Of a stretch of 64,000 nucleotides of DNA, positions 1-64,000 are shown piece by piece; within the stretch, counting starts at the first letter, position 1; each line of letters begins with the position of its first letter. The position numbers and the translations under genes were made by a program. Below the pieces are notes generated by a model. That model had not been told where the DNA came from. It was given only the letters and a program-made list of their open reading frames with translations, and did no database searches. The stretch comes from Synechococcus sp. M16CYN (GTDB lineage: Bacteria > Cyanobacteriota > Cyanobacteriia > PCC-6307 > Cyanobiaceae): positions 558,001-622,000 of the forward strand of contig NZ_AP029048.1 of NCBI RefSeq assembly GCF_040371545.1, in the 5' to 3' direction.

Positions 1-2
1 GA

Positions 3-1202
3 CGTCTCGGTAAACAGCTATCCTTATTTCATATTCAAGACAATGCACCCGGGATGGTATTTTGGCATCCATCTGGATGGTCGATTTACTTAACGCTGCA
101 GCAATTCATCCGAGAACGGTTAAATATTTGCGGTTATCAAGAAATACGCACACCACAGATTGTCGATCGGACTCTTTGGGAAGAATCTGGACACTGGGAA
201 AAATTTAAAGATGACATGTTTACAACATCATCAGAAAATAGAGATTATGCCGTTAAACCAATGAATTGCCCTTGCCATGTTCAGATTTTTAATCAAGGAT
301 TACGAAGTTATAAAGATCTTCCAATAAGACTCGCAGAATTTGGTTCTTGTCATCGTAATGAGCCTTCCGGAACACTGCATGGTTTAATGAGGGTCAGGAA
401 CTTTATTCAAGACGATGCTCATATTTTTTGTTCAGAGGATCAAATTCAATCCGAAGTCTCAGAGTTTATTGATCTTGTATTCGATGTATATAAGACATTT
501 GGTTTCAAGACGATTTTGATTAAACTATCCACACGGCCAAAGAAAAGATTTGGCAGCAATGAAATTTGGAATAAATCCGAGCGTTCTCTGCAAGATGCAC
601 TTGAAGCAAAACAACTTAGTTGGGAACTTTTACCTGGGGAAGGTGCTTTCTATGGTCCAAAAATCGAATTTTCACTTCAGGATTGTCTTGGTAGAGTCTG
701 GCAATGCGGAACTATTCAAGTTGATTTTTCCATGCCAGATCGACTCGGAGCAACTTTTATAGGAGAAGATGGTTGTCGCCATGCAATAGTAATGCTTCAC
801 AGAGCAATTCTAGGAAGTTTTGAACGTTTTATTGGTATCTTAATTGAAAATTATGCCGGAGAATTTCCTTTTTGGCTTGCTCCTGAACAGCTGAGAATTC
901 TTCCTGTTAGTAATGACGCTAGAATCTTCTCTGAGAAAGTTCACGATCGATTAATGCGCTCAGATATTCGCGTTAAAATCGATACAAGCGGAAAGCGTCT
1001 TGGTAAGTTAATTCGAAATGGAGAAATGAGCAAAGTCCCTGTTCTAGTCATTGTTGGTGCCACAGAAGCTCGAAATGGTAGTGTAAGTTTGCGTAGCCGA
1101 AGAGGAGGAGATCTTGGGACGATGCCTCTCGATACACTAATTCAATCGGCTGTAGATGCAAACCGTTATCGATGGGATGATATTCGTCTGACCACAAAAT
1201 AA
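3..1202 (+). CDS. thrS: Threonyl-tRNA synthetase, 5' end cut by window
   Basis: Charges tRNA-Thr with threonine in the cytoplasm. The reading frame is open from position 3, and the residues before the first in-window ATG (54) match the usual run LGK..L..F...APGM of the class II catalytic core, so the gene begins outside the window. About 400 residues are present: the catalytic core followed by the anticodon-binding domain. Motif 2 ([17 protein letters not shown]) and the three expected zinc ligands are visible: the Cys in NCPCH, the His in QDDAHIF and the His in [12 protein letters not shown]. The codon use is noticeably more AT-rich than in the downstream thrB. Editing and TGS domains, if present, lie upstream of the window. 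Confidence 0.96.
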
Positions 1203-1622
1203 CTGCTTTGCTTCAAATAACTTTTGCCTATCTGTAAACAACTCCCGATCTCTCAAAAAGCGAAGTCGAAACCTAAGACTGGAATCAAACTGACAAAACA
1301 ACTTTAGCGATCTGCTCCACTATCGAGATTATAATAAGTTCAGAATATTTAGTCTTTTGCATTTATAGGGAACCTAAAACCAAGTGAGATTAGTGGATAT
1401 TTTCTTTGTTAAGAACTACCAAAACATTGAGATTATTCGGAAGAATATTAAGGGTTTATTTTTATTTCGTACTAAAACTGAATGCATCTTAAAGCTAGTG
1501 ATTATGATTAACAGCTATAGAGGTGAAACCCAGTCCGTCGCCATACGAGTCTCATTTCTCTTTGACTTTCTCATCTAAATACAGTTAGTGGATTGTTTCC
1601 AAACTGGAATAAGCTTCTCACC
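1203..1622. other. Intergenic gap, thrS to glk
   Basis: About 420 bases of AT-rich sequence. One open frame (1384-1578) starting with GTG has no recognisable protein and no ribosome binding site. I see no RNA gene and no convincing terminator. Confidence 0.6.
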
Positions 1623-2654
1623 ATGTCTTCAGTGGTTGTTTCTACTCTTTTGGCCGGAGATATGGGAGGGACTAAAACCCTCCTTGCTTTATATGGGGTT
1701 AGCGGCAATCGGCTCATTCAACTCCATCGCCAGCGCTTCATTTCCAATGAATGGAAGTCGCTTGGGGCCATGTTGGAAAGCTTTTTGAACAATAGACCAA
1801 ATGATATTAAAGCGCCCCAATACGGCTGTGTGGCAGTGGCAGGTCTGGTTCGAAACAGCAGCGCACACATTACTAACCTCCCTTGGCAACTCAAAGAAGA
1901 TCAATTAACTGTTGCTGCTGCTTTAAACCAGTTGGAACTAATCAATGATTTTGGCGTTCTGATCTACGGCTTGCCTTATTTAAAAAATTCACAGGAGGTG
2001 GTACTTCAACCTGGGGTCCAAGACAATGGCCCCCTCGCTGTTCTCGGCGCAGGGACGGGTTTGGGCATAGCCCGGGGAATTCGTTTTAACAATCAACTAG
2101 TCGCACTTGCGAGCGAGGGCGGCCATCGTCAATTTGCTCCACGTACAGAAGAAGAGTGGCAATTAGCCTGCTGGCTCAAACAAGACCTTAATGTAGACAG
2201 CTTATCCGTTGAACGAGTGGTTAGCGGTACCGGGCTTGGGCATATCGCGCGCTGGTTGCTTCAAAATCCTGGAACAGAGCAACACCCTCTACGCCCCATC
2301 GCAGAAAGATGGAAAATTGACAGCACCTGCGATTTACCTGCTCAAGCGAGCCTCGCCGCAAAGGAAGGTGATCAATTAATGTTGCATGCTCAGCAAATTT
2401 GGTTATCCGCCTACGGATCGGCAGCAGGGGATCTTGCCCTTCAGGAGCTTTGTACGGGAGGACTTTGGATTGGTGGCGGTACAGCTGCTAAACAATTGGT
2501 GGGACTTCAGTCAGAGACATTTTTGAACGCGATGCGGCAAAAGGGTCGTTTTAATAATTTTATTAGCGGGTTAAAGGTCACAGCCATAATTGACCCTGAA
2601 GCAAACCTCTTTAGTGCGGCTTGTCGTGCGTGGGCTCTGGCCAGATCAAACTAG
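1623..2654 (+). CDS. glk: Glucokinase, cyanobacterial Glk family
   Basis: Phosphorylates glucose with ATP, feeding sugar into central metabolism. The N-terminus carries the phosphate-binding motif GDMGGTKT near residue 12. The conserved Asn-Asp-Phe (LINDFG), which holds the catalytic Asp, and an AGTGLGIARG glycine-rich loop follow. Length is 343 residues from ATG 1623, as expected for this family; an in-frame TTG at 1593 would add ten residues that look like leader sequence, so the ATG is preferred. The 3' end is followed 31 bases later by thrB on the same strand, suggesting co-transcription. A second, unrelated sugar kinase of the ROK family lies at 9961-10863. Confidence 0.93.
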   Translation: MSSVVVSTLLAGDMGGTKTLLALYGVSGNRLIQLHRQRFISNEWKSLGAMLESFLNNRPNDIKAPQYGCVAVAGLVRNSSAHITNLPWQLKEDQLTVAAALNQLELINDFGVLIYGLPYLKNSQEVVLQPGVQDNGPLAVLGAGTGLGIARGIRFNNQLVALASEGGHRQFAPRTEEEWQLACWLKQDLNVDSLSVERVVSGTGLGHIARWLLQNPGTEQHPLRPIAERWKIDSTCDLPAQASLAAKEGDQLMLHAQQIWLSAYGSAAGDLALQELCTGGLWIGGGTAAKQLVGLQSETFLNAMRQKGRFNNFISGLKVTAIIDPEANLFSAACRAWALARSN

Positions 2655-2685
2655 GTGGGACACTGTCCTAAGCAGGGGATCGGCG

Positions 2686-3633
2686 ATGGTACTGCCGCGT
2701 ATCGGGCAGACAGTGGTGGTCGAAGTACCGGCAACCACTGCCAACCTCGGCCCTGGCTTTGACTGCCTTGGTGTTGCTCTCGATTTGAATAATCGTTTTG
2801 TTATGCGAAGGATAGAAGGCGGAGGAGAACGATTTGAGCTGATTATCGAAGGGAGCGAAGGCAGTCATCTCCGTGGCGGACCAGAAAATTTGGTTTATCG
2901 GGCCGCGCAAAGAGTTTGGAAAGCTGCAGGACTAGAACCAGTCGCCTTGGAGGCACGCGTACGACTTGCTGTGCCCCCAGCTCGGGGGTTGGGCAGTAGT
3001 GCAACTGCGATTGTGGCTGGATTAATAGGCGCCAATGCTCTCGTGGGAGAACCACTAAATAAAGAAAAGTTGTTGGAACTAGCGATTGATATTGAAGGTC
3101 ATCCAGATAACGTGGTGCCTTCACTGCTCGGAGGCCTCTGCATGACAGCAAAAGCAGCCTCACAACGCTGGCGTGTGGTGCGCTGCGAATGGATGAATTC
3201 GGTGAAAATTGTGGTTGCTATCCCCTCAATCCGACTCAGTACCAGTGAAGCTAGGCGTGCTATGCCTAAAGCCATCCCGGTAAGCGATGCGGTCGTAAAC
3301 CTCGGTGCGCTGACTCTACTGCTTCAGGGGCTGCGCACTGGCAATGGCGATCTGATCTCTGATGGCATGCATGATCGTTTGCACGAGCCCTATCGATGGC
3401 GTCTGATTAAGGGAGGTGACCAAGTGAAACGAGCTGCGATGGGGGCCGGAGCCTGGGGGTGCGCCATCAGCGGAGCAGGGCCAAGCGTCTTGGCTCTATG
3501 CAGGGAAAGTAATGGAATAACTGTGAGTCGGGCAATGGTTAAAGCTTGGGAAGCCGCTGGCGTAGCCAGCAGAGCTCCAGTGTTGAATGTGCAGATCACT
3601 GGTAGTCATTGGCAACCAGCAAATGATGAGTAG
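2686..3633 (+). CDS. thrB: Homoserine kinase
   Basis: GHMP-family kinase that phosphorylates homoserine in threonine biosynthesis. The product is 315 residues from ATG 2686. It opens with the family hallmark VPATTANLGPGFDCLG and has the ATP loop PPARGLGSSATA about 100 residues in; a C-terminal glycine-rich GAGAWGCAISGAGPS motif is also present. An upstream in-frame ATG at 2590 would overlap glk by 65 bases and add non-conserved residues, so it is rejected. GC content is clearly higher than in thrS upstream. Confidence 0.95.
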   Translation: MVLPRIGQTVVVEVPATTANLGPGFDCLGVALDLNNRFVMRRIEGGGERFELIIEGSEGSHLRGGPENLVYRAAQRVWKAAGLEPVALEARVRLAVPPARGLGSSATAIVAGLIGANALVGEPLNKEKLLELAIDIEGHPDNVVPSLLGGLCMTAKAASQRWRVVRCEWMNSVKIVVAIPSIRLSTSEARRAMPKAIPVSDAVVNLGALTLLLQGLRTGNGDLISDGMHDRLHEPYRWRLIKGGDQVKRAAMGAGAWGCAISGAGPSVLALCRESNGITVSRAMVKAWEAAGVASRAPVLNVQITGSHWQPANDE

Positions 3634-3690
3634 GACTACCCAAAAGACGATTTTATACCTGTTAGCTTTGTTAAAGATTGCGAACACAGA

Positions 3691-5223
3691 ATGAGTGGTG
3701 GGATGCGGCAAATTGCTGATACAGGCGCGGCCTTTCCCTGGCTTTCCCTGATCATTCTGTTGCCGGCTGTATCAGCATTGATCCTGCCGTTGTTGCCAGC
3801 CCAAGAAAATAAATCCTCTCCTTGGCCGCGCAACATCGCCCTTAGCGTTCTTTTGGTGGATCTTCTCCTCATGATGGGAGTTCTGGCCACTCGATTCGAC
3901 CCAACCTTTTCCGGTATTGCACTGGTGGAGCGCGTAAACTGGGTGCCCTACATTGGACTGGAGTGGTCCCTTGGTGTAGACGGTCTCTCGGCGCCGCTAG
4001 TAGTGCTTAGTGGACTAGTCACCTTGCTGTCGGTTGGTGCGAGCTGGACAATTGAACGCAAATCACGCCTCTATTTCGCGCTGCTGCTAGTTCAGGCTTC
4101 AGCTCAAAGCCTTGTCTTCCTCTCTCAAGATTTCCTCCTTTTCTTCTTGGCTTGGGAGCTTGAGCTAGTTCCGGTATATCTACTAATTGCGATTTGGGGA
4201 GGTCAGAATCGTCAGTACGCGGCAACCAAGTTTATCTTGTATACCGCCGTCGCTTCATTACTGATTTTGATTAGTGGCCTTGCCTTGGCACTATCAGGAG
4301 ATACTTTCACCCTGAATTTAAGCGAACTTATTTCTCGTTCGGCCGGCGGCAGTTTTGGGCTGCTTTGTTATCTCGGATTCCTGGTCGGATTTGGCGTAAA
4401 ATTACCAATGTTCCCTCTCCATACATGGCTTCCTGATGCTCATGGTGAGGCGAATGCCCCGGTGTCCATGCTGCTAGCCGGTGTTCTGCTTAAAATGGGC
4501 GGCTACGCTCTGCTGCGTTTTAACGTGCAGATGCTCCCGGAAGTCCACCAGATTCTTGCTCCGGCGTTAGTAGTTCTAGGAATCGTAAACATTGTGTATG
4601 GCGCTCTTAATGCATTTGCACAAGACAATGTGAAACGACGGATCGCTTTCAGCTCTGTTAGTCACATGGGTTTCGTTTTGGTGGGAATTGGCGCTGTTGA
4701 TGCACTCGGCATCAGCGGAGCCATGCTTCAGATGGTGAGTCATGGTCTTATTGCAGCCGCAATGTTTTTTATTACAGGTGTGTTTTATGAACGCACTAAA
4801 ACTCTTTCCATTCCAAATATGGGCGGTCTCGCTAAGGCATTGCCGATTACGTTTGCTTTCTTCTTGGCCAGTTCTCTGGCGTCCTTGGCTCTTCCAGGAA
4901 TGAGTGGCTTTATCAGTGAAATAACCGTATTTCTTGGTATTACCAGCCAGGAAGCTTTCACTTCTACATTTCGTTCCATCACGATTATCTCGGCCGCAGT
5001 TGGCTTGGTGCTAACGCCGATGTACCTACTCTCGATGTGTCGTCGGGTCTTTTTCGGTCCGCGAATCCCAGCACTGGCTAGTGTGGAGGATATGCGCCCA
5101 CGCGAATTAGTGATTGGGTTGAGCTTGCTTGTTCCCACCCTCGTTATTGGTATTTGGCCACGAATCGCAATGGACCTTTATGAAGCCTCCACGGATGCTA
5201 TTGCACTACCGCTCCTTATCTAA
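3691..5223 (+). CDS. ndhD: NAD(P)H-quinone oxidoreductase subunit 4 (NdhD)
   Basis: Membrane subunit of the NDH-1 complex on the thylakoid, one of the antiporter-like proton-pumping modules used in respiration and cyclic electron flow. The 510-residue protein is hydrophobic throughout, with about 14 membrane spans. It contains the conserved [28 protein letters not shown] stretch, of which the HTWLPDAH core is diagnostic, and the preceding [13 protein letters not shown] segment with the key Glu. The start could also be the ATG four codons downstream (3703). Only three bases separate its stop from the next gene, so the two are probably co-transcribed. Confidence 0.95.
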
Positions 5224-5226
5224 AAC

Positions 5227-7335
5227 ATGTCTTCGTCCCCCTCACCTCTCCAAAGTGGCGAAGGAATACCTGAGTTCAATGCCATTACCCCAAAACAGAT
5301 CAAGCGCGATATACCGCTAATTTTGAAGCAAGTCGATGACGCCTTTAGCGCTCATGAAACTAATCTTCGGTCCATTCTTGATAGTGGAGGCAGTCCAGAC
5401 TGGATTACAGTCGTTGAGCCGTTGTGGGAAATATGCGAGCGTCTACGATGGAGTTGGGGAGTTGTATCTCATCTCAATGGGGTCTGTCATTCAAAGGAAC
5501 TCCGTGCTGCTCATGCCGAGCAGCAGCCTAAGGTGGTGCGCCTTAGCAATCGGCTAGGACAGAGCCAAATTCTGTATTTAGCGTTTAGTCGCCTTTTGGA
5601 TAGCTCGGCTCAAATTCTCTCGCCGACTCAATCAAGAATTCTTCACTCTGAGCTGCTGTCCATGCGGCACCGAGGTGTTGCGTTAGGTAGCCATGATAAA
5701 GCCAAGTTCAACGAAGTCAGTGAAAGATTGGCGTTTCTTTCGAACCAATTTAGTAACCATGTTTTAGATGCAACGCAACAGTGGACCTTGAAATTGACCC
5801 AAGCCGAGGAGGTTGCCGGCCTTCCACAACGCGCCCTCAGAATTTTGGCAGCAGCAGCACAAGATTCCGGAGAGGATCAAGCTACGGCTACTGATGGCCC
5901 ATGGCTACTCGGGCTTGATATGCCTCGTTACCTACCGTTCCTTACTTATGCTGACAATCGCAAACTTCGAGAAACTATATACAAAGCGCGTGTGGGATTA
6001 GCCAGCAGCGGCGATCATGACAACCGCGCACTAATCGAAGAGATCCTTAGCCTTCGACATCAGCAAGCCATTCGCTTGGGTTACGCCCATTGGGCGGACA
6101 TGAGCCTTGCCAGCAAAATGGCAGACGATGTTGATGCAGTGGAAGCGTTGCTCGAAGAGTTGCGTTCCGCAGCATTCCCTGCTGCCGAACTCGAACTGAA
6201 TGATCTACGAGCACTTGCCCAGCGACACGAGGCTCTAGAAGCAGGGGAATTGGCCCAGTGGGATCTGCCCTACTGGAGTGAAAAACTACGCAAGGAACGT
6301 TTTGACCTTGACCAGGAGAGATTACGTTCTTGGTTCCCTCTCCCACAGGTATTGAATGGCCTATTTGGTCTTTGCAATCGTCTATTTGGCGTGACCGTTG
6401 AGTCTGCTGACGGTGATGCTCCTGTCTGGCACGATGATGTGCGTTATTTTCACGTCAAACAAAACAGCACCCCAATCGCCTCTTTTTATTTGGATCCCTA
6501 CAGCCGACCTACAAGCAAACGTGGCGGGGCTTGGATGGATGAGTGCTTGGGGCGGCGAATCAAAGCCGATGGCACCTATGCTTTACCTGTGGCTTATTTA
6601 ATTTGTAATCAGACGCCACCGGTCGGGGAAACGCCAAGCTTGATGAGTTTCGAGGAAGTGGAAACGCTGTTCCATGAGTTTGGCCATGGACTTCAGCATA
6701 TGCTTACCAAGGTTGATGAACCTAAAGCCGCCGGTATTAACAATATTGAGTGGGATGCAGTCGAGCTTCCAAGTCAATTTATGGAGAACTGGTGTCTAGA
6801 CCGAGCAACCCTAATGGGTATGGCCCGCCATTGGCAGACGGGCGAATCACTGCCCGAAGAGGAATTTCATAAACTCCGAAGGAACCGCACATTCAACTCT
6901 GGTTTGGGAACCCTGCGTCAAGTGCACCTTGCCTTAAGCGATCTACGTTTGCATAGTCGCTGGACCCCTGAACTTGGTCTCACCCCTAATCAAATACAGC
7001 GTGACATAGCTCGGACTACCACAGTGATACCACCAATCCCCGAGGATCAATTCCTCTGTGCCTTCAGCCATGTTTTCGCTGGTGGTTATTCAGCTGGGTA
7101 CTACTCATACAAGTGGGCTGAAGTACTAAGTGCCGATGCATTTGCAGCCTTTGAGGACGCTGGCCTTGACGACGAAAAACAAGTTCAATACACGGGAGCT
7201 CTCTTCCGCGATACTGTGCTTGGCCTTGGAGGCAGTTGCTCTCCGGCTGAAATATTTGAGGCTTTCCGCGGACGTCCGGCTAGTACAGAAGCGTTAATCC
7301 GCCACTCGGGTCTAGTCGAGCCTGGAATGAAGTGA
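5227..7335 (+). CDS. prlC: M3 family oligopeptidase (oligopeptidase A type)
   Basis: Cytoplasmic zinc metallopeptidase that degrades short peptides, including cleaved signal peptides in relatives. The 702-residue length matches the family. The zinc site HEFGH is at residues 483-487, with the downstream glutamate ligand in the segment EWDAVELPSQFMENW. The C-terminal substrate region (FSHVFAGGYSAGYYSYKWAE) is intact. It starts three bases after the ndhD stop, so translation is probably coupled. It faces the lipase gene convergently across a 60-base gap. Confidence 0.93.
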   Translation: MSSSPSPLQSGEGIPEFNAITPKQIKRDIPLILKQVDDAFSAHETNLRSILDSGGSPDWITVVEPLWEICERLRWSWGVVSHLNGVCHSKELRAAHAEQQPKVVRLSNRLGQSQILYLAFSRLLDSSAQILSPTQSRILHSELLSMRHRGVALGSHDKAKFNEVSERLAFLSNQFSNHVLDATQQWTLKLTQAEEVAGLPQRALRILAAAAQDSGEDQATATDGPWLLGLDMPRYLPFLTYADNRKLRETIYKARVGLASSGDHDNRALIEEILSLRHQQAIRLGYAHWADMSLASKMADDVDAVEALLEELRSAAFPAAELELNDLRALAQRHEALEAGELAQWDLPYWSEKLRKERFDLDQERLRSWFPLPQVLNGLFGLCNRLFGVTVESADGDAPVWHDDVRYFHVKQNSTPIASFYLDPYSRPTSKRGGAWMDECLGRRIKADGTYALPVAYLICNQTPPVGETPSLMSFEEVETLFHEFGHGLQHMLTKVDEPKAAGINNIEWDAVELPSQFMENWCLDRATLMGMARHWQTGESLPEEEFHKLRRNRTFNSGLGTLRQVHLALSDLRLHSRWTPELGLTPNQIQRDIARTTTVIPPIPEDQFLCAFSHVFAGGYSAGYYSYKWAEVLSADAFAAFEDAGLDDEKQVQYTGALFRDTVLGLGGSCSPAEIFEAFRGRPASTEALIRHSGLVEPGMK

Positions 7336-7395
7336 AAACTAAATAAATAGGGTCGGCCTGGCACACGAATTAACTAGTTGCAAGGTTCCGTTGGT

Positions 7396-7983
7396 TTAAG
7401 CCTCACACAGTGCTCCACTCAGAATTTTCAGCGAGGTTGGGTGTGTCATCAGCTGTTGATGCGTCCACACTGGTATCTCTTGGGCTGATCCCGTTGGAAG
7501 TACAGCACGCCATCCAGGACACACAATCAGATCCCAACGGCAGAAAAAGCTACGGCACCGCACAGATGATAACTGATTAGAAGTTTTGCGAAGGTCGAGG
7601 AGAAGTTGGCTGCCAATCTTCATATCAGCAGCACCTGGCAACAATAAGTGTGGAATGGGCAAGGCAGTGATGGTGCCCTGATGTGGACTACCAACACTGA
7701 AAAAATGGTGAGTCCGGCAAGCCCCCTCTAACTCTTGAAGCCAAATCCGACCTACGATTCCACCCATAGAAAACCCCAATAGATTCACCGTTGTCTTTGC
7801 ACCAAAGCGGTCGTGAATCTGCATATTTAACTGATGTGCTAACTGACGCAGGGGAACCTCCCCAAGACCGTGCCTGAGATGGGGTGCGAGAAGATCTTGC
7901 TGAGGTTGATCCAAATACTGAATCAATCGATGAAAGAGTCGTGGGTGGTCCCAAAAACCATGAATCAAGATGAGAGGAGTCAT
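7396..7983 (-). CDS. Alpha/beta-fold lipase-like hydrolase
   Basis: Likely lipase or esterase of the COG1075 type; substrate unknown. From the ATG at 7983 the protein has 195 residues. It begins [14 protein letters not shown], which carries the oxyanion HG motif, and has the nucleophile elbow GFSMGG near residue 70. A late THQQLMTHP segment can supply the catalytic His. The 5' end overlaps the folB stop in an ATGA arrangement, so it is the last gene of a proA-folB-lipase operon. A longer in-frame start at 8061 lies within folB and is not supported. Confidence 0.85.
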   Translation of the reverse strand: MTPLILIHGFWDHPRLFHRLIQYLDQPQQDLLAPHLRHGLGEVPLRQLAHQLNMQIHDRFGAKTTVNLLGFSMGGIVGRIWLQELEGACRTHHFFSVGSPHQGTITALPIPHLLLPGAADMKIGSQLLLDLRKTSNQLSSVRCRSFFCRWDLIVCPGWRAVLPTGSAQEIPVWTHQQLMTHPTSLKILSGALCEA

Positions 7984-8357
7984 AAAGTTGGTAGATAGCC
8001 GCCGTGTCTCTGTCGTTCTACGGCTACAAGCCCGCTGAAGCCAGGTACCGGTGCTGCGCATTTGGTCAAACGCAGCCCAACAGGGATAGGACCGTATAGA
8101 CGCTCAATCCGATTGAGAACTTGTTCACTGAAATGCTCAACAGTGAGACAGTTAATTTTTCGAGCCAAGCTCTGCAGCGTTCTAATCACCAGGCTGTAAT
8201 CCAGGCTGTTGTCTAGGTTGTCAGAAACAACTGCTGGGCCAAGATCTAGCTCGAAGCGTAGATCTAAACGGAACCACTGCCCGTCACGACGCTCACGTTC
8301 GAGTATGCCAACGTGCGCCCAAAGTCTTAAATCATTAATGTGAATTGAGTCAATCAG
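7980..8357 (-). CDS. folB: Dihydroneopterin aldolase, no canonical start codon
   Basis: Folate-pathway enzyme that converts dihydroneopterin to 6-hydroxymethyl-dihydropterin. The minus-strand frame encodes an intact protein of about 124 residues: [20 protein letters not shown], then DYSLVI and [11 protein letters not shown] (with the conserved Glu), ending in [20 protein letters not shown]. The body has no stop or frameshift. No ATG, GTG or TTG stands where the protein should begin: the codons there are CTG (8357-8355) and ATT (8354-8352), and CTG overlaps the proA stop as CTGA. The first GTG is at 8189, deep inside the fold. Either it uses a rare start through coupling with proA, or initiation is lost. 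Coordinates assume the CTG. Confidence 0.82.
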
Positions 8358-9661
8358 AGTGGTAGATCGTTATGGGTAAAGGAACGGTCTCCGTTAGCAT
8401 AGTCTGCCGCAACGTGGCCATCACCACGCAGCTGGTAGCGATACGTCACCAAACCTTCGAGTCCCACCGGTCCTCTTGGCGGTAAGGTTTGGGTACTGAT
8501 TCCAATTTCAGCGCCAAAACCATAACGAAAACCATCGGCAAATCGACTCGAACAGTTATGGTACACGCCTGCACTGTCCACTGTTGCAAAGAAGCGCTCC
8601 GCCACAATCAAATCTTCTGTCAAGATTACCTCGGTATGGCGGGAGCCATACCGACGAATGTGCTCGGTGGCTTCTGCAAAGTCACCTACAATTCGCACTG
8701 CTAGAGTCAGATCGAGGTACTCTGTATCCCAATCTTCTTCACTGGCGCTTTCTGATATGCCAAAAGCTTGACTTGCTGCATCTCCGCGAAGGGTGACGCC
8801 GGCGGCCTGAAAAGCCGGCACAGCATCCGATAAGAAAGCAGATGCAATATCGTGATGCACTAAAAGTGTTTCGATCGCATTGCAAGCAGCTGGGTACTGG
8901 GTTTTGCTATCCACTGCAACACGAATAGCTTTTTCTATATTCGCAGCTGCATCTACATACAGATGACAGATGCCATCTGCGTGACCAAGTATGGGAATGC
9001 GAGTGTTGTCTTGAATGAAGCGAATGAACTTGTTACTTCCCCGCGGAATAATGAGATCTACTAAACCATTAAGCCGGAGTAACGCCAAACTTTCTCGTCG
9101 CGTGGTGAGTAGGGTGAGGGTATCCGATGAGATTTCACTGGCGTCTAAGCCTGCTTTCAAAGCATTCATCACTACCTTGTTGGTGCAACGGGCCTCGTTG
9201 CCTCCTTTGAGTAGGGCGCCGTTACCAGAACGAATTGCCAACGAAGCTATTTGAACTACTGCATCGGGACGAGCTTCAAAAATTACGCCCACCACACCGA
9301 GAGGAACCGTAACGCGTTCTAATACAAGTCCGTCGTCGAGTTCCCTATGCAGTTGTCGACGACCGAGTGGATCGGGCAGCGTGACCACTTTTTGTATTCC
9401 ATCAATTGCTGAAGCAAGCTTCTTCTCATCCAGCTTTAGACGTGCCATAAAAGCCGGAGATAATCCTTCGGCAGCAGAACGGTCCAAATCCTCCTGATTG
9501 GCCGCCACAATCGATGCTGAACGTTCAGCTAGTGCATTGCCCATTAATTGCAACGCTCTGACTCGTTGGCCGTTATTAGTCTGTACTAGATCGACGGTGG
9601 CCAACCGGACGGCCCTAGCTCGTGCAAACAGCTCGATTGAAGGCTCTGGAACGTTGGTCAT
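8354..9661 (-). CDS. proA: Gamma-glutamyl phosphate reductase
   Basis: NADPH-dependent reduction of gamma-glutamyl phosphate, the second step of proline synthesis. The 435-residue protein spans the aldehyde-dehydrogenase-like fold. The active-site cysteine lies in [14 protein letters not shown] near residue 260, and [13 protein letters not shown] and [12 protein letters not shown] are conserved cofactor and core motifs. The N-terminus MTNVPEPS is a natural start. It heads the operon with folB and the lipase; the proA stop TGA overlaps the presumed folB start region. Confidence 0.96.
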
Positions 9662-9960
9662 GGCAACTTCAACGCGTCACATTCTCTATCATCCTTTGCT
9701 AAGGATCCAAGGGATATGAATGTGTATCAAAGAATTAAAGGTTGATGTTCATTGAAAATGTACATAGTTTCTTTTCGGGATCGTCGATAACCTCCTTTTT
9801 AAAGTATTGCTAGTGGTTAAATATCTAAAGTCTTTTAAAGCTTAGTTCTGTCAAAATGACTGAACATTCTTGGTTGTATAAATCAAAAACCCAAACCGCG
9901 CGAAATCGAGCATAACAGGCCTAAACCAGCTCATAATAATCAATTAATCGTAATGTCTTT
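9662..9960. other. Intergenic gap with an orphan Shine-Dalgarno
   Basis: About 300 bases between the proA start and the ROK kinase stop, so it holds the proA promoter on the minus strand. On that strand 9800-9791 reads AAAAAGGAGG, a near-perfect ribosome binding site, but no ATG, GTG or TTG follows at a useful distance. An ATC nine bases later opens only ten codons. Confidence 0.5.
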
Positions 9961-10863
9961 TTACTGCGACGTATCAGTCAACCGCTGTAAAGCGAGTCGA
10001 GCAGCTCCTAGGCGGCCAGCACCATTACCAAGGGCACATGCTTCTATGCGAAGTCCTTCACGAGAAACCGTATGCACGCGCTTCTTCACCTCTCGACGTA
10101 CGGCAGGAAGAAAATGAGAAGCGGCAGCAGCAAGACCACCACCCACCAGTACGCATTGCGGCGTAAAGATATAAATAAGAGACGCAATCCCAATGCCGAG
10201 GTTCTGTCCGTATTGTTCCCAAACGGCCTGTATGTCAGGATCGCCGGCGTCAGCACGCTTGTTCAACTCGCGAGGATCTTGATCATAGAGACGACGCAGC
10301 GCAGTGCTACTAGCAAACTGCTCTAACGAGCCCCGATTACCACTATTACAACTTGGACCGTCTGGCTGAATTCCAATCAAACCGAGTTCAGCACCTGCAC
10401 CGTTGTATCCCGTAAATAGTTTGCCGCCTAAAACAACACCGCCACCGACCCCGGTCCCAAGGGTAAGCAACACAACATCTGTGAGGTTTTTAGCTGCACC
10501 GCGCCACAATTCCCCCACAATGGCGCAACTGCCGTCATTAGCAAGAGTAACTCGCCGCTGCAAGCGAGACTCTAACCAGTCTGCAAGGGGAACTTCTTTC
10601 CAGCCAGGCAGATTGATACAAGTGCGCGCAACACGCGCTGTTGCATCCATTGGACCCGGTAAACCAACTCCGACAAGAGGCGCATGATGCCGGGGATCGA
10701 TCTGCTCGATCCCTTCACATAGTGCCATCGTCACGGCCCCAGGAATCGCTGGTTGCGGAGTTGGAATTTGTAATTGTTGAAGCAACTCACCGTCGCGGTG
10801 AAACCTTGCGAACTTGATGGCCATACCACCTAGATCGACGCCGATGACCTGATCAGATCGCAT
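9961..10863 (-). CDS. ROK family sugar kinase
   Basis: Probable glucokinase or related hexose kinase of the ROK family. The 300-residue protein has the N-terminal phosphate loop GVDLGGMAIKFARF, then GVGLPGPMD, the catalytic Asp in LANDGSCA, and LGTGVGGGVV. The family zinc-binding cysteine cluster is degenerate: the segment reads CNSGNRGSLEQ, leaving one Cys. My recollection is that this substitution is common in cyanobacterial members, so it need not mean loss of activity. It lies two bases downstream of the tamB stop on the same strand, so it is probably co-transcribed with tamB. Confidence 0.88.
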   Translation of the reverse strand: MRSDQVIGVDLGGMAIKFARFHRDGELLQQLQIPTPQPAIPGAVTMALCEGIEQIDPRHHAPLVGVGLPGPMDATARVARTCINLPGWKEVPLADWLESRLQRRVTLANDGSCAIVGELWRGAAKNLTDVVLLTLGTGVGGGVVLGGKLFTGYNGAGAELGLIGIQPDGPSCNSGNRGSLEQFASSTALRRLYDQDPRELNKRADAGDPDIQAVWEQYGQNLGIGIASLIYIFTPQCVLVGGGLAAAASHFLPAVRREVKKRVHTVSREGLRIEACALGNGAGRLGAARLALQRLTDTSQ

Positions 10864-10865
10864 CG

Positions 10866-13800
10866 TCAGAATCGAAATAAGACCTGTAACTGACTTTGCC
10901 AGGTACCCTTAAAGTCCACAGAACCCGATAAGGTCGTGCTGGGAGTAAGCCGATAGGTGACGGTAGTCTGAGGTGGGACATTAGGATTATTGGGCGCTGC
11001 AATCAGAGAAAGATCAAAGCGATCGGTTATATCAATTCCAACTTCTGTCACCAGGGTGAAAGTGGGGGGTGCCTGCCCCGGATCGCCCTCTTTGGCTGGT
11101 TTAACCGATGGTGTGACATAGGTGGGTAATAAGCCAATCTGCATTCTTTGGCCAAGAACATTGGTGATCGTTCCGAGTACCGGTGATAGCAGAGATTGAC
11201 CTACCATCGTGGCCAAAGCAGCGCCTCCTGCTCCTGCAAGACCATTCAGCGAATTACCGCCAATCAACCTCAGAAGTTCAGACTCGCCCATCGGAGGAGC
11301 ACTTCGAAGTTTGAGGTTGTCTCTTAGACGATCCGCCTTCCCCACGGCTTCCACGGTGACTTTGACCAGATTTAATTGGCTGCCACCAATCGACATCATT
11401 CCCAACCCATTCGTTTCAAACACATTGGAGTTAGTTACGTGATCACTAGCGCCAATACCGACGCTGTCAGAAACGCGGGCTTTCATTGCGACATCGATAT
11501 AGGGAACTAAACCCAGTGAAGGGGTGAATACCGCTACGTTCGATGCCTTTGAATCTAGTAAAAATGTAGTGGTGAAAAGGGTAACGCGTCCCGAATTGAG
11601 TCTAATTACACCCCGTGTTTGGAGTGACGAGTCTAACGGTCCATTCAGCAACAGCTCACCACCAACCCTAAAACTGATCCAGGGAGGCATCTCTACTTCT
11701 AAATTCGGACCGAGAACAAGTTTTAGATTTCGGAATCGCAATGTCGGAAGATTCGGCTTCATTTGCCTGAAGCGATCTTGTGATTCTTGCAGAGGGGTGT
11801 TAGGCTCAATCAAGACCAGTGGCTTTTTGAAATCCCACGTTTCTCCCCAGAGTTTTCCCACGGACATTTTAGGGATAAAATCTTCCTTTAGGTTTGGTCG
11901 AGCGTTTGAAGTAGCCACATTGCTCAGCCCACTGTTGCGGGTTCGGCTCAAGATCCCGGAGCGCGGCGTAATCACGCCATTTGAGAAAGTAAGATTGCCA
12001 GCCACGGAAGGTTGAGTTAGGGCACCCTTAACCACCAGTTTTCCATCAGCTTGGAAACGGATAATCGACTGATGAATTGTGCCTTTAGTGATTTCAAAGG
12101 TGAGTGGACTATCGACCTTTTGCCTCTGAAACAAACCGATAGAGCCAGCACCTTGCAATTTGCCACTCGATCCCAACTGTGCTTCTAACCACTGCAGTTC
12201 AATTTGATTAGAATCGAACAGTATCGATGCATTAACCCGGCTCAGGTTTTGTTCGCCAACTGTGATATTGCCATTAGATATCACCATAAATCCATTGGCT
12301 ATAGGCTGAGAAAGAGATCCTCGTAGAATCAGACTCAAATCAGCTTTACCCGCGTGAATTTTGACGTCACCTCTGGTTAGGCCGGCAAGCATGTGCAGAG
12401 TACCTCTATGGCTTTCAATCTGAAGACTGATATTTGAAGAAGGATCGAGTGGAACGCTTCCCTGAAGAGTGATCAACTTATCGTTTTCACGACTTTGGAG
12501 TGCTAAATCGAGATGAAGAATCCCATTCTTGAGAATAACCGCATTACGCTTAAGATACGGTTGCTGATTAGAAAGGATTGTAGATTTTAGAACGAGAGAT
12601 GAATGGATTAGGGGTGATGTATCACTAAGATCATAACGACCATGCAAGCCTAACGTTCCTTGTAGAACAGGTGGAACTGGTATAAATAACGCCATCAGTG
12701 AGATGGGTAGATGTAGTAGGGAAAATTTTCCATTACCGCCAAAGAGAGACCCTTGCAATGTGATCATTACAGGTTCAAGTTGCAGAGCTTTAGCTTGGTC
12801 CCCGTTGTTTATCCAAAGATGAGCTTGAGCCTGTATATTTGCAATTAAAGCTTTAGAGTATGGGCCTTGCAATGTAGCTAGAGCATTGAGTCGTCCATCT
12901 AGACGATTAATCCGTATTTCCTGATCAGGATGACTATGTTTAGAAGTTTTTAAGGTTTGGCGAGTTTTAGCGAGTATTTGGAGATGGCTATCTAAGGAGT
13001 TACCAAAAGTGTTTGTAATTATAGTTCCTAGGTCATCAGTATGACTTAGACGTTCTTTATCAGCTTGCTTTGGGTTAAGTAATTGACGAGTAAGATTCAA
13101 TAACCAATTGAAACTAATATCAGTAGCTTCGAGGCGGCTGTATAGAGGTTTGCCTATAGTTCCTTGAGTCGTGACGGTTACGGTGCCTAATGGGGGTGTT
13201 AAAATGGCCTTTGCCTGAAAATGGTCATCTTGGATATTGCCGTTTAAACTCGCCTGTTGTAGTATTAGAGGACCTGCTTTCAGGGCGTTAAATGCAAGAT
13301 TGCCGTTTATACCTATAGGTGCTCTGTTCAACTGGCCGGTGCCTGTGACCTTGCCGGTCACAGGCACCGGCCGTCGGTAAAACGGAAACACCACTTTTAG
13401 ACCATTAAGAGCTAATCCAGTAGCAGTCCAATTATATCCATTCTGACTACCTACTACACGCAGCAAGCCACCACCACGCTCCAACTCTACTACTAAAGGC
13501 CAACCATTAGTAGCAAAGTTGATATCGAGTACACCCGGTACTGTTGGTTTAGCAGCAGTCATCAATAGTCGAGGCCTCTGACCAACTTCCTCCGATAAAC
13601 GCCCAGTCCAGAGCCCCGACAGTAAAATAGGACCGATGCGAGGCTGGTTCGTTGCAAGAGTGAGGTTCGACTGCAAAGCATTTAATGGTCCTTGCAAACG
13701 ACCACTTGCCGAAAGTGTGCCACCCAATTTTATCCCTGCTAGTACCGAAAAACGTTGTAATTCGAGTGATTGAAGACGCAGGCTAGCCCGCAGCTCGCCA

Positions 13801-15299
13801 CTTCTCACTTCGCTTTTAGCCCAAGTAACTGGCAAGTAAGCCGTTGCTTTAAAGAACGGACTGTTAAATTGATTTAGGATTAAAGCTGATTTGTTTTTCG
13901 ACCATTGGGCCCGCAATGTCCAATTATCTAGTAACGGGTTATCTGCTTGTGCAAGTTTAATGTGTACCACCGGAGAGCCACCCTCACCGTTGATCACAAG
14001 TTGACCGAGCACTGGGGCCGCTGTACCTAGACTTGCTTGGAGGATAGGAATATCTTTCCAAAGCTCAGGCAGGACTAACAGTTTGGTACTACGAAGATCG
14101 GTGGCTTGCCCCCATTGACCTGACAGGGCCAAGCGCAATCCTGGAGCTTGCAAACTTAGGTCTTTGAGCAAAATACGACGCCCATTGGATCTTGAAAACG
14201 AGGTCGTCCCCTTGCCTTTAAAAATAAATGGCCCACGTAAAGCCGACTTGTTCTGAAGTCCTAATTGGCCAGTCAGTTGCCAGTGCGCTTCGGCCCACGG
14301 ACCAATAATCTGAAGATGCAGAGCGTTCTCACCAAAATCGGAATAACGATGTACGGTAAATTTGAGGTCTACCCGCTTCCCAGGTGCAATCGTCCCTGAA
14401 GCAGCAGCCGTTAGGTTACCGTTGTAAATTCGAACGGGCGCGAGTAGGATTTGGCCATCGTGACAGTCGATACGGGTCCGACTAAAGCGGAGCTGATCAG
14501 ATAGAGCCTGCAACTGCAGGCGCACTCCAGTGAAGTTAAGTCTCCCTTGACAGCCCATTGTCTGCCCAGACCATTGCAAATGCAAGTCACCATTCACTGT
14601 TCCGGCGGCGACTACACTTGGCGTAGCTGGAAGCAGCGCCGCGAGGGTCTTTAACTCAAGCGCGTTTGCTCGACCACGCAAGCTGAACTGGGGTCGATCC
14701 CAGCGACCGCTACCTTCTAATCGCAAAGAACCAGTTTGACCCAACCAGCGTAAACTAGAGGTAGTGTTGAAGCTGGACTTAGCCAGCTGAATGGCTCCGT
14801 GACCACTCAACTCCAATTCCCGACCAGCTGGTTCGAAAATTAGACGAGCTGGTTGATCTAAGCGGTAATGAAGTTCTAGGTCAGGAATGTTATCTGTACT
14901 GTCTGATTGACCTAGAGTCCAATAGTTGCCTTCCTTATTACGTCGAAGTTTTGCTTCCAGCCCCCGAATGTTAAATCGAAGAACCGGTTTCCATTTGCGC
15001 AAACTGGCCAATGGATCCAGGCTGACTACAAAACTATCCAGGTTGATTTGGGATCGATTGAGCTTGGAGGGCAGGATTTGACTTCGCCCGAAAGATAATC
15101 CCCACAGGCGAAGGCCCTGATAAGGACCAACTCGTATCGAATGTCCTAGAGGACGAGCCAGAGAACCTTCTAATTGCAGCCGCCACCCTGCCACGCTCTC
15201 AGCCACCCAGCGATCGATTGCACGAAACCCAAACACTCCTGAACTAGCTAGGAGTAGAATGCCAACCACTGGTACCACTCCTCGCCGCGCCACCGACAT
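10866..15299 (-). CDS. tamB: TamB/Tic236-like translocation and assembly protein (DUF490)
   Basis: Very long periplasmic protein anchored in the inner membrane, probably bridging to an Omp85 outer-membrane partner for lipid or outer-membrane protein traffic. A basic stretch followed by one hydrophobic segment (VVPVVGILLLASSGVFGF) forms the anchor. The body is repetitive beta-strand sequence with a DUF490 domain at the C-terminus. That domain includes a Gly/Ala segment (NSLNGLAGAGGAALATMVG) and a barrel-like end (TYRLTPSTTLSGSVDFKG). The start is taken at ATG 15299, giving 1,477 residues; an upstream ATG at 15332 is possible. It is divergent from ycf51. A 17-bp perfect inverted repeat lies inside at 13334-13372. 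Confidence 0.9.
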   Translation of the reverse strand: MSVARRGVVPVVGILLLASSGVFGFRAIDRWVAESVAGWRLQLEGSLARPLGHSIRVGPYQGLRLWGLSFGRSQILPSKLNRSQINLDSFVVSLDPLASLRKWKPVLRFNIRGLEAKLRRNKEGNYWTLGQSDSTDNIPDLELHYRLDQPARLIFEPAGRELELSGHGAIQLAKSSFNTTSSLRWLGQTGSLRLEGSGRWDRPQFSLRGRANALELKTLAALLPATPSVVAAGTVNGDLHLQWSGQTMGCQGRLNFTGVRLQLQALSDQLRFSRTRIDCHDGQILLAPVRIYNGNLTAAASGTIAPGKRVDLKFTVHRYSDFGENALHLQIIGPWAEAHWQLTGQLGLQNKSALRGPFIFKGKGTTSFSRSNGRRILLKDLSLQAPGLRLALSGQWGQATDLRSTKLLVLPELWKDIPILQASLGTAAPVLGQLVINGEGGSPVVHIKLAQADNPLLDNWTLRAQWSKNKSALILNQFNSPFFKATAYLPVTWAKSEVRSGELRASLRLQSLELQRFSVLAGIKLGGTLSASGRLQGPLNALQSNLTLATNQPRIGPILLSGLWTGRLSEEVGQRPRLLMTAAKPTVPGVLDINFATNGWPLVVELERGGGLLRVVGSQNGYNWTATGLALNGLKVVFPFYRRPVPVTGKVTGTGQLNRAPIGINGNLAFNALKAGPLILQQASLNGNIQDDHFQAKAILTPPLGTVTVTTQGTIGKPLYSRLEATDISFNWLLNLTRQLLNPKQADKERLSHTDDLGTIITNTFGNSLDSHLQILAKTRQTLKTSKHSHPDQEIRINRLDGRLNALATLQGPYSKALIANIQAQAHLWINNGDQAKALQLEPVMITLQGSLFGGNGKFSLLHLPISLMALFIPVPPVLQGTLGLHGRYDLSDTSPLIHSSLVLKSTILSNQQPYLKRNAVILKNGILHLDLALQSRENDKLITLQGSVPLDPSSNISLQIESHRGTLHMLAGLTRGDVKIHAGKADLSLILRGSLSQPIANGFMVISNGNITVGEQNLSRVNASILFDSNQIELQWLEAQLGSSGKLQGAGSIGLFQRQKVDSPLTFEITKGTIHQSIIRFQADGKLVVKGALTQPSVAGNLTFSNGVITPRSGILSRTRNSGLSNVATSNARPNLKEDFIPKMSVGKLWGETWDFKKPLVLIEPNTPLQESQDRFRQMKPNLPTLRFRNLKLVLGPNLEVEMPPWISFRVGGELLLNGPLDSSLQTRGVIRLNSGRVTLFTTTFLLDSKASNVAVFTPSLGLVPYIDVAMKARVSDSVGIGASDHVTNSNVFETNGLGMMSIGGSQLNLVKVTVEAVGKADRLRDNLKLRSAPPMGESELLRLIGGNSLNGLAGAGGAALATMVGQSLLSPVLGTITNVLGQRMQIGLLPTYVTPSVKPAKEGDPGQAPPTFTLVTEVGIDITDRFDLSLIAAPNNPNVPPQTTVTYRLTPSTTLSGSVDFKGTWQSQLQVLFRF
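13334..13372. repeat. 17-bp perfect inverted repeat inside tamB
   Basis: The left arm GGCCGGTGCCTGTGACC (13334-13350) is exactly complementary to the right arm (13356-13372) around the five-base spacer TTGCC. It is GC-rich and lies in coding sequence for the residues PVTGKVTGTG, which is itself a near-repeat at the protein level. Confidence 0.95.
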
Positions 15300-15354
15300 T
15301 AAACGCGACAAACAGAACAAAACCAAATGCAATATAAAACGACTTTATTGAAAG

Positions 15355-15834
15355 ATGCCAAGCCTAATGTCAATTGATCAGCTACTCCTAACTTCAGCGC
15401 CTTGGTTGGCCTGGTTGGGTCTTGGACTCGGATTAGCAACTGTAACGGCATTTCTAGCTCGCTGGGACATTCGTTTTCGCCTCGTAGGCTTTAGCAGTTT
15501 CACGTTGCTTTTAGCTGTAAGTAGCTGGGGTTTCGGCGTGAGTTACACGCCACCTGTCGTAATAGATGGTGCAGTGCGAGCGCCGATCGTATTCGATAAC
15601 GGAGACAACCTCGTTGTAGCTCAGGTACCCCCGAACATTAATACTTCCGCAATCGAACCGACCCTCGAACAAATTGCTGGCAATTTGCGAGGGTCGGGAC
15701 GAAGAAACAGTAGAGTAGTTGTGCGGCTTCGGGGTATTGAACCTGTCGGAGAAGGTGTAGGTCGTCCGGTAATACTTGGAGAAACAATCCGAGATTTCCA
15801 GATACCTAACCATAAAAGAGTATTGCCTACATAA
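15355..15834 (+). CDS. ycf51: Ycf51 family protein (DUF2518)
   Basis: Conserved cyanobacterial and plastid protein of unknown function. The product is 159 residues, with a membrane segment near the N-terminus (LAWLGLGLGLATVTAFLA), a second around LLLAVSSWGFGV, and a soluble remainder. The diagnostic pattern is WDIRFRLVGFSSF, then YTPPVVIDGAVRAPIVFDNGDN and VAQVPPNI. An alternative start lies four codons downstream at 15367. It is divergent from tamB with a 55-base spacer, so the two promoters overlap. A long hairpin (15658-15697) lies in the C-terminal half. Confidence 0.85.
   Translation: MPSLMSIDQLLLTSAPWLAWLGLGLGLATVTAFLARWDIRFRLVGFSSFTLLLAVSSWGFGVSYTPPVVIDGAVRAPIVFDNGDNLVVAQVPPNINTSAIEPTLEQIAGNLRGSGRRNSRVVVRLRGIEPVGEGVGRPVILGETIRDFQIPNHKRVLPT
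15658..15697. repeat. 18-bp inverted repeat with AA bulge in ycf51
   Basis: Ten bases CCGACCCTCG, two unpaired A residues and eight bases CAAATTGC pair with the sequence after a TG turn (GCAATTTG, then CGAGGGTCGG). All 18 pairs are Watson-Crick. It lies within coding sequence for TLEQIAGNLRGSG. Confidence 0.95.
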
Positions 15835-16041
15835 CAGTAATTCAACAAGTTTGCTACAATACCCAGGTTTTTAAAGTGAGGATTCCCTTGGGACTCTGAA
15901 CCTACGACACTAATCATCACTAAATTTGACGTCGTTGATGATCTCCAGCTTCATCGGCTCATCCCCAGCAATCAGACATTAATAGTTAGTAGCTTTGAGT
16001 AATTAAGGGGTATCGCTATCTGCTTATTATGAGTTGCCAGC

Positions 16042-16179
16042 TTAAGCTCTTTCAGTAGGATGAAATTCCTCCAACACGTGTAAGGGTTGTTCTAGCTGTC
16101 GCATTGTACTCCGAATGTTTATTGCATCTAAGCGGTTTCTTCGAGATGGGGATCCTAGAAACCCATCAATAGGCTACAT
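16042..16179 (-). pseudogene. Small protein gene (42 aa body) with nonsense codon 2 or ATT start
   Basis: On the minus strand a 42-codon frame reads like a genuine soluble protein: IDGFLGSPSRRNRLDAINIR, then a segment including MRQLEQPLHVLEEFHPTERA, then TAA at 16044-16042. Its composition is unlike the AT-rich gap around it. The only ATG that could start it (16179-16177) is followed at once by an in-frame TAG, then CCT and ATT GAT. So either codon 2 has mutated to a stop, or translation starts at the ATT (16170), or at the internal ATG. I do not recognise the family. It lies between ycf51 and a small secreted protein gene, opposite to both. Confidence 0.45.
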
Positions 16180-16301
16180 TGGATTTAAGCTTTGTTAGAA
16201 ATTAAATTCATCTCACCATGTTAGACAACTCTTAAACTGGCCCTGAGCTGTCATTCCGATTCCAAACGATTGCTTATGAGAACAGTGTATTTTAGTTATT
16301 G

Positions 16302-16568
16302 ATGTGCAAAATTTTGATTGGATGGGTTCTAATCAGTCTGCAAACCGTTGCTGCCTCTGCGGGTTCCGAATTATTGAAGGGTGTGAAGAGGAATCCACAG
16401 CAAGCCCAAGCCATGTGTAGTGAGTTTCAGAACCAGAACAAGAATAATGAGTCAGTTTATTCGCGTATATCTATTCGGTCAATTGCCGCAAGTCGCAACA
16501 TCGACGAAGAAGATGCGGAGGTCTTGGTAACCTATGTAGTGGGGATGCATTGCCCCGATGTACGCTGA
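16302..16568 (+). CDS. Small secreted protein of unknown function
   Basis: An 88-residue protein with an N-terminal signal peptide (MCKILIGWVLISLQTVAASAG) and a short mature part holding two cysteines (AMCSEF and MHCPDVR). The mature region looks helical, with the sequence EEDAEVLVTYVVGMHCPDV. It appears to belong to a family seen in picocyanobacteria, from memory only, with no assigned function. A TTG one codon upstream could also start it. Its 3' end overlaps the next gene by 11 bases, which suggests coupled expression. Confidence 0.7.
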   Translation: MCKILIGWVLISLQTVAASAGSELLKGVKRNPQQAQAMCSEFQNQNKNNESVYSRISIRSIAASRNIDEEDAEVLVTYVVGMHCPDVR

Positions 16569-18153
16569 TTCATCATCTGTCCACTCACGGGTTTCCGAGT
16601 TAAGTCTTCCAGACGGGGTGAGACTCGTGGCAAATCTTTGGTACCCGAGCGGAGAGGGACCATGGCCAACCCTTTTGATGCGTCAGCCTTACGACAAAAG
16701 CATTGCATCAACGGTAACGTACGCCCATCCCTCATGGTGGGCTCGACAAGGTTTTCTTGTAATTATCCAGGACGTGCGTGGACAAGGACAATCGACCGGG
16801 GTATTTCAAGGGTTTGCCCAGGAAGCACAAGACACGGCAGCAACTCACGCATGGGTTCGATCACTGCCGGAATGCAACGGCAAATTGGGCTGTTATGGTT
16901 TCTCTTATCAAGGCTTGACGCAGCTCTTAGCACCGGCACATGCCCAAGCACCAGATTGTCTGGCGCCCGCAATGGTAGGGCTGGACGAGCGCGACAACTG
17001 GAGCTGCGAAGGGGGAGCCCATTGGTGGCATTTAAATTTGGGTTGGGGATTGCAGCTGGCGGCCCTGCAAACCAAACGACGCGGTGACAATCAAGCCTGG
17101 CTTGAAATCTTTCAAAGCCTCGAATCAGGAAGCTATCTTCAGGATGGTCCAGAGCTGCTTCAACGTTACGATCCGCTGGGAATGGCATGGACTTGGCTGC
17201 AGCGAGATCCCCAGCGTCGTGACGATTGGCCTGTCCATCAGGTTCAAGACAGTTGGTTAAAACAACCAATGTTTTTGATCGGTGGTTGGTGGGACCCTCA
17301 TCTTTTGGGTGTACTCGATCTCTGGCACAAAAGTCAGGCTGTCGGCGGCACGCCAGAAATCGAGGTGGGCGCAGCGACGCATTTGAATTGGTGGCCAGGT
17401 ACTCAAGCGCGGCTTTTGACCTTTTTTAATAAATACTTGAAGGGTGAAACACTCTCAGAAACAAAGAAATCTGCACAATTTTGGAATATTACCCGTTTTC
17501 AATGGGAGAAGCTTTCTGCACCTCCAGACGTCACCTGGTCACTTAATAGTTCTGGATTGGCCTGTAGCGATCCGAATCACGGCAGGTTGATCCCTGATGC
17601 TCCGGGTATAGGTGAGGAGTGGATCGTACATGATCCATGGCGCCCCGCCTTAGCAATCGGTGGACATCTCAGTCCCAGTGCTGGCCCCGTTGACAGAAGG
17701 GAGCTCGATCTTCGCACCGATATCGCGACCTTTAATTCTGTCCCATTGCAGCAAGAGCTTTTGCTAAGTGGTCGTCCCCAGTTAAGCCTGAATGTTGAAG
17801 CAGACAATCCCGGATTTGATCTCTGCGTTGGCTTATCCCGCTGCCCAGCTGGAATTAACGTCGTAGAGCAACTGAGTACAGGTCATCTGAGAGTTTTAGG
17901 TGACAAAGCGTGTACTTGCGCAAAATACATCGTGCAGTTTCAACCCCTCTTGGCAAGTTTGGAAATCGGGGATCGGCTGAGAGTTTCAATTGCCGCTGCC
18001 GCTTGGCCAGCTATCGGTGTCAATCCGGGGCATCGAGGCGTACCTTGTGGCCCAACCTCTGCCCAACACCGCGTTGTAACACTAATATTGCATCTAACTG
18101 GCTCTAAGCTGCGGCTCAACCCACTGAATTTTGGTCAACCGAGTTTCGGTTGA
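16558..18153 (+). CDS. S15/CocE/NonD family hydrolase
   Basis: Serine hydrolase of the X-Pro dipeptidyl-peptidase / cocaine-esterase superfamily, 531 residues. The N-terminal alpha/beta domain contains RQPYDK and VIIQDVRGQGQSTG. The nucleophile is in GCYGFSYQG, near residue 118, and the acid region is in LIGGWWDPHL. A conserved His occurs in GAATHLNWWPG. The last 180 residues form the jelly-roll C-terminal domain of the family, including RPQLSLNVEADNPGFDL. The physiological substrate cannot be told from sequence. Translation starts within the end of the preceding small gene. Confidence 0.86.
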   Translation: MYADSSSVHSRVSELSLPDGVRLVANLWYPSGEGPWPTLLMRQPYDKSIASTVTYAHPSWWARQGFLVIIQDVRGQGQSTGVFQGFAQEAQDTAATHAWVRSLPECNGKLGCYGFSYQGLTQLLAPAHAQAPDCLAPAMVGLDERDNWSCEGGAHWWHLNLGWGLQLAALQTKRRGDNQAWLEIFQSLESGSYLQDGPELLQRYDPLGMAWTWLQRDPQRRDDWPVHQVQDSWLKQPMFLIGGWWDPHLLGVLDLWHKSQAVGGTPEIEVGAATHLNWWPGTQARLLTFFNKYLKGETLSETKKSAQFWNITRFQWEKLSAPPDVTWSLNSSGLACSDPNHGRLIPDAPGIGEEWIVHDPWRPALAIGGHLSPSAGPVDRRELDLRTDIATFNSVPLQQELLLSGRPQLSLNVEADNPGFDLCVGLSRCPAGINVVEQLSTGHLRVLGDKACTCAKYIVQFQPLLASLEIGDRLRVSIAAAAWPAIGVNPGHRGVPCGPTSAQHRVVTLILHLTGSKLRLNPLNFGQPSFG

Positions 18154-18919
18154 CTCTTCTTGCTAGAAAGCTGTCTGCTGTCCTACTGAGTTTTTTCTTC
18201 TGATGTTCCCGGCTAGAGAAGTCACTTTTGAAGGCTCAGAACAATCGATTTTAATCAAACCTGAGCTTGCATATAGTTCACTTAGGTTACGGTTATAATT
18301 AAACTTGAACTGGATTAGAATAATAAAGACTGAAACTATGATAATCTGTGCGAATTCTTTACTGATTCTATTCGTTTTAGTTTCAGCAAAGGTAGGATTT
18401 AAGCGCATTTGGACCAACGCTAGTTAATATTAACGACACTCGACTTGTAAACCTCACTTCTGGGTACAAAGCCGTATCCACGTACATCCAACCTGGAGGA
18501 TCAATTGTTTCCAGTGGCGCTGGATAACAAAGGGAGGATAATCATCTAGGTTTAATTAATGAATCTGGATTCATGGGCCTAGTCTTAACCTAGTCCGCCG
18601 AGCTCGTTGCTTTGAGCCCTATTCAGATTTTAGTTGCAGATCTAGAGCTCGACCAGGGTTACACCCTCCCTTCAATTGCATTGGGGAATTCTCGTATCTA
18701 AAGTTCCCGCAAATTAGAGGATGTCGCAACTACCAGCAAGGGGCTGCTAATAGTCAAAGTTGATCATCCTTGCAAAGATTACTCCAGCCCGTTTTTGATC
18801 TTTACTAAGCAGAGCAAAGTTACTAGTACTAGTATTTCTGAGGACTTCGTTTAATCCCGGTAGCGGGGATCCAATCACAGAAGCCAGACTAGCATCGTGC
18901 CACCTCCTTAGACTCACAC
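18154..18919. other. Gap upstream of glgB with decayed coding remnants
   Basis: About 770 bases. The first 240 show nothing. From 18396 there are two protein-like frames broken by stops (separate entry). On the minus strand 18910-18901 is TAAGGAGGTG, followed at proper spacing by an ATG that opens only six codons, so it is probably not a gene. A 14-base palindrome (TACTAGTACTAGTA) occurs near 18822. The glgB promoter must lie here. Confidence 0.55.
18396..18854 (+). pseudogene. Fragmented remnant of an unidentified gene
   Basis: Two stretches read like real protein but lack starts and are in different frames. The first (18396-18527) includes DTRLVNLTSGYKAVSTYIQ and then PGGSIVSSGAG before TAA. 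The second (18594-18854) spans 86 codons with a single internal TAA at 18699; it includes QILVADLELDQGYTLPSIAL and, after the stop, KLEDVATTSKGLLIVKVDHP. They could be pieces of one secreted or beta-rich protein. I cannot name the family. The remnant ends 65 bases before glgB. Confidence 0.35.
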
Positions 18920-21205
18920 ATGAGTGGCGCTGCGGTCCTCGACTGGATGGTACAGGACGGCAAACGGCTAGGGAATTGCCGTCATGACCACCCCTTCGCT
19001 GTGCTTGGTCCTCAACCAAGCGAACAGGAATGGACGGTTCGGATTTGGATGCCTGAAGCGGATAAGGTAACTGTGCTCCTGAGTGATCAGGAGGTTGCTA
19101 CCTCAACTCCTAACCATCCTTGGATTTTTGAAGTCCCTACAAAGTCATATCCTGGCAATGAGTATCGTGTGCGGGTTGAGCGCGGGGGTAGTACCCACGA
19201 GCAACACGATCCCTGGGCATTTCGGGACGAATGGATAGGTGAGATGGACCGCTATCTTTTTGCGGAGGGCAACCATCACCACATTTGGGAGCGGATGGGG
19301 GCTCACTTCACCCAACTAAATGGTATTGCTGGTGTGATGTTTTGTCTTTGGGCTCCCAACGCATTGAGCGCATCAATTCTGGGAGATCTTAATTCTTGGG
19401 ATGGGCGTCATCACCCGATGCAAAAACGGCTAGGGGGTATCTGGGAATTGTTCATTCCCGGTCTTGACATCGGCGCTCTTTACAAATATGAGATTCGTTC
19501 TCAAGAAGGACACTGCTACCAAAAGGCAGATCCCTACGGCTTTCATCACGAAGTGCGTCCTAACAATAGTTCTATTGTGGCGCAATTAGGGGGCTACAGC
19601 TGGTCTGACGCCAGCTGGATGCAAGATCGAGATGATCGCAATGTACTTGAGCAACCCATCTCTGTTTATGAGATGCACCTAGGGAGTTGGATTCATGCTT
19701 CCGTAGACGAACCATGGATTCAGCCAGACGGTCAACCGCGCACCCCAGTTCCTGCAGCAGACATGAAGCCTGGAGCTCGGCTGCTCACCTACGCCGAGCT
19801 AGCGGACCGTTTGATTCCTTACGTGAAGAAGCGAGGATTCACCCACGTCGAGTTGATGCCAATCACCGAGCATCCTTTTGATGGCTCATGGGGGTACCAA
19901 GTGACTGGTTGGTATGCTCCCACAAGCCGGTATGGAACGCCCGACGAATTCCGCGCTTTTATCGATCGCTGCCATGCCGAAAATATTGGTGTGATTATTG
20001 ATTGGGTTCCTGGACATTTCCCTAAGGATGCCCATGGCTTAGCTTTTTTTGACGGCACTCATTTGTATGAGCATAATGATCCGCGCATTGGCGAGCATAA
20101 AGAGTGGGGAACTCTGATTTTCAACTACGGTCGTAATGAGGTCCGTAATTTCCTCGTTGCTAACCTTGTTTTTTGGTTTGAACAGTTTCACATTGATGGA
20201 ATACGTGTTGATGCTGTTGCATCGATGCTTTACCGTGATTATCTAAGACCAGATGGTGAATGGCTCCCGAATGAACATGGCGGTAGAGAAAATACTGAGG
20301 CTGTAAAATTCCTTCAGCAAGCTAATCATGTACTCTTTGAACATTTCCCAGGAGCTTTATCGATTGCAGAAGAATCCACTACCTGGCCAATGGTGACTAA
20401 ACCCACCGATATTGGTGGTCTTGGATTTAACCTGAAGTGGAATATGGGTTGGATGCATGACATACTCGATTATTTCGAGCTAGATCCTTGGTTCCGCCAA
20501 TTCCATCAAAACAATATCACTTTTTCAATTTGGTACACCTATACTGAGAACTTCATGTTGGCTTTAAGCCACGACGAGGTAGTACATGGAAAAAGTCATC
20601 TTCTTCACAAAATGCCAGGAGAAGATTGGCAAAAGTACGCTGGTATTAGAGCCCTACTTGCTTACATGTGGACTCATCCCGGTAAGAAAACTATATTTAT
20701 GGGAATGGAATTTGGTCAGCGTATGGAATGGAATGTATGGGGAGACTTAGAATGGGATTTACTTAACTACAAGCCTCACAAGGGAATTCAACATCTCGTT
20801 GATGATCTAAATGTGCTCTATAAAACCCAACCAGCATTATGGCGCGATGATTTCGATCAATTTGGTTTCCAATGGATAGATTGCAGCGACAATCGCCAAT
20901 CCATTATCAGTTTTATGAGGCGTGATAGATCTAGTGGTACGTGGCTTGTGGTTGTAGCTAATTTCACACCTCAAAGTCATTCAAATTATCGAATTGGGGT
21001 GCCCCTTGAGGGTTTCTACAAAGAGATTTTTAACACAGACGCGGCCCAATACGGTGGTAGTAATCTCGGAAATATGGGGGGCAAATTTACAAATGCTAGC
21101 CATATTCATAACTACGATGATTCCCTTGATCTCTGTCTACCTCCGTTGAGCTTAGTGGTGTTTAAGCATGATCCCAAACACAACCTTTCGGAACTCTCTG
21201 AGTGA
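18920..21205 (+). CDS. glgB: 1,4-alpha-glucan branching enzyme
   Basis: Introduces alpha-1,6 branches into glycogen, the carbon store of these cells. The 761-residue protein has an N-terminal extra module, a CBM48 domain ([25 protein letters not shown]) and the GH13 barrel. The nucleophile is Asp431 in [11 protein letters not shown] and the acid/base is Glu484 in IAEESTTWP; the 53-residue spacing equals that of E. coli Glg[12 protein letters not shown] supplies the third carboxylate. The gene is full length. It precedes hemE by 142 bases on the same strand. Confidence 0.97.
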
Positions 21206-21347
21206 AGTGTCTAAACGCAAGTAACCGATAGAATTTGGGGAAACGGGTTTCACGAGTATTATGACGAAGCCAGTGACAGTTGGCCGGAAAAACCCCCTAA
21301 TGATCCCGCTACGTCGGGTAAGTTTTTAGCTTAATTGAACCAGCTCA

Positions 21348-22400
21348 ATGAGCGACACCCTGTTGCTGCGCGCTGCACGCGGTGAATCAGTGGAGCGTCC
21401 TCCTGTATGGATGATGCGACAAGCTGGTCGGTACATGAAGACCTATCGCGATCTTCGCGATAGGTACCCGAGCTTCCGCGAGCGTTCTGAGAATCCTGAT
21501 CTCTCTTATGAGATTTCCATGCAACCATTCGAGGCATTCCAGCCTGATGGTGTGATCCTTTTCTCAGATATCCTCACGCCCCTCCCAGGCATGGGGATCG
21601 ACTTTGATATTCTTGAAAATAAGGGACCTCAAATTGGCGATCCAATTCGATCGATAAGTCAGTTCAGCGCATTGCGTCACCTGAATCCTGCAGAATCCCT
21701 GCCTTTCGTTGGTGAAGTACTGGGTCGTTTACGTCAGACGGTTGGCAACCAGGCCGCTGTATTAGGTTTTGTTGGCGCCCCGTGGACTTTAGCCGCTTAC
21801 GTCGTCGAAGGTAAAAGCAGCAAAAACTATGCGGTAGTTAAGGCGATGGCCTTCTGCGAGCCTGAACTGCTCCACAAACTGCTGAATCACTTTGCTGAAT
21901 CCATCGCAAGCTATTTGCGTTATCAAATTGACTCGGGTGCTCAAGTGGTCCAGATGTTCGATTCTTGGGCCGGTCAATTGAGTCCAATAGACTACGATAC
22001 CTTCGCTGCTCCTTACCAGAAAAAGGTCATAGACCTAGTTAAACAAACCCATCCCCACACCCCCTGTATTCTATATATCTCGGGCAGTGCAGGAGTGCTT
22101 GAGCGTATGGCGCACACTGGTGTAGACATCATTTCCCTCGACTGGACTGTGGATATGGCTGAGGCCTGCGCTCGTTTGCCAAAGCACATCGGTGTACAAG
22201 GCAACGTTGATCCAGGACTGTTATTTGGAACACCTGATATGATCCAGGCTCGGGTTGATGACACTGTGCGTAAAGCACGGGGTCGACGCCACATTCTGAA
22301 CCTGGGTCATGGCATTCTTCCCGGCACACCCGAGGAAAATGGGGCAGCCTTTTTACGAGCCGGCAAGTGCGTGATGGATAGATTAAGAGGCGAGTTTTGA
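21348..22400 (+). CDS. hemE: Uroporphyrinogen decarboxylase
   Basis: Converts uroporphyrinogen III to coproporphyrinogen III for heme and chlorophyll. The 350-residue protein has the N-terminal signature [11 protein letters not shown] and the catalytic-Asp segment [32 protein letters not shown] and [10 protein letters not shown] are also conserved. It overlaps the next gene by four bases (TTGA), implying coupled translation. An 11-bp hairpin lies in the coding sequence at 21441-21465, just after the signature. Confidence 0.97.
21441..21465. repeat. 11-bp perfect hairpin inside hemE
   Basis: ACCTATCGCGA and its exact complement flank the three-base loop TCT. It lies near the 5' end of the coding sequence (residues [11 protein letters not shown]) and could slow early translation. 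Confidence 0.95.
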
Positions 22401-23416
22401 GCAAGATCTTAGTTACCGGCGCCAGCGGATGCATTGGTCAATATGTTTCTCACTGGCTTTTCAAATATACAGATGCAGATCTTCTGCTCTGGCTTCGAGA
22501 CCCCACAAAGCTAACAGCTATTTCCGCGGATCATCCGAGGATTTGGCTTCTGATCGGTGACTTACGAGACGCCGATCGCTTTGCAGCTGAGTTAGCGACG
22601 GTGAAGCGAGTTATTCATACCGCCACAGCCTGGGGAGATCCTGAAAGAACCGAGCAGGTAAATGTAATCGCGGTCAAGCGATTGCTGATGCTGCTGAATC
22701 CTTTCGTAGTTGAACAAATCATCTATTTCTCCACAGCTAGCATCCTGGACAAGCGCCTTAAACCGCTGCCTGAAGCTCTAATACACGGCACCGAATATAT
22801 AAAAACCAAGGCCCGCTGCCTGCAAGACCTCGAACGTCATCCCCTTGCTGATCGGATTATAGCTGTATTCCCCACCTTGGTGTTTGGTGGACGAGTTGAT
22901 GGAATGAGTAAGTTTCCTACCAGTTACCTAACGAAAGGTCTTGTGGAAGCGAGTAAATGGTTGTGGTTGGCCCGCTGGTTAAGGGCAGATGCTAGTTTCC
23001 ACTTCATCCACGCCAAAGACATTGCTCGAATCTGTGGCCAGTTCGCGACACGAGCTCATGAGGCTAATCGAGAGTTGGGCCAAGGGGCTCTAAGGCGCAT
23101 TGTGATGGGTCAAAGGGCGATTTCTATGAACGACGCAGTGGCAACGCTTTGCTATTGGCGTGGGGTGAAGCTTATGCCAGGAGTGCCCCTTTGGCCCTGG
23201 CTGATTCGAGTATTGACTCAGATCCTTCCAATTGCAATCAATGACTGGGATCGTTTCAGCATCCGTCAACGGCACTTCATTTACGACCCAGCTAGTGCTC
23301 CAGAACGATTCGGCAAAATGAGCCATGCTCCGACACTAGAAACAGTTCTTATAGATTCGGGACTCCCTAATCGCGGGAAACCGAGAAAAGGACTTACAGT
23401 CAGACCATTAACTTGA
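22397..23416 (+). CDS. NAD(P)-dependent epimerase/dehydratase family protein
   Basis: Extended short-chain dehydrogenase of unknown substrate, 339 residues. The Rossmann motif [10 protein letters not shown] is at the N-terminus, followed by [11 protein letters not shown] and HTATAWGD. The usual catalytic YxxxK is seen as YIKTK about 135 residues in, and [11 protein letters not shown] follows. Translation starts with TTG overlapping the hemE stop. The gene lies six bases upstream of petE, so hemE, this gene and petE may share a transcript. Confidence 0.85.
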
Positions 23417-23422
23417 CTCACA

Positions 23423-23782
23423 ATGCAGTCTGCGATTCGATCCCTTGCAGTTGTGTGCTGCGCCTTTTTGATGTTGATTGGTCTCAACGTTGGCTTTGCT
23501 CAAGCAGAAACAATTGAAGTGAAACTAGGCACAGATGCCGGCATGCTAGCCTTCGAGCCTAGCACTGTTACAATCAGCGCCGGTGACACAGTAAAGTTTG
23601 TCAACAACAAGTTGGCACCTCATAACGCCGTATTCGACGGCCACGCTGATCTTAGTCATTCCGATTTGGCATTCAACCCTGGCGAATCCTGGGAAGAAAC
23701 TTTCTCAGAGGTTGGCACTTACGACTATTATTGCGAGCCTCATCGTGGTGCCGGCATGGTCGGCAAGATAATTGTCGAATAA
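23423..23782 (+). CDS. petE: Plastocyanin
   Basis: Lumenal copper protein that carries electrons from cytochrome b6f to photosystem I. The 119-residue precursor has a signal peptide ending around FAQA, with the mature protein starting at ETIEV. All four copper ligands are present: His67 (APHNAVF), Cys104, His107 and Met112 ([11 protein letters not shown]). The 3' end is followed by a weak candidate terminator. No canonical copper-regulator site was recognised upstream, where only six bases separate it from the epimerase gene. Confidence 0.98.
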
Positions 23783-23823
23783 TTAATCACCCTGCAATCT
23801 TGCGTTAAAATCATTATTTTATA

Positions 23824-23868
23824 ATCCTCGGCATCGTGTTTACTTCATTTGTTGTCCGGGGATCTTTT
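23824..23868 (+). terminator. Possible petE terminator stem-loop
   Basis: ATCCTCGG pairs with CCGGGGAT (one G-U pair) across a 24-base loop, then CTTTT follows. The loop is long and the T run short, so this is tentative. Confidence 0.3.
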
Positions 23869-23940
23869 ACTTAGGGTTAATTTTTGATAGATTCGAGTGA
23901 CCGATTTTTAAATTCACTTCGTTAATTTACTTTTAGTGTT

Positions 23941-24081
23941 ATTAGGTTTCGTAACCGCGATCATTACATCGATTTTGATAGTGGCTTTCGAGGTGTGAAA
24001 CGTCAGTTGTTTAGAGAACAGCTATTTAGCCGAAATCGTGCAGCCATATTACATGGGCGGCGGGAACGTGATTCGAGCTGA
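23941..24081 (+). pseudogene. 46-codon protein-like frame starting with ATT
   Basis: From 23941 the frame reads ATT, then RFRNRDHYIDFDSGFRGVKR and a C-terminal part including QLFREQLFSRNRAAILHGRR, ending in TGA at 24079-24081. The composition is rich in Arg, Asp and Phe and unlike random AT-rich DNA, and the frame is uninterrupted. No ATG, GTG or TTG is in a suitable place; the in-frame codon before the conserved-looking part is ATT, as in two other genes of this window. It is either a decayed small gene that lost its ATG or one using ATT. I do not recognise the family. Confidence 0.45.
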
Positions 24082-24776
24082 CTGAATTCTTGATATCTGC
24101 GATCTAAATTCACTTTCGAACGATACTCTCAAAATCCTCTTGAAGCGGTCGAGAACTAAATTGAAAAGGGAAAGGGACTCTATACCTTTCTATGCCCGTA
24201 AACCAAGCCAAGATTATTGCCATCGTCACTTATGTAGAAAACAAGGCGCAAATCTAATAGCAGTCTAAATAAATATTGTTACTGATTTTTTGTATATCGT
24301 ACCTGTACCTGTGGTCCTTGCGTTCGGTTTTATGATACGTTTGTTGATATTAGCTATGTCTTCTCGAAATCTTTCCTACCTCAATTTAATGTAGGAGTAA
24401 TGGTCATCCTGCTGAGTAATCCTGTAATTAATGCCGAAACGATGACTTTCATTAAAGATGTGCACACGGCTATTTTCGATGGGCATAATGCCTCAAATTC
24501 AAGATATGCTTAGGATCAAAATTGCCGCATCCGAAGTTGACTTTAATACATCTAAAATACGGCCCAGGGAGTTCCTTTCTTAACTTGGGAGAATAAAATT
24601 GCTTAAAATCCCGATCGATGCTTCTTAATGTGACCAAACCAGCTTCTTTTCAGGAGCAGACGGTCTTTATTATCATAAGCAACCTTAATACTTAATGACC
24701 GCTCACTAGCGTGTTAGTAATGTTGCTTTACTTAATGGTCGGCTTTAGGAGGTAGCGATTTAATTGAAAGGAAAGC

Positions 24777-24992
24777 TCACGAAGGTTCAGTTAATCGGCC
24801 CTGGCGTGCTGTCTCAAGAACTGAGAGGTAGAGATCTTCGTCGATCTCACGGATGTCATACTCGGTAGGACGTGCACCATGTAGGTGTTCATGTACAACC
24901 ATCCAACAACTACGCTCAAGTTCTCCTCCCGCCGCCGTAGAAAGCTCTAAACTTCTCTGCGTTAAAGCATGAATTAACTCCTGCTTAAGCAT
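24777..24992 (-). CDS. Small conserved-looking protein of unknown function
   Basis: A 71-residue soluble protein, MLKQELIHALTQRSLELS, continuing with GGELERSCWMVVHEHLHGARPTEYDIREIDEDLYL in two blocks and ending in ETARQGRLTEPS. It is predicted mostly helical and acidic towards the end. The ATG at 24992 is preferred over a TTG two codons upstream. It is divergent from clpB, with about 150 bases between the two starts. The sequence looks like a small helical family of picocyanobacteria, from memory only; no function is known to me. Confidence 0.65.
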   Translation of the reverse strand: MLKQELIHALTQRSLELSTAAGGELERSCWMVVHEHLHGARPTEYDIREIDEDLYLSVLETARQGRLTEPS

Positions 24993-25144
24993 AACCAAAT
25001 GTCATTGTTTGGTTAACTCTAAAAAAATAATTGGGTTATTCGTTTCCCACTGCAGTCACCCCCCAACCGAGATCTAGATTCGTTTGCTATTCTCGTGTTT
25101 TGCAGAATTTCTATACGGTGTAACTGGTTCGGAAAGACATTGAT

Positions 25145-27733
25145 ATGCAACCAGCGGCGGAACACTTCACCGAAAAAGCCTGGGCAGCTATTGCTTCGGC
25201 GCAACAGCTAGCACAAACATCCCGTCACGGGCAACTGGAGACTGAGCACCTTCTTCTGGCTTTACTACAACAAAAGGGTTTAGCCGGACTTATTCTTGAC
25301 AAAGCCGGCGTTAATCCAGTCAAATTTGAAATGGTTGTTGACGCTTACCTGCGACGTCAGCCAAAGCTGGGGTCACCACCAGAGTCAGTTTTTCTTGGAC
25401 GCGACTTGAATGCTTCGCTTGATCGAGCTGAGAAAGAATGCAACAAATTTGGAGATAGCTACATCTCCATTGAACACTTGTTATTAGCTCTATCTAGTGA
25501 TGATCGCTGCGGCCGACAGTTATTTCGCCAATCCGGCATCGCCATTAACAAACTCCGAGAGACTATTACAGCGGTGCGGGGGAATCAAACAGTGAATGAT
25601 CAAAATCCGGAAGGAACCTACGAATCACTCGAAAAATATGGACGTGATCTTACTGATGCTGCCCGAGATGGAAAACTGGACCCAGTGATCGGTCGCGATG
25701 AGGAAATTCGTCGCACTATTCAAATCCTCAGCCGCCGTACAAAGAACAACCCTGTTTTGATTGGTGAGCCAGGCGTTGGAAAAACTGCCATCGTTGAAGG
25801 GCTTGCCCAACGCATTATCAATGGAGACGTCCCACAGGCGTTGCAGAAGTGTCAATTAATTGCCCTAGATATGGGAGCCCTAATTGCAGGAGCAAAATAT
25901 CGTGGAGAATTCGAAGAGCGTCTCAAAGCTGTGCTCAAGGAGGTCACGGCCTCTGAAGGTCAAATCGTGTTATTTATCGACGAGATCCATACCGTCGTGG
26001 GTGCTGGCGCGACCGGTGGCGCAATGGACGCCAGCAATCTACTTAAACCCATGTTGGCAAGAGGTGAGCTTCACTGTATTGGTGCAACTACCCTGAACGA
26101 ACATCGTCAGCATATTGAAAAAGATCCAGCCCTCGAGCGCCGTTTTCAGCAAGTGTTAATAGATCAGCCCACTGTGGAAGACACCATCTCCATCCTGAGA
26201 GGACTGAAGGAACGCTATGAAGTCCACCATGGTGTTCGCATTGCTGATAGCGCACTCGTGGCCGCTGCAATGCTCAGTAGCCGCTATATCGCAGATCGGT
26301 TTCTTCCAGATAAAGCGATCGACCTAATGGATGAATCAGCCGCTCGATTCAAAATGGAGATCACTTCCAAGCCTGAGCAGATCGATGAAATCGATCGTAA
26401 AATTCTTCAGTTAGAGATGGAAAGGCTCTCGCTTAGGCGCGAGTCCGACAGCGCTAGTCAAGAGCGGTTACGACGCATCGAAAGAGAATTAGCGGAGCTC
26501 GGTGAGCAACAGAGTAGTCTCAATGCTCAATGGCGGCGTGAAAAAGGGGCAATTGACCATATTGCTTCTCTTAAGGAGGAGATTGAGCGAGTACAACTCC
26601 AGATTGATCAAGCTAAGCGCAGTTATGATCTCAATAAAGCAGCCGAGCTGGAATACGGGACCCTAGCCGTTTTGCAAAATAAACTGCAGGATAAGGAAGT
26701 GCAGCTTGCGACTGAAGACTGGTCCGATAAAACCCTGTTGCGCGAAGAAGTCACAGAGGATGATATCGCTGAGGTGATTGCCAAATGGACAGGCATCCCA
26801 GTGGCACGGCTCGTTCAAAGTGAAATGGAGAAGTTGCTCCAACTCGAAACTGATCTGCACCGACGGGTGATTGGTCAAGACCAAGCCGTCACGGCTGTGG
26901 CGGCCGCCATCCAGCGATCTAGAGCTGGGCTCAGTGATCCAAACCGTCCAATAGCTAGCTTTCTATTCCTTGGACCAACAGGTGTAGGCAAGACCGAACT
27001 CTCGAAGGCCCTCGCCAACCAGTTGTTTGACAGCGACGATGCCATGGTACGAATTGACATGTCGGAATACATGGAAAGACACTCGGTGAGCCGCTTGATC
27101 GGTGCACCGCCTGGATATGTAGGCTATGAGGCCGGCGGACAGTTTACAGAATCGGTTCGCCGCCGGCCCTATACCGTTGTCCTGTTTGATGAAGTTGAGA
27201 AGGCTCACCCTGATGTGTTCAATTTGATGCTGCAGATCCTCGATGACGGTCGCGTCACCGACAGCCAAGGACGGACAATAGACTTTACCAATAGTGTGTT
27301 GATTCTCACCAGCAATATTGGTAGCCAATCGATCCTTGAGCTTGCGGGAAACATTAAGGAACATCCGGTGATGGAAGCCCTAGTAAACGATGCCTTGCAA
27401 GCTCACTTCCGGCCGGAATTTCTCAATCGATTAGATGCCCATATTATTTTTCACAGTCTCCGCAAGGACGAGCTCCAGCAAATCGTAACCCTGCAAGTAA
27501 ACCGTTTACGACGACGCCTGGAGGAGCGCAAATTGAAACTAAGGCTTAGCGCCGACGCGGCAGAGTGGCTTGCTAATATTGGTTACGATCCAGTCTATGG
27601 CGCTCGTCCACTCAAACGGGCGATCCAACGCGAGTTGGAAACACCAATCGCCAAAGCGATTCTTGCTGGCCGTTACGGAGAGGGTGATGTGATTTCTTTA
27701 GACATCGAATTGGACAAGCTCACATTCCGCTGA
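25145..27733 (+). CDS. clpB: ATP-dependent disaggregase ClpB
   Basis: Hsp100 chaperone that works with DnaK to dissolve protein aggregates. The 862-residue protein is full length. It has the N-terminal double Clp domain (residues 1-150) and AAA-1 with Walker A GEPGVGKT near residue 207. The charged coiled-coil M-domain (around 400-530) follows, which separates ClpB from ClpC/ClpA. AAA-2 has GPTGVGKT near residue 610, and the C-terminal domain ends the protein. The region upstream has no obvious heat-shock inverted repeat (CIRCE). Confidence 0.97.
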
Positions 27734-28349
27734 GGCTCTGTTGTAAGCAAAAATGAGGAGAAAAAGATCTCATAACTAGGCCCTAAAATAAGGATTTAGC
27801 TTGTTTCTTCGCTGATCTCTACATAAAAGGAGGGACAAGTTATAGAGACTAAACTCCATCAATTGCAAGTGCAGGGTATAAAGCCCAATAAATTAATCGT
27901 TTTATAAGAAAATCAAATTTATCTAGGAATCAACTACCATTGTAATTTTTGGTTGATCGTATAATCCAGTCTTTTGGGTTAAGAATAATTATAATCTCAG
28001 TAAATTTTGTTTAGAAGTTTGCATACTAGGTATGTAGAATAACCACAGCTAAAATTAAGCTATCTTAAAATCTATCAAAGCTAGATTAGCAAAGCAAGCA
28101 CGAAACCAATAGTGGTATTTGCTTAGACTTATTAAAATGTAGTAATCCGGTTTTGTTGTGAGAGTCTCTACAATGCAATAAACTGTTAGCGGATTCTTTT
28201 TAGACACTTTAATGCAATCTCTTATTTGTGGTCAGATTGAACAAATCCAAGTAGTCTAATCAATACATACGAATACAAGGATTAATCCTACTAAATAAGG
28301 ATACGACTTAAAAATCTCATTGCACAGAGTTGATATAAATTCAAAACAG
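27734..28349. other. Gap after clpB
   Basis: About 615 bases, increasingly AT-rich. It contains one strong Shine-Dalgarno (AAAAGGAGGG, 27825-27834) followed by a frame beginning with ATA (separate entry). No RNA gene or terminator was recognised. Confidence 0.5.
27826..27907 (+). pseudogene. Strong RBS followed by an ATA-initiated stub
   Basis: AAAGGAGG is spaced about eight bases from ATA (27842-27844). The following codons read ETKLHQLQVQGIKPNKLIVL and then stop with TAA at 27905. The ribosome site is as good as any in the window and exactly placed for a start codon, but the codon is ATA. It looks like the head of a gene that lost its start and was then truncated. Confidence 0.35.
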
Positions 28350-28826
28350 CTAGATATAGGTTGAAAACCAATTAGGCACTTGAGAATATGTGGCAGCATT
28401 GCAACGGTTCTCCCGGGCCTCAACAGTCCAGCAGCAAGTACGTCCACTATCTTTTTGTTGAAGCAACGCATTGGCCCAGTCCCACACTAGTGTGGCGGTG
28501 GTTTCCATCCCTACATTCTCCATTACCCGCAGGTCTAAGGCTCCAAGTTCGTCTAAACGGCGCCATTCAGCGAGCAAAGGATCGTCCGCATTGACAAGAA
28601 ATGTGTGGTCAAATTGCTTTCTCAAACGTTTTTCAAATGGTCGGAGGCTAGAAAAATCCACCACGAATCCGTAAGGATCAAGCTCACGGGCACCAAACCA
28701 CAAAGTGAAACTACGGCTATAACCATGTACGAAGCGGCAGTGGCCCGGGTGGGACCACTGCCGATGACAACAGGAGTAACCTTCGAACGATTTACTACAA
28801 CTAAAGGGCGTAGGAAAAACGGACAC
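28350..28826 (-). CDS. queD: 6-pyruvoyl/6-carboxy-tetrahydropterin synthase family protein
   Basis: QueD/PTPS-like enzyme, acting on dihydroneopterin triphosphate in queuosine or pterin synthesis. The 158-residue protein starts with GTG and has a Cys/His-rich N-terminal half: SYCCHRQW-like sequence, HPGHCRFVHGYSRSF with candidate zinc histidines, then the conserved FDHTFLVNADDPL. VMENVGMETTATLVWDWA carries the downstream Glu. The usual HGHNY is replaced by VHGYSR, a variant I associate with a picocyanobacterial subfamily. The gene is divergent from hisIE, with starts about 70 bases apart. Whether it acts in queuosine or another pterin pathway is not decided by sequence. Confidence 0.72.
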   Translation of the reverse strand: MSVFPTPFSCSKSFEGYSCCHRQWSHPGHCRFVHGYSRSFTLWFGARELDPYGFVVDFSSLRPFEKRLRKQFDHTFLVNADDPLLAEWRRLDELGALDLRVMENVGMETTATLVWDWANALLQQKDSGRTCCWTVEARENRCNAATYSQVPNWFSTYI

Positions 28827-28898
28827 AATGCTGATGAAGAATGCGAAAGGCTGAATACTGAGAGAAGATCAGTGTACGTCTGTTAAGTCTGAGGCCCC

Positions 28899-29567
28899 AT
28901 GAAGTCCCTCATTCCAGCTTTTATCGATCAACTCCGTTTTAACGAAGCAGGATTGATTCCATCGATCGCTCAGGACCGGCTTGATGGAGCCGTACTGATG
29001 ATGGCCTGGATGAATCGTGAGGCGATTGAGCACACATTTAACACTGGCGAAGCTCATTATTGGAGCCGATCGCGTCAAAAGCTTTGGCACAAGGGATCAA
29101 CTAGCGGCCATACCCAAACCGTGCATGGAGTGCGTTACGACTGTGATGCAGATGTCTTGCTACTTACAGTCGACCAAATTGGCGATATCGCCTGTCATAC
29201 CGGATTACGAAGCTGTTTCTATAAAGATACAAATCAGCCTAGCAAAAACAAAGATAATGCGCCCGCACCCCCTGCCGATATTTGCACAGAGCTGTATAGA
29301 GTGATTCAGGATCGACAAAACAATCCAGAAAAAGGTAGCTACGTTAACAAATTGCTGAACGGAGGTGATAGTGGCATTCTCAAGAAAATCGGCGAAGAAA
29401 GCGCTGAATTTATCATGGCTTGCAAAGACAATAATGTTGCTGAAATTGCTAGGGAAGCAGCAGACATAATTTTTCATTTACAAGTAGCAATGGCCTGTCA
29501 CGGCGTGAGCTGGCGCCAAGTTCAAGAGGTTTTGGCCGCGCGGCGTGGAGCACCTAGGCGATCTTAG
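28899..29567 (+). CDS. hisI: Phosphoribosyl-AMP cyclohydrolase / phosphoribosyl-ATP pyrophosphatase
   Basis: Bifunctional HisIE enzyme that performs the second and third steps of histidine synthesis. The cyclohydrolase domain (residues 1-115) has SRSRQKLWHKG, the zinc and Mg ligands in YDCDADVLL, and ACHTGLRSCF. A short linker leads to the pyrophosphatase domain, marked by GEESAEFIMACKDN and EAADIIFHLQVAM. Length is 222 residues, as usual. hisG is in this window too, but 21 kb away, so the his genes are scattered as in other cyanobacteria. Confidence 0.95.
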   Translation: MKSLIPAFIDQLRFNEAGLIPSIAQDRLDGAVLMMAWMNREAIEHTFNTGEAHYWSRSRQKLWHKGSTSGHTQTVHGVRYDCDADVLLLTVDQIGDIACHTGLRSCFYKDTNQPSKNKDNAPAPPADICTELYRVIQDRQNNPEKGSYVNKLLNGGDSGILKKIGEESAEFIMACKDNNVAEIAREAADIIFHLQVAMACHGVSWRQVQEVLAARRGAPRRS

Positions 29568-30325
29568 TTCAGTATGTAATCAGTGCAAACAGAAAGTATC
29601 TAGACTGATTTCAGTCTCAGTGCTAAACGGAATAGTAGTCAAAGGAGTCTTAAGTATTGCTTACTTTATCTTAACGAAACTATTAGTTAGTATGTGATTC
29701 ATTATTGTTTGCATGGACGACAAGGTTATAGCAACGGAACCCAACTTAATAAGTGTTAAAATAGAGTGGTTAGTTCTTATTATTAACTAAGACAACATTG
29801 ATATACCTTGTATTATACTCACATCTTTTATCATAATACTTGAAACTAATAGCTTTTATATTCCAAAAAAGTCTTGCGCTAACCAATCTAACTCTTATCA
29901 GATTTTCTAATCGGTTATAGATCCATATAAATCTTTATTTCGCCAAAATTTTATTTGTCTCGAAATTATTAGAGAGGCAACATATTCTAAAATGGGATTT
30001 TGCTATAAGCGATGCCACACCAAACAGAAGCAATCTTGAAGTACAAAAAACTTTGTTTGGTAAAATTCTTCGACTTAAGTCAATTCAACTTGCATTAAAA
30101 TAAATATAAATCGTATAGGCATCGAGTATGTCATTTTATTAGTAACTTAGAATTGCTCATAATTAAATAAGTTAAGTGTATATTATCCTTAAGTGATAAT
30201 AAACTAATACTAATTAAATAAAAAATTTAAGGAAGTGAGGAACTATTGCTGTATCTGCAAGGACTATACACAGAGATAAAATATGATCTATTAGCTCCGA
30301 GTAATTATTTGTTTAAATTATATAT
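29568..30325. other. AT-rich gap after hisIE
   Basis: About 760 bases. A 25-codon ORF from ATG 29714 (MDDKVIATEPNLISVKIEW...) and an AAAGGAG site before an ATT at about 29657 are the only coding hints, neither convincing. The final 300 bases show nothing. Confidence 0.5.
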
Positions 30326-30957
30326 TTAAGGAGTAATTTTTACTTTAATTAACTGTCCAAAACGTGTAGGCTTCTGATACAGCCAGGTCAGTGTAAGAAT
30401 ATCGCGTTTGCTTAAATTTAAAACAGGGCTTCCTCCTTGATTAATCGCCATAACACTGGTAGAAATTAAACTGCGAACCCATAGTCCAGAAGCATGGCCG
30501 AGTTCGTGCATAGTTATTGCTTGTAATGACAAAACCCTAAGCTCGGGGGATGTAAATAGCTCCACGCGCGGCTCGAGCCGCCAACAGCAGCGGCGTTTTA
30601 CCGCCACCACCTGAAGTCGACTGCGTCCATCGCTAGCACGCTACACCAAACCAACTCGTTGCCGTAGCGGTCGTCGTCGCAAAATATGAATATGGGCCTG
30701 TGTTGGCGGACGTCACCCGAACTATAGAAAGTATCTTCTCCCACGCCATAAGGGCTGCCTCAAGGGCCGTACCCCAGCGACCCTCCAATTGATTGAGAGG
30801 TTGTTGGTTTGCAGGCTCAAGCCACATACCAACGTGGAAGAATTGGTGGTCCTAGGGCTTGTTGTAAAGAGCCCAGAGCCGTAAGCAGAGGCTGATTCCA
30901 CCTATGAATGTTGTAAATCCACGTTAATAATGCGAATTGATTCTGCTGGTGGGCATG
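30326..30957 (-). pseudogene. Decayed zinc metalloprotease (HExxH type)
   Basis: Three frame-shifted pieces together read like a secreted zinc-dependent protease. Piece one runs from 30957 and includes QFALLTWIYNIHRWNQPLL before a TGA. Piece two (about 30827-30690) includes NQLEGRWGTALEAALMAWEK. Piece three includes HILRRRPLRQRVGLV, a TAG, then RASDGRSRLQVVAVKRR and the active-site motif MHELGHASGLW, finishing with KPTRFGQ. At least two frameshifts and one nonsense codon separate them, and no start is left. The catalytic motif survives in the last open piece, but a functional product is unlikely. It lies 12 bases downstream of the DUF2214 gene on the same strand. Confidence 0.75.
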
Positions 30958-30969
30958 GATCTAATTGCA

Positions 30970-31461
30970 TTAAGTGATTGGCAAACCAACGCCACGGGCC
31001 ATCAGCGTCGCTAACAATGGAATACTGGCGAAACCAATCAACTCGATATTTATGATCCAACTAAGACGGTTAGCCAGAGATTGATCTACTCGAGGCACTT
31101 CACCCTTACGCAAGGGAATTATCCAGATAACGTAAGTGATCGTTGGATACAGCGATAGGCCTCCCACCGAGAAATACAAACCGACCTTCCACCAAAACAG
31201 CGGATTTTCAGTATAAAAATCAGGCCCTTGGCCGAAATGAATAACCCTAAGGATGCCGCTTACTAATAAAGCTAAAGCAGCTATGCCGTAAAGGATGTCG
31301 GTAACTACCATCGTAGTGGCCTCACGATAGTCGAGATTGGCTTTGATCAAGCGGCGCTCTAACACTAATGCCGTAAAGCAAAGGGTGAAACTGAGGTAAT
31401 GAACGTAAGCAACACCGGCACTTTTAGCGACGTCGGTAGTGAGGATGGTGAACAATTGCAT
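30970..31461 (-). CDS. DUF2214 family membrane protein
   Basis: Integral membrane protein of unknown function with four predicted spans: VHYLSFTLCFTALVLERRL, then ILYGIAALALLVSGILRV, FWWKVGLYFSVGGLSLYPTI and IINIELIGFASIPLLATLMA. From ATG 31461 it has 163 residues, the usual family size; an in-frame ATG at 31563 would add 34 residues with no family likeness. It is probably in the inner membrane. The decayed protease gene follows directly. Confidence 0.82.
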   Translation of the reverse strand: MQLFTILTTDVAKSAGVAYVHYLSFTLCFTALVLERRLIKANLDYREATTMVVTDILYGIAALALLVSGILRVIHFGQGPDFYTENPLFWWKVGLYFSVGGLSLYPTITYVIWIIPLRKGEVPRVDQSLANRLSWIINIELIGFASIPLLATLMARGVGLPIT

Positions 31462-31642
31462 TACATTGAAAATATGGAGAAAGCGTGACCATATTGATCC
31501 GCAAGACCTCAATATTGCAAGACCAGCTTCATGAACAGGAAGAAACCATTGAATATCGCACAAAACATTGATTCCGAACTTTTATTACACCCCCAAGATC
31601 AAAACACTTTGGTTCTAGCTTCAATTCAGCAATGAAGTTAAG

Positions 31643-32569
31643 ATGACTAGCTCCCTGAGCGCCTTTCTAGGTGAAATCGGTCGCCATCAACTGCTAACCC
31701 CCGAACAAGAATTGATGTTAGGGAGAAAGGTTCAGGCGATGATTGCAATCACTGAACCTTGTCTTATTGCAGGTGGAAAAGGACCGTCTTGCGCCTATAG
31801 CGACGATCAGAGATTTGTTATTCGTCGTGGTGAGAGAGCAAAGAATCAGATGATCACAGCTAATCTGCGCCTAGTGGTCAATTTGGCCAAGCGTTATCAG
31901 GGTAAAGGTCTTGACCTCTTGGATCTCATTCAAGAGGGTACTCTTGGCCTCACCCGTGCCGTGGAAAAGTACGACCCTACTCGAGGACACCGTTTCTCTA
32001 CATATGCCTATTGGTGGATTAGACAGGGCCTGAATAGGGCTTTATCCACCCAGAGTCGAACCATTAGGATACCCGTTAATGTAAACGAAAAACTAACAAA
32101 GCTTAGGACGGCCAAGACACAAACGATGCAACGCTATGGGCTCTCGGCCACCAGAGAGCAGCTGGCCAGTTACATGAACATATCTCTCTCCGAAGTAGAG
32201 GACCTGATGGCTTGTGAATTGCACAGTGCGACCGTTAGCCTTCAAGGAGCAGTGAAGTCTAAGTCTGATCCTTCTGAACTCGTGGACGTGCTGCCGAGTG
32301 ATGAATTATCACCGATGGAACGTGCCGAAGTTGCTGAACGTTCAGCATCTGTTTGGGCCCTATTGAACAAGGCAAATCTTACTCCCAAAGAGCATAAGGT
32401 CGTTATTTTGCGCTTCGGTCTTGATAACACCAACGAGTGGAAGACCCTGGCTGAAGTAGCCCGCCACATGAATTGCTCCAGAGAGTACTGCCGTCAGGTC
32501 GTGCAGCGCGCTCTTCGCAAGCTCCGTAAGGCTGGCGTTCAGAGTGACTTAGCGAAATCTGCGCTCTGA
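31643..32569 (+). CDS. Group 2 sigma-70 family RNA polymerase sigma factor
   Basis: Alternative, non-essential sigma factor related to the primary SigA. The 308-residue protein has region 1.2 (SAFLGEIGRHQLLTPEQEL) and region 2 (NLRLVVNLAKRYQGKGLDLLDLIQEG, then STYAYWWIRQ). Region 3 and a region 4 helix-turn-helix (LAEVARHMNCSREYCRQVVQRALRKLR) follow. A 40-residue insert with Cys residues sits between 1.2 and 2. The highly conserved region 2.4 supports recognition of ordinary -10 elements. Strains of this group keep several such factors for stress and light responses; which one this is cannot be said. Confidence 0.93.
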   Translation: MTSSLSAFLGEIGRHQLLTPEQELMLGRKVQAMIAITEPCLIAGGKGPSCAYSDDQRFVIRRGERAKNQMITANLRLVVNLAKRYQGKGLDLLDLIQEGTLGLTRAVEKYDPTRGHRFSTYAYWWIRQGLNRALSTQSRTIRIPVNVNEKLTKLRTAKTQTMQRYGLSATREQLASYMNISLSEVEDLMACELHSATVSLQGAVKSKSDPSELVDVLPSDELSPMERAEVAERSASVWALLNKANLTPKEHKVVILRFGLDNTNEWKTLAEVARHMNCSREYCRQVVQRALRKLRKAGVQSDLAKSAL

Positions 32570-32650
32570 CATTTGGTATTCCGGTGCGCTGTCTATTGGC
32601 CTAACGTTTTATATGGGAGAGTTCATGTATAGGCCCCTAATTACAGATTA

Positions 32651-33025
32651 ATGGTCAAAGCTGCGACTGGACCCACCATCGATGCTGATGTAGTCGGCAG
32701 TGAAATTATCGACGAAGGCATCTTTCGGAACTTGTTGCGCCGCGCTGGTCGGCAACTGGCAATCCCGGCCTTGGAGGCTATGGAATTATTGCTGGGATAT
32801 GACACTCCTACTCAAGTTCGGCTCACAATGCTTACTGCTTTGAGTTATTTGCTATTGCCAGCCGATCTAGTTCCAGATATTTTGCCGGTCGCTGGATTCA
32901 GTGATGATTTGGTAGTACTGACAACCGTGATTGGGCTCTGGAATCATCATGTGACGCCAGAGATTCGCAGCCGCGCTCAACGTAGGCTGAATCAATGGTT
33001 TCCCTTATCGCGCGAACGCAGTTGA
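32651..33025 (+). CDS. YkvA/DUF1232 family protein
   Basis: A 124-residue protein with the DUF1232 core TALSYLLLPADLVPDILPVAGFSDDLVVL, in which the Pro-Asp-Leu-(Val/Ile)-Pro-Asp motif is diagnostic and the segment is probably membrane-embedded. Function is unknown. It starts 81 bases after the sigma factor stop and ends three bases before the next gene, so it forms a pair with it. Confidence 0.85.
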   Translation: MVKAATGPTIDADVVGSEIIDEGIFRNLLRRAGRQLAIPALEAMELLLGYDTPTQVRLTMLTALSYLLLPADLVPDILPVAGFSDDLVVLTTVIGLWNHHVTPEIRSRAQRRLNQWFPLSRERS

Positions 33026-33028
33026 TCG

Positions 33029-33349
33029 ATGCCCGGATGGACTCCCGCTTTCGAAAGCGACCTCACACAATTACTTAAAGATTGGTTAAAGAATCAGGGG
33101 CGCACCCAAGCTGATCTGCGCCGCAGTCTTCATGCTGTATCGGCTCGAATGAAGTCACTTTTAGAGGTGCTTGAGCGCGATTACAATTCCCGTGGTCTTT
33201 CAGGCCTTGGCTTTCGCTTATGCAAAGTGGAAGCCGAATGGCACAGTGAAGGGCGCCCCTTCGATCAAACCTCAGGGGAGGCCACATCGGACCCGTTCAG
33301 ACAGTTAGATCTACTTTTGCAGGAGATTCGTCGAGATTGCTCCGGGTAA
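33029..33349 (+). CDS. Hypothetical protein, 106 aa
   Basis: A soluble, helical protein beginning MPGWTPAFESDLTQLLKDWL and containing LRRSLHAVSARMKSLLEVLE, with no domain that I recognise. Good codon structure and the three-base spacing behind the DUF1232 gene support it as real. It ends in a charged helix (LDLLLQEIRRDC). Confidence 0.7.
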   Translation: MPGWTPAFESDLTQLLKDWLKNQGRTQADLRRSLHAVSARMKSLLEVLERDYNSRGLSGLGFRLCKVEAEWHSEGRPFDQTSGEATSDPFRQLDLLLQEIRRDCSG

Positions 33350-33389
33350 CGATTGTTAACTGCACACTGGTGTTTTCAACAGCTGTGAA

Positions 33390-33638
33390 ATGAATCAGTT
33401 CAAAGTGTTCGAAGCGAGCCTTCTTGTTTTTATCGCTCTCCCGAATGGAACAACTACTGCTCTTGTACCAACGGGAGGTTGGTTGAAAGGTTCGGGAATT
33501 AAGGTCGATCAAGAAAATACTATCGCCCTGACCAACTGCGTGGAAGGAAGTGATGGATCGATCGGCCGTGAGGCTGTGACACTAAAATCGCGCACTCAGC
33601 CGACGATGCTCAAGCTCGCCCGTACTACACCCTACTAA
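33390..33638 (+). CDS. Possible small secreted protein, 82 aa
   Basis: Open frame MNQFKVFEASLLVFIALPNG..., with a weak hydrophobic N-terminus that could be a signal, followed by a polar region with one Cys (ALTNCVEGSDGSIGREAV). It lies between two same-strand genes, 40 bases after one and three bases before the next. No family recognised; it may be real but is less certain than its neighbours. Confidence 0.45.
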   Translation: MNQFKVFEASLLVFIALPNGTTTALVPTGGWLKGSGIKVDQENTIALTNCVEGSDGSIGREAVTLKSRTQPTMLKLARTTPY

Positions 33639-33641
33639 CGA

Positions 33642-34175
33642 TTGAGACCATTTCAAACGCTCCGCCGCGGGGTTAAACGACCTTTCCTGAGCTGGGTTGA
33701 TGCCGGCGAACGTGTTGTTGCTCGAATACTGGCGTTGATCACTGGAGTGGTGATAGCTTCCGCTCTGTTGAAGTTGGTTCTTTACCTGGGATCCAAGTTG
33801 CTAACCGGTTCGGAAGCCACTTGGTTGGGTGACCATCTAATCAAAGTGCTTGGTGATCTGCTCACTGTGCTGATCGCTCTTGAAGTTCTTGAAAACATTA
33901 CGAGTTATCTCCGACGTCACGTTGTGCAAATCGAGCTTGTACTAGTAACAGCACTTACTGCAGTTGCACGAAAAGTAATTGTATTGCCTTCAGGAGCCGA
34001 AAACAAACCACAGCTGCTTATTGGGCTTGGGATTGCTGTCGTGTCAATTTCTGCTGCGTATTGGTTAGTCAAGAGTGCTAATATAATGCCGGCTAAAGTA
34101 TTCCCAGACCAGGATCAGTCCTCTCCACCTCGCAAAGCTAATGCGGGTGAATCAGGAGAAGGTCTCCGTAACTGA
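33642..34175 (+). CDS. PsiE-like membrane protein
   Basis: A 177-residue membrane protein resembling the phosphate-starvation-inducible PsiE family: four hydrophobic spans (ALITGVVIASALLKLVLYLG, then LIKVLGDLLTVLIALEVLEN, VLVTALTAVARKVIVL and LLIGLGIAVVSISAAYWLV). The LEVLENITSYL motif is typical. The start codon appears to be TTG at 33642. The C-terminal 35 residues are polar. Whether phosphate regulates it is not shown; I saw no Pho box. Confidence 0.75.
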   Translation: MRPFQTLRRGVKRPFLSWVDAGERVVARILALITGVVIASALLKLVLYLGSKLLTGSEATWLGDHLIKVLGDLLTVLIALEVLENITSYLRRHVVQIELVLVTALTAVARKVIVLPSGAENKPQLLIGLGIAVVSISAAYWLVKSANIMPAKVFPDQDQSSPPRKANAGESGEGLRN

Positions 34176-34523
34176 AATTCGTCTTAATTGTAAACCTCGG
34201 GACTTCTGACAATAAAGTCGAGTACTGCTTATAAAGCTGCTGCAACAAGTCAACAAGAGTCGAAAGCCTATCTTCGGAACGGTTCTCGCCGATACACTTC
34301 CTTTTTCCTTGTAGAGAATTCAGTACTCGAGACAAATTATTTGCAGAAACAGAGTTTTTCTTGTTGGCATTTTCTCAACACTGATTGATGTCAAAACTTC
34401 AGAATTACACAAAAATAACCATCTGGTTGATCGTGGCCATAAGGACACCAATTAATCACGTCGCCTTGAATCGCTTTTAAAGTACTGTACAAATAACCGT
34501 AACCATCCTAGCCTGCCCAAAAG
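34176..34523. other. Gap between psiE-like gene and cytochrome
   Basis: About 350 bases with no supported gene or RNA. A minus-strand frame here (34138-34335) has no recognisable protein. The cytochrome promoter probably lies in it. Confidence 0.5.
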
Positions 34524-34985
34524 ATGGACCAGTGGTACAGAACAAATCCTAGTTCGGCGTTCGAATTCAGCCCGTTCGCTTTGAATTCAACCCCAACAAG
34601 AGATACTTATAGGCCGCAGATTGACCCCAAATCAAAAAGATGTGTTGTAGGCATCCTATTTGGAAGAACCTTGATTGTGTTAGCAATCGTTCTAATGATA
34701 CCGGCTCATACCAATGCTATTGGGTCGTTACGGGGAGCTACATTGTTTGAGCAACACTGTTCTGGTTGCCACGTCAATGGAGGTAACATCATTCGTCGTG
34801 GCAAAACTCTAAAAATGGAAGCGTTGGAACGTCGAGGTATTGCATCACCCAAGTTCATCGCACAAATCGCTCGACAAGGCATTGGCCAGATGAGTGCTTA
34901 TGCCGATGTGCTTGATGACGGCGAAGATCAAATAGTTGCCGAGTGGATTTGGGAACAGGCTCAGAACGGTTGGATTAAGAAATAA
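34524..34985 (+). CDS. c6-type cytochrome
   Basis: Small lumenal/periplasmic c-type cytochrome related to cytochrome c6. A hydrophobic signal segment (LIVLAIVLMIPAHTNA) precedes GATLFEQHCSGCHVNGGNII, which holds the heme-attachment CSGCH. The lysine-rich KTLKMEALER segment and the C-terminal helix DQIVAEWIWEQAQNGW are typical of c6. The axial Met is probably in IGQMSAYADVL, where classical c6 has Met-Pro. The first ATG (34524) gives an odd 45-residue polar extension before the signal; the true start may be further in, at a TTG or non-canonical codon. It may partner plastocyanin or be a c6B/c6C variant. Confidence 0.82.
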   Translation: MDQWYRTNPSSAFEFSPFALNSTPTRDTYRPQIDPKSKRCVVGILFGRTLIVLAIVLMIPAHTNAIGSLRGATLFEQHCSGCHVNGGNIIRRGKTLKMEALERRGIASPKFIAQIARQGIGQMSAYADVLDDGEDQIVAEWIWEQAQNGWIKK

Positions 34986-35777
34986 ACATCATCAACAGCT
35001 ATCCACTTTAGTTCTGACATATATTGGTTCTTAATTAGTTGTTAAGTATTGGCAAGGTTTTGAGCAGCAACACTATCAATAATAATTATTACCTCTCCCT
35101 TTTTATAGGGCCAAGATTGATTAGGATTTTATCTTGTTTAAATGTTTTAAGTACAATAAATGTTTTCCATAATCAAAGAGTATAATCTTTGAGTGCAATT
35201 AGTACAGCATGTACTCCAAAAGAAAAAATGTACAATAATAAGCCCCAATTATTAAGAGCCTATTCTTGATCTGGAGTATTACATTAGATATGACTGAGCA
35301 AAAATATCTATGTATCTATTAATTAACTCTGCAATAATATTTACAGAAAATTATTTTTTTCAGTTGAGCAAAGGATTCAATGGTACGATAAATGTTAACC
35401 TTATCTCGTACGTGGCAATTGCATGTCTAATAAAATAAGAATAAATAGAATATCTTAAGCTTATGCCACTCTACTAAGAAAGATTTTTGCAGAAAATGTT
35501 ATTAATTTTACTAGCATTGATATTGGCAGACAGAGTAATAAATATTAGTCAAAGATCAAATTACATCGCAACTGTGCAAAGTAATGAGAATCTTATTAAG
35601 CAAAAAGCTCATGCTAAATGCTTGGCCTGTATTTTGATACTAGGTTTGAATCGGGTTCAAACAGTAGTAAATCTGTCTAATGTTTGTTGAGCGGGAGCGA
35701 AGACTATGAGTGATTCTTATCCAAGTAATCATTTTTCATTGCTTTACATTTGACTGATTTTTTTTAGTGCTTAGCTT
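34986..35777. other. AT-rich gap upstream of trpA end
   Basis: About 790 bases. A 67-codon frame starting with TTG at 35487 (MQKMLLILLALILADRV...) is hydrophobic at first but otherwise unsupported. It includes a short inverted repeat (GTTTGAA/TTCAAAC, near 35645). Nothing else is recognisable. Confidence 0.5.
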
Positions 35778-36587
35778 TTAATCCGCAGCTTGTCGAAGCT
35801 TTGCACAAAAAGATATTGCTTCTGCAGTGATAGCATCAGGTTCTACAGACGCCATTCTTTTCACTAAAGCGCTCCCAATAATCGCTCCGTCAGCCCCCCA
35901 ATTACGTACTTGTCGCATTTGCTCTACCCCAGAAATTCCAAATCCCACAGCAACGGGTAAAGAAGATGTTTGTTTCAATGCTTGAACCAAGCCTTTCACT
36001 CGATTTTCCACTCGACTGCGTTCTCCAGTTACACCAGTTACGCTTACCAAATAAGTAAAGCCACGACTGTTCTGAGCGATGCAGCTCATTCGTCTTAGTG
36101 GGGTTGTTGGAGCAACCAAAAGAATAAGATCGATTCTTGTTTGCGCCGCGACCAAAGACAGTTGCTTGGCTTCCTCCAGCGGCAGGTCAGGAACTACCAA
36201 TCCTGATGCTCCTGCCTTTGCGGCTTGGTCACAGAAGCGCTCCATTCCCATGTTGAGTAAAGGGTTGGAGTAAGTAAATAAAATTATGGGAATAGATAAT
36301 CTTCCACGAAGAGAAGAGACCATCTCTAGGACGGTCGTCAAAGTAGTTTTAGAAGCGAGAGCACGAGCCGCCGCTGCTTGAATGACAGGCCCGTCAGCAA
36401 GTGGATCGCTGTAAGGCACCCCAAGTTCCACCATATCAGCTCCTGCTGCTTCTAGGCCAGCTAACACTTCAGCGGTGACCGATAAATCAGGGTCACCAGC
36501 CATAAGGAACGGTATTAAGGCCATGTGACCACTTTTCTTTAGTTGTTCGAAACGCAGTGCAATAGTCGACGGCTGCTGGGTTGACAT
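35778..36587 (-). CDS. trpA: Tryptophan synthase alpha chain
   Basis: Cleaves indole-3-glycerol phosphate to indole, which is passed to TrpB. The 269-residue TIM barrel has the catalytic Glu in [19 protein letters not shown] and the phosphate-binding loops [15 protein letters not shown] and VAVGFGISG. It is the distal gene of a minus-strand set with the DUF3007 gene and ndhL, an order known from picocyanobacteria. Confidence 0.97.
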
Positions 36588-36621
36588 CTTGGAAGCTCAA
36601 CCTAAGCGAAACATGTCAAGC

Positions 36622-36981
36622 TTACGATTCGGGAGACCTCCTATCCGTGGTGGGGACTTCGCCACCATCGGCACCGAGTTGATTCAGTAGCGCCTGCTGT
36701 TCCTTTTCTGTCAAAGCAGTGAACCGGGCTTCTATGTCGTTCGCAGCAACTTCGTCATAAACGCTGCGATACCGACGACGCTGCTCCATGTAGGTCATCC
36801 GTCCAGTGATAACGCGCAACATATAGGAGGTTGTCCAGACCATCACAATCAGCACCAAAAGGGCTTGCGCGGCTATACCCGATGAGAAACCCTGAAAGCC
36901 AGCCATCTGAAAACTGATTTGGCCTAGTCCACCAATCAGGAAAACCGCTAAGCCAATCAGTAGTACCTTTCCACGAGTCAA
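36622..36981 (-). CDS. DUF3007 family membrane protein
   Basis: A 119-residue protein with two hydrophobic spans (LLIGLAVFLIGGLGQISF and AQALLVLIVMVWTTSYMLRV) followed by a charged, soluble tail (TYMEQRRRYRSVYDE...). It lies one base downstream of ndhL and upstream of trpA. The pairing with ndhL is conserved in cyanobacteria, which hints at a thylakoid or NDH-1 connection; that is inference. Confidence 0.88.
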   Translation of the reverse strand: MTRGKVLLIGLAVFLIGGLGQISFQMAGFQGFSSGIAAQALLVLIVMVWTTSYMLRVITGRMTYMEQRRRYRSVYDEVAANDIEARFTALTEKEQQALLNQLGADGGEVPTTDRRSPES

Positions 36982-36982
36982 T

Positions 36983-37234
36983 TCAAACCTCTCCTTGTCC
37001 GCTAAGTCGAAAATTAATGAAAGGGGCGAACACGATCATGCCTGGGAAAAACAAGAACACAAATCCATAAATAACTAAACGCTCTAACTTGCTCATGCTA
37101 TGCCAACGGAAATTCATCCAGGCATAAAGCGCTAAGGGAACGACCACAAGGTATAGACCAGCTATCAGGGCGTAGGCCAACAGTACGAACAGTGTCTCTT
37201 CAGGGATTTGATTGGTGAGGAACTGAAAGTCCAA
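36983..37234 (-). CDS. ndhL: NAD(P)H-quinone oxidoreductase subunit L
   Basis: Small membrane subunit specific to photosynthetic NDH-1. The 83-residue protein has two spans ([22 protein letters not shown] and [20 protein letters not shown]) linked by [17 protein letters not shown], a segment typical of NdhL. It is the first gene of the ndhL-DUF3007-trpA set, and its start faces the tRNA-Leu gene on the other strand about 40 bases away. Confidence 0.92.
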
Positions 37235-37274
37235 AATGTCACAACGAGTGATGCAAATTTAAGATGGTTGCTGT

Positions 37275-37360
37275 GGGGGTATGGCGGAATTGGTAGACGC
37301 ACGCGACTTAAAATCGCTTGGGCCGTAAGGCCTGTGGGGGTTCAAGTCCCCCTACCCCTA
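37275..37360 (+). tRNA. trnL-UAA: tRNA-Leu (anticodon TAA)
   Basis: A type II tRNA with a long variable arm. The acceptor arm is GGGGGTA paired with TACCCCT, giving a G-U first pair, with discriminator A at 37360. The anticodon loop CTTAAAA carries TAA. The variable arm GGGCCGTAAGGCC and T-arm GGGGGTTCAAGTCCCCC are clear. The first position of the anticodon stem is an unpaired C/T. CCA is not encoded. No intron is present. Confidence 0.95.
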
Positions 37361-37476
37361 TCCGAACAACTCGAAACGGTAATAGCCCTAAAGCCTCGGC
37401 GTGGAATTCCTTCCACATAACGTGTCTTAACTCAGTTGTGGATAGTGAAGTCGCCGTTTGACTCCGTTACAAGCAG

Positions 37477-37560
37477 ATGGATGAACAGACCAACCTGTTG
37501 TTAACTTCCCTGGGCTGGGTGCTGTTGCAAGAGGATTCTGCAGTCTTTTCCGCCTTCTGA
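37477..37560 (+). CDS. Possible 27-residue small protein
   Basis: Within the 286-base space between tRNA-Leu and pyrC, an ATG opens MDEQTNLLLTSLGWVLLQED, ending in SAVFSAF and TGA. It looks like a tiny membrane-associated peptide with good codon structure. No family recognised, and such a short frame could be chance. Confidence 0.35.
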   Translation: MDEQTNLLLTSLGWVLLQEDSAVFSAF

Positions 37561-37646
37561 AACATTATGTAATATATCAAAAGCGGTTGTTTCTTTCGCT
37601 ACTCTGCATCGACTGATAGGACCGATTTGGCAGTGCGTTTCAGAGT

Positions 37647-38678
37647 CTAAACGCGTGGTTGCAATCGCCAAGGGAGCGTTTCTCCGGCGTGAAATGGAAC
37701 AAAGCCATTTACTAGATCTGGGACTAATTGTTTATCTCGTTGGAGAATGATGCGTTCTTCATTTACGGGTAACCCATAGAATGCAGGGCCATGCAGCGAC
37801 GCAAAAGCCTCGAGACGATCAAGTTTCCCTTCTTGGTCAAACGCCAAAGCGTAGCTTTCCAAGGCGTAAGGAGCATTAAAAATACCGGCACAACCACACG
37901 AGGTCTCTTTAGCGGATCTGACGTGCGGAGCAGAGTCTGTACCAAGAAAAAAGCGTCGATCTCCGCTTGTGGCTGCGCGACGTAAGGCAAGACGATGTTG
38001 TTCCCTTTTTGCTACCGGTAAACAATAAAAATCGCTGAGCAATCCGCCCGCGAACATCGCATTGCGATTGATATGGAGATGATGAGGAGTAATGGTGGCA
38101 GCCAGGTTCTGATCTGCAGAGCCCACGAAATCCACAGCTTGTTCCGTCGTGATGTGTTCCAAGACCATCCTGAGATCAGGATAACGCTGGCGCAGGGGCT
38201 TTAGCAAACGTTCTATAAATACTGCCTCCCTGTCGAATACATCTACGCTGATGTCCGTTACTTCACCATGGATGAGCAACGGCATTCCGATACGCTCCAT
38301 AGCCACCAAAGCACTATGGATGTGCTTTACATCAGTAACACCTGCAGCGGAGTTAGTTGTAGCATTAGCTGGATAAAGTTTAGCGGCAGTGAACACTCCC
38401 TCTTGGAAACCTCGTTTAAGCTCTTCAGTGGAAATGTCATCGGTTAGATAGGCGGTCATCAGCGGCGTAAATCTCGTCCTGCTCGGACAAGCTGAGAGAA
38501 TTCTGTTTCGATAAGCCCGAGCTGCAGCCATAGTCGCAATTGGGATGCGGAGATTAGGCATCACGACCGCTCGCCGAAAGGTCTTGACAGTGTTCGGTAT
38601 CACCTGGTTCAACGTCTCACCGTCACGAAGATGAACGTGCCAGTCGTCTGGCACGATCATCTCGAGTTGATCAATCAC
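37647..38678 (-). CDS. pyrC: Dihydroorotase
   Basis: Closes carbamoyl-aspartate to dihydroorotate in pyrimidine synthesis. The 343-residue class II enzyme has the zinc motif DDWHVHLRDG, the carbamylated Lys region TAAKLYPANATTNS, a metal His in LLIHGE and VLEHITT, and the catalytic Asp in FFLGTDSAPH. The start is GTG at 38678, overlapping the bicA stop (GTGA), so the two genes are translationally coupled. An internal ATG at 38660 is possible. Confidence 0.95.
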   Translation of the reverse strand: MIDQLEMIVPDDWHVHLRDGETLNQVIPNTVKTFRRAVVMPNLRIPIATMAAARAYRNRILSACPSRTRFTPLMTAYLTDDISTEELKRGFQEGVFTAAKLYPANATTNSAAGVTDVKHIHSALVAMERIGMPLLIHGEVTDISVDVFDREAVFIERLLKPLRQRYPDLRMVLEHITTEQAVDFVGSADQNLAATITPHHLHINRNAMFAGGLLSDFYCLPVAKREQHRLALRRAATSGDRRFFLGTDSAPHVRSAKETSCGCAGIFNAPYALESYALAFDQEGKLDRLEAFASLHGPAFYGLPVNEERIILQRDKQLVPDLVNGFVPFHAGETLPWRLQPRV

Positions 38679-40372
38679 TTAGCAGGGATGCCGGCTACAG
38701 CCAAACGCAACGCAGTAAGACGATCAGGCGTGATGTTTTGATTAGGCAAGCGGTCTGTGAGCTTCAGCTTTTGGAGTCGATTTTCTGTACTGCCAGAGGC
38801 ACCTACGAGAAACACTTGACGACCCACTTCCATAGCCTCCTTAACAGCATTTTCCAGCGCAATCGCCGCAGTCACTCCAAGGTGAGACACTTCAGAGAGA
38901 TCGAAAACAACAGCTTGACAGGCTCCGATGGCGTTGTGCTCTCGGGAAATAGCCTTAGCCACACCAAAAATCATTGGACCTGCGAGTTGGAAAAGTAATA
39001 CCTTGCCAGAAGCCTGATCCAGAAGGACTTGTTCCTCATTACTTAGTTCAACATCATCATCAGCTGTGCTAATCGTCTTCACTTTTTTGGATTGCAATGA
39101 GCTCATCCGATCGATTGTGAGTACGTTTGCGACAAACACGCCGATTCCTACCGCAGTGATTAGATCTACCAACACAGTAAGCACTATCACTCCGTAAGTA
39201 ATCACAGCTGCCTTCAAAGACAAATGGTGGGCTCGTTTTAAAAATTCCCAATCGATGATGTCGATGCCGACTTTTACGGCAATGCCGGCGAGTACAGCTA
39301 AGGGAATCCGGGAGGCTAATGGAGCGGCTAACAGCACCACCAGCATCAGAATCATCGCTCGAACAATGCCTGAGAGGGCAGTACGTCCGCCAGTCTGAAT
39401 ATTTACCACAGTTCCCATGGTGGCCCCAGCTCCAGGCAAGGCTCCAAATAGCCCCGCCGTCACATTGGCGAGGCCTTGTCCAATTAATTCTTTGTTGGAA
39501 TCGTGTTCCGTACGAGTAAGGCTATCTGCAACAACAGAAGTTAGTAAAGCATCGATGCAACCAAGCATTCCCAACACCGCGGCATCAACTATCATGAGGC
39601 GCATCTGACCGATTGAAAACGTTGGAAGATGCAGTTCCGGGAAGGCTGCTGAGAATTCAGGAATGGTTCGCAGTTCGGCTGCGGAGAAGAAGGTCAGTGA
39701 CAACACTGTGCCTAAAACGAGGGCCAAGAGTTGTGGAGGACATAATCGTTTGACTGATTGGGGGGTTAACCACAACACGAGGAGGGTGATTCCAGCCAGG
39801 GCTAGTTCCCAGATTTGTGTACCCTCGATCAAAGCCGGCAACTGACTCAATGTTGCCATCACCCCACCTTTTGGTGAGGCTTGACCCAAAAATGGTCCCA
39901 GCTGCAGCAGCACTAAAATGATACCTATACCGGACATGAAGCCCGAAATAACTGTGTAGGGCATCATCGTGACGTAACGACCCAATCGGAAAAGTCCGAA
40001 CAGGATCTGGAAGATGCCTGCCAAAACACCGACGGTGAAGGCCATTGCCAATGCTTGTTCAGGCGAATCAGCAGTGGCGGTAAAGCTGATAATGACCGAG
40101 GTGAACACGACCGTCATCGGACCGGTGGGTTCGGAAATCAGGGTTGGAGTCCCTCCGAAGAGGGATGCAACTAAACCAATGATTACAGCTCCCCAAAGGC
40201 CTGCAGCGGCTCCTGCCCCCGACGCAATGCCGAAGGCCAATGCCATCGGCAAAGCAATCACAGCAGCGGTTACTCCTCCAAAGACATCGCCTCGGAGATT
40301 TGTGACGTTGATTCGATTCAGCAAATCCTGACCTTGCCCTGTGGTTAACGACTTTAGATCGATTCTTGGCAA
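38675..40372 (-). CDS. bicA: SulP-type sodium-dependent bicarbonate transporter BicA
   Basis: Low-affinity, high-flux Na-dependent bicarbonate importer of the carbon-concentrating mechanism, in the plasma membrane. The 565-residue protein closely follows characterised BicA sequences: ALPMALAFGIASGAGAAAGLWGA in the first spans, GTPTLISEPTGPMTVVFT, and the central SVVADSLTRTEHDSNKELIGQG signature. A cytoplasmic STAS domain occupies roughly residues 430-550 (VLLFQLAGPMIFG, then VVFDLSEVSHLGVTAA). It is coupled to pyrC downstream and divergent from a cation antiporter gene 30 bases away. Confidence 0.94.
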   Translation of the reverse strand: MPRIDLKSLTTGQGQDLLNRINVTNLRGDVFGGVTAAVIALPMALAFGIASGAGAAAGLWGAVIIGLVASLFGGTPTLISEPTGPMTVVFTSVIISFTATADSPEQALAMAFTVGVLAGIFQILFGLFRLGRYVTMMPYTVISGFMSGIGIILVLLQLGPFLGQASPKGGVMATLSQLPALIEGTQIWELALAGITLLVLWLTPQSVKRLCPPQLLALVLGTVLSLTFFSAAELRTIPEFSAAFPELHLPTFSIGQMRLMIVDAAVLGMLGCIDALLTSVVADSLTRTEHDSNKELIGQGLANVTAGLFGALPGAGATMGTVVNIQTGGRTALSGIVRAMILMLVVLLAAPLASRIPLAVLAGIAVKVGIDIIDWEFLKRAHHLSLKAAVITYGVIVLTVLVDLITAVGIGVFVANVLTIDRMSSLQSKKVKTISTADDDVELSNEEQVLLDQASGKVLLFQLAGPMIFGVAKAISREHNAIGACQAVVFDLSEVSHLGVTAAIALENAVKEAMEVGRQVFLVGASGSTENRLQKLKLTDRLPNQNITPDRLTALRLAVAGIPAK

Positions 40373-40402
40373 AGCAGAATTCTCCTAGGTACGCAGTTGC
40401 TT

Positions 40403-41521
40403 ATGCCTGAATTCCTGCGGTCAACGATTCAAGTTTTGGTCGGCATCGCCTTTCTCTTTGGCGGGGGTGAACTGTTTGTTCAAGGGTCGGTTGCTTTAGC
40501 AGTGATCTTCGGTATCCCTCAGCTGGTGATCGGTCTTACCGTTGTGTCACTGGGTACTAGCGCCCCTGAGTTATTCGTCAGCCTCAATTCAGTCTTGCAA
40601 GGCTCCGATGCCCTGGCTCTCAGCAATGTAGTTGGTAGCAACATTTTCAATGTGATGGTGGTTCTAGGTAGCAGTGCTTTGGTACTGCCACTTCATGTAG
40701 AAAGTCGACTGGTGCGTCGCGATGTACCTCTAATGATTGCCGTCTCTGCTGCGGTATGGGGAATGGCCTCCGCTGGACGCGTAACTTGGCAGGCTGGATT
40801 GTCTCTGGTGCTCGGCCTCATGATTAACACCATCTGGGCAATTAGAACCGCCAGGGAGCAACTAAATGACAATGAAAATGTCGAAACAGAGATTGAAGAG
40901 GATAAAGCAGAAGGCGGATGGAATCTGGCCGCGTTTCAGCTAATCGGCGGCATCGCTGTTCTCACAATTGGATCAAGAGTTCTTGTGCATGGTGCAACCA
41001 GTGTTGTATCTCTGCTCGGAGTAAGCGAAGAAGTTATCGGTTTGACAATCGTTTCTGCCGGTACATCAATGCCGGAACTAATTACTTCGCTGGTGGCTGC
41101 CCTACGTGGTCGAACTGATTTAGCAATCGGCAACGTTGTGGGGAGCTGCTTGCTGAATCTAATGCTTGTACTAGGTGGTACTGCGTTGTTCGCAACGGGG
41201 CGAGGGTTAAATGTGACTCCAGAACTCATCAACGAAGACTTGCCGGTGATGCTGCTCACTAGCCTGGCTTGTCTTCCAATTTTCTGGACAAGAGGACAAA
41301 TCAGTCGCCTCGAGGGGGGGCTGCTACTTGGTTTATATGGACTTTACCTGATTGATAATGTGCTCCCGAGAACCCAACTCTCTAACTGGACTGACGAATT
41401 CCGCTTAGTGATGCTTTGTCTTGTTCTACCAACTGTGGTGATCATGATTGCCATGCAAGCCCTTATTTACTGGCGGAATACCAGATCAAAGATTGACTTC
41501 CCCAACATTCAAATAAAGTAG
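40403..41521 (+). CDS. Calcium/sodium antiporter family (CaCA) membrane protein
   Basis: Na+/Ca2+ or K+-dependent exchanger with ten to eleven spans. Two internal repeats carry the ion-binding motifs: VVSLGTSAPELFVSLNS with SNVVGSNIFN in the first, and IVSAGTSMPELITSLVA with GNVVGSCLLN in the second. An acidic loop (NDNENVETEIEEDKAEGG) sits between them. The ATG at 40403 is preferred over a TTG at 40397. Its start faces the bicA start, so the two share an intergenic region of about 30 bases. Exporting Na+ could support BicA; the ion specificity is inferred only from the family. Confidence 0.9.
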   Translation: MPEFLRSTIQVLVGIAFLFGGGELFVQGSVALAVIFGIPQLVIGLTVVSLGTSAPELFVSLNSVLQGSDALALSNVVGSNIFNVMVVLGSSALVLPLHVESRLVRRDVPLMIAVSAAVWGMASAGRVTWQAGLSLVLGLMINTIWAIRTAREQLNDNENVETEIEEDKAEGGWNLAAFQLIGGIAVLTIGSRVLVHGATSVVSLLGVSEEVIGLTIVSAGTSMPELITSLVAALRGRTDLAIGNVVGSCLLNLMLVLGGTALFATGRGLNVTPELINEDLPVMLLTSLACLPIFWTRGQISRLEGGLLLGLYGLYLIDNVLPRTQLSNWTDEFRLVMLCLVLPTVVIMIAMQALIYWRNTRSKIDFPNIQIK

Positions 41522-41562
41522 TAACTAGAAACTGATAGTTCAAATCAGTCGACCCATTTACC

Positions 41563-42936
41563 CTATGACATGGTGACAAACTCTTCTGACACGGAAGGGT
41601 GCAAGGCCATGGTTCGGTCGAAATCAGCCTTGGTAGCGCCCATACCAACGGCAATCGCTGCCATCTGAATAATTTCAGCTGCATGTTCGCCCACCATATG
41701 GCATCCAAGCACCAATTCTGTTTCACGCCTTACCACCAGCTTGAGTAAACAAAGGGGTCCTGTAGCAGGTAAAGCACGTGCCATCGATCGAAAGCGGCAG
41801 CGGTATATCAAGACTCCATCGGCGCTGTACCGGGCGATGGCATCTTCTTCAGATAGTCCCACCGTGGCTAGCTCAGGATTACTGAACACGGCACTCGCAA
41901 CCAAGTTATGGTCGACCTTTCGATGACGATTTGAGAAAACACTGTCGGCGAAAGCTCGACCCTCATCGATGGCGACGGGAGTAAGATTTACTCGATCAGT
42001 AACATCTCCAACCGCATAAATATGAGCCATTGACGTGCGGGATTCTGCATCCACCTGTATTCGTCCCTCCTGTACTGCAATATCAGCACGTTCAAGCCCG
42101 AGTCCTTGGAGCCAAGGCCTTCGTCCAGTGGCCATTAGAATTGCATCACAGGGCACGCTGCCTCCTTCGGAGAGAAGCGCACTGAGCTGACCAAATGTTC
42201 CCCTTACGGCAGCTACACTGCTTCTGAACAGTACCTCAATACCGCTCTCATGCATCCCGTCAAGTACGGCAGCAGCTAGTTCCTCGTCAAACCCTCGAAG
42301 CAAGCGGCGACCTCTCACCACTTGGGTGATGGCGACTCCCAAGCCCTGAAGGATGCACGCAAATTCACAGGCGACGAAACCTGCGCCTACCACGATCATG
42401 CGTTTGGGGAGATCGGTGAGCTTGAATATGTCATCACTCACCCAAGTGTACTCAATCCCGGGAATCTCTGGGCGAACCGGCCGCCCACCCACAGCGATTA
42501 AGAACTTGGCTGCAGATAGTTGCCTCTCCACAGCACCGCCACGTTCGACCGAGATCCCAATGGTATTGGGATCCATGAATTGCCCCCACCCGGTCACTAG
42601 TTCAACCCCCGCTTTGTCGAGAAAGTCAAGGTGTAATGCGTTGAGCCGATCGACCTCCGCACGTACACGTCGGAAGAGTTCGGATACATCGGATCGAACA
42701 GTACCAAGAGTGAGGCCGTACGCAGAACCGTCCCTCAGCTGATGACGCGCTTGAGCTCCGTAGACGAGTAGCTTTTTCGGTACACAACCGCGAATTACAC
42801 AAGTGCCGCCAACGCGATCGCCTTCAACAATCGCTACTTTGGCACCATAACGTGACGCCCGCTTTGCCGCCGCTAAACCGCCGGAACCGGCCCCAAGCAC
42901 AACAAGATCAAAAGGCGATTCCATGGGTAGCGTCAC
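41563..42936 (-). CDS. gor: Glutathione-disulfide reductase
   Basis: FAD enzyme that regenerates glutathione with NADPH. The 457-residue protein has the FAD loop GAGSGGLAAAKRASR, the redox disulfide in GGTCVIRGCVPKKLL, an NADPH loop VVGAGFVACEFACIL, and the dimer-interface segment near the C-terminus with the catalytic MALHPSVSEEF. It could start at the ATG four codons in (42924). It is divergent from a glutathione S-transferase homologue, 147 bases away, consistent with a shared thiol-defence role. A 9-bp hairpin lies inside at 42553-42573. Confidence 0.95.
   Translation of the reverse strand: MTLPMESPFDLVVLGAGSGGLAAAKRASRYGAKVAIVEGDRVGGTCVIRGCVPKKLLVYGAQARHQLRDGSAYGLTLGTVRSDVSELFRRVRAEVDRLNALHLDFLDKAGVELVTGWGQFMDPNTIGISVERGGAVERQLSAAKFLIAVGGRPVRPEIPGIEYTWVSDDIFKLTDLPKRMIVVGAGFVACEFACILQGLGVAITQVVRGRRLLRGFDEELAAAVLDGMHESGIEVLFRSSVAAVRGTFGQLSALLSEGGSVPCDAILMATGRRPWLQGLGLERADIAVQEGRIQVDAESRTSMAHIYAVGDVTDRVNLTPVAIDEGRAFADSVFSNRHRKVDHNLVASAVFSNPELATVGLSEEDAIARYSADGVLIYRCRFRSMARALPATGPLCLLKLVVRRETELVLGCHMVGEHAAEIIQMAAIAVGMGATKADFDRTMALHPSVSEEFVTMS
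42553..42573. repeat. 9-bp hairpin inside gor
   Basis: GATCCCAAT and its exact complement flank the loop GGT. Short enough to be chance, but it joins the longer hairpins elsewhere in coding DNA. Confidence 0.9.
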
Positions 42937-43083
42937 TGCTTACATTCCCGTTAATTATCGGTTTAGAGATGAGTTGATTAGTGAAGAAAAATTTTGATGA
43001 TTGCCGGTTGGAAGATTGAACCCAAGGAATAATTACATACCAAGTTACACTATTGAGCTGGCGGAGCCTTTGCTTTTTTCTTT

Positions 43084-44316
43084 ATGTTCTCTCCTTTAGC
43101 TTTCGCCAATCCGTTGAGCTGGCAAGAGCTGTTGAGACGTGCTGCCCCTGAACAAGAGCGCGTACAGGGAGTTACGAATGCTCAATCTAATCTGCGTTTA
43201 TTTGGTCACGATTTTCAAAGCGTACGAGTTATCCTCTATCGAGATCACCATGCTTGGTGTCCTTACTGTCAAAAGATCTGGCTTTGGTTGGAATTTAAAC
43301 GGGTTCCCTACATAGTTCACAAGGTCACTATGCGTTGCTATGGAACCAAGGAACCCTGGTTTTTGAGAAAAGTTCCCTCTGGCATGCTTCCAGCTCTTGA
43401 AGTTGACGGGCAATTGGTTACGGAAAGTGATTCGATCTTGCTTTGTCTCGAGGAAAAATTTGGACCTCTTGGCCATTCTATGGTTGATCGCAATTCCCTG
43501 GAACTACGCCAATTAGAACGGTTATTGTTTCGTGCCTGGTGCATTTGGCTTTGTACGCCCGGGCTGACACTTCATCAGCAAAAGCAGGCGAAGGAACAGT
43601 TCAAAAAAATCGCCCAGCGCCTTGAAAAAGAACTAGAAACCACCCCTGGTCCATGGCTTCGAAGTGACGAGCTTGGAACGATCGATCTAGTGTTTGTTCC
43701 TTATTTGGAGCGGATGAATGCCTCCCTAGCCTACTATAAGGGGTATCGGCTGCGACGTGAACACCCCTACATCGATCGTTGGTTCCGCGCTCTGGAGTCG
43801 TTAGACAGCTACCGAGGCACTCAGAGCGATATGCACACCCACGTTCACGATCTACCGCCACAAATGGGGGGGTGCTGGACAGACGACACGCCACTCGCTG
43901 CTGATCTCGCAGCTCGAATCGATCGCGGAGAAGGACTAGGCGAGGACGAAGCCGTTTGGCCGGAAGATAGCAATTGTGGTCAGGCTGCCATAGCTTTGGG
44001 GAGGGTGCTGCGGCATCGGCGACAGTTGCTGAGACGCAACCCGTTAGGCAGCGAAGGGTTTGACCTCCCTTTACGTTGTGCACTCACTTGCCTCATAACT
44101 AGTGATGCTTGTCAACCACCCCGGGGCTGTGCAGCCGCATTACGTCACTTACGCGATCGAATTTCAGTTCCACGCGACATGCCTTTACCTGCGGGACGCC
44201 TCTTGCGCCAAGCTTTGGAGGTCACTGCTGCGCTGGATGGACCCCAACAAGCCAAACGACTAGGCGTGCGTGACCGCTTTGATCAAGACCCCAGAGACTT
44301 TTTAAACCGACAATGA
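43084..44316 (+). CDS. Glutathione S-transferase family protein with extra C-terminal domain
   Basis: A 410-residue protein. The thioredoxin-like N-terminal domain carries the glutaredoxin-style motif WCPYCQKIWLWLE near residue 60 and the cis-Pro region KVPSGMLPALEVDG, with ESDSILLCLEEKF completing the glutathione-binding fold. The helical GST C-domain follows. The last 150 residues (about 255-410) form an extension beyond ordinary GSTs, with four cysteines and many arginines. The active-site CPYC suggests thiol-transferase activity rather than classic conjugation. It faces gor divergently. Confidence 0.87.
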   Translation: MFSPLAFANPLSWQELLRRAAPEQERVQGVTNAQSNLRLFGHDFQSVRVILYRDHHAWCPYCQKIWLWLEFKRVPYIVHKVTMRCYGTKEPWFLRKVPSGMLPALEVDGQLVTESDSILLCLEEKFGPLGHSMVDRNSLELRQLERLLFRAWCIWLCTPGLTLHQQKQAKEQFKKIAQRLEKELETTPGPWLRSDELGTIDLVFVPYLERMNASLAYYKGYRLRREHPYIDRWFRALESLDSYRGTQSDMHTHVHDLPPQMGGCWTDDTPLAADLAARIDRGEGLGEDEAVWPEDSNCGQAAIALGRVLRHRRQLLRRNPLGSEGFDLPLRCALTCLITSDACQPPRGCAAALRHLRDRISVPRDMPLPAGRLLRQALEVTAALDGPQQAKRLGVRDRFDQDPRDFLNRQ

Positions 44317-44448
44317 CGAAACTACAATAGGGACATTTTTTGTGAGCAGGCGCGTCGCCCCAGTTTATGTTTACCAAATTGCACTAAGACTCCCCGCACG
44401 CTAGCTCGGATCTGCTTTATTCATATCTCAAATATTGCAAATTTCTGA

Positions 44449-44474
44449 TGCACTGAGAAAACGCTTGCAGTGCA
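44449..44474. repeat. Inverted repeat downstream of dnaA
   Basis: TGCACTG and CAGTGCA pair perfectly across a 12-base loop, 27 bases beyond the dnaA stop. There is no T-run on the dnaA strand, so it is not a standard terminator; it could stabilise the mRNA end. Confidence 0.4.
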
Positions 44475-44501
44475 ATAGGCCCTATTAGATAGCGACTTGA
44501 T

Positions 44502-45902
44502 TCAACGTTTGCTTCGGGAATCAATTTGTAGCAGATCGCGCACCTTTTGTATTTGACTAGCTAACCGTGGATCTGTGGCTAATTTCTTCTCTACCTGCCC
44601 AATAGCGTACATCACCGTCGTGTGATCTTTGCCGCCAAAGGTATCGCCGATTCGAGGGAGACTTAAATCTGTGCCTTGCCGCATCAGATACATTCCCACT
44701 TGACGCGCCTGACTAACGGTGCGTCGACGAGTACTACTGCACATTTCCTCTGTAGTGACGGCAAACACCTCAGAAACCTTATCGATAACCTGCTGAGGAG
44801 ACACCTCCATACCTTGATCGGTTGGATCGAGCATCGGTGCCACTGATTCCACGGTCATAGGCAGCCCTGTGATCGAAGCAAAAGCCACAGCACGGGTAAG
44901 TGCTCCTTCTAATTCACGTATGTTGGATGTGAATCGTCCAGCTATGTACTGAATAAGATCTCTGGGTAAAGTCATTTTCTCTTGCTCGGCCTTCCTCTGA
45001 AGGATTGCCATCCGCGTCTCTAGATCAGGAGATTGAATATCGGCAATAAGCCCCATCTGGAAGCGAGAGATCAGGCGCTGTTGTAAGCGAGGGATCTGGC
45101 TGGGTGGACGATCACTAGCGATGACTACCTGACGGCCAGCCTCATGGAGGGCATTGAAGGTATGAAAAAACTCCTCCTGGGTGTATTCCTTGCCTTCAAT
45201 AAACTGGATATCATCCACCAAAATCAGGTCAGCAGCACGATAGCGGTTGCGAAAAGCCTGCATACCGTCTTTGCGAATCGCTTGGATCAGATCATTTGTG
45301 AATGTTTCAGTCGACACATACGCCACCCGTGCGTCGGGCTTGATTTCAAGGTGGTAGTGACCGATGGCTTGCATCAAATGGGTTTTTCCTAGACCCACAC
45401 CTCCACAAATGAACAATGGATTGAACTCGTGACCAGGAGCTTCTGCTACCGCTAAAGCGGCTGCGTGGGCCATGCGGCTATTCGGACCCACGACAAATCG
45501 TCCAAATACATGGCGAGGATTAAGTGCTGGCAACTGTCGGCGCTGTTCACTGAGTCGTACCGGATTCAAATCTCTGAGAATTTCAGTAGCCTTATTACCT
45601 TCTGTCAGGGCCGCATTGGCAACTGACTTAGGCCTAGTCAAGACTGTTTCGGAGAGTACGGTTACCTGAATAGCTCTACCACTGATGCTGCTAGCCATCT
45701 CAGCAATAGTAGGAAGCAGCTGTTGGCGTAAGCGAACACTAGTGAAGGGATTGGGCGCTAACAGTTTCAATTCGCCATCGATAAAGCCGCTGCATCCAGT
45801 AGGACGGATGAAAGTCTCAAAAGTAGGCTTGCTGAGCTTGTCTTGCAATTTCTGTCGCACTTTGGACCAAAGCTCGTCGCCCGTTTGCACCAAAACCGCC
45901 AT
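44502..45902 (-). CDS. dnaA: Chromosomal replication initiator DnaA
   Basis: AAA+ protein that melts the replication origin. The 466-residue protein is complete: N-terminal interaction domain, Walker A in [16 protein letters not shown], Walker B in [14 protein letters not shown], and the C-terminal DNA-binding helix-turn-helix with the DnaA signature [12 protein letters not shown]. It is divergent from the deg protease gene. I found no cluster of DnaA boxes (TTATCCACA) nearby, and dnaN is not adjacent, so there is no sign that the origin is here. Confidence 0.97.
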
Positions 45903-45976
45903 GCTTTTAAATGGCGAATCTACGCATGTTGACGAGCTCTGGCGGTTTTAAATACTGCAGCAGCGAAACAGTCACA

Positions 45977-47107
45977 ATGAATTATCTTCTTCGCTGGGTC
46001 GGATTTGCTCTGATCGGTACAACACTGTCCTCGTGCAGCTTGATCAAATCTCAACTGGGATTGCGTCACGACAGCTCACAGTTGACCCCTCCTGTTGTGG
46101 TGAACGACAAGCCACAAAGCGCACCGCTGCAACCGGGAGAAAATGTGATTGTGAGAGCAGTAGATCGGGTAGGACCAGCCGTTGTTCAAATTGACGTTGT
46201 AAAGAAGGTCAACAACTCTCTCAACAGCATTTTTGGAATCGGACCGTCTACACAGCGTCAGCAGGGACAGGGATCTGGCTTCATTATACGCAGTAACGGT
46301 TTGATTTTGACTAACGAACATGTCGTCCGTGGGGCTAATCAAGTTGCTGTCACTCTTCCAGATGGGCGCAGCTTCAAGGGAAAGGTACTCGGAGGAGATC
46401 CCATTACGGATGTGGCGGTGGTGAAGGTGGTGGCCGATAGTCTGCCGGTAGCCTCTCTAGGCAACTCTGACAACCTGAGACCAGGGGAATGGGCAATTGC
46501 CATCGGTAACCCCTTCGGCCTCAATAATACCGTGACAGCAGGGATTATTAGCGCCGTCGATCGAACTAATGCCGTGGGAGAAGGCCAACGCGTGCCTTAC
46601 ATCCAGACTGATGCAGCCGTAAACCCAGGGAACAGCGGCGGGCCGCTGATCAATGCGGTCGGCCAAGTAGTCGGCATCAACACAGCTATCAGGACAGCAC
46701 CGGGAGGAGGTCTCAGCTTTGCTGTACCGGTTAATCTTGCCAAGCGCATTGTTCAGCAAATTGTGAGTACGGGACAAGCGTCCCACCCCTTCATTGGCAT
46801 CCAACTACGCAACCTGACGCCGCGACTGGCTGAAGAAATCAATGCTGCGGGCAGCGGCTGTAAGGTGCCAAAATTTAACGGGGTCATGATAACGGATGTA
46901 GTGCCAAATACACCCGCTGCGAAAGTTGATATTCGCCGGTGCGACCTAATCCTAGGTGTTGATGGGAAATCCGTGCGAAATTCTACAGAGGTGCAACTAG
47001 CTGTCGACCGTGGTCAAGTGGGAAGGCCGATGCTACTTAGGCTGAGACGTGATGGCAATGAGATTACGGTGGAAGTGCGGCCGAAAGAACTACCGCGTCG
47101 CAATTAA
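45977..47107 (+). CDS. Deg/HtrA-family serine protease, lipoprotein-like N-terminus
   Basis: Periplasmic or lumenal quality-control protease, 376 residues from ATG 45977. The N-terminus (LLRWVGFALIGTTLSSCSL) ends in a lipobox-like LSSC, so it may be membrane-anchored. The catalytic triad is visible: His in LTNEHVVRG, Asp in ITDVAVVKV, and Ser in NPGNSGGPLIN. One PDZ domain follows (about residues 275-370, with GVMITDVVPNTPAAK). An upstream in-frame ATG at 45911 would add 22 polar residues before the signal and is rejected. It corresponds to HhoA/HhoB/HtrA; which one is unclear. Confidence 0.93.
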   Translation: MNYLLRWVGFALIGTTLSSCSLIKSQLGLRHDSSQLTPPVVVNDKPQSAPLQPGENVIVRAVDRVGPAVVQIDVVKKVNNSLNSIFGIGPSTQRQQGQGSGFIIRSNGLILTNEHVVRGANQVAVTLPDGRSFKGKVLGGDPITDVAVVKVVADSLPVASLGNSDNLRPGEWAIAIGNPFGLNNTVTAGIISAVDRTNAVGEGQRVPYIQTDAAVNPGNSGGPLINAVGQVVGINTAIRTAPGGGLSFAVPVNLAKRIVQQIVSTGQASHPFIGIQLRNLTPRLAEEINAAGSGCKVPKFNGVMITDVVPNTPAAKVDIRRCDLILGVDGKSVRNSTEVQLAVDRGQVGRPMLLRLRRDGNEITVEVRPKELPRRN

Positions 47108-47108
47108 G

Positions 47109-47750
47109 GTGCCGCGTGTCGTAGTGATGGCTCGTTGGCCGGCACCAAACCGCTGTAAGCGGCGTTTAGAGTCTGATCTGCAACACCACTCTGGGCTGCT
47201 TCAAGCCGGTGAGTGTGTGATGCGCATCCAACGCCAGCTGAGTATCCATACTGCCAGGGTACTTTCCCTTATGGAGGCCAACGGGGAAATCGAAACAACT
47301 TTGGCGGTTAGTGGACTTGAGCTTAAAGCCGCCCGTCGATGGGGTCAAAATCTTGGCCTAAGTGATATACAACTGCAAGGAGGTGGCAGTTTAGGTTGCC
47401 GGATTAAGCGCCAGCTTCTATCAGCACGGCACAGCAAACTCAGCACCCTATTTATAGGGACCGATTTACCAGACCTAAATGCTGTTGATCTTCGATCGGC
47501 CATAGCACACCTTCAGACGAAGGATCTAGTGATTGGTCCCACAGACGACGGAGGTTATTGGTTAATTGGATTTGGACCAAGCTTGATATATCGCCCACAG
47601 CACTGGCCTTTAGTAGGAATTCCTTGGGGTAAGGCCAACGTACTGGATGTCACCATGACGCAAGCTAAGCACAATGGTTTGCGTACCGCTTCAATCGCAC
47701 AGCGTAGTGATCTTGATCGCCTTACAGATTTGAGTCGATGGCAGGGCTAA
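47109..47750 (+). CDS. TIGR04282-type glycosyltransferase (DUF2064)
   Basis: Nucleotidyl/glycosyltransferase-like protein, 213 residues from GTG 47109, directly after the deg stop. Its N-terminus VPRVVVMARWPAPNRCKRRL matches the DUF2064 nucleotide-binding signature, followed by FIGTDLPDL and IGPTDDGGYWLIG. Proteins of this family occur next to the TIGR04283 family and are linked to arsenosugar synthesis. A longer frame starting at 47049 overlaps deg by 59 bases and is not favoured. The 13-base overlap with the following gene shows coupling. Confidence 0.85.
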   Translation: MPRVVVMARWPAPNRCKRRLESDLQHHSGLLQAGECVMRIQRQLSIHTARVLSLMEANGEIETTLAVSGLELKAARRWGQNLGLSDIQLQGGGSLGCRIKRQLLSARHSKLSTLFIGTDLPDLNAVDLRSAIAHLQTKDLVIGPTDDGGYWLIGFGPSLIYRPQHWPLVGIPWGKANVLDVTMTQAKHNGLRTASIAQRSDLDRLTDLSRWQG

Positions 47751-48424
47751 GTGTGGTGATTCCTACCCTCAATGAGGCGAGGTACCTTCCTCTTCTATTG
47801 GCAGATTTGCATCGGTGGCGAGATAGTTCACAAATCATTGTCGTGGATGGTGGCAGTACAGATCGAACTATCCAGGTGGCCCTTCAAGGAGGGGCCATCG
47901 CTGTGCAGAGTCCAATCAAGGGGCGAGGTCAACAACTGAAATGGGGAATTCAGTTTGCACAAAACAGCTGGCTATTAGTGCTGCATGCCGACAGCCGCTT
48001 GAGCGTCGACTGGGTTAATCAAGTCGCAAAGGTCCAAGCCTGCTGCCTTCCTCGCCGCGCGGCTTGGACCTTTGCCTTTCGCATTGATGAACGGCGACCG
48101 ATGCTGCAGTTGCTGGAGTGGTGCGTGAATATTCGCAGTCGTTGGAAACAGATACCGTACGGAGACCAAGGTCTTCTGATCCATCGTAGTTTGTACGACT
48201 TGTCGGGAGGGTACCGACCGTTGGCGCTGATGGAAGACCTTGACCTGGTGTTAAGGCTACGGCGAATCAGCCGGATCGGAATTTTGGGGTGTGCTCTTAC
48301 TACTAGTGGACGGAGTTGGAAAAAGAGGGGTGTGCTGAAAACAGCTTGGCGTAATGCGCAACTACGACAGCGTTGGACTAATGGTGATAGCCCAGACCAA
48401 CTCTTAGAAGTCTACAGGAGCTAA
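47738..48424 (+). CDS. TIGR04283-type family 2 glycosyltransferase
   Basis: A 228-residue GT2 enzyme with SVVIPTLNEARYL, the metal-binding VDGGSTDRT, LLVLHADSRL in place of the usual DxD, and the acceptor-side YGDQGLLI and MEDLDLVLRL. Together with the preceding DUF2064 protein it forms the pair associated with arsenosugar or related modified-sugar synthesis; no arsM or radical SAM partner is in this window. The gene contains a 15-bp inverted repeat at 48026-48075. Confidence 0.85.
   Translation: MAGLSVVIPTLNEARYLPLLLADLHRWRDSSQIIVVDGGSTDRTIQVALQGGAIAVQSPIKGRGQQLKWGIQFAQNSWLLVLHADSRLSVDWVNQVAKVQACCLPRRAAWTFAFRIDERRPMLQLLEWCVNIRSRWKQIPYGDQGLLIHRSLYDLSGGYRPLALMEDLDLVLRLRRISRIGILGCALTTSGRSWKKRGVLKTAWRNAQLRQRWTNGDSPDQLLEVYRS
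48026..48075. repeat. 15-bp perfect inverted repeat inside a glycosyltransferase gene
   Basis: GCAAAGGTCCAAGCC (48026-48040) pairs exactly with 48061-48075 across a 20-base spacer. The arms encode VAKVQA and AWTFAF, so the repeat is not a protein-level repeat. Confidence 0.95.
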
Positions 48425-48433
48425 ACCAAATGC

Positions 48434-48934
48434 TCAGCCGGCATACCAAAAGGCACACCGATGGGCCTGGGGCTCCAAATCCCATCCCTCACGCCGATAA
48501 AAGTCCACCACCCCTGGATCAGCGAACAGGCTTACTCGTTCTGTTCCCATTTGGTTTAAAGCATCAAGAATGTAAGTCATCATCTGTTTACCCAAACCAT
48601 TGCCTTGATAGAGGGGATGGACAGCCACGTCCCAAACAGTAGCCTCAAAGATCCCATCGCCTGTGCAACGAGCGAAACCTACCAATCGCGGCACCCGCGG
48701 GTCATGTCGCCATAAACCCACTTTGAGCAGACTATTATACAAAACCTTTCGAACTCGCCGCATTGGACGGCGGCTCCAACCCACGGCTTCGAGCAAACGT
48801 TCCAATTCGACCAAGTCGAAAGGTTTTGTTTGACTAAATATCAAAGTGAGCTGATCATTCGAGCAAGCACAAAGCCTTGCTGCTTCGCCGTATTGCTGCA
48901 GTAATGATCCCGCAGGTACTTGCAAAGGTGTCAT
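48434..48934 (-). CDS. GNAT acetyltransferase, Ycf52/SNAT-like
   Basis: A 166-residue GCN5-type N-acetyltransferase related to the chloroplast-encoded Ycf52 and the plant plastid acetyltransferases. The acetyl-CoA motif is in VAVHPLYQGNGLGKQMM, and ARCTGDGIFEATVWDV and VDFYRREGWDLEP complete the fold. The substrate is unknown. Its start overlaps the end of the upstream ABC transporter gene by four bases (ATGA), and hisG lies before that, giving a three-gene operon on the minus strand. Confidence 0.85.
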   Translation of the reverse strand: MTPLQVPAGSLLQQYGEAARLCACSNDQLTLIFSQTKPFDLVELERLLEAVGWSRRPMRRVRKVLYNSLLKVGLWRHDPRVPRLVGFARCTGDGIFEATVWDVAVHPLYQGNGLGKQMMTYILDALNQMGTERVSLFADPGVVDFYRREGWDLEPQAHRCAFWYAG

Positions 48935-50709
48935 AATTTGACAAGCCCTCGCTCTTGCAGATCGGCTAATTGAGCGTAGAGACCACCGTTGGCTCGCAGC
49001 TCTACGTGGGTTCCTTGTTCGATTAATTCTCCCCCTTTGAGTACAAGAATTCGATCCGAAGCTTCAACTGTGGCGAGTCGATGTGCAATTACAACAGCCG
49101 TTCTCTTCTGCAGCAACCGATTAAGGTCTCGTTGCAGTGTTGCTTCCGTCGAGGAATCCATGAAAGCCGTTGCTTCATCCATAATCAGCACCGCGGGGTT
49201 GCGAATCGCTACCCGTGCGACGGCTAGTAGTTGGCGTTCACCCGAGGAGAGATTGCCGCCGCGTTCGCGCAACTTTGTTTCGAGCCCCTGCGGTAAGCGA
49301 CTAAGCAGCTCATCGAGTCCGAGATCTGAACAGATTCTTCGTAGTTTTTCATCGCTTACATCGGCATCAAGACGCAGATTGTCTGCCACATTGCCGCTGA
49401 ACAGAAAGGTGTCTTGAAGAACAACCCCCAACTGGCGGCGAAGGTCTGCTATTGGGATCGAACGAATATCACGACCATCAAGAAGAATACGTCCTTTCTG
49501 CGGTTCGTAAAGACGGCAAAGTAATCGGATCACTGTAGATTTACCTGACCCGGTTGGTCCTACAAGGGCCACGTGCTCTCCAGGAGCAATGCGAAAAGAG
49601 AGGTTGCGCAAGATGGGGTCGTTAGGGCGATAAGAAAAGCTGACATTTTCGAAGATTAACTCTCCGGCACTCAAAGCCTTGAGAGGTGTCGCATCACGGG
49701 CTTCAAGGATTTCCAGAGGCTTTTCCATCAATTCGCCAATTCTTTCTACGGCTGTTAGACCTCCTTGTATCTGAGTGAACCGTTCAGCTAGCTGACGCAA
49801 AGGATCAAAAAGACGTTGCACGTAGATGATGAATGTGGTGAGTGTGCCCAATCCCATGACACCGCTAGTGACCATCCAACCACCGACGGTAAGCACTAAG
49901 GTGACAGCAGCGAGGCCATCCCATTCGAGGAAGGCGGAAATGCTGCTATCAAAAAAAATCGTCCTATTCACAGCGCTGCGATAGACCGCACCAGTTCGGG
50001 AAAAGCGTTTGCTGTTTAACTGCTCTCGGCGATACATCTGAACAACCTCAAGCCCCTGGAGATTCTCTTGAAAGTCAGCATTGAGTTGGGACAATTCTTC
50101 CCGAACTTTGTAATTAGTTTTTCGGTACCTGCCCTGAAGCCAAAGCAAAATAAGAGCGACAGGAATTTGAGTAACTAAGAGGAGCAGCCCTAGTCGCCAC
50201 TCGATTAAAAGCATGGTGGTGGCAATCACTGTCAAGCTCACCAAATCGCCAAGCACCCCGACTGCCCCGCTGCCGAACACCTCTGCCAAAGCATCTACAT
50301 CATTGGTGAGCCTGGTCAGAAGCTTGCCAACCGGCATACTGTCGTGAAAGCGAAGTGAAAGCGATAAGGCATGCCGAAATAGATCTTCACGGATGCGAGC
50401 CGTGAGTCGTTGACCCACGGCCTGAATGTTGAACGACTGAACGCCTTGTAAGGCCAGCCGCAATAACACTGAAATCAATAAAAGGCCAATGATCGTATGG
50501 ATCGCATCATTTACCGACAACTCCGATAGCCAAGGTAGACTGGGCTCCCGGCGCAACACACTGATTGCTTGACCGACTAACAATGGTTGGATAGACCCTG
50601 CGAGGGCAACAGGCACCAAAAGAGCGAGGGTGATCAATAGCCGGCGTCGATCTTGAGATAAATAACGGCCTAAGCGTCTAACCCGTTTCCAGTCACCTAT
50701 AGCTTTCAT
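48931..50709 (-). CDS. ABC exporter, fused membrane and ATPase domains (MsbA-like)
   Basis: A 592-residue half-transporter that works as a dimer. The membrane domain (about residues 20-310) has six spans and the ATPase domain the rest: Walker A LVGPTGSGKSTVIRLL, Q-loop LQDTFLFSG, signature NLSSGERQLLAVAR, Walker B VLIMDEATAFMD and switch IAHRLATV. The cargo could be lipid, peptide or drug. It overlaps hisG by one base and GNAT by four. Confidence 0.92.
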   Translation of the reverse strand: MKAIGDWKRVRRLGRYLSQDRRRLLITLALLVPVALAGSIQPLLVGQAISVLRREPSLPWLSELSVNDAIHTIIGLLLISVLLRLALQGVQSFNIQAVGQRLTARIREDLFRHALSLSLRFHDSMPVGKLLTRLTNDVDALAEVFGSGAVGVLGDLVSLTVIATTMLLIEWRLGLLLLVTQIPVALILLWLQGRYRKTNYKVREELSQLNADFQENLQGLEVVQMYRREQLNSKRFSRTGAVYRSAVNRTIFFDSSISAFLEWDGLAAVTLVLTVGGWMVTSGVMGLGTLTTFIIYVQRLFDPLRQLAERFTQIQGGLTAVERIGELMEKPLEILEARDATPLKALSAGELIFENVSFSYRPNDPILRNLSFRIAPGEHVALVGPTGSGKSTVIRLLCRLYEPQKGRILLDGRDIRSIPIADLRRQLGVVLQDTFLFSGNVADNLRLDADVSDEKLRRICSDLGLDELLSRLPQGLETKLRERGGNLSSGERQLLAVARVAIRNPAVLIMDEATAFMDSSTEATLQRDLNRLLQKRTAVVIAHRLATVEASDRILVLKGGELIEQGTHVELRANGGLYAQLADLQERGLVKL

Positions 50710-51359
50710 CAGAACACGACCTCACTCGTTTTAACCGAGCGAATCGAGGTAACGATGTCGAACAAAGCTCCACCATCAAGACGCATCGATAAAGGATGTC
50801 CCACTAGACGAGCAGTTGACTGAAAGAGTTCTTCTATTTCGACCAAGCCGTTGTCACGCAACGTTCGACCGGTAGCCACCAGGTCAACAATCGCTTCCGA
50901 CATACCCGTGATCGGGCCAAGTTCTACAGAACCATTCAGATGAATCAATTCGACGGGAAGATCTAGGGCGTCGAAGTATTCTCTAGCGCAATGAATGAAT
51001 TTGCTGGCAACACGGCAATGCGCCGGGAGATCTGATGCACGGCGGTAACCACTACGGGCCTTTACCGCAACCGACATGCGGCACGCACCGAAACCCAAAT
51101 CCACCAATTGAGCTACAGGCAATTGGTGTTCTTTCAGAACGTCGTATCCCACGACCCCTAGTTGAGCTTGTCCATATGAGACATAGGTGGGCACATCCCC
51201 GTTGCGTACCAGCAGAGCGCGAGCACGTCCGCAGGGTGTCGGGACCATTAGTTGGCGATTGTTTTTATCAAGAACAGCTGAAAAATCAAGATCCGCCGCT
51301 GCAAAACGCGCCACGGAGTATTTCAGAAGCGCACCCTTGGCCAACGCAATGGTGATCAT
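50709..51359 (-). CDS. hisG: ATP phosphoribosyltransferase, short form
   Basis: First enzyme of histidine synthesis. The 216-residue length and lack of the C-terminal regulatory domain mark the short HisG, which needs a HisZ partner; hisZ is not in the window. [16 protein letters not shown] at the start, [19 protein letters not shown] and [25 protein letters not shown], including the PRPP-binding segment, are characteristic. It leads a minus-strand operon with the ABC exporter and GNAT gene and is divergent from gloB. Confidence 0.94.
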
Positions 51360-51400
51360 AGACCCAGCGTTGATAAAAGCGATCAGTCAGGACTTTAACT

Positions 51401-52150
51401 ATGCACTCTGCCCTTCATGCGCTGCCAGTCTTACAAGACAACGTGGTTTGGATCTGGATTCGAGGTAAGAATGCTGTTGTTGTTGATCCGGCTGTTGCCG
51501 ACCCAGTACAACAGTGGTTGACACAACGTGCATTATGCCTCATTGCGATACTGCAAACGCATCATCACGATGATCACATTGGTGGAACTCCAAAACTCCT
51601 TCAGTATTGGCCGGATGCAGAGGTGATTGCTGCTGCTGCTGATCATTCAAGGATTCCTCTTCAAACCATATCTGTCTCTGATGGCGACACCGTCAACGTT
51701 TTGGGTCGACGTCTCGACGTGATGGATGTGGCAGCACACACTTCTGCTCACATTGCTTTTGTGCTCCAGCGATGTGAGGATCAAGATATCGGTCCTTTGG
51801 TGTTTTGTGGCGACACCCTTTTCGCAGGTGGGTGCGGACGATTGTTTGAAGGTACTCCACAGGACATGCATCAAGCTTTAAGACGGTTGGCGAAGTTGCC
51901 TGATCAAACTCGTGTCTGTTGTGCTCACGAATACACCGAGGCTAATTTGCGCTGGGCTATCGAGCGATGTCCAGAAGACATAGCCATCACCAAGAGGTAT
52001 CTCGAGGTACAAGCGCTACGTCGCCGCGGCAGGCTCAGTCTGCCAAGCAGCATTGGCTTAGAACGGCGCACTAATTTGTTTATGCAAGCCAAGACAGCTG
52101 AGCAACTAGCCGATCTCAGGATCCATAAGGATCGGTGGCATTCAGCCTGA
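51401..52150 (+). CDS. gloB: Hydroxyacylglutathione hydrolase (glyoxalase II)
   Basis: Hydrolyses lactoylglutathione in methylglyoxal detoxification. The 249-residue metallo-beta-lactamase-fold protein has the zinc motif [10 protein letters not shown], a metal His in [10 protein letters not shown], the bridging Asp in [14 protein letters not shown] and the last His in [14 protein letters not shown]. The C-terminal family domain is short but present. Its 3' end overlaps the convergent futC end by 35 bases. Confidence 0.93.
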
Positions 52151-53234
52151 GTCGTTGGGGAAACAAAATGGCGGAGGCGCTCTTTCGGAATCCTAAGCGA
52201 CAACGCATTCCTTGATTGTAATCGTGTTCCAAGGGTTGCGTAACACGCAGTTGTTGGTGGTTTATTCGAACACGGAACTGCCAGCCATGACCGTAAAACT
52301 CACGGCCCACAACACAAGCCTCGGCGTCAGGCTGGGGTTGGAGGCTGATCGCAGTCGGGTCAACAAGAAGACTGGCGTCTTTCCTCCAAGGTTCTAATGA
52401 AAGCCCTGAGGGACTAACAAGACTACCAAGACAACAGTGCAACAAACCATCTTCACCTGGCCAAACAGGTAGCAAATTTCCTTGAAGTACAAAACGGCCC
52501 ACAAAGGGTGTGGCTGGGTTACCGACTAAATCCTGGGGTGTTGTGAATTGGTGCAACACACCATCGCGCATTACAGCAACACGATCACAAATCGCGAGAG
52601 CCTCCTCTGGATCGTGGGTTACAAGAAGACCACTCGTCTCACATATTTGCAATAAAGAAGCAAGCTCACTACGCAAGAGAAGGCTCACCTCCACGTCGAG
52701 GTTAGAGAAAGGCTCATCAAGAAGCACCACCTGAGGTGCTGGAGTCAGTGCACGCGCAAGGGCCAAACGCTGACGCTGTCCACCAGAGAGCTGATGCGGG
52801 TAGCGCTCTTTAAGCTCCTGAAGCTCCAACAAGTCCAACAGCCAAATGGCACGGCTTCTGTCCTGGCCAGGACGCAGGCCAAAACATACATTCTGCCAAG
52901 CGGTGAGATGAGGAAATAACGCATAATCCTGAAATACCACACCAACGCCACGTCTTTCGGGAGGCAGCCAATAGTTGGGGCCAGCCACAGTACGGTGTCG
53001 AAGGTGAATGGATCCTCTACTAGGCCGTTCAAAACCAGCGATCAAGCGGAGTAGCGTGGTTTTTCCACAACCCGATGGGCCTAACAAACCTACAAGTTCG
53101 CCCTTCTTGATTTGAAGGTCTATCCCACGCAAAATCCAGTCATCAGAAGGCTTCCCGTAACGATGCCAAAGGCCCCGAAGTTCAACTAGTCCCAGGGTCC
53201 TTTCCAAAGACGAAACGCGATGATCTAACTCCAT
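52116..53234 (-). CDS. futC: Iron(III) ABC transporter ATPase (FutC/FbpC type)
   Basis: ATP-binding subunit, 372 residues, with Walker [19 protein letters not shown]-loop [11 protein letters not shown], signature [17 protein letters not shown] and Walker [14 protein letters not shown] regulatory TOBE-like C-terminal domain follows from about residue 240. The subgroup is typical of iron(III) importers in this group, but membrane and binding subunits are not adjacent, so the substrate is inferred. It overlaps gloB convergently and its start lies 17 bases from divergent ridA. Confidence 0.82.
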
Positions 53235-53251
53235 TATTCTGTGTTTTCGTC

Positions 53252-53650
53252 ATGCCAAACCAAGAAGCTCAGGCCATCACTGCATCAGCGGCACCTAGAC
53301 CTATTGGGCCTTACAGCCAGGCCGTATTAGCTGACGGTTGGCTCTATTGCTCTGGTCAAATATCGCTTGAACCAAGCACAGGAAAAATGGTTGGCAACGG
53401 TGATGTAGGTGCCGAGACCCATCAGGTTTTTAAAAATCTTGTGGCTGTGTTAACTGAGGCAGGAGCATCTCTGAAACAAGTCGTACGGACGACAGTATTT
53501 CTAGTTGATTTAGCTGATTTTAGGATTGTGAACGAGATTTATGCGGATATGTTCAAAGTGGGAGTCAGTCCGGCCCGTGCTTGCGTTCAGGTCGCTGCCT
53601 TACCAAATGGGGCTAAAGTGGAGATTGATTGCGTCGCTTGGTTGGGATAA
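53252..53650 (+). CDS. ridA: RidA family enamine/imine deaminase
   Basis: Removes reactive 2-aminoacrylate and similar intermediates made by PLP enzymes. The 132-residue protein matches the family throughout: PRPIGPYSQAVLADGWLYCSGQI near the start, then TEAGASLKQVVRTTVFL and the active-site Arg and Glu in SPARACVQVAALPNGAKVEIDCVA. It starts 17 bases from futC on the other strand. It is the last gene before the AT-rich region. Confidence 0.95.
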   Translation: MPNQEAQAITASAAPRPIGPYSQAVLADGWLYCSGQISLEPSTGKMVGNGDVGAETHQVFKNLVAVLTEAGASLKQVVRTTVFLVDLADFRIVNEIYADMFKVGVSPARACVQVAALPNGAKVEIDCVAWLG

Positions 53651-54277
53651 ATTACTGAACACTTCATTTGGGGCCACCTATTAAAAGCAGGGAATTTAGA
53701 TTGCTTAACAATATGAAAACTCTCCTGTAAGCTCTATGAAAAGATAGAAATCTTGCGGCAACCACAATTTGAACTTAATGGTTAGGGAAAACCACACTAA
53801 ATATGCTCAAGAATGCTAGTAAGATTAATTTTCATTTTAGTATCACTTCAGAGTACAAATCCGAAGCAGACAATCTGATTATTAAGAGTTTTAGAATTCG
53901 TCAATATAAGTTGTTATTTTTTTTAATTTTTAGATCAATAATAAATAGCCTCAAGTATACATTATTTTATCATTATCAGACTCAAGTGATTTAAGCAAAC
54001 ATAAATATATGTTAAATGACATAAGCACCAAATCGTCAAGACTCACAAATATTGCTGATTTTTCATAAAATTTGGTTAGATTAAGATACGTAAAATTTTT
54101 ACAGTTAAAATCTTGTATTCAATTGTAGAATATTTATAGCCTGAAGTAGTGTTGCCAAAAATTAGTAAAGTATGCATAGTTTTATAACGAGAAAACAAGA
54201 AAAAGCTTAAGATAAATCTATTAAGAATAATAAGAGGTTAACTACCATATATATCTAGACTAAACTAGTAAAAAACA
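53651..54277. other. AT-rich gap after ridA
   Basis: About 630 bases, with base composition falling steeply. A 63-codon frame (53803-53994) has low-complexity content and is not supported. No RNA gene seen. Confidence 0.5.
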
Positions 54278-54505
54278 ATGTCAGATTCTACAAAGTTTGA
54301 TTCAGCCATTAGATTTGCGATTACTACAGGAAAGATACAATCAGCAAAGGATATTGATCTTGCAAAGAGTACAGATGGGGTTGACTCCGTCATTTTAAGA
54401 AATTTACAGGGAGTTACTGTGGCGAGTATTTCTAAAAGGGTTTTAAGAGAACGTGCTGAAGACGAGACTGTAGCCAAATTAAAAAGGTTAAAGCAGGTAG
54501 AATAA
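54278..54505 (+). CDS. Small protein of unknown function, 75 aa
   Basis: Begins MSDSTKFDSAIRFAITTGKI and continues KDIDLAKSTDGVDSVILRNL, ending in a charged helix (ERAEDETVAKLKRLKQVE). It has no membrane segment or signal. Its sequence is varied and ordered, in contrast to the low-complexity frames of the DNA around it, which supports it as a real gene. Family unknown to me. Confidence 0.6.
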   Translation: MSDSTKFDSAIRFAITTGKIQSAKDIDLAKSTDGVDSVILRNLQGVTVASISKRVLRERAEDETVAKLKRLKQVE

Positions 54506-55472
54506 TAAGATATTTATACTAAGAGTAATCGATTCAATACATATATTTTGCGAATCTTTAAAATACCAGAATCTTTAATACATAAAATAATGAGATTAGA
54601 TAACAAAACTAATTTGTATAGCTTAATTATATAATAAATTATGTATCATCTGGATTAGAAGAATTTGGTGTGTAAAAATTAATTTAGCCCTAAAATAAGT
54701 AGTAATATTTAGTACACAATAATAAGTTGTTTACTTAAGCTTATTAACTCATAGATGACCTTATAAAATCTAATAATATTCAGTTTATCTATAAGAAAAA
54801 TAATTTATCACAAGGACTATCGACAATTTAATATATTCTTTAAAGTTAAGAATAACTTGTGCTAATAAAAAATAAATATTTGATGGCTATATAATACTTT
54901 ATTGAAGTGATTAAAATTTAGTTTCTAATTATTAAATGAAATTTTTAAAAAAATATTTTTCGCTGCATTTAGGTATGAGTATTTGATTCCTCTAAATCTT
55001 TAGCTATCATAAATTACTTTTATAGCTGTTAATTTTTAATATCTTAAAACTAAAAGGCTAAATAAATTATGTCAACTAGAAAACTATAATATTCATGTTT
55101 TTTACAGTTTCCTTATTTAAATTATTACTATATATTTTTCTATACTCAAAAGTTAACTTTATATAATGTAACTATTAGATTAGTCAGAAAAAAGTCAGTA
55201 TGGTTATACTGATTAATATTTGATCTAAATAAAGTAATCACTAGCTAAGATGAAGCCTGAGTAACTAAAAAATTTATTAGTAGTAGCTTAATGTAACAGA
55301 AAGTAACATTTTTTAATTAAATACTTTTAAAGCATTATTATGCTATAATTCAAATATAATACATAAGAAAAAGAATAAAAATAATATTTACTAATAAACA
55401 AGCCTCGATTAATAGAAAGTATTAAACTTTTATTTAAAGATGGATACAGATAAAGAAGGGTCATATTTACAA
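54506..55472. other. AT-rich gap before selO
   Basis: About 970 bases with no supported gene, RNA or repeat. The composition matches the region beyond selO. Confidence 0.6.
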
Positions 55473-57173
55473 TTAGGATGAACAACTATAATGAGATATT
55501 CCACCAATACTAAATACTGATTCTGGCTTTAAAAGGTAATACTTATTTTCAATAGTTTTTGACTGTTCATCATAAGGATGACTAAGAACATTATGAATTT
55601 CTCTGATTAACTTATAGTCACCCTGAGTTGCTTGTTCATAGGCAGGAACAACGAGCCATTCTCTCCAAGTATATTTGGGATTAGTTTGTTTCATCTGTTG
55701 GCTAATTTCGTATATATTTCGTTTGGATGTAACGACTTTATACCAATCATTCAACCAAGATAGCCATTGATTTTCAAGTGTTTTAGGTAACGAGTCGTAA
55801 AAACTCTTTTTTAGTCCTGATAAATTGCGGGGTAAGTTTGATAACTCACGGAAAAAGATCGTGTAATCTACTCTAGAGTAACTTAAGAGCTGTAATAACC
55901 TTTGACAAAGCTGATGATCGTATCTAACTAAACCTAGCTTAGAGGTCCACACTGCTTGAATTTTTAATCGCATTGTTTGTTTAAATTGTTGACGACTCTG
56001 ATCAAATCTTTGTAGAGCATCAGCATCATCTAAAAGTAATATTCTTAAAGACTTCCAAAACATATTAAAATTGGCTTCTGCAGCAACAGGTTGATTAAAA
56101 AAGGAGAAATGTCTACCACCACTAATCCAAGGCTGAAAATTAGGATCAAAAAGCTCACAGAACCCGAATGGTCCATAGTCCAGTGTGAAGCCGCCTACAG
56201 TGCAATTGTCACTATTAAAGTTACCTTGGCAGAAACCAACACGTAACCAATTGGCAACTAAAGATGTAAGGCGATCTTGGAAAAGAAAAGATAATTCTAC
56301 CAATTGATTTGTAAAAGATAAGGTTAAATCAATACTGTTTTTATACTCTCTATCAATTAAATGCGATACAATCATGTTCAACTCTTCCATAGCTCTTGGA
56401 TGCGCACGGTTATAGGCCCGACGTGCAAATAGTTCTAACTGTCCAACGCGTAAGAAAGATGAAGCAACACGCGTTGTGATAGAAACGGGATTTTCAGTTA
56501 CGATGTCTGGTTCGTGTGATGTGGAGTGTTCTGAGTACCAAGGCCTCATTACCATTTGAGATCGGGAAACAAATAGAGTTAAGGATCGTGTTGTTGGAAT
56601 ACCAAGAGCGTACATAAACTCCTGAGCTAAGAATTCGCGCACGCTGGAGCGCAACACAGCACGTCCATCCCCACCGCGGCAATAAGGTGTTGGGCCGCTG
56701 CCCTTCAATTGCATTTCCCAACGCTTGCCATTTAATAAACCTTCAAAAACTGATATGGCACGACCATCACCATATCCATTGCCAGTGCCAAAAGGACATT
56801 GTCGAATATATTCGGTTCCATAAATTGAGAGGGCATAACCGGTTGCCCAGCCAAATGGACATTTAACATCGGCAGAAGATAGATCACCAGAAAACATTTT
56901 GATGAAATCTTGATCTTTCACTAAAGAATCGCTGAGACCAATTTCATCAAAGAATCTTTGACTATGAATTACGTAATCAGCATCTTTCAGCGGAGTAGGT
57001 TTGACAGGGACAAAATGACCAGAAAAAACCTGACGTGCACTATGATCATTACCATTCTGAGTAGAATCTGGATCAGCATTCAGATAGTTTATTAATGAAT
57101 AATCAGCACATTGCAGAAATTCATTAAAACTAGTAATGGAATGATTCAGAGAATTTTTAGATTGAGGTGACAT
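55473..57173 (-). CDS. selO: Protein adenylyltransferase SelO (YdiU/UPF0061)
   Basis: Pseudokinase-fold enzyme that transfers AMP to proteins, linked to redox stress. The 566-residue protein is complete. The nucleotide-binding core shows LKGSGPTPYCRGGDGRAVLR and FCQGNFNSDNCTVGGFTLDYGPFGF; the Asn-Ser-Asp-Asn and Leu-Asp-Tyr-Gly segments supply the metal and catalytic residues. The C-terminus ends SYSCSS, matching the conserved redox Cys near the end of bacterial SelO. It is isolated: 970 empty bases on one side and more than 3 kb on the other. Its codon use is AT-biased compared with genes before 53.6 kb. Confidence 0.95.
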   Translation of the reverse strand: MSPQSKNSLNHSITSFNEFLQCADYSLINYLNADPDSTQNGNDHSARQVFSGHFVPVKPTPLKDADYVIHSQRFFDEIGLSDSLVKDQDFIKMFSGDLSSADVKCPFGWATGYALSIYGTEYIRQCPFGTGNGYGDGRAISVFEGLLNGKRWEMQLKGSGPTPYCRGGDGRAVLRSSVREFLAQEFMYALGIPTTRSLTLFVSRSQMVMRPWYSEHSTSHEPDIVTENPVSITTRVASSFLRVGQLELFARRAYNRAHPRAMEELNMIVSHLIDREYKNSIDLTLSFTNQLVELSFLFQDRLTSLVANWLRVGFCQGNFNSDNCTVGGFTLDYGPFGFCELFDPNFQPWISGGRHFSFFNQPVAAEANFNMFWKSLRILLLDDADALQRFDQSRQQFKQTMRLKIQAVWTSKLGLVRYDHQLCQRLLQLLSYSRVDYTIFFRELSNLPRNLSGLKKSFYDSLPKTLENQWLSWLNDWYKVVTSKRNIYEISQQMKQTNPKYTWREWLVVPAYEQATQGDYKLIREIHNVLSHPYDEQSKTIENKYYLLKPESVFSIGGISHYSCSS

Positions 57174-58692
57174 ACTTGGCGACTATGATTAGCAAGATTT
57201 AATTACATTATATATTATACAATAAATCCTTTTACAATCAAGATGGCCAAAGTACTAAGTAAGCTGTTAATATATAAAGTTAGATTATTCACTAATCTTT
57301 AGTTAATATTAATATTTTATAAGTACTTATAAACTTTACTAAAAACTTAAAAGAATTAGGCATTTATATATAGATAAAAAAGTAAACTTTAAAACCAATA
57401 GTATGTCTTTATGTTAGTCAAAGTTCAAGTACACAACAATTTTATCTTGTAATATATTAATTAATTGGTTTATATAAATGTTATATAAATAACTAATAAG
57501 AATATAAATGTATTGACTATAATAAAAGTTTCTACGTATATCTATTCCTTAACTTATACGAGTATAATAAAAGCCCACAGAAGACTATAAAAAATAACAT
57601 TACTATAATCTAGATTTAGATTATTAATAAAATTAAAAGATTAAAATAAAGTAATTAAATTGATAATAAATTAATTGTTAATCATATAAAAATTTTTTAT
57701 TCTTAGTCAAGTAAAATATATTTAATTATTTAGCGACTAACAAAATCTTTAGTTACCTAAATTATAAGAATTGCTTAATAATAATTGATAATTAAATGTA
57801 AATTCAAATTCTAAGTTAAAAAACATGCTGACTATATTGTGATAAATAACTTAATAATTGAGTTTTAATTATGGTTAACAACTATTTAAGTAATAAAATA
57901 TTTACTTTTGATATTCGGAATTTGACTTATTGAGTTTATTTAATATTTTTAATTTTTAATTCTTGAGAAATTTTAAATTTATTGGTTTAAAAAATACAAC
58001 GTTTACAACAACAACAAAGTATATTTACTATCCTGGTATTTTTTAATAAAATATTTATAATGTTAATCTAGTCATTAATATTAAGAAAACTAATATTAAA
58101 ATAATGAGGGACAAAAGCTTATTAAATAGACTATAAATTTATAAATCGAAAACATTAATTTACCAACATATTAGTTATCTTATGCGAAGTTATGATACTA
58201 GGAAGAATAAAATTACTAAGCTCAAAAAATAAAAAATATTTTATTGATATTGATTGTAAGTTGGGTAATTAAAAAGCTATTAATTTTTTTGCCTTAAAAT
58301 AAAGGTAATTATTATAAACTAACTTTTATGTAAATATTTTATTAAGAAAAAGACTTAAATGGGTAAGATATACAGCTTTAAATCTAAAGATTAGCACAAT
58401 TCCACTATTTTTAGCTGTTGCATTAATTAAAATAATGATTAAAATTAGAATAAGAAAATAAACTATTACACTAGTTATTTTGTGCAATAAATATCTGTTA
58501 AGTTGGTTTTATAGAAAATCACTGCAAATTTGTTGCTTTATATATGAAAATAAATAAGATGTATTTACTTTTAGCTCTAAATATTTCTCTTAATAGCTTA
58601 GATAACTATTAGAATTGACATTAAAATTTTATTAGATTAAACAAGCTAAAACTCGCGTATAGTATTTTATATTACTTAGGAAGATAATCTAA

Positions 58693-58731
58693 TTTAAAAT
58701 AATTTAATTTTATGAATTAAATTATTTTAAA
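58693..58731. repeat. 17-bp perfect AT-only inverted repeat
   Basis: TTTAAAATAATTTAATT pairs exactly with 58715-58731 across the five-base spacer TTATG. The arm length and spacer are the same as those of the tamB hairpin, though the sequence differs. Confidence 0.95.
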
Positions 58732-59686
58732 CATAAACAGAGGTAAGTAGTAAATATTTATTGGTTTCTAAAAATTTTTATAGTCTGTTTTAGCTAGTGC
58801 TTAGTTTAAAAAATGGTTTTTATATCTGTCAAGCTTTTATTTATTAGCTTATCAGTTTAATAATCTTGAAGTGATGGCTCATTCTGGTTAAGCCTAAACC
58901 TTTTAAATTAGATAAAAATATATTAATAAATATTTAGCTTTGTGTTCTAGTTTAACAGATATATTTTATAAGAATAATTTAAATAATTTATATATTATTC
59001 TCACAATATCTTATTATATTTGAGATATCTATTAAGCTTTATAATCTGAATATTATTACTAAGATAATAGCAGTTGCTAATATTATTTTAAACTAGATTT
59101 ATGTTTGCATTAAGACTTATAATTCAGGACAAAGTTTTAATTTTATTAGTTTCTTTAAAGCTTTAAGCAGTATTCTTATTACATAAAGTTAATTACCGCA
59201 CAATAAAACCTAAGTAATACCCTAAAATCCAGATTATTTGCAATTGTAATACTCATATAAAGAGATACTTTCAGAAGAAAGGTTATCATATCTTAAAAAA
59301 TCGTAAACAAATGCTATAGATTACGATATCTCAAATTTGCACTTTTCCTATTATTATAAAAATTTTTATTTTTAATAGTGAATCTATTTTCTAGAAATAA
59401 TCAAATTACAAATATGAATACAAAGTAAAAACTTAGTTAAAGAATTATTTCTATGACACGCTTAAGCTAATAAAATCTGATTATTATATTTAATAATGTA
59501 ACTTATTTTATTAAAGATTAAGAATTAATGCTGTAAATAAGGAACTTAGAATTTACAAAACAAATATTTAGTTAGCAGATCAATAAATAAAATTTCGACA
59601 ATTAGAGCTTATATAATGTCCGTAATCATTTAGTAATTTTTGATTATGAGAAGAGTATTTACAAAAAATCAAATAAATAATTAGTG

Positions 59687-59720
59687 CTAGTTAATTAATA
59701 TTATAAGCTTAATTAACTAG
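59687..59720. repeat. 12-bp perfect inverted repeat
   Basis: CTAGTTAATTAA pairs exactly with 59709-59720 across a 10-base spacer. It is AT-rich and could be chance in such DNA. Confidence 0.9.
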
Positions 59721-60126
59721 TTTGCGCTGAATATAACGTTAAAGTATTAACGAAATTATAGAATTTGCTAAACTCTTAATTAATAAAATATACTCAATTT
59801 ATGATAATATTGAGAATATAATCCTAAATTTAAATATTATTGTTTTTATGATTTGATATTTAAAGTTAGTTAATAAGCTAAGTTAATGTCACACTAATTA
59901 AAAGTCAAGTTAAATTAAATAAAAATTAGTTGTTTAAATACTTTATGCTATTGCATATATACTTCAGAGTATAATTTGATTAAACTTATTAGTATAGTAA
60001 GAATCAAGTTCTGTTATCGTAGATGTAACTTAATTTTGAAAATTAAATTAAGCGGAATCAATATAAAATGTCAGTTCATTATACTGATCATTTATCTTAT
60101 ATAAAGTAGCATTGTCAATTAAAAAT

Positions 60127-60153
60127 TAAACAAAATTTATTTAATTTTGTTTA
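60127..60153. repeat. 11-bp perfect inverted repeat
   Basis: TAAACAAAATT pairs exactly with 60143-60153 across the spacer TATTT. Confidence 0.9.
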
Positions 60154-60458
60154 CTAATATCATATATACTATCAAAGCTAAAAATTTTTGAGATTAGATA
60201 ATCAGTTTAGAGAAACTAATTGCACTACATAAATTTAAAATCCTTAGGCATTATTATAGGAATAACATATCTACTTCACTTTCGGTTAACGGATAATTTT
60301 GTATATAAAACAACATTTAAAAATTCTGAACAAGAAAAGATACTTATAAATATAAATACTTAATTATTTAATTATAGATCATCTTGAACATGGATTAGTA
60401 ACAAACTATATTTATTTAAATATACAACGATGGCAATATCAATACAGTCTTAAAATTT

Positions 60459-60635
60459 ATGGATTCTTTAATGAAAAATTCTTTTTTTAAATACAGACAA
60501 CAAGAAAAGGAAGCAATTGCGCGTTGGTTTAATGAGTTTCAGCCAATTGATATATCAATAATTGGAAATATGAAGATTGCACGAGGAATACCAATAAATA
60601 TGGATAAAGATGAAAAATATAGGACTAAACTTTAA
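60459..60635 (+). CDS. Possible 58-residue protein inside the AT-rich stretch
   Basis: ATG 60459 opens a frame reading MDSLMKNSFFKYRQQEKEAI, then ARWFNEFQPIDISIIGNMKI, and finishing RGIPINMDKDEKYRTKL with TAA. It is the only frame in nearly 7 kb with varied, balanced composition, including Trp, Arg, Gln and Gly codons. No Shine-Dalgarno is seen. A hairpin (TAAACTTT, GAT, AAAGTTTA) lies 58 bases after the stop. I recognise no family. Confidence 0.45.
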   Translation: MDSLMKNSFFKYRQQEKEAIARWFNEFQPIDISIIGNMKIARGIPINMDKDEKYRTKL

Positions 60636-63600
60636 TATTTTGTTCTTGCTAAAAGCCTAAAATTATATCAAAATCTAAGTATAGTAGCATGTTAAACTTT
60701 GATAAAGTTTATGTATCTTATCGTTAATTTATTCCTATAGATAGCTATTATAATCTCGACTTTTCTTATTTTGGCTCTTTACTATTATTAGCTCTTAATT
60801 TTAGTTTGCTATTTTAATGATCCAAATTATTGTAGATAGTACATTCACAATAATTTGCTATTGTTTGACTAAGATACTACTCGGTAATACATTATTTTTA
60901 CAAGTCTGTTAAATTCATTATAATTTTTTAATCACGAAATCATTTTTATATTTCTTAAATTATCGTATAACGAGCTATACTTAACTTTGCTGTAATTTAA
61001 CGTCCTTGTATCTATAGCAGTAGAATTGCTAGATTTAATAAAGTAGTCATTAAATTAAGACTTAATATTTATTCTGTTGATTTAGTGCCACATATATTAA
61101 TAACTTGACTAGCTATCAGATAATATTTGACAATTAGATATTATCTTATTAATTCTAATTAGATACTAAGTGCATATATTTGATTTACCTAATTTGATGA
61201 TTAATTAAGATTAATAATAATATATTTATTAAGTAAAAGTCTCATAAATAATTTTTAAACAAAACTTTTCAACAAAATTATTGTTATTAATGCTCTTATT
61301 GGCATGCAATTAGTTGCCATTACTTACATCATAAAGTTGATAGCGTATAAATTAATTCAGACTTAATTATGTAAGATACTAAAGTCAGTATTCAAAATTA
61401 ATTGAGCTAACTTTTTCATAAAAAGTTTAAAGATAAGAGATTAAAATTTTAACCAATAAATAGTTTTAAAGACAATTTTTTTCAAGCAGCAGTTAGCCGA
61501 AAAGTTCGGATAAAAAGCAAAAATGGTTTGAAGCAGCCTTAATATAAAAGTTCTAAGAACAATTTTTATCTTCTTAAGAAAATTATATAGATAGCTTTTA
61601 AAGTTTTTTATCAGCTACTTAAATTAAATGTGTTTAAACTATGCAAAATGTAATGCTACAATTAGAGTTTTTATCTCTTAGCAACATATCAAGTACAGTT
61701 TGAGTTTAGTTAACTTTAAATTCTAGAATTTGTAAAATAGTAATAAATTAAAGCTTAAGCTCGAGACTAATTTATTGACTTTTCTATCAATTTAACCGTT
61801 TAAACGATTTTTGAAAAATCAAATTGATTACGATAATTATGAGGCAAGTTTTTGCATGAGTTCTTAATTCTTGCTAGTTTAATAGTGTAATTTTAATGAT
61901 AAGAACAAATCGTATTCACTAAATTTAATTCAATATCAATAAGATAATTAGTTATTAAAATGCTAGTAACGAAATTGTTCAGTTGTAGCAAACCACGAAA
62001 CAGTTTGCTGTTACTGATCTTAAACCTTAGCTCAAAAAAGTGACTAAGCTTGATGATGCTACTATCATTGTTATTCACACAAGTCTACACGACATAATTA
62101 GACTTTTGACCTATGAGTACATATAAATATAATTATTTATAAAGATAAAGTCAAATAGCGTTTTTGTTTAATTATACTTTTCATATCCGTGTTAATTTTA
62201 TAAATGTTATAGATAAAAACTAAGCTCTATCTAGATTTCTCGAATAAGCTTATTTAGATAATTTTCATCTCGTTTATTTTTTGTAAAAAAAATTAATTAT
62301 AAATAAATTAAAAAAGCTCAATTTGAACATTTGTATTTATAATAATATTTTTAAAGCTAGAAAATTTTTAAAGTAATGCTACGCACTAACAAGTATATGA
62401 TTACGTAGCAAAAACCTATTTTAGGTATATTAATTAATTGTATAATATTTTTATTGTCTTAGGTCTAAATTATGCAGATATAAAATGTATTAAGTTTATT
62501 TATTTTGTCAATATTTTTTGCAACCTGCTTTTGATAATTACTAGTATAAATAAAATAGTTCAGTTCAAGTCGTATATTGCTAATGCTTAATAATAAATAC
62601 TAGATTCTGTTTTAAACAATTTATGATATGTATCGATGATAGTTTTAATAAATACAATTTTACCTATACGATGCTACCTATTTAATCTAATAGGATGCAT
62701 TAAAATTCTTCAATCACTTAAAAAATAAAGCTCCCCCATGCATTTTACCAAAACTGTCTCAAATTTTCTTATTAAGATTTTTTAGGCAGTGAATAATAAT
62801 TAACTAATTATTTCGCCTTTTTGTTCTTTGAATTCTTAGAGCAATTAAATTAAATTGTTTGGAAAGTAATATGGTATCTTTTAAGTTAATTTTAAAAGTC
62901 TTATAAAAGACTGAATAACAATAGTCAAAATTTTAATAAATTTATTAGAAATATGTAAATAATTAAACAGTGTTAACTGTAAATACTGATTGGCTTTTTA
63001 TGATAATTTCATTGAAATCTATATTTATGATATAGTTTATTTCAATAACTTTAACAAATATTTTATTTAGCTTATTGATGATACCGTACTTACGGTCTTG
63101 TAATTTAACATTCCAAATTTTTTCTTTCCTAGGATATATTTAATCTTTTAAGTACAATCTAACAATATTAAATCTAAATTATCTGATTATTAATAATATA
63201 ACTTGTATAAAACTAATAAATTCATAATTTTATGTGATCGCTTTACTCTAAATTATTCAATTCGTATTAAATTAATAAGATTAATTTTCTAGTCTATTTA
63301 ATATTTATAATTTTTAATTTAGCCTACTAATAAACTAATATAAATTCTTTATATTAACAGATATAATTTCTACATATTCTTAGAGATTAGATTTAAAATA
63401 AGTTCAATAATTAAAGCTTTCCCTATATATTTTACAATTATTCTTGTAATTGTTCAGTAAAAAGTTACCTTATAGCCTTGCTACTCTTTAGAGCAAAAAT
63501 ACTAAAATTTAGGCATAATGCGCTAAAAATAATTTGCTACAGTATTTTAAACAGTTAAAATAAATAAAAAATTTTAATAAAGGGGAAAAACTGTTTTTTA

Positions 63601-63973
63601 GCAACAAACCGTATAAGTTTATATAAAAAACTAAGTTAGCAAACCTTTGAAATCTGTAACTAACTTATTTTAAAAATAAGAAACTTAATTATCTAGTCAG
63701 TTGCTTTTAAAAGCTATATATCATATTCTTAAACAATTATATATTTTAATTAATATCTTTAGAAGCACAATTCAATTTCAGACTTTCTTGGTAACCCGTT
63801 AATCTTATAATGTACATATTTTGTATTAGTTTCTGCTAAAGAATCGTTAAGTTTATTTATGATAAAAACTAAATTTATTTCAACTAATCTCATAAATATA
63901 TAATATTGATTAAGTAGCTTAATATAAATCTCAATACAATAACTCTATAATTCATCAGCCCATAGCACCTAAG
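60636..63973. other. Second AT-rich stretch without genes
   Basis: About 3.3 kb. Slightly richer spots occur near 61490 (a CCGAA/TTCGG hairpin and a short frame reading AVSRKVRIKSKNGLKQP without a start) and near 61975, but no gene is supported. A stem TGCTACG/CGTAGCA lies at about 62378-62412. No RNA gene recognised. Confidence 0.65.
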
Positions 63974-64000
63974 ATGACCAAAATTATTTTCGCCTTTTCT
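63974..64000 (+). CDS. Possible start of a gene cut by the window edge
   Basis: The last bases return to mixed composition and contain an ATG opening MTKIIFAFS before the window ends. Too short to identify. Confidence 0.3.

Follow-up and report, generated by a model that had tools for sequence, protein, structure and literature searches.

Bacterial genes that naturally begin with AUU include infC of E. coli, in which this codon serves negative feedback by IF3, and pcnB. Although AUU is thus known as a natural start, IF3 discriminates against it (PMC4611024), and switches to such codons are exceedingly rare, with 1 of 61,358 reconstructed AUG starts having switched to AUU and 2 of 61,358 to CUG (PMC5622118). 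Where genes overlap, TGATG and ATGA are described as the standard arrangement for termination–reinitiation, with the restart taking place on AUG, GUG or UUG, and a Shine–Dalgarno motif is reported for only about 40% of the overlapping pairs in cyanobacteria (PMC6728339). In E. coli, translation was reported to begin at non-canonical codons located after a stop codon when ribosome recycling factor is lost, and reinitiation without a Shine–Dalgarno sequence to drop almost threefold under excess IF3 (PMC2268962). The Streptomyces regulator sigR, in turn, carries a non-canonical GTC start that lowers its expression and is repressed by IF3; restart at an overlap is not mentioned in the beginning of the abstract of that report (PMC5472188).

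Here, we analysed the proA–folB junction within a 64,000-nucleotide stretch of the Synechococcus sp. M16CYN genome (the window), where folB appears to have exchanged its ATG for ATT. Judged from the sequence, AUU is the most plausible start of this gene, and on that rests its likeness to infC as another natural bacterial gene with an AUU start under IF3 discrimination. Unlike in infC, no feedback loop of this sort is known for folB; moreover, its examined relatives have standard starts, so the ATT would be a derived change in one lineage. The junction has the same geometry as the TGATG and ATGA pairs, with one shared base, but the restart would occur on AUU, and it differs from sigR, as far as the beginning of that abstract goes, in the overlap itself. 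We regard the ATT start as ordinary in kind, yet as a clean test case. Among the titles and abstract beginnings of the open-licence literature, we found no paper on the folB start in cyanobacteria or on coupling at UGAUU, and the string UGAUU is absent from the open-licence papers checked for it.

Table 1. Features of the proA–folB junction and its surroundings (window positions; ATT is counted as codon 1 of folB)
Feature	Position	Strand	Evidence or remark
proA (glutamate-5-semialdehyde dehydrogenase)	8354..9661	-	NF001221, 521 bits (cut-off 289); TGA stop 8356-8354
folB, from ancestral start position (ATT) to stop	7980..8354	-	PF02152, 81.5 bits (cut-off 31.8; profile positions 1-111 of 113); start aligned with the ATG of relatives
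ATT codon at the site of the relatives' ATG	8352..8354	-	A common to the proA TGA (TGATT)
CTG in frame with folB that overlaps the proA stop (CTGA); second-choice start candidate	8355..8357	-	
In-frame TAA, four codons before the CTG, closing the folB frame	8370..8372	-	sequence
GTG at codon 56, the earliest standard start in frame with folB	8187..8189	-	sequence
Alpha/beta hydrolase, gene 3' of folB, from an ATG with ATGA overlap (7980-7983)	7396..7983	-	PF00561, 40.4 bits for a longer frame, to 8061, also present

On the minus strand, proA ends as AAC GAT CTA CCA CTC TGA, and the same region reads TAA CGA TCT ACC ACT CTG ATT GAC TCA ATT CAC ATT in the folB frame. With the stop codon at 7982-7980, the open part of that frame spans 7980-8369. 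Three observations of the earlier note on this DNA hold: the proA stop and the folB head meet as CTGA, folB lacks a normal start, and its body is uninterrupted, with no stop in 124 codons and the PF02152 (FolB) match well over its cut-off. The product is predicted to be FolB, dihydroneopterin aldolase, with a full-length domain. It scores 60.6 bits with the domain model TIGR00526, above the cut-off of 45.05, and 63.3 bits with the equivalog model TIGR00525, under that model's own cut-off of 72.15. In a phmmer alignment with the S. aureus aldolase 1DHN, one Tyr, one Glu and one Lys are identical, and these we take to be the catalytic residues of the S. aureus enzyme.

ATG, GTG and TTG are absent from the folB frame until the internal GTG, and starting there would lose nearly half of the enzyme, while initiation farther upstream is ruled out by the in-frame TAA. 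No standard start is compatible with full-length FolB. Near-cognate codons within the first 15 of folB are CTG (-1) and ATT at 0, +3 and +5. Upstream of the junction, at most three of the six bases of GGAGGT are matched. The mRNA around the junction folds at -5.9 kcal/mol, compared with -12.4 to -34.6 in 27 relatives, but this weaker fold carries no inference because the folded stretch is also poorer in G+C (0.39 versus 0.50–0.71 in the same relatives).

Our search covered 118 genomes, the organism's own included, and yielded a FolB match in 107. The DNA was examined for all 61 family relatives with a match, of which one (G004, locus L172) ends at a contig edge, leaving 60 usable. In 58 of these, a standard start falls within the interval from -16 to +1 codons relative to the ATT of the window, and the other two (L060 and L065) have theirs beyond its upstream edge, at -31 and -24; none of the 60, in all of which the N-terminal region is held, is without a standard folB start. 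A further 26 loci, several from the same genomes and three of them non-cyanobacterial, each have a standard start in the -16 to +1 interval. A stop within the FolB match of L026 proved to be where that gene naturally ends.

The direction of the change can be read from the 27 loci of the same genus (L003–L029), in which the stop/start overlap is conserved as TGATG in 18 cases and as NTGA with GTG (five) or TTG (three) in eight; the remaining locus, L012, has CTGA with no ATG directly after the stop and an ATG three codons later. Directly ahead of the ATG, 15 of the 18 TGATG loci carry CTG and the other three TTG. In a tree of 12 genomes built from three joined genes, the window groups beside L003–L005, and these nearest relatives read TTG ATG GAT GCC ATC (L003) and CTG ATG GAT GCC ATC (L004 and L005) where the window reads CTG ATT GAC TCA ATT. 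Since CTG or TTG followed by ATG is found in 18 of the 27 relatives, ATG to ATT is the change and the CTG is older; the folB start changed at 8354-8352, the differing base being 8352 of the plus strand. Comparison of the junction in relatives, recommended in the earlier note, therefore upholds the loss of the start and corrects its proposed cause: a single A-to-C change at 8357, turning ATGA into CTGA, does not fit, because the base there is already C (15) or T (3) in the TGATG relatives, and it is the last base of the ATG that differs instead. Separately, Synechococcus UW140 and UW105 (L040 and L041) read TTG AAG where others have CTG ATG, so that in their lineage the ATG at the folB start codon is also lost, but with a standard TTG beside it.

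FolB is generally regarded as essential for folate synthesis. A second folB elsewhere, named at the outset as an observation that would undo the case, was sought in the organism's own genome (98.5% complete by the tool's estimate), where only the one copy was found, and no relatives of folB turned up among viral contigs. The pathway around it is retained: folE, folK and folP have uninterrupted frames, each with a standard start close to the N-terminus; infC is likewise open, its frame beginning with ATG. PTPS-III enzymes, which carry an ExxHGH motif, can bypass FolB (PMC5041015), but we reject this route here, as the motif is absent from all three PTPS domains found in the genome (CSFAPGHGH, CARPHGHGH and CRFVHGY). 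The last of these belongs to a PTPS-family protein (PF01242) at window positions 28350-28868 of the minus strand, in which the last His of the PTPS-I motif CxxxHGH is replaced by Tyr.

Taken from one genome sequence, these observations lead us to hold with moderate confidence that folB is a working gene whose start has changed from ATG to ATT and which is translated by coupled reinitiation at AUU, with a possible contribution of CUG. Ribosomes would finish proA at the overlapping TGA and, without leaving the mRNA, step back one base to initiate anew on AUU with the initiator tRNA, UGAUU having replaced UGAUG. The product of such a restart would be M-DSIHIND..., made at a reduced yield that would nevertheless suffice for folate synthesis, and the adjoining CUG might add some M-IDSIHIND.... 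Restart on AUU, with CUG in second place, is favoured by three considerations: the overlap keeps its geometry, and the restart codon differs in nothing but its third base; AUU is a natural start; and non-canonical starts after a stop are documented in E. coli. The discrimination of IF3 against AUU counts against it, as do the rarity of AUG-to-AUU switches, the drop in reinitiation without a Shine–Dalgarno sequence under excess IF3, and the match to GGAGGT here of three bases at most. More narrowly, we tentatively put forward that restart on AUU right after the proA stop is all that sustains folB, a metabolic gene for which we found no substitute.

An unlikely alternative is that the start is being lost, folB being either a strong hypomorph or a pseudogene of very recent origin, with the need for folate covered by leaky initiation, the host or neighbours in its chamber. 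The own genome comprises 1,957,399 bases in two contigs (1,940,073 and 17,326), and it is probably that of CregCyn, the symbiont of Citharistes regius, for which a 1.94 Mbp chromosome, a circular sequence of roughly 17 kbp and a close relationship to the clade IV strains CC9902 and BL107 are described (PMC11150560). The protein number of CregCyn is described as one quarter to one third lower than that of its close free-living relatives (PMC11150560), and as the genome appears reduced, a recent loss of folB is plausible and counts against restart on AUU. The same source, however, indicates that CregCyn appears to keep relative metabolic independence; its main text contains neither folate nor pseudogen- nor start codon. 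Also at odds with ongoing loss is the retention of folE, folK and folP, together with the open frame of folB itself and its low omega.

In a branch test, omega of folB was 0.112 on the window branch and 0.098 elsewhere, a non-significant difference, and omega = 1 on the window branch was rejected (2 delta lnL of 12.9, a cost of 6.5 log units), the likelihood profile allowing values of about 0.03–0.28. The downstream hydrolase gave 0.122 on the window branch and 0.119 on the rest. These estimates come from 12 of the 28 sequences and a purpose-written codon model run for at most 60 iterations without a convergence check, at synonymous sites near saturation. Within these limits, purifying selection acts on the folB body along the window branch, and the body shows none of the marks of a pseudogene (stops, frameshifts, relaxed selection). 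A folB that died long ago is thereby excluded. A recent loss of its start is plausibly compatible with the test, as up to about a fifth of the window branch may be neutral (up to roughly 0.23 is allowed, by interpolation).

Nor does the rest of the genome look like one that is shedding its start codons. Across 49 orthologue pairs between the window and the syntenic region of G006, folB is the one gene with its first standard start far inside (59 codons), the next-highest offset, 19 codons, being common to the reference. Extended to 311 pairs over 464 kb, a quarter of the genome, the comparison again singles out folB alone as having a first start more than 40 codons inside where that of the reference lies within 20. 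At a threshold of 15 codons, 28 of the 311 rows are flagged for this genome and 22 for the reference. Apart from folB, eight rows among the 28 show a reference start no later than 13 codons in (365085, 449345, 456055, 676920, 689076, 693847, 790024 and 810015); going by their N-termini, with three inspected in longer alignments, we take them for alignments that probably enter non-coding or shadow frames. Since folB stands alone among the 311 pairs, we see no sign that start codons have become laxer across this quarter of the genome, and the idea of a genome-wide loosening finds no support.

Because start switches of this kind are so rare, a sequence error must be kept in mind. We consider it quite unlikely that the ATT is a base error or a minority variant in the consensus and that the real genome has a standard start, even though the finding is based on a single consensus from one strain. 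If the genome is that of CregCyn, the template was whole-genome-amplified and the Unicycler hybrid assembly was run with -no_pilon; on the other hand, each library had 33 to 43 million paired-end Illumina reads (PMC11150560). Moreover, the difference is a substitution and not an indel, and the proA and folB frames around the site are clean.

It is very unlikely, in our estimation, that folB is live but starts on the CUG of the CTGA overlap in place of AUU. GTG or TTG occupies the same NTGA position in the eight same-genus relatives mentioned above, five of which offer no further ATG, GTG or TTG within the three codons that follow, and CUG retains the 3' G common to canonical starts. The presence of CTG is nevertheless uninformative on its use, as CTG directly precedes ATG in 15 of the 27 relatives, and L012, which alone among them has CTGA without an ATG immediately behind the stop, has its ATG three codons on. 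In addition, switches from AUG to CUG are themselves very rare, as the two cases in PMC5622118 indicate. Finally, a ProA–FolB fusion made by a -1 frameshift or by read-through from proA is barely credible: relative to proA, folB does occupy the -1 frame, with four open codons ahead of the CTG, but the only usable stretch, CGATCTACCACTCTGA, has by eye no slippery run, and shifts farther upstream are excluded by the in-frame TAA.

Switches from AUG to AUU have almost never been seen in nature, which makes the folB case a rare one if real. Should restart on AUU be true, the short distance between termination and reinitiation would rescue a codon nearly rejected as a start in de novo initiation, and overlapping genes could lose their AUG without dying. 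In agreement with the earlier note, the junction lends itself well to testing whether coupled initiation can use CTG or ATT. With TGATG in the nearest relatives and TGATT here, it forms a matched natural pair by which the extent to which coupling relaxes the choice of start codon could be gauged. There is also a practical side, as annotation that allows only ATG, GTG and TTG would truncate or drop folB.

Apart from the junction, the window contains two AT-rich tracts, at 54101-55800 and 56901-64000, the second of which continues to contig position 622800. No ATG-initiated open reading frame longer than 91 aa lies inside them; likewise, no tandem repeats were found from window position 53500 on, no Rfam match at gathering scores in the AT-rich region, and no phage DNA similar to window positions 57300-63900. 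The two tracts, with 25.5% and 22.3% G+C versus 47.4% in the 464 kb sample, flank and slightly overlap the SelO gene (55473-57173, minus strand), and a third AT-rich tract, of 3.8 kb, is present at contig positions 803401-807200.
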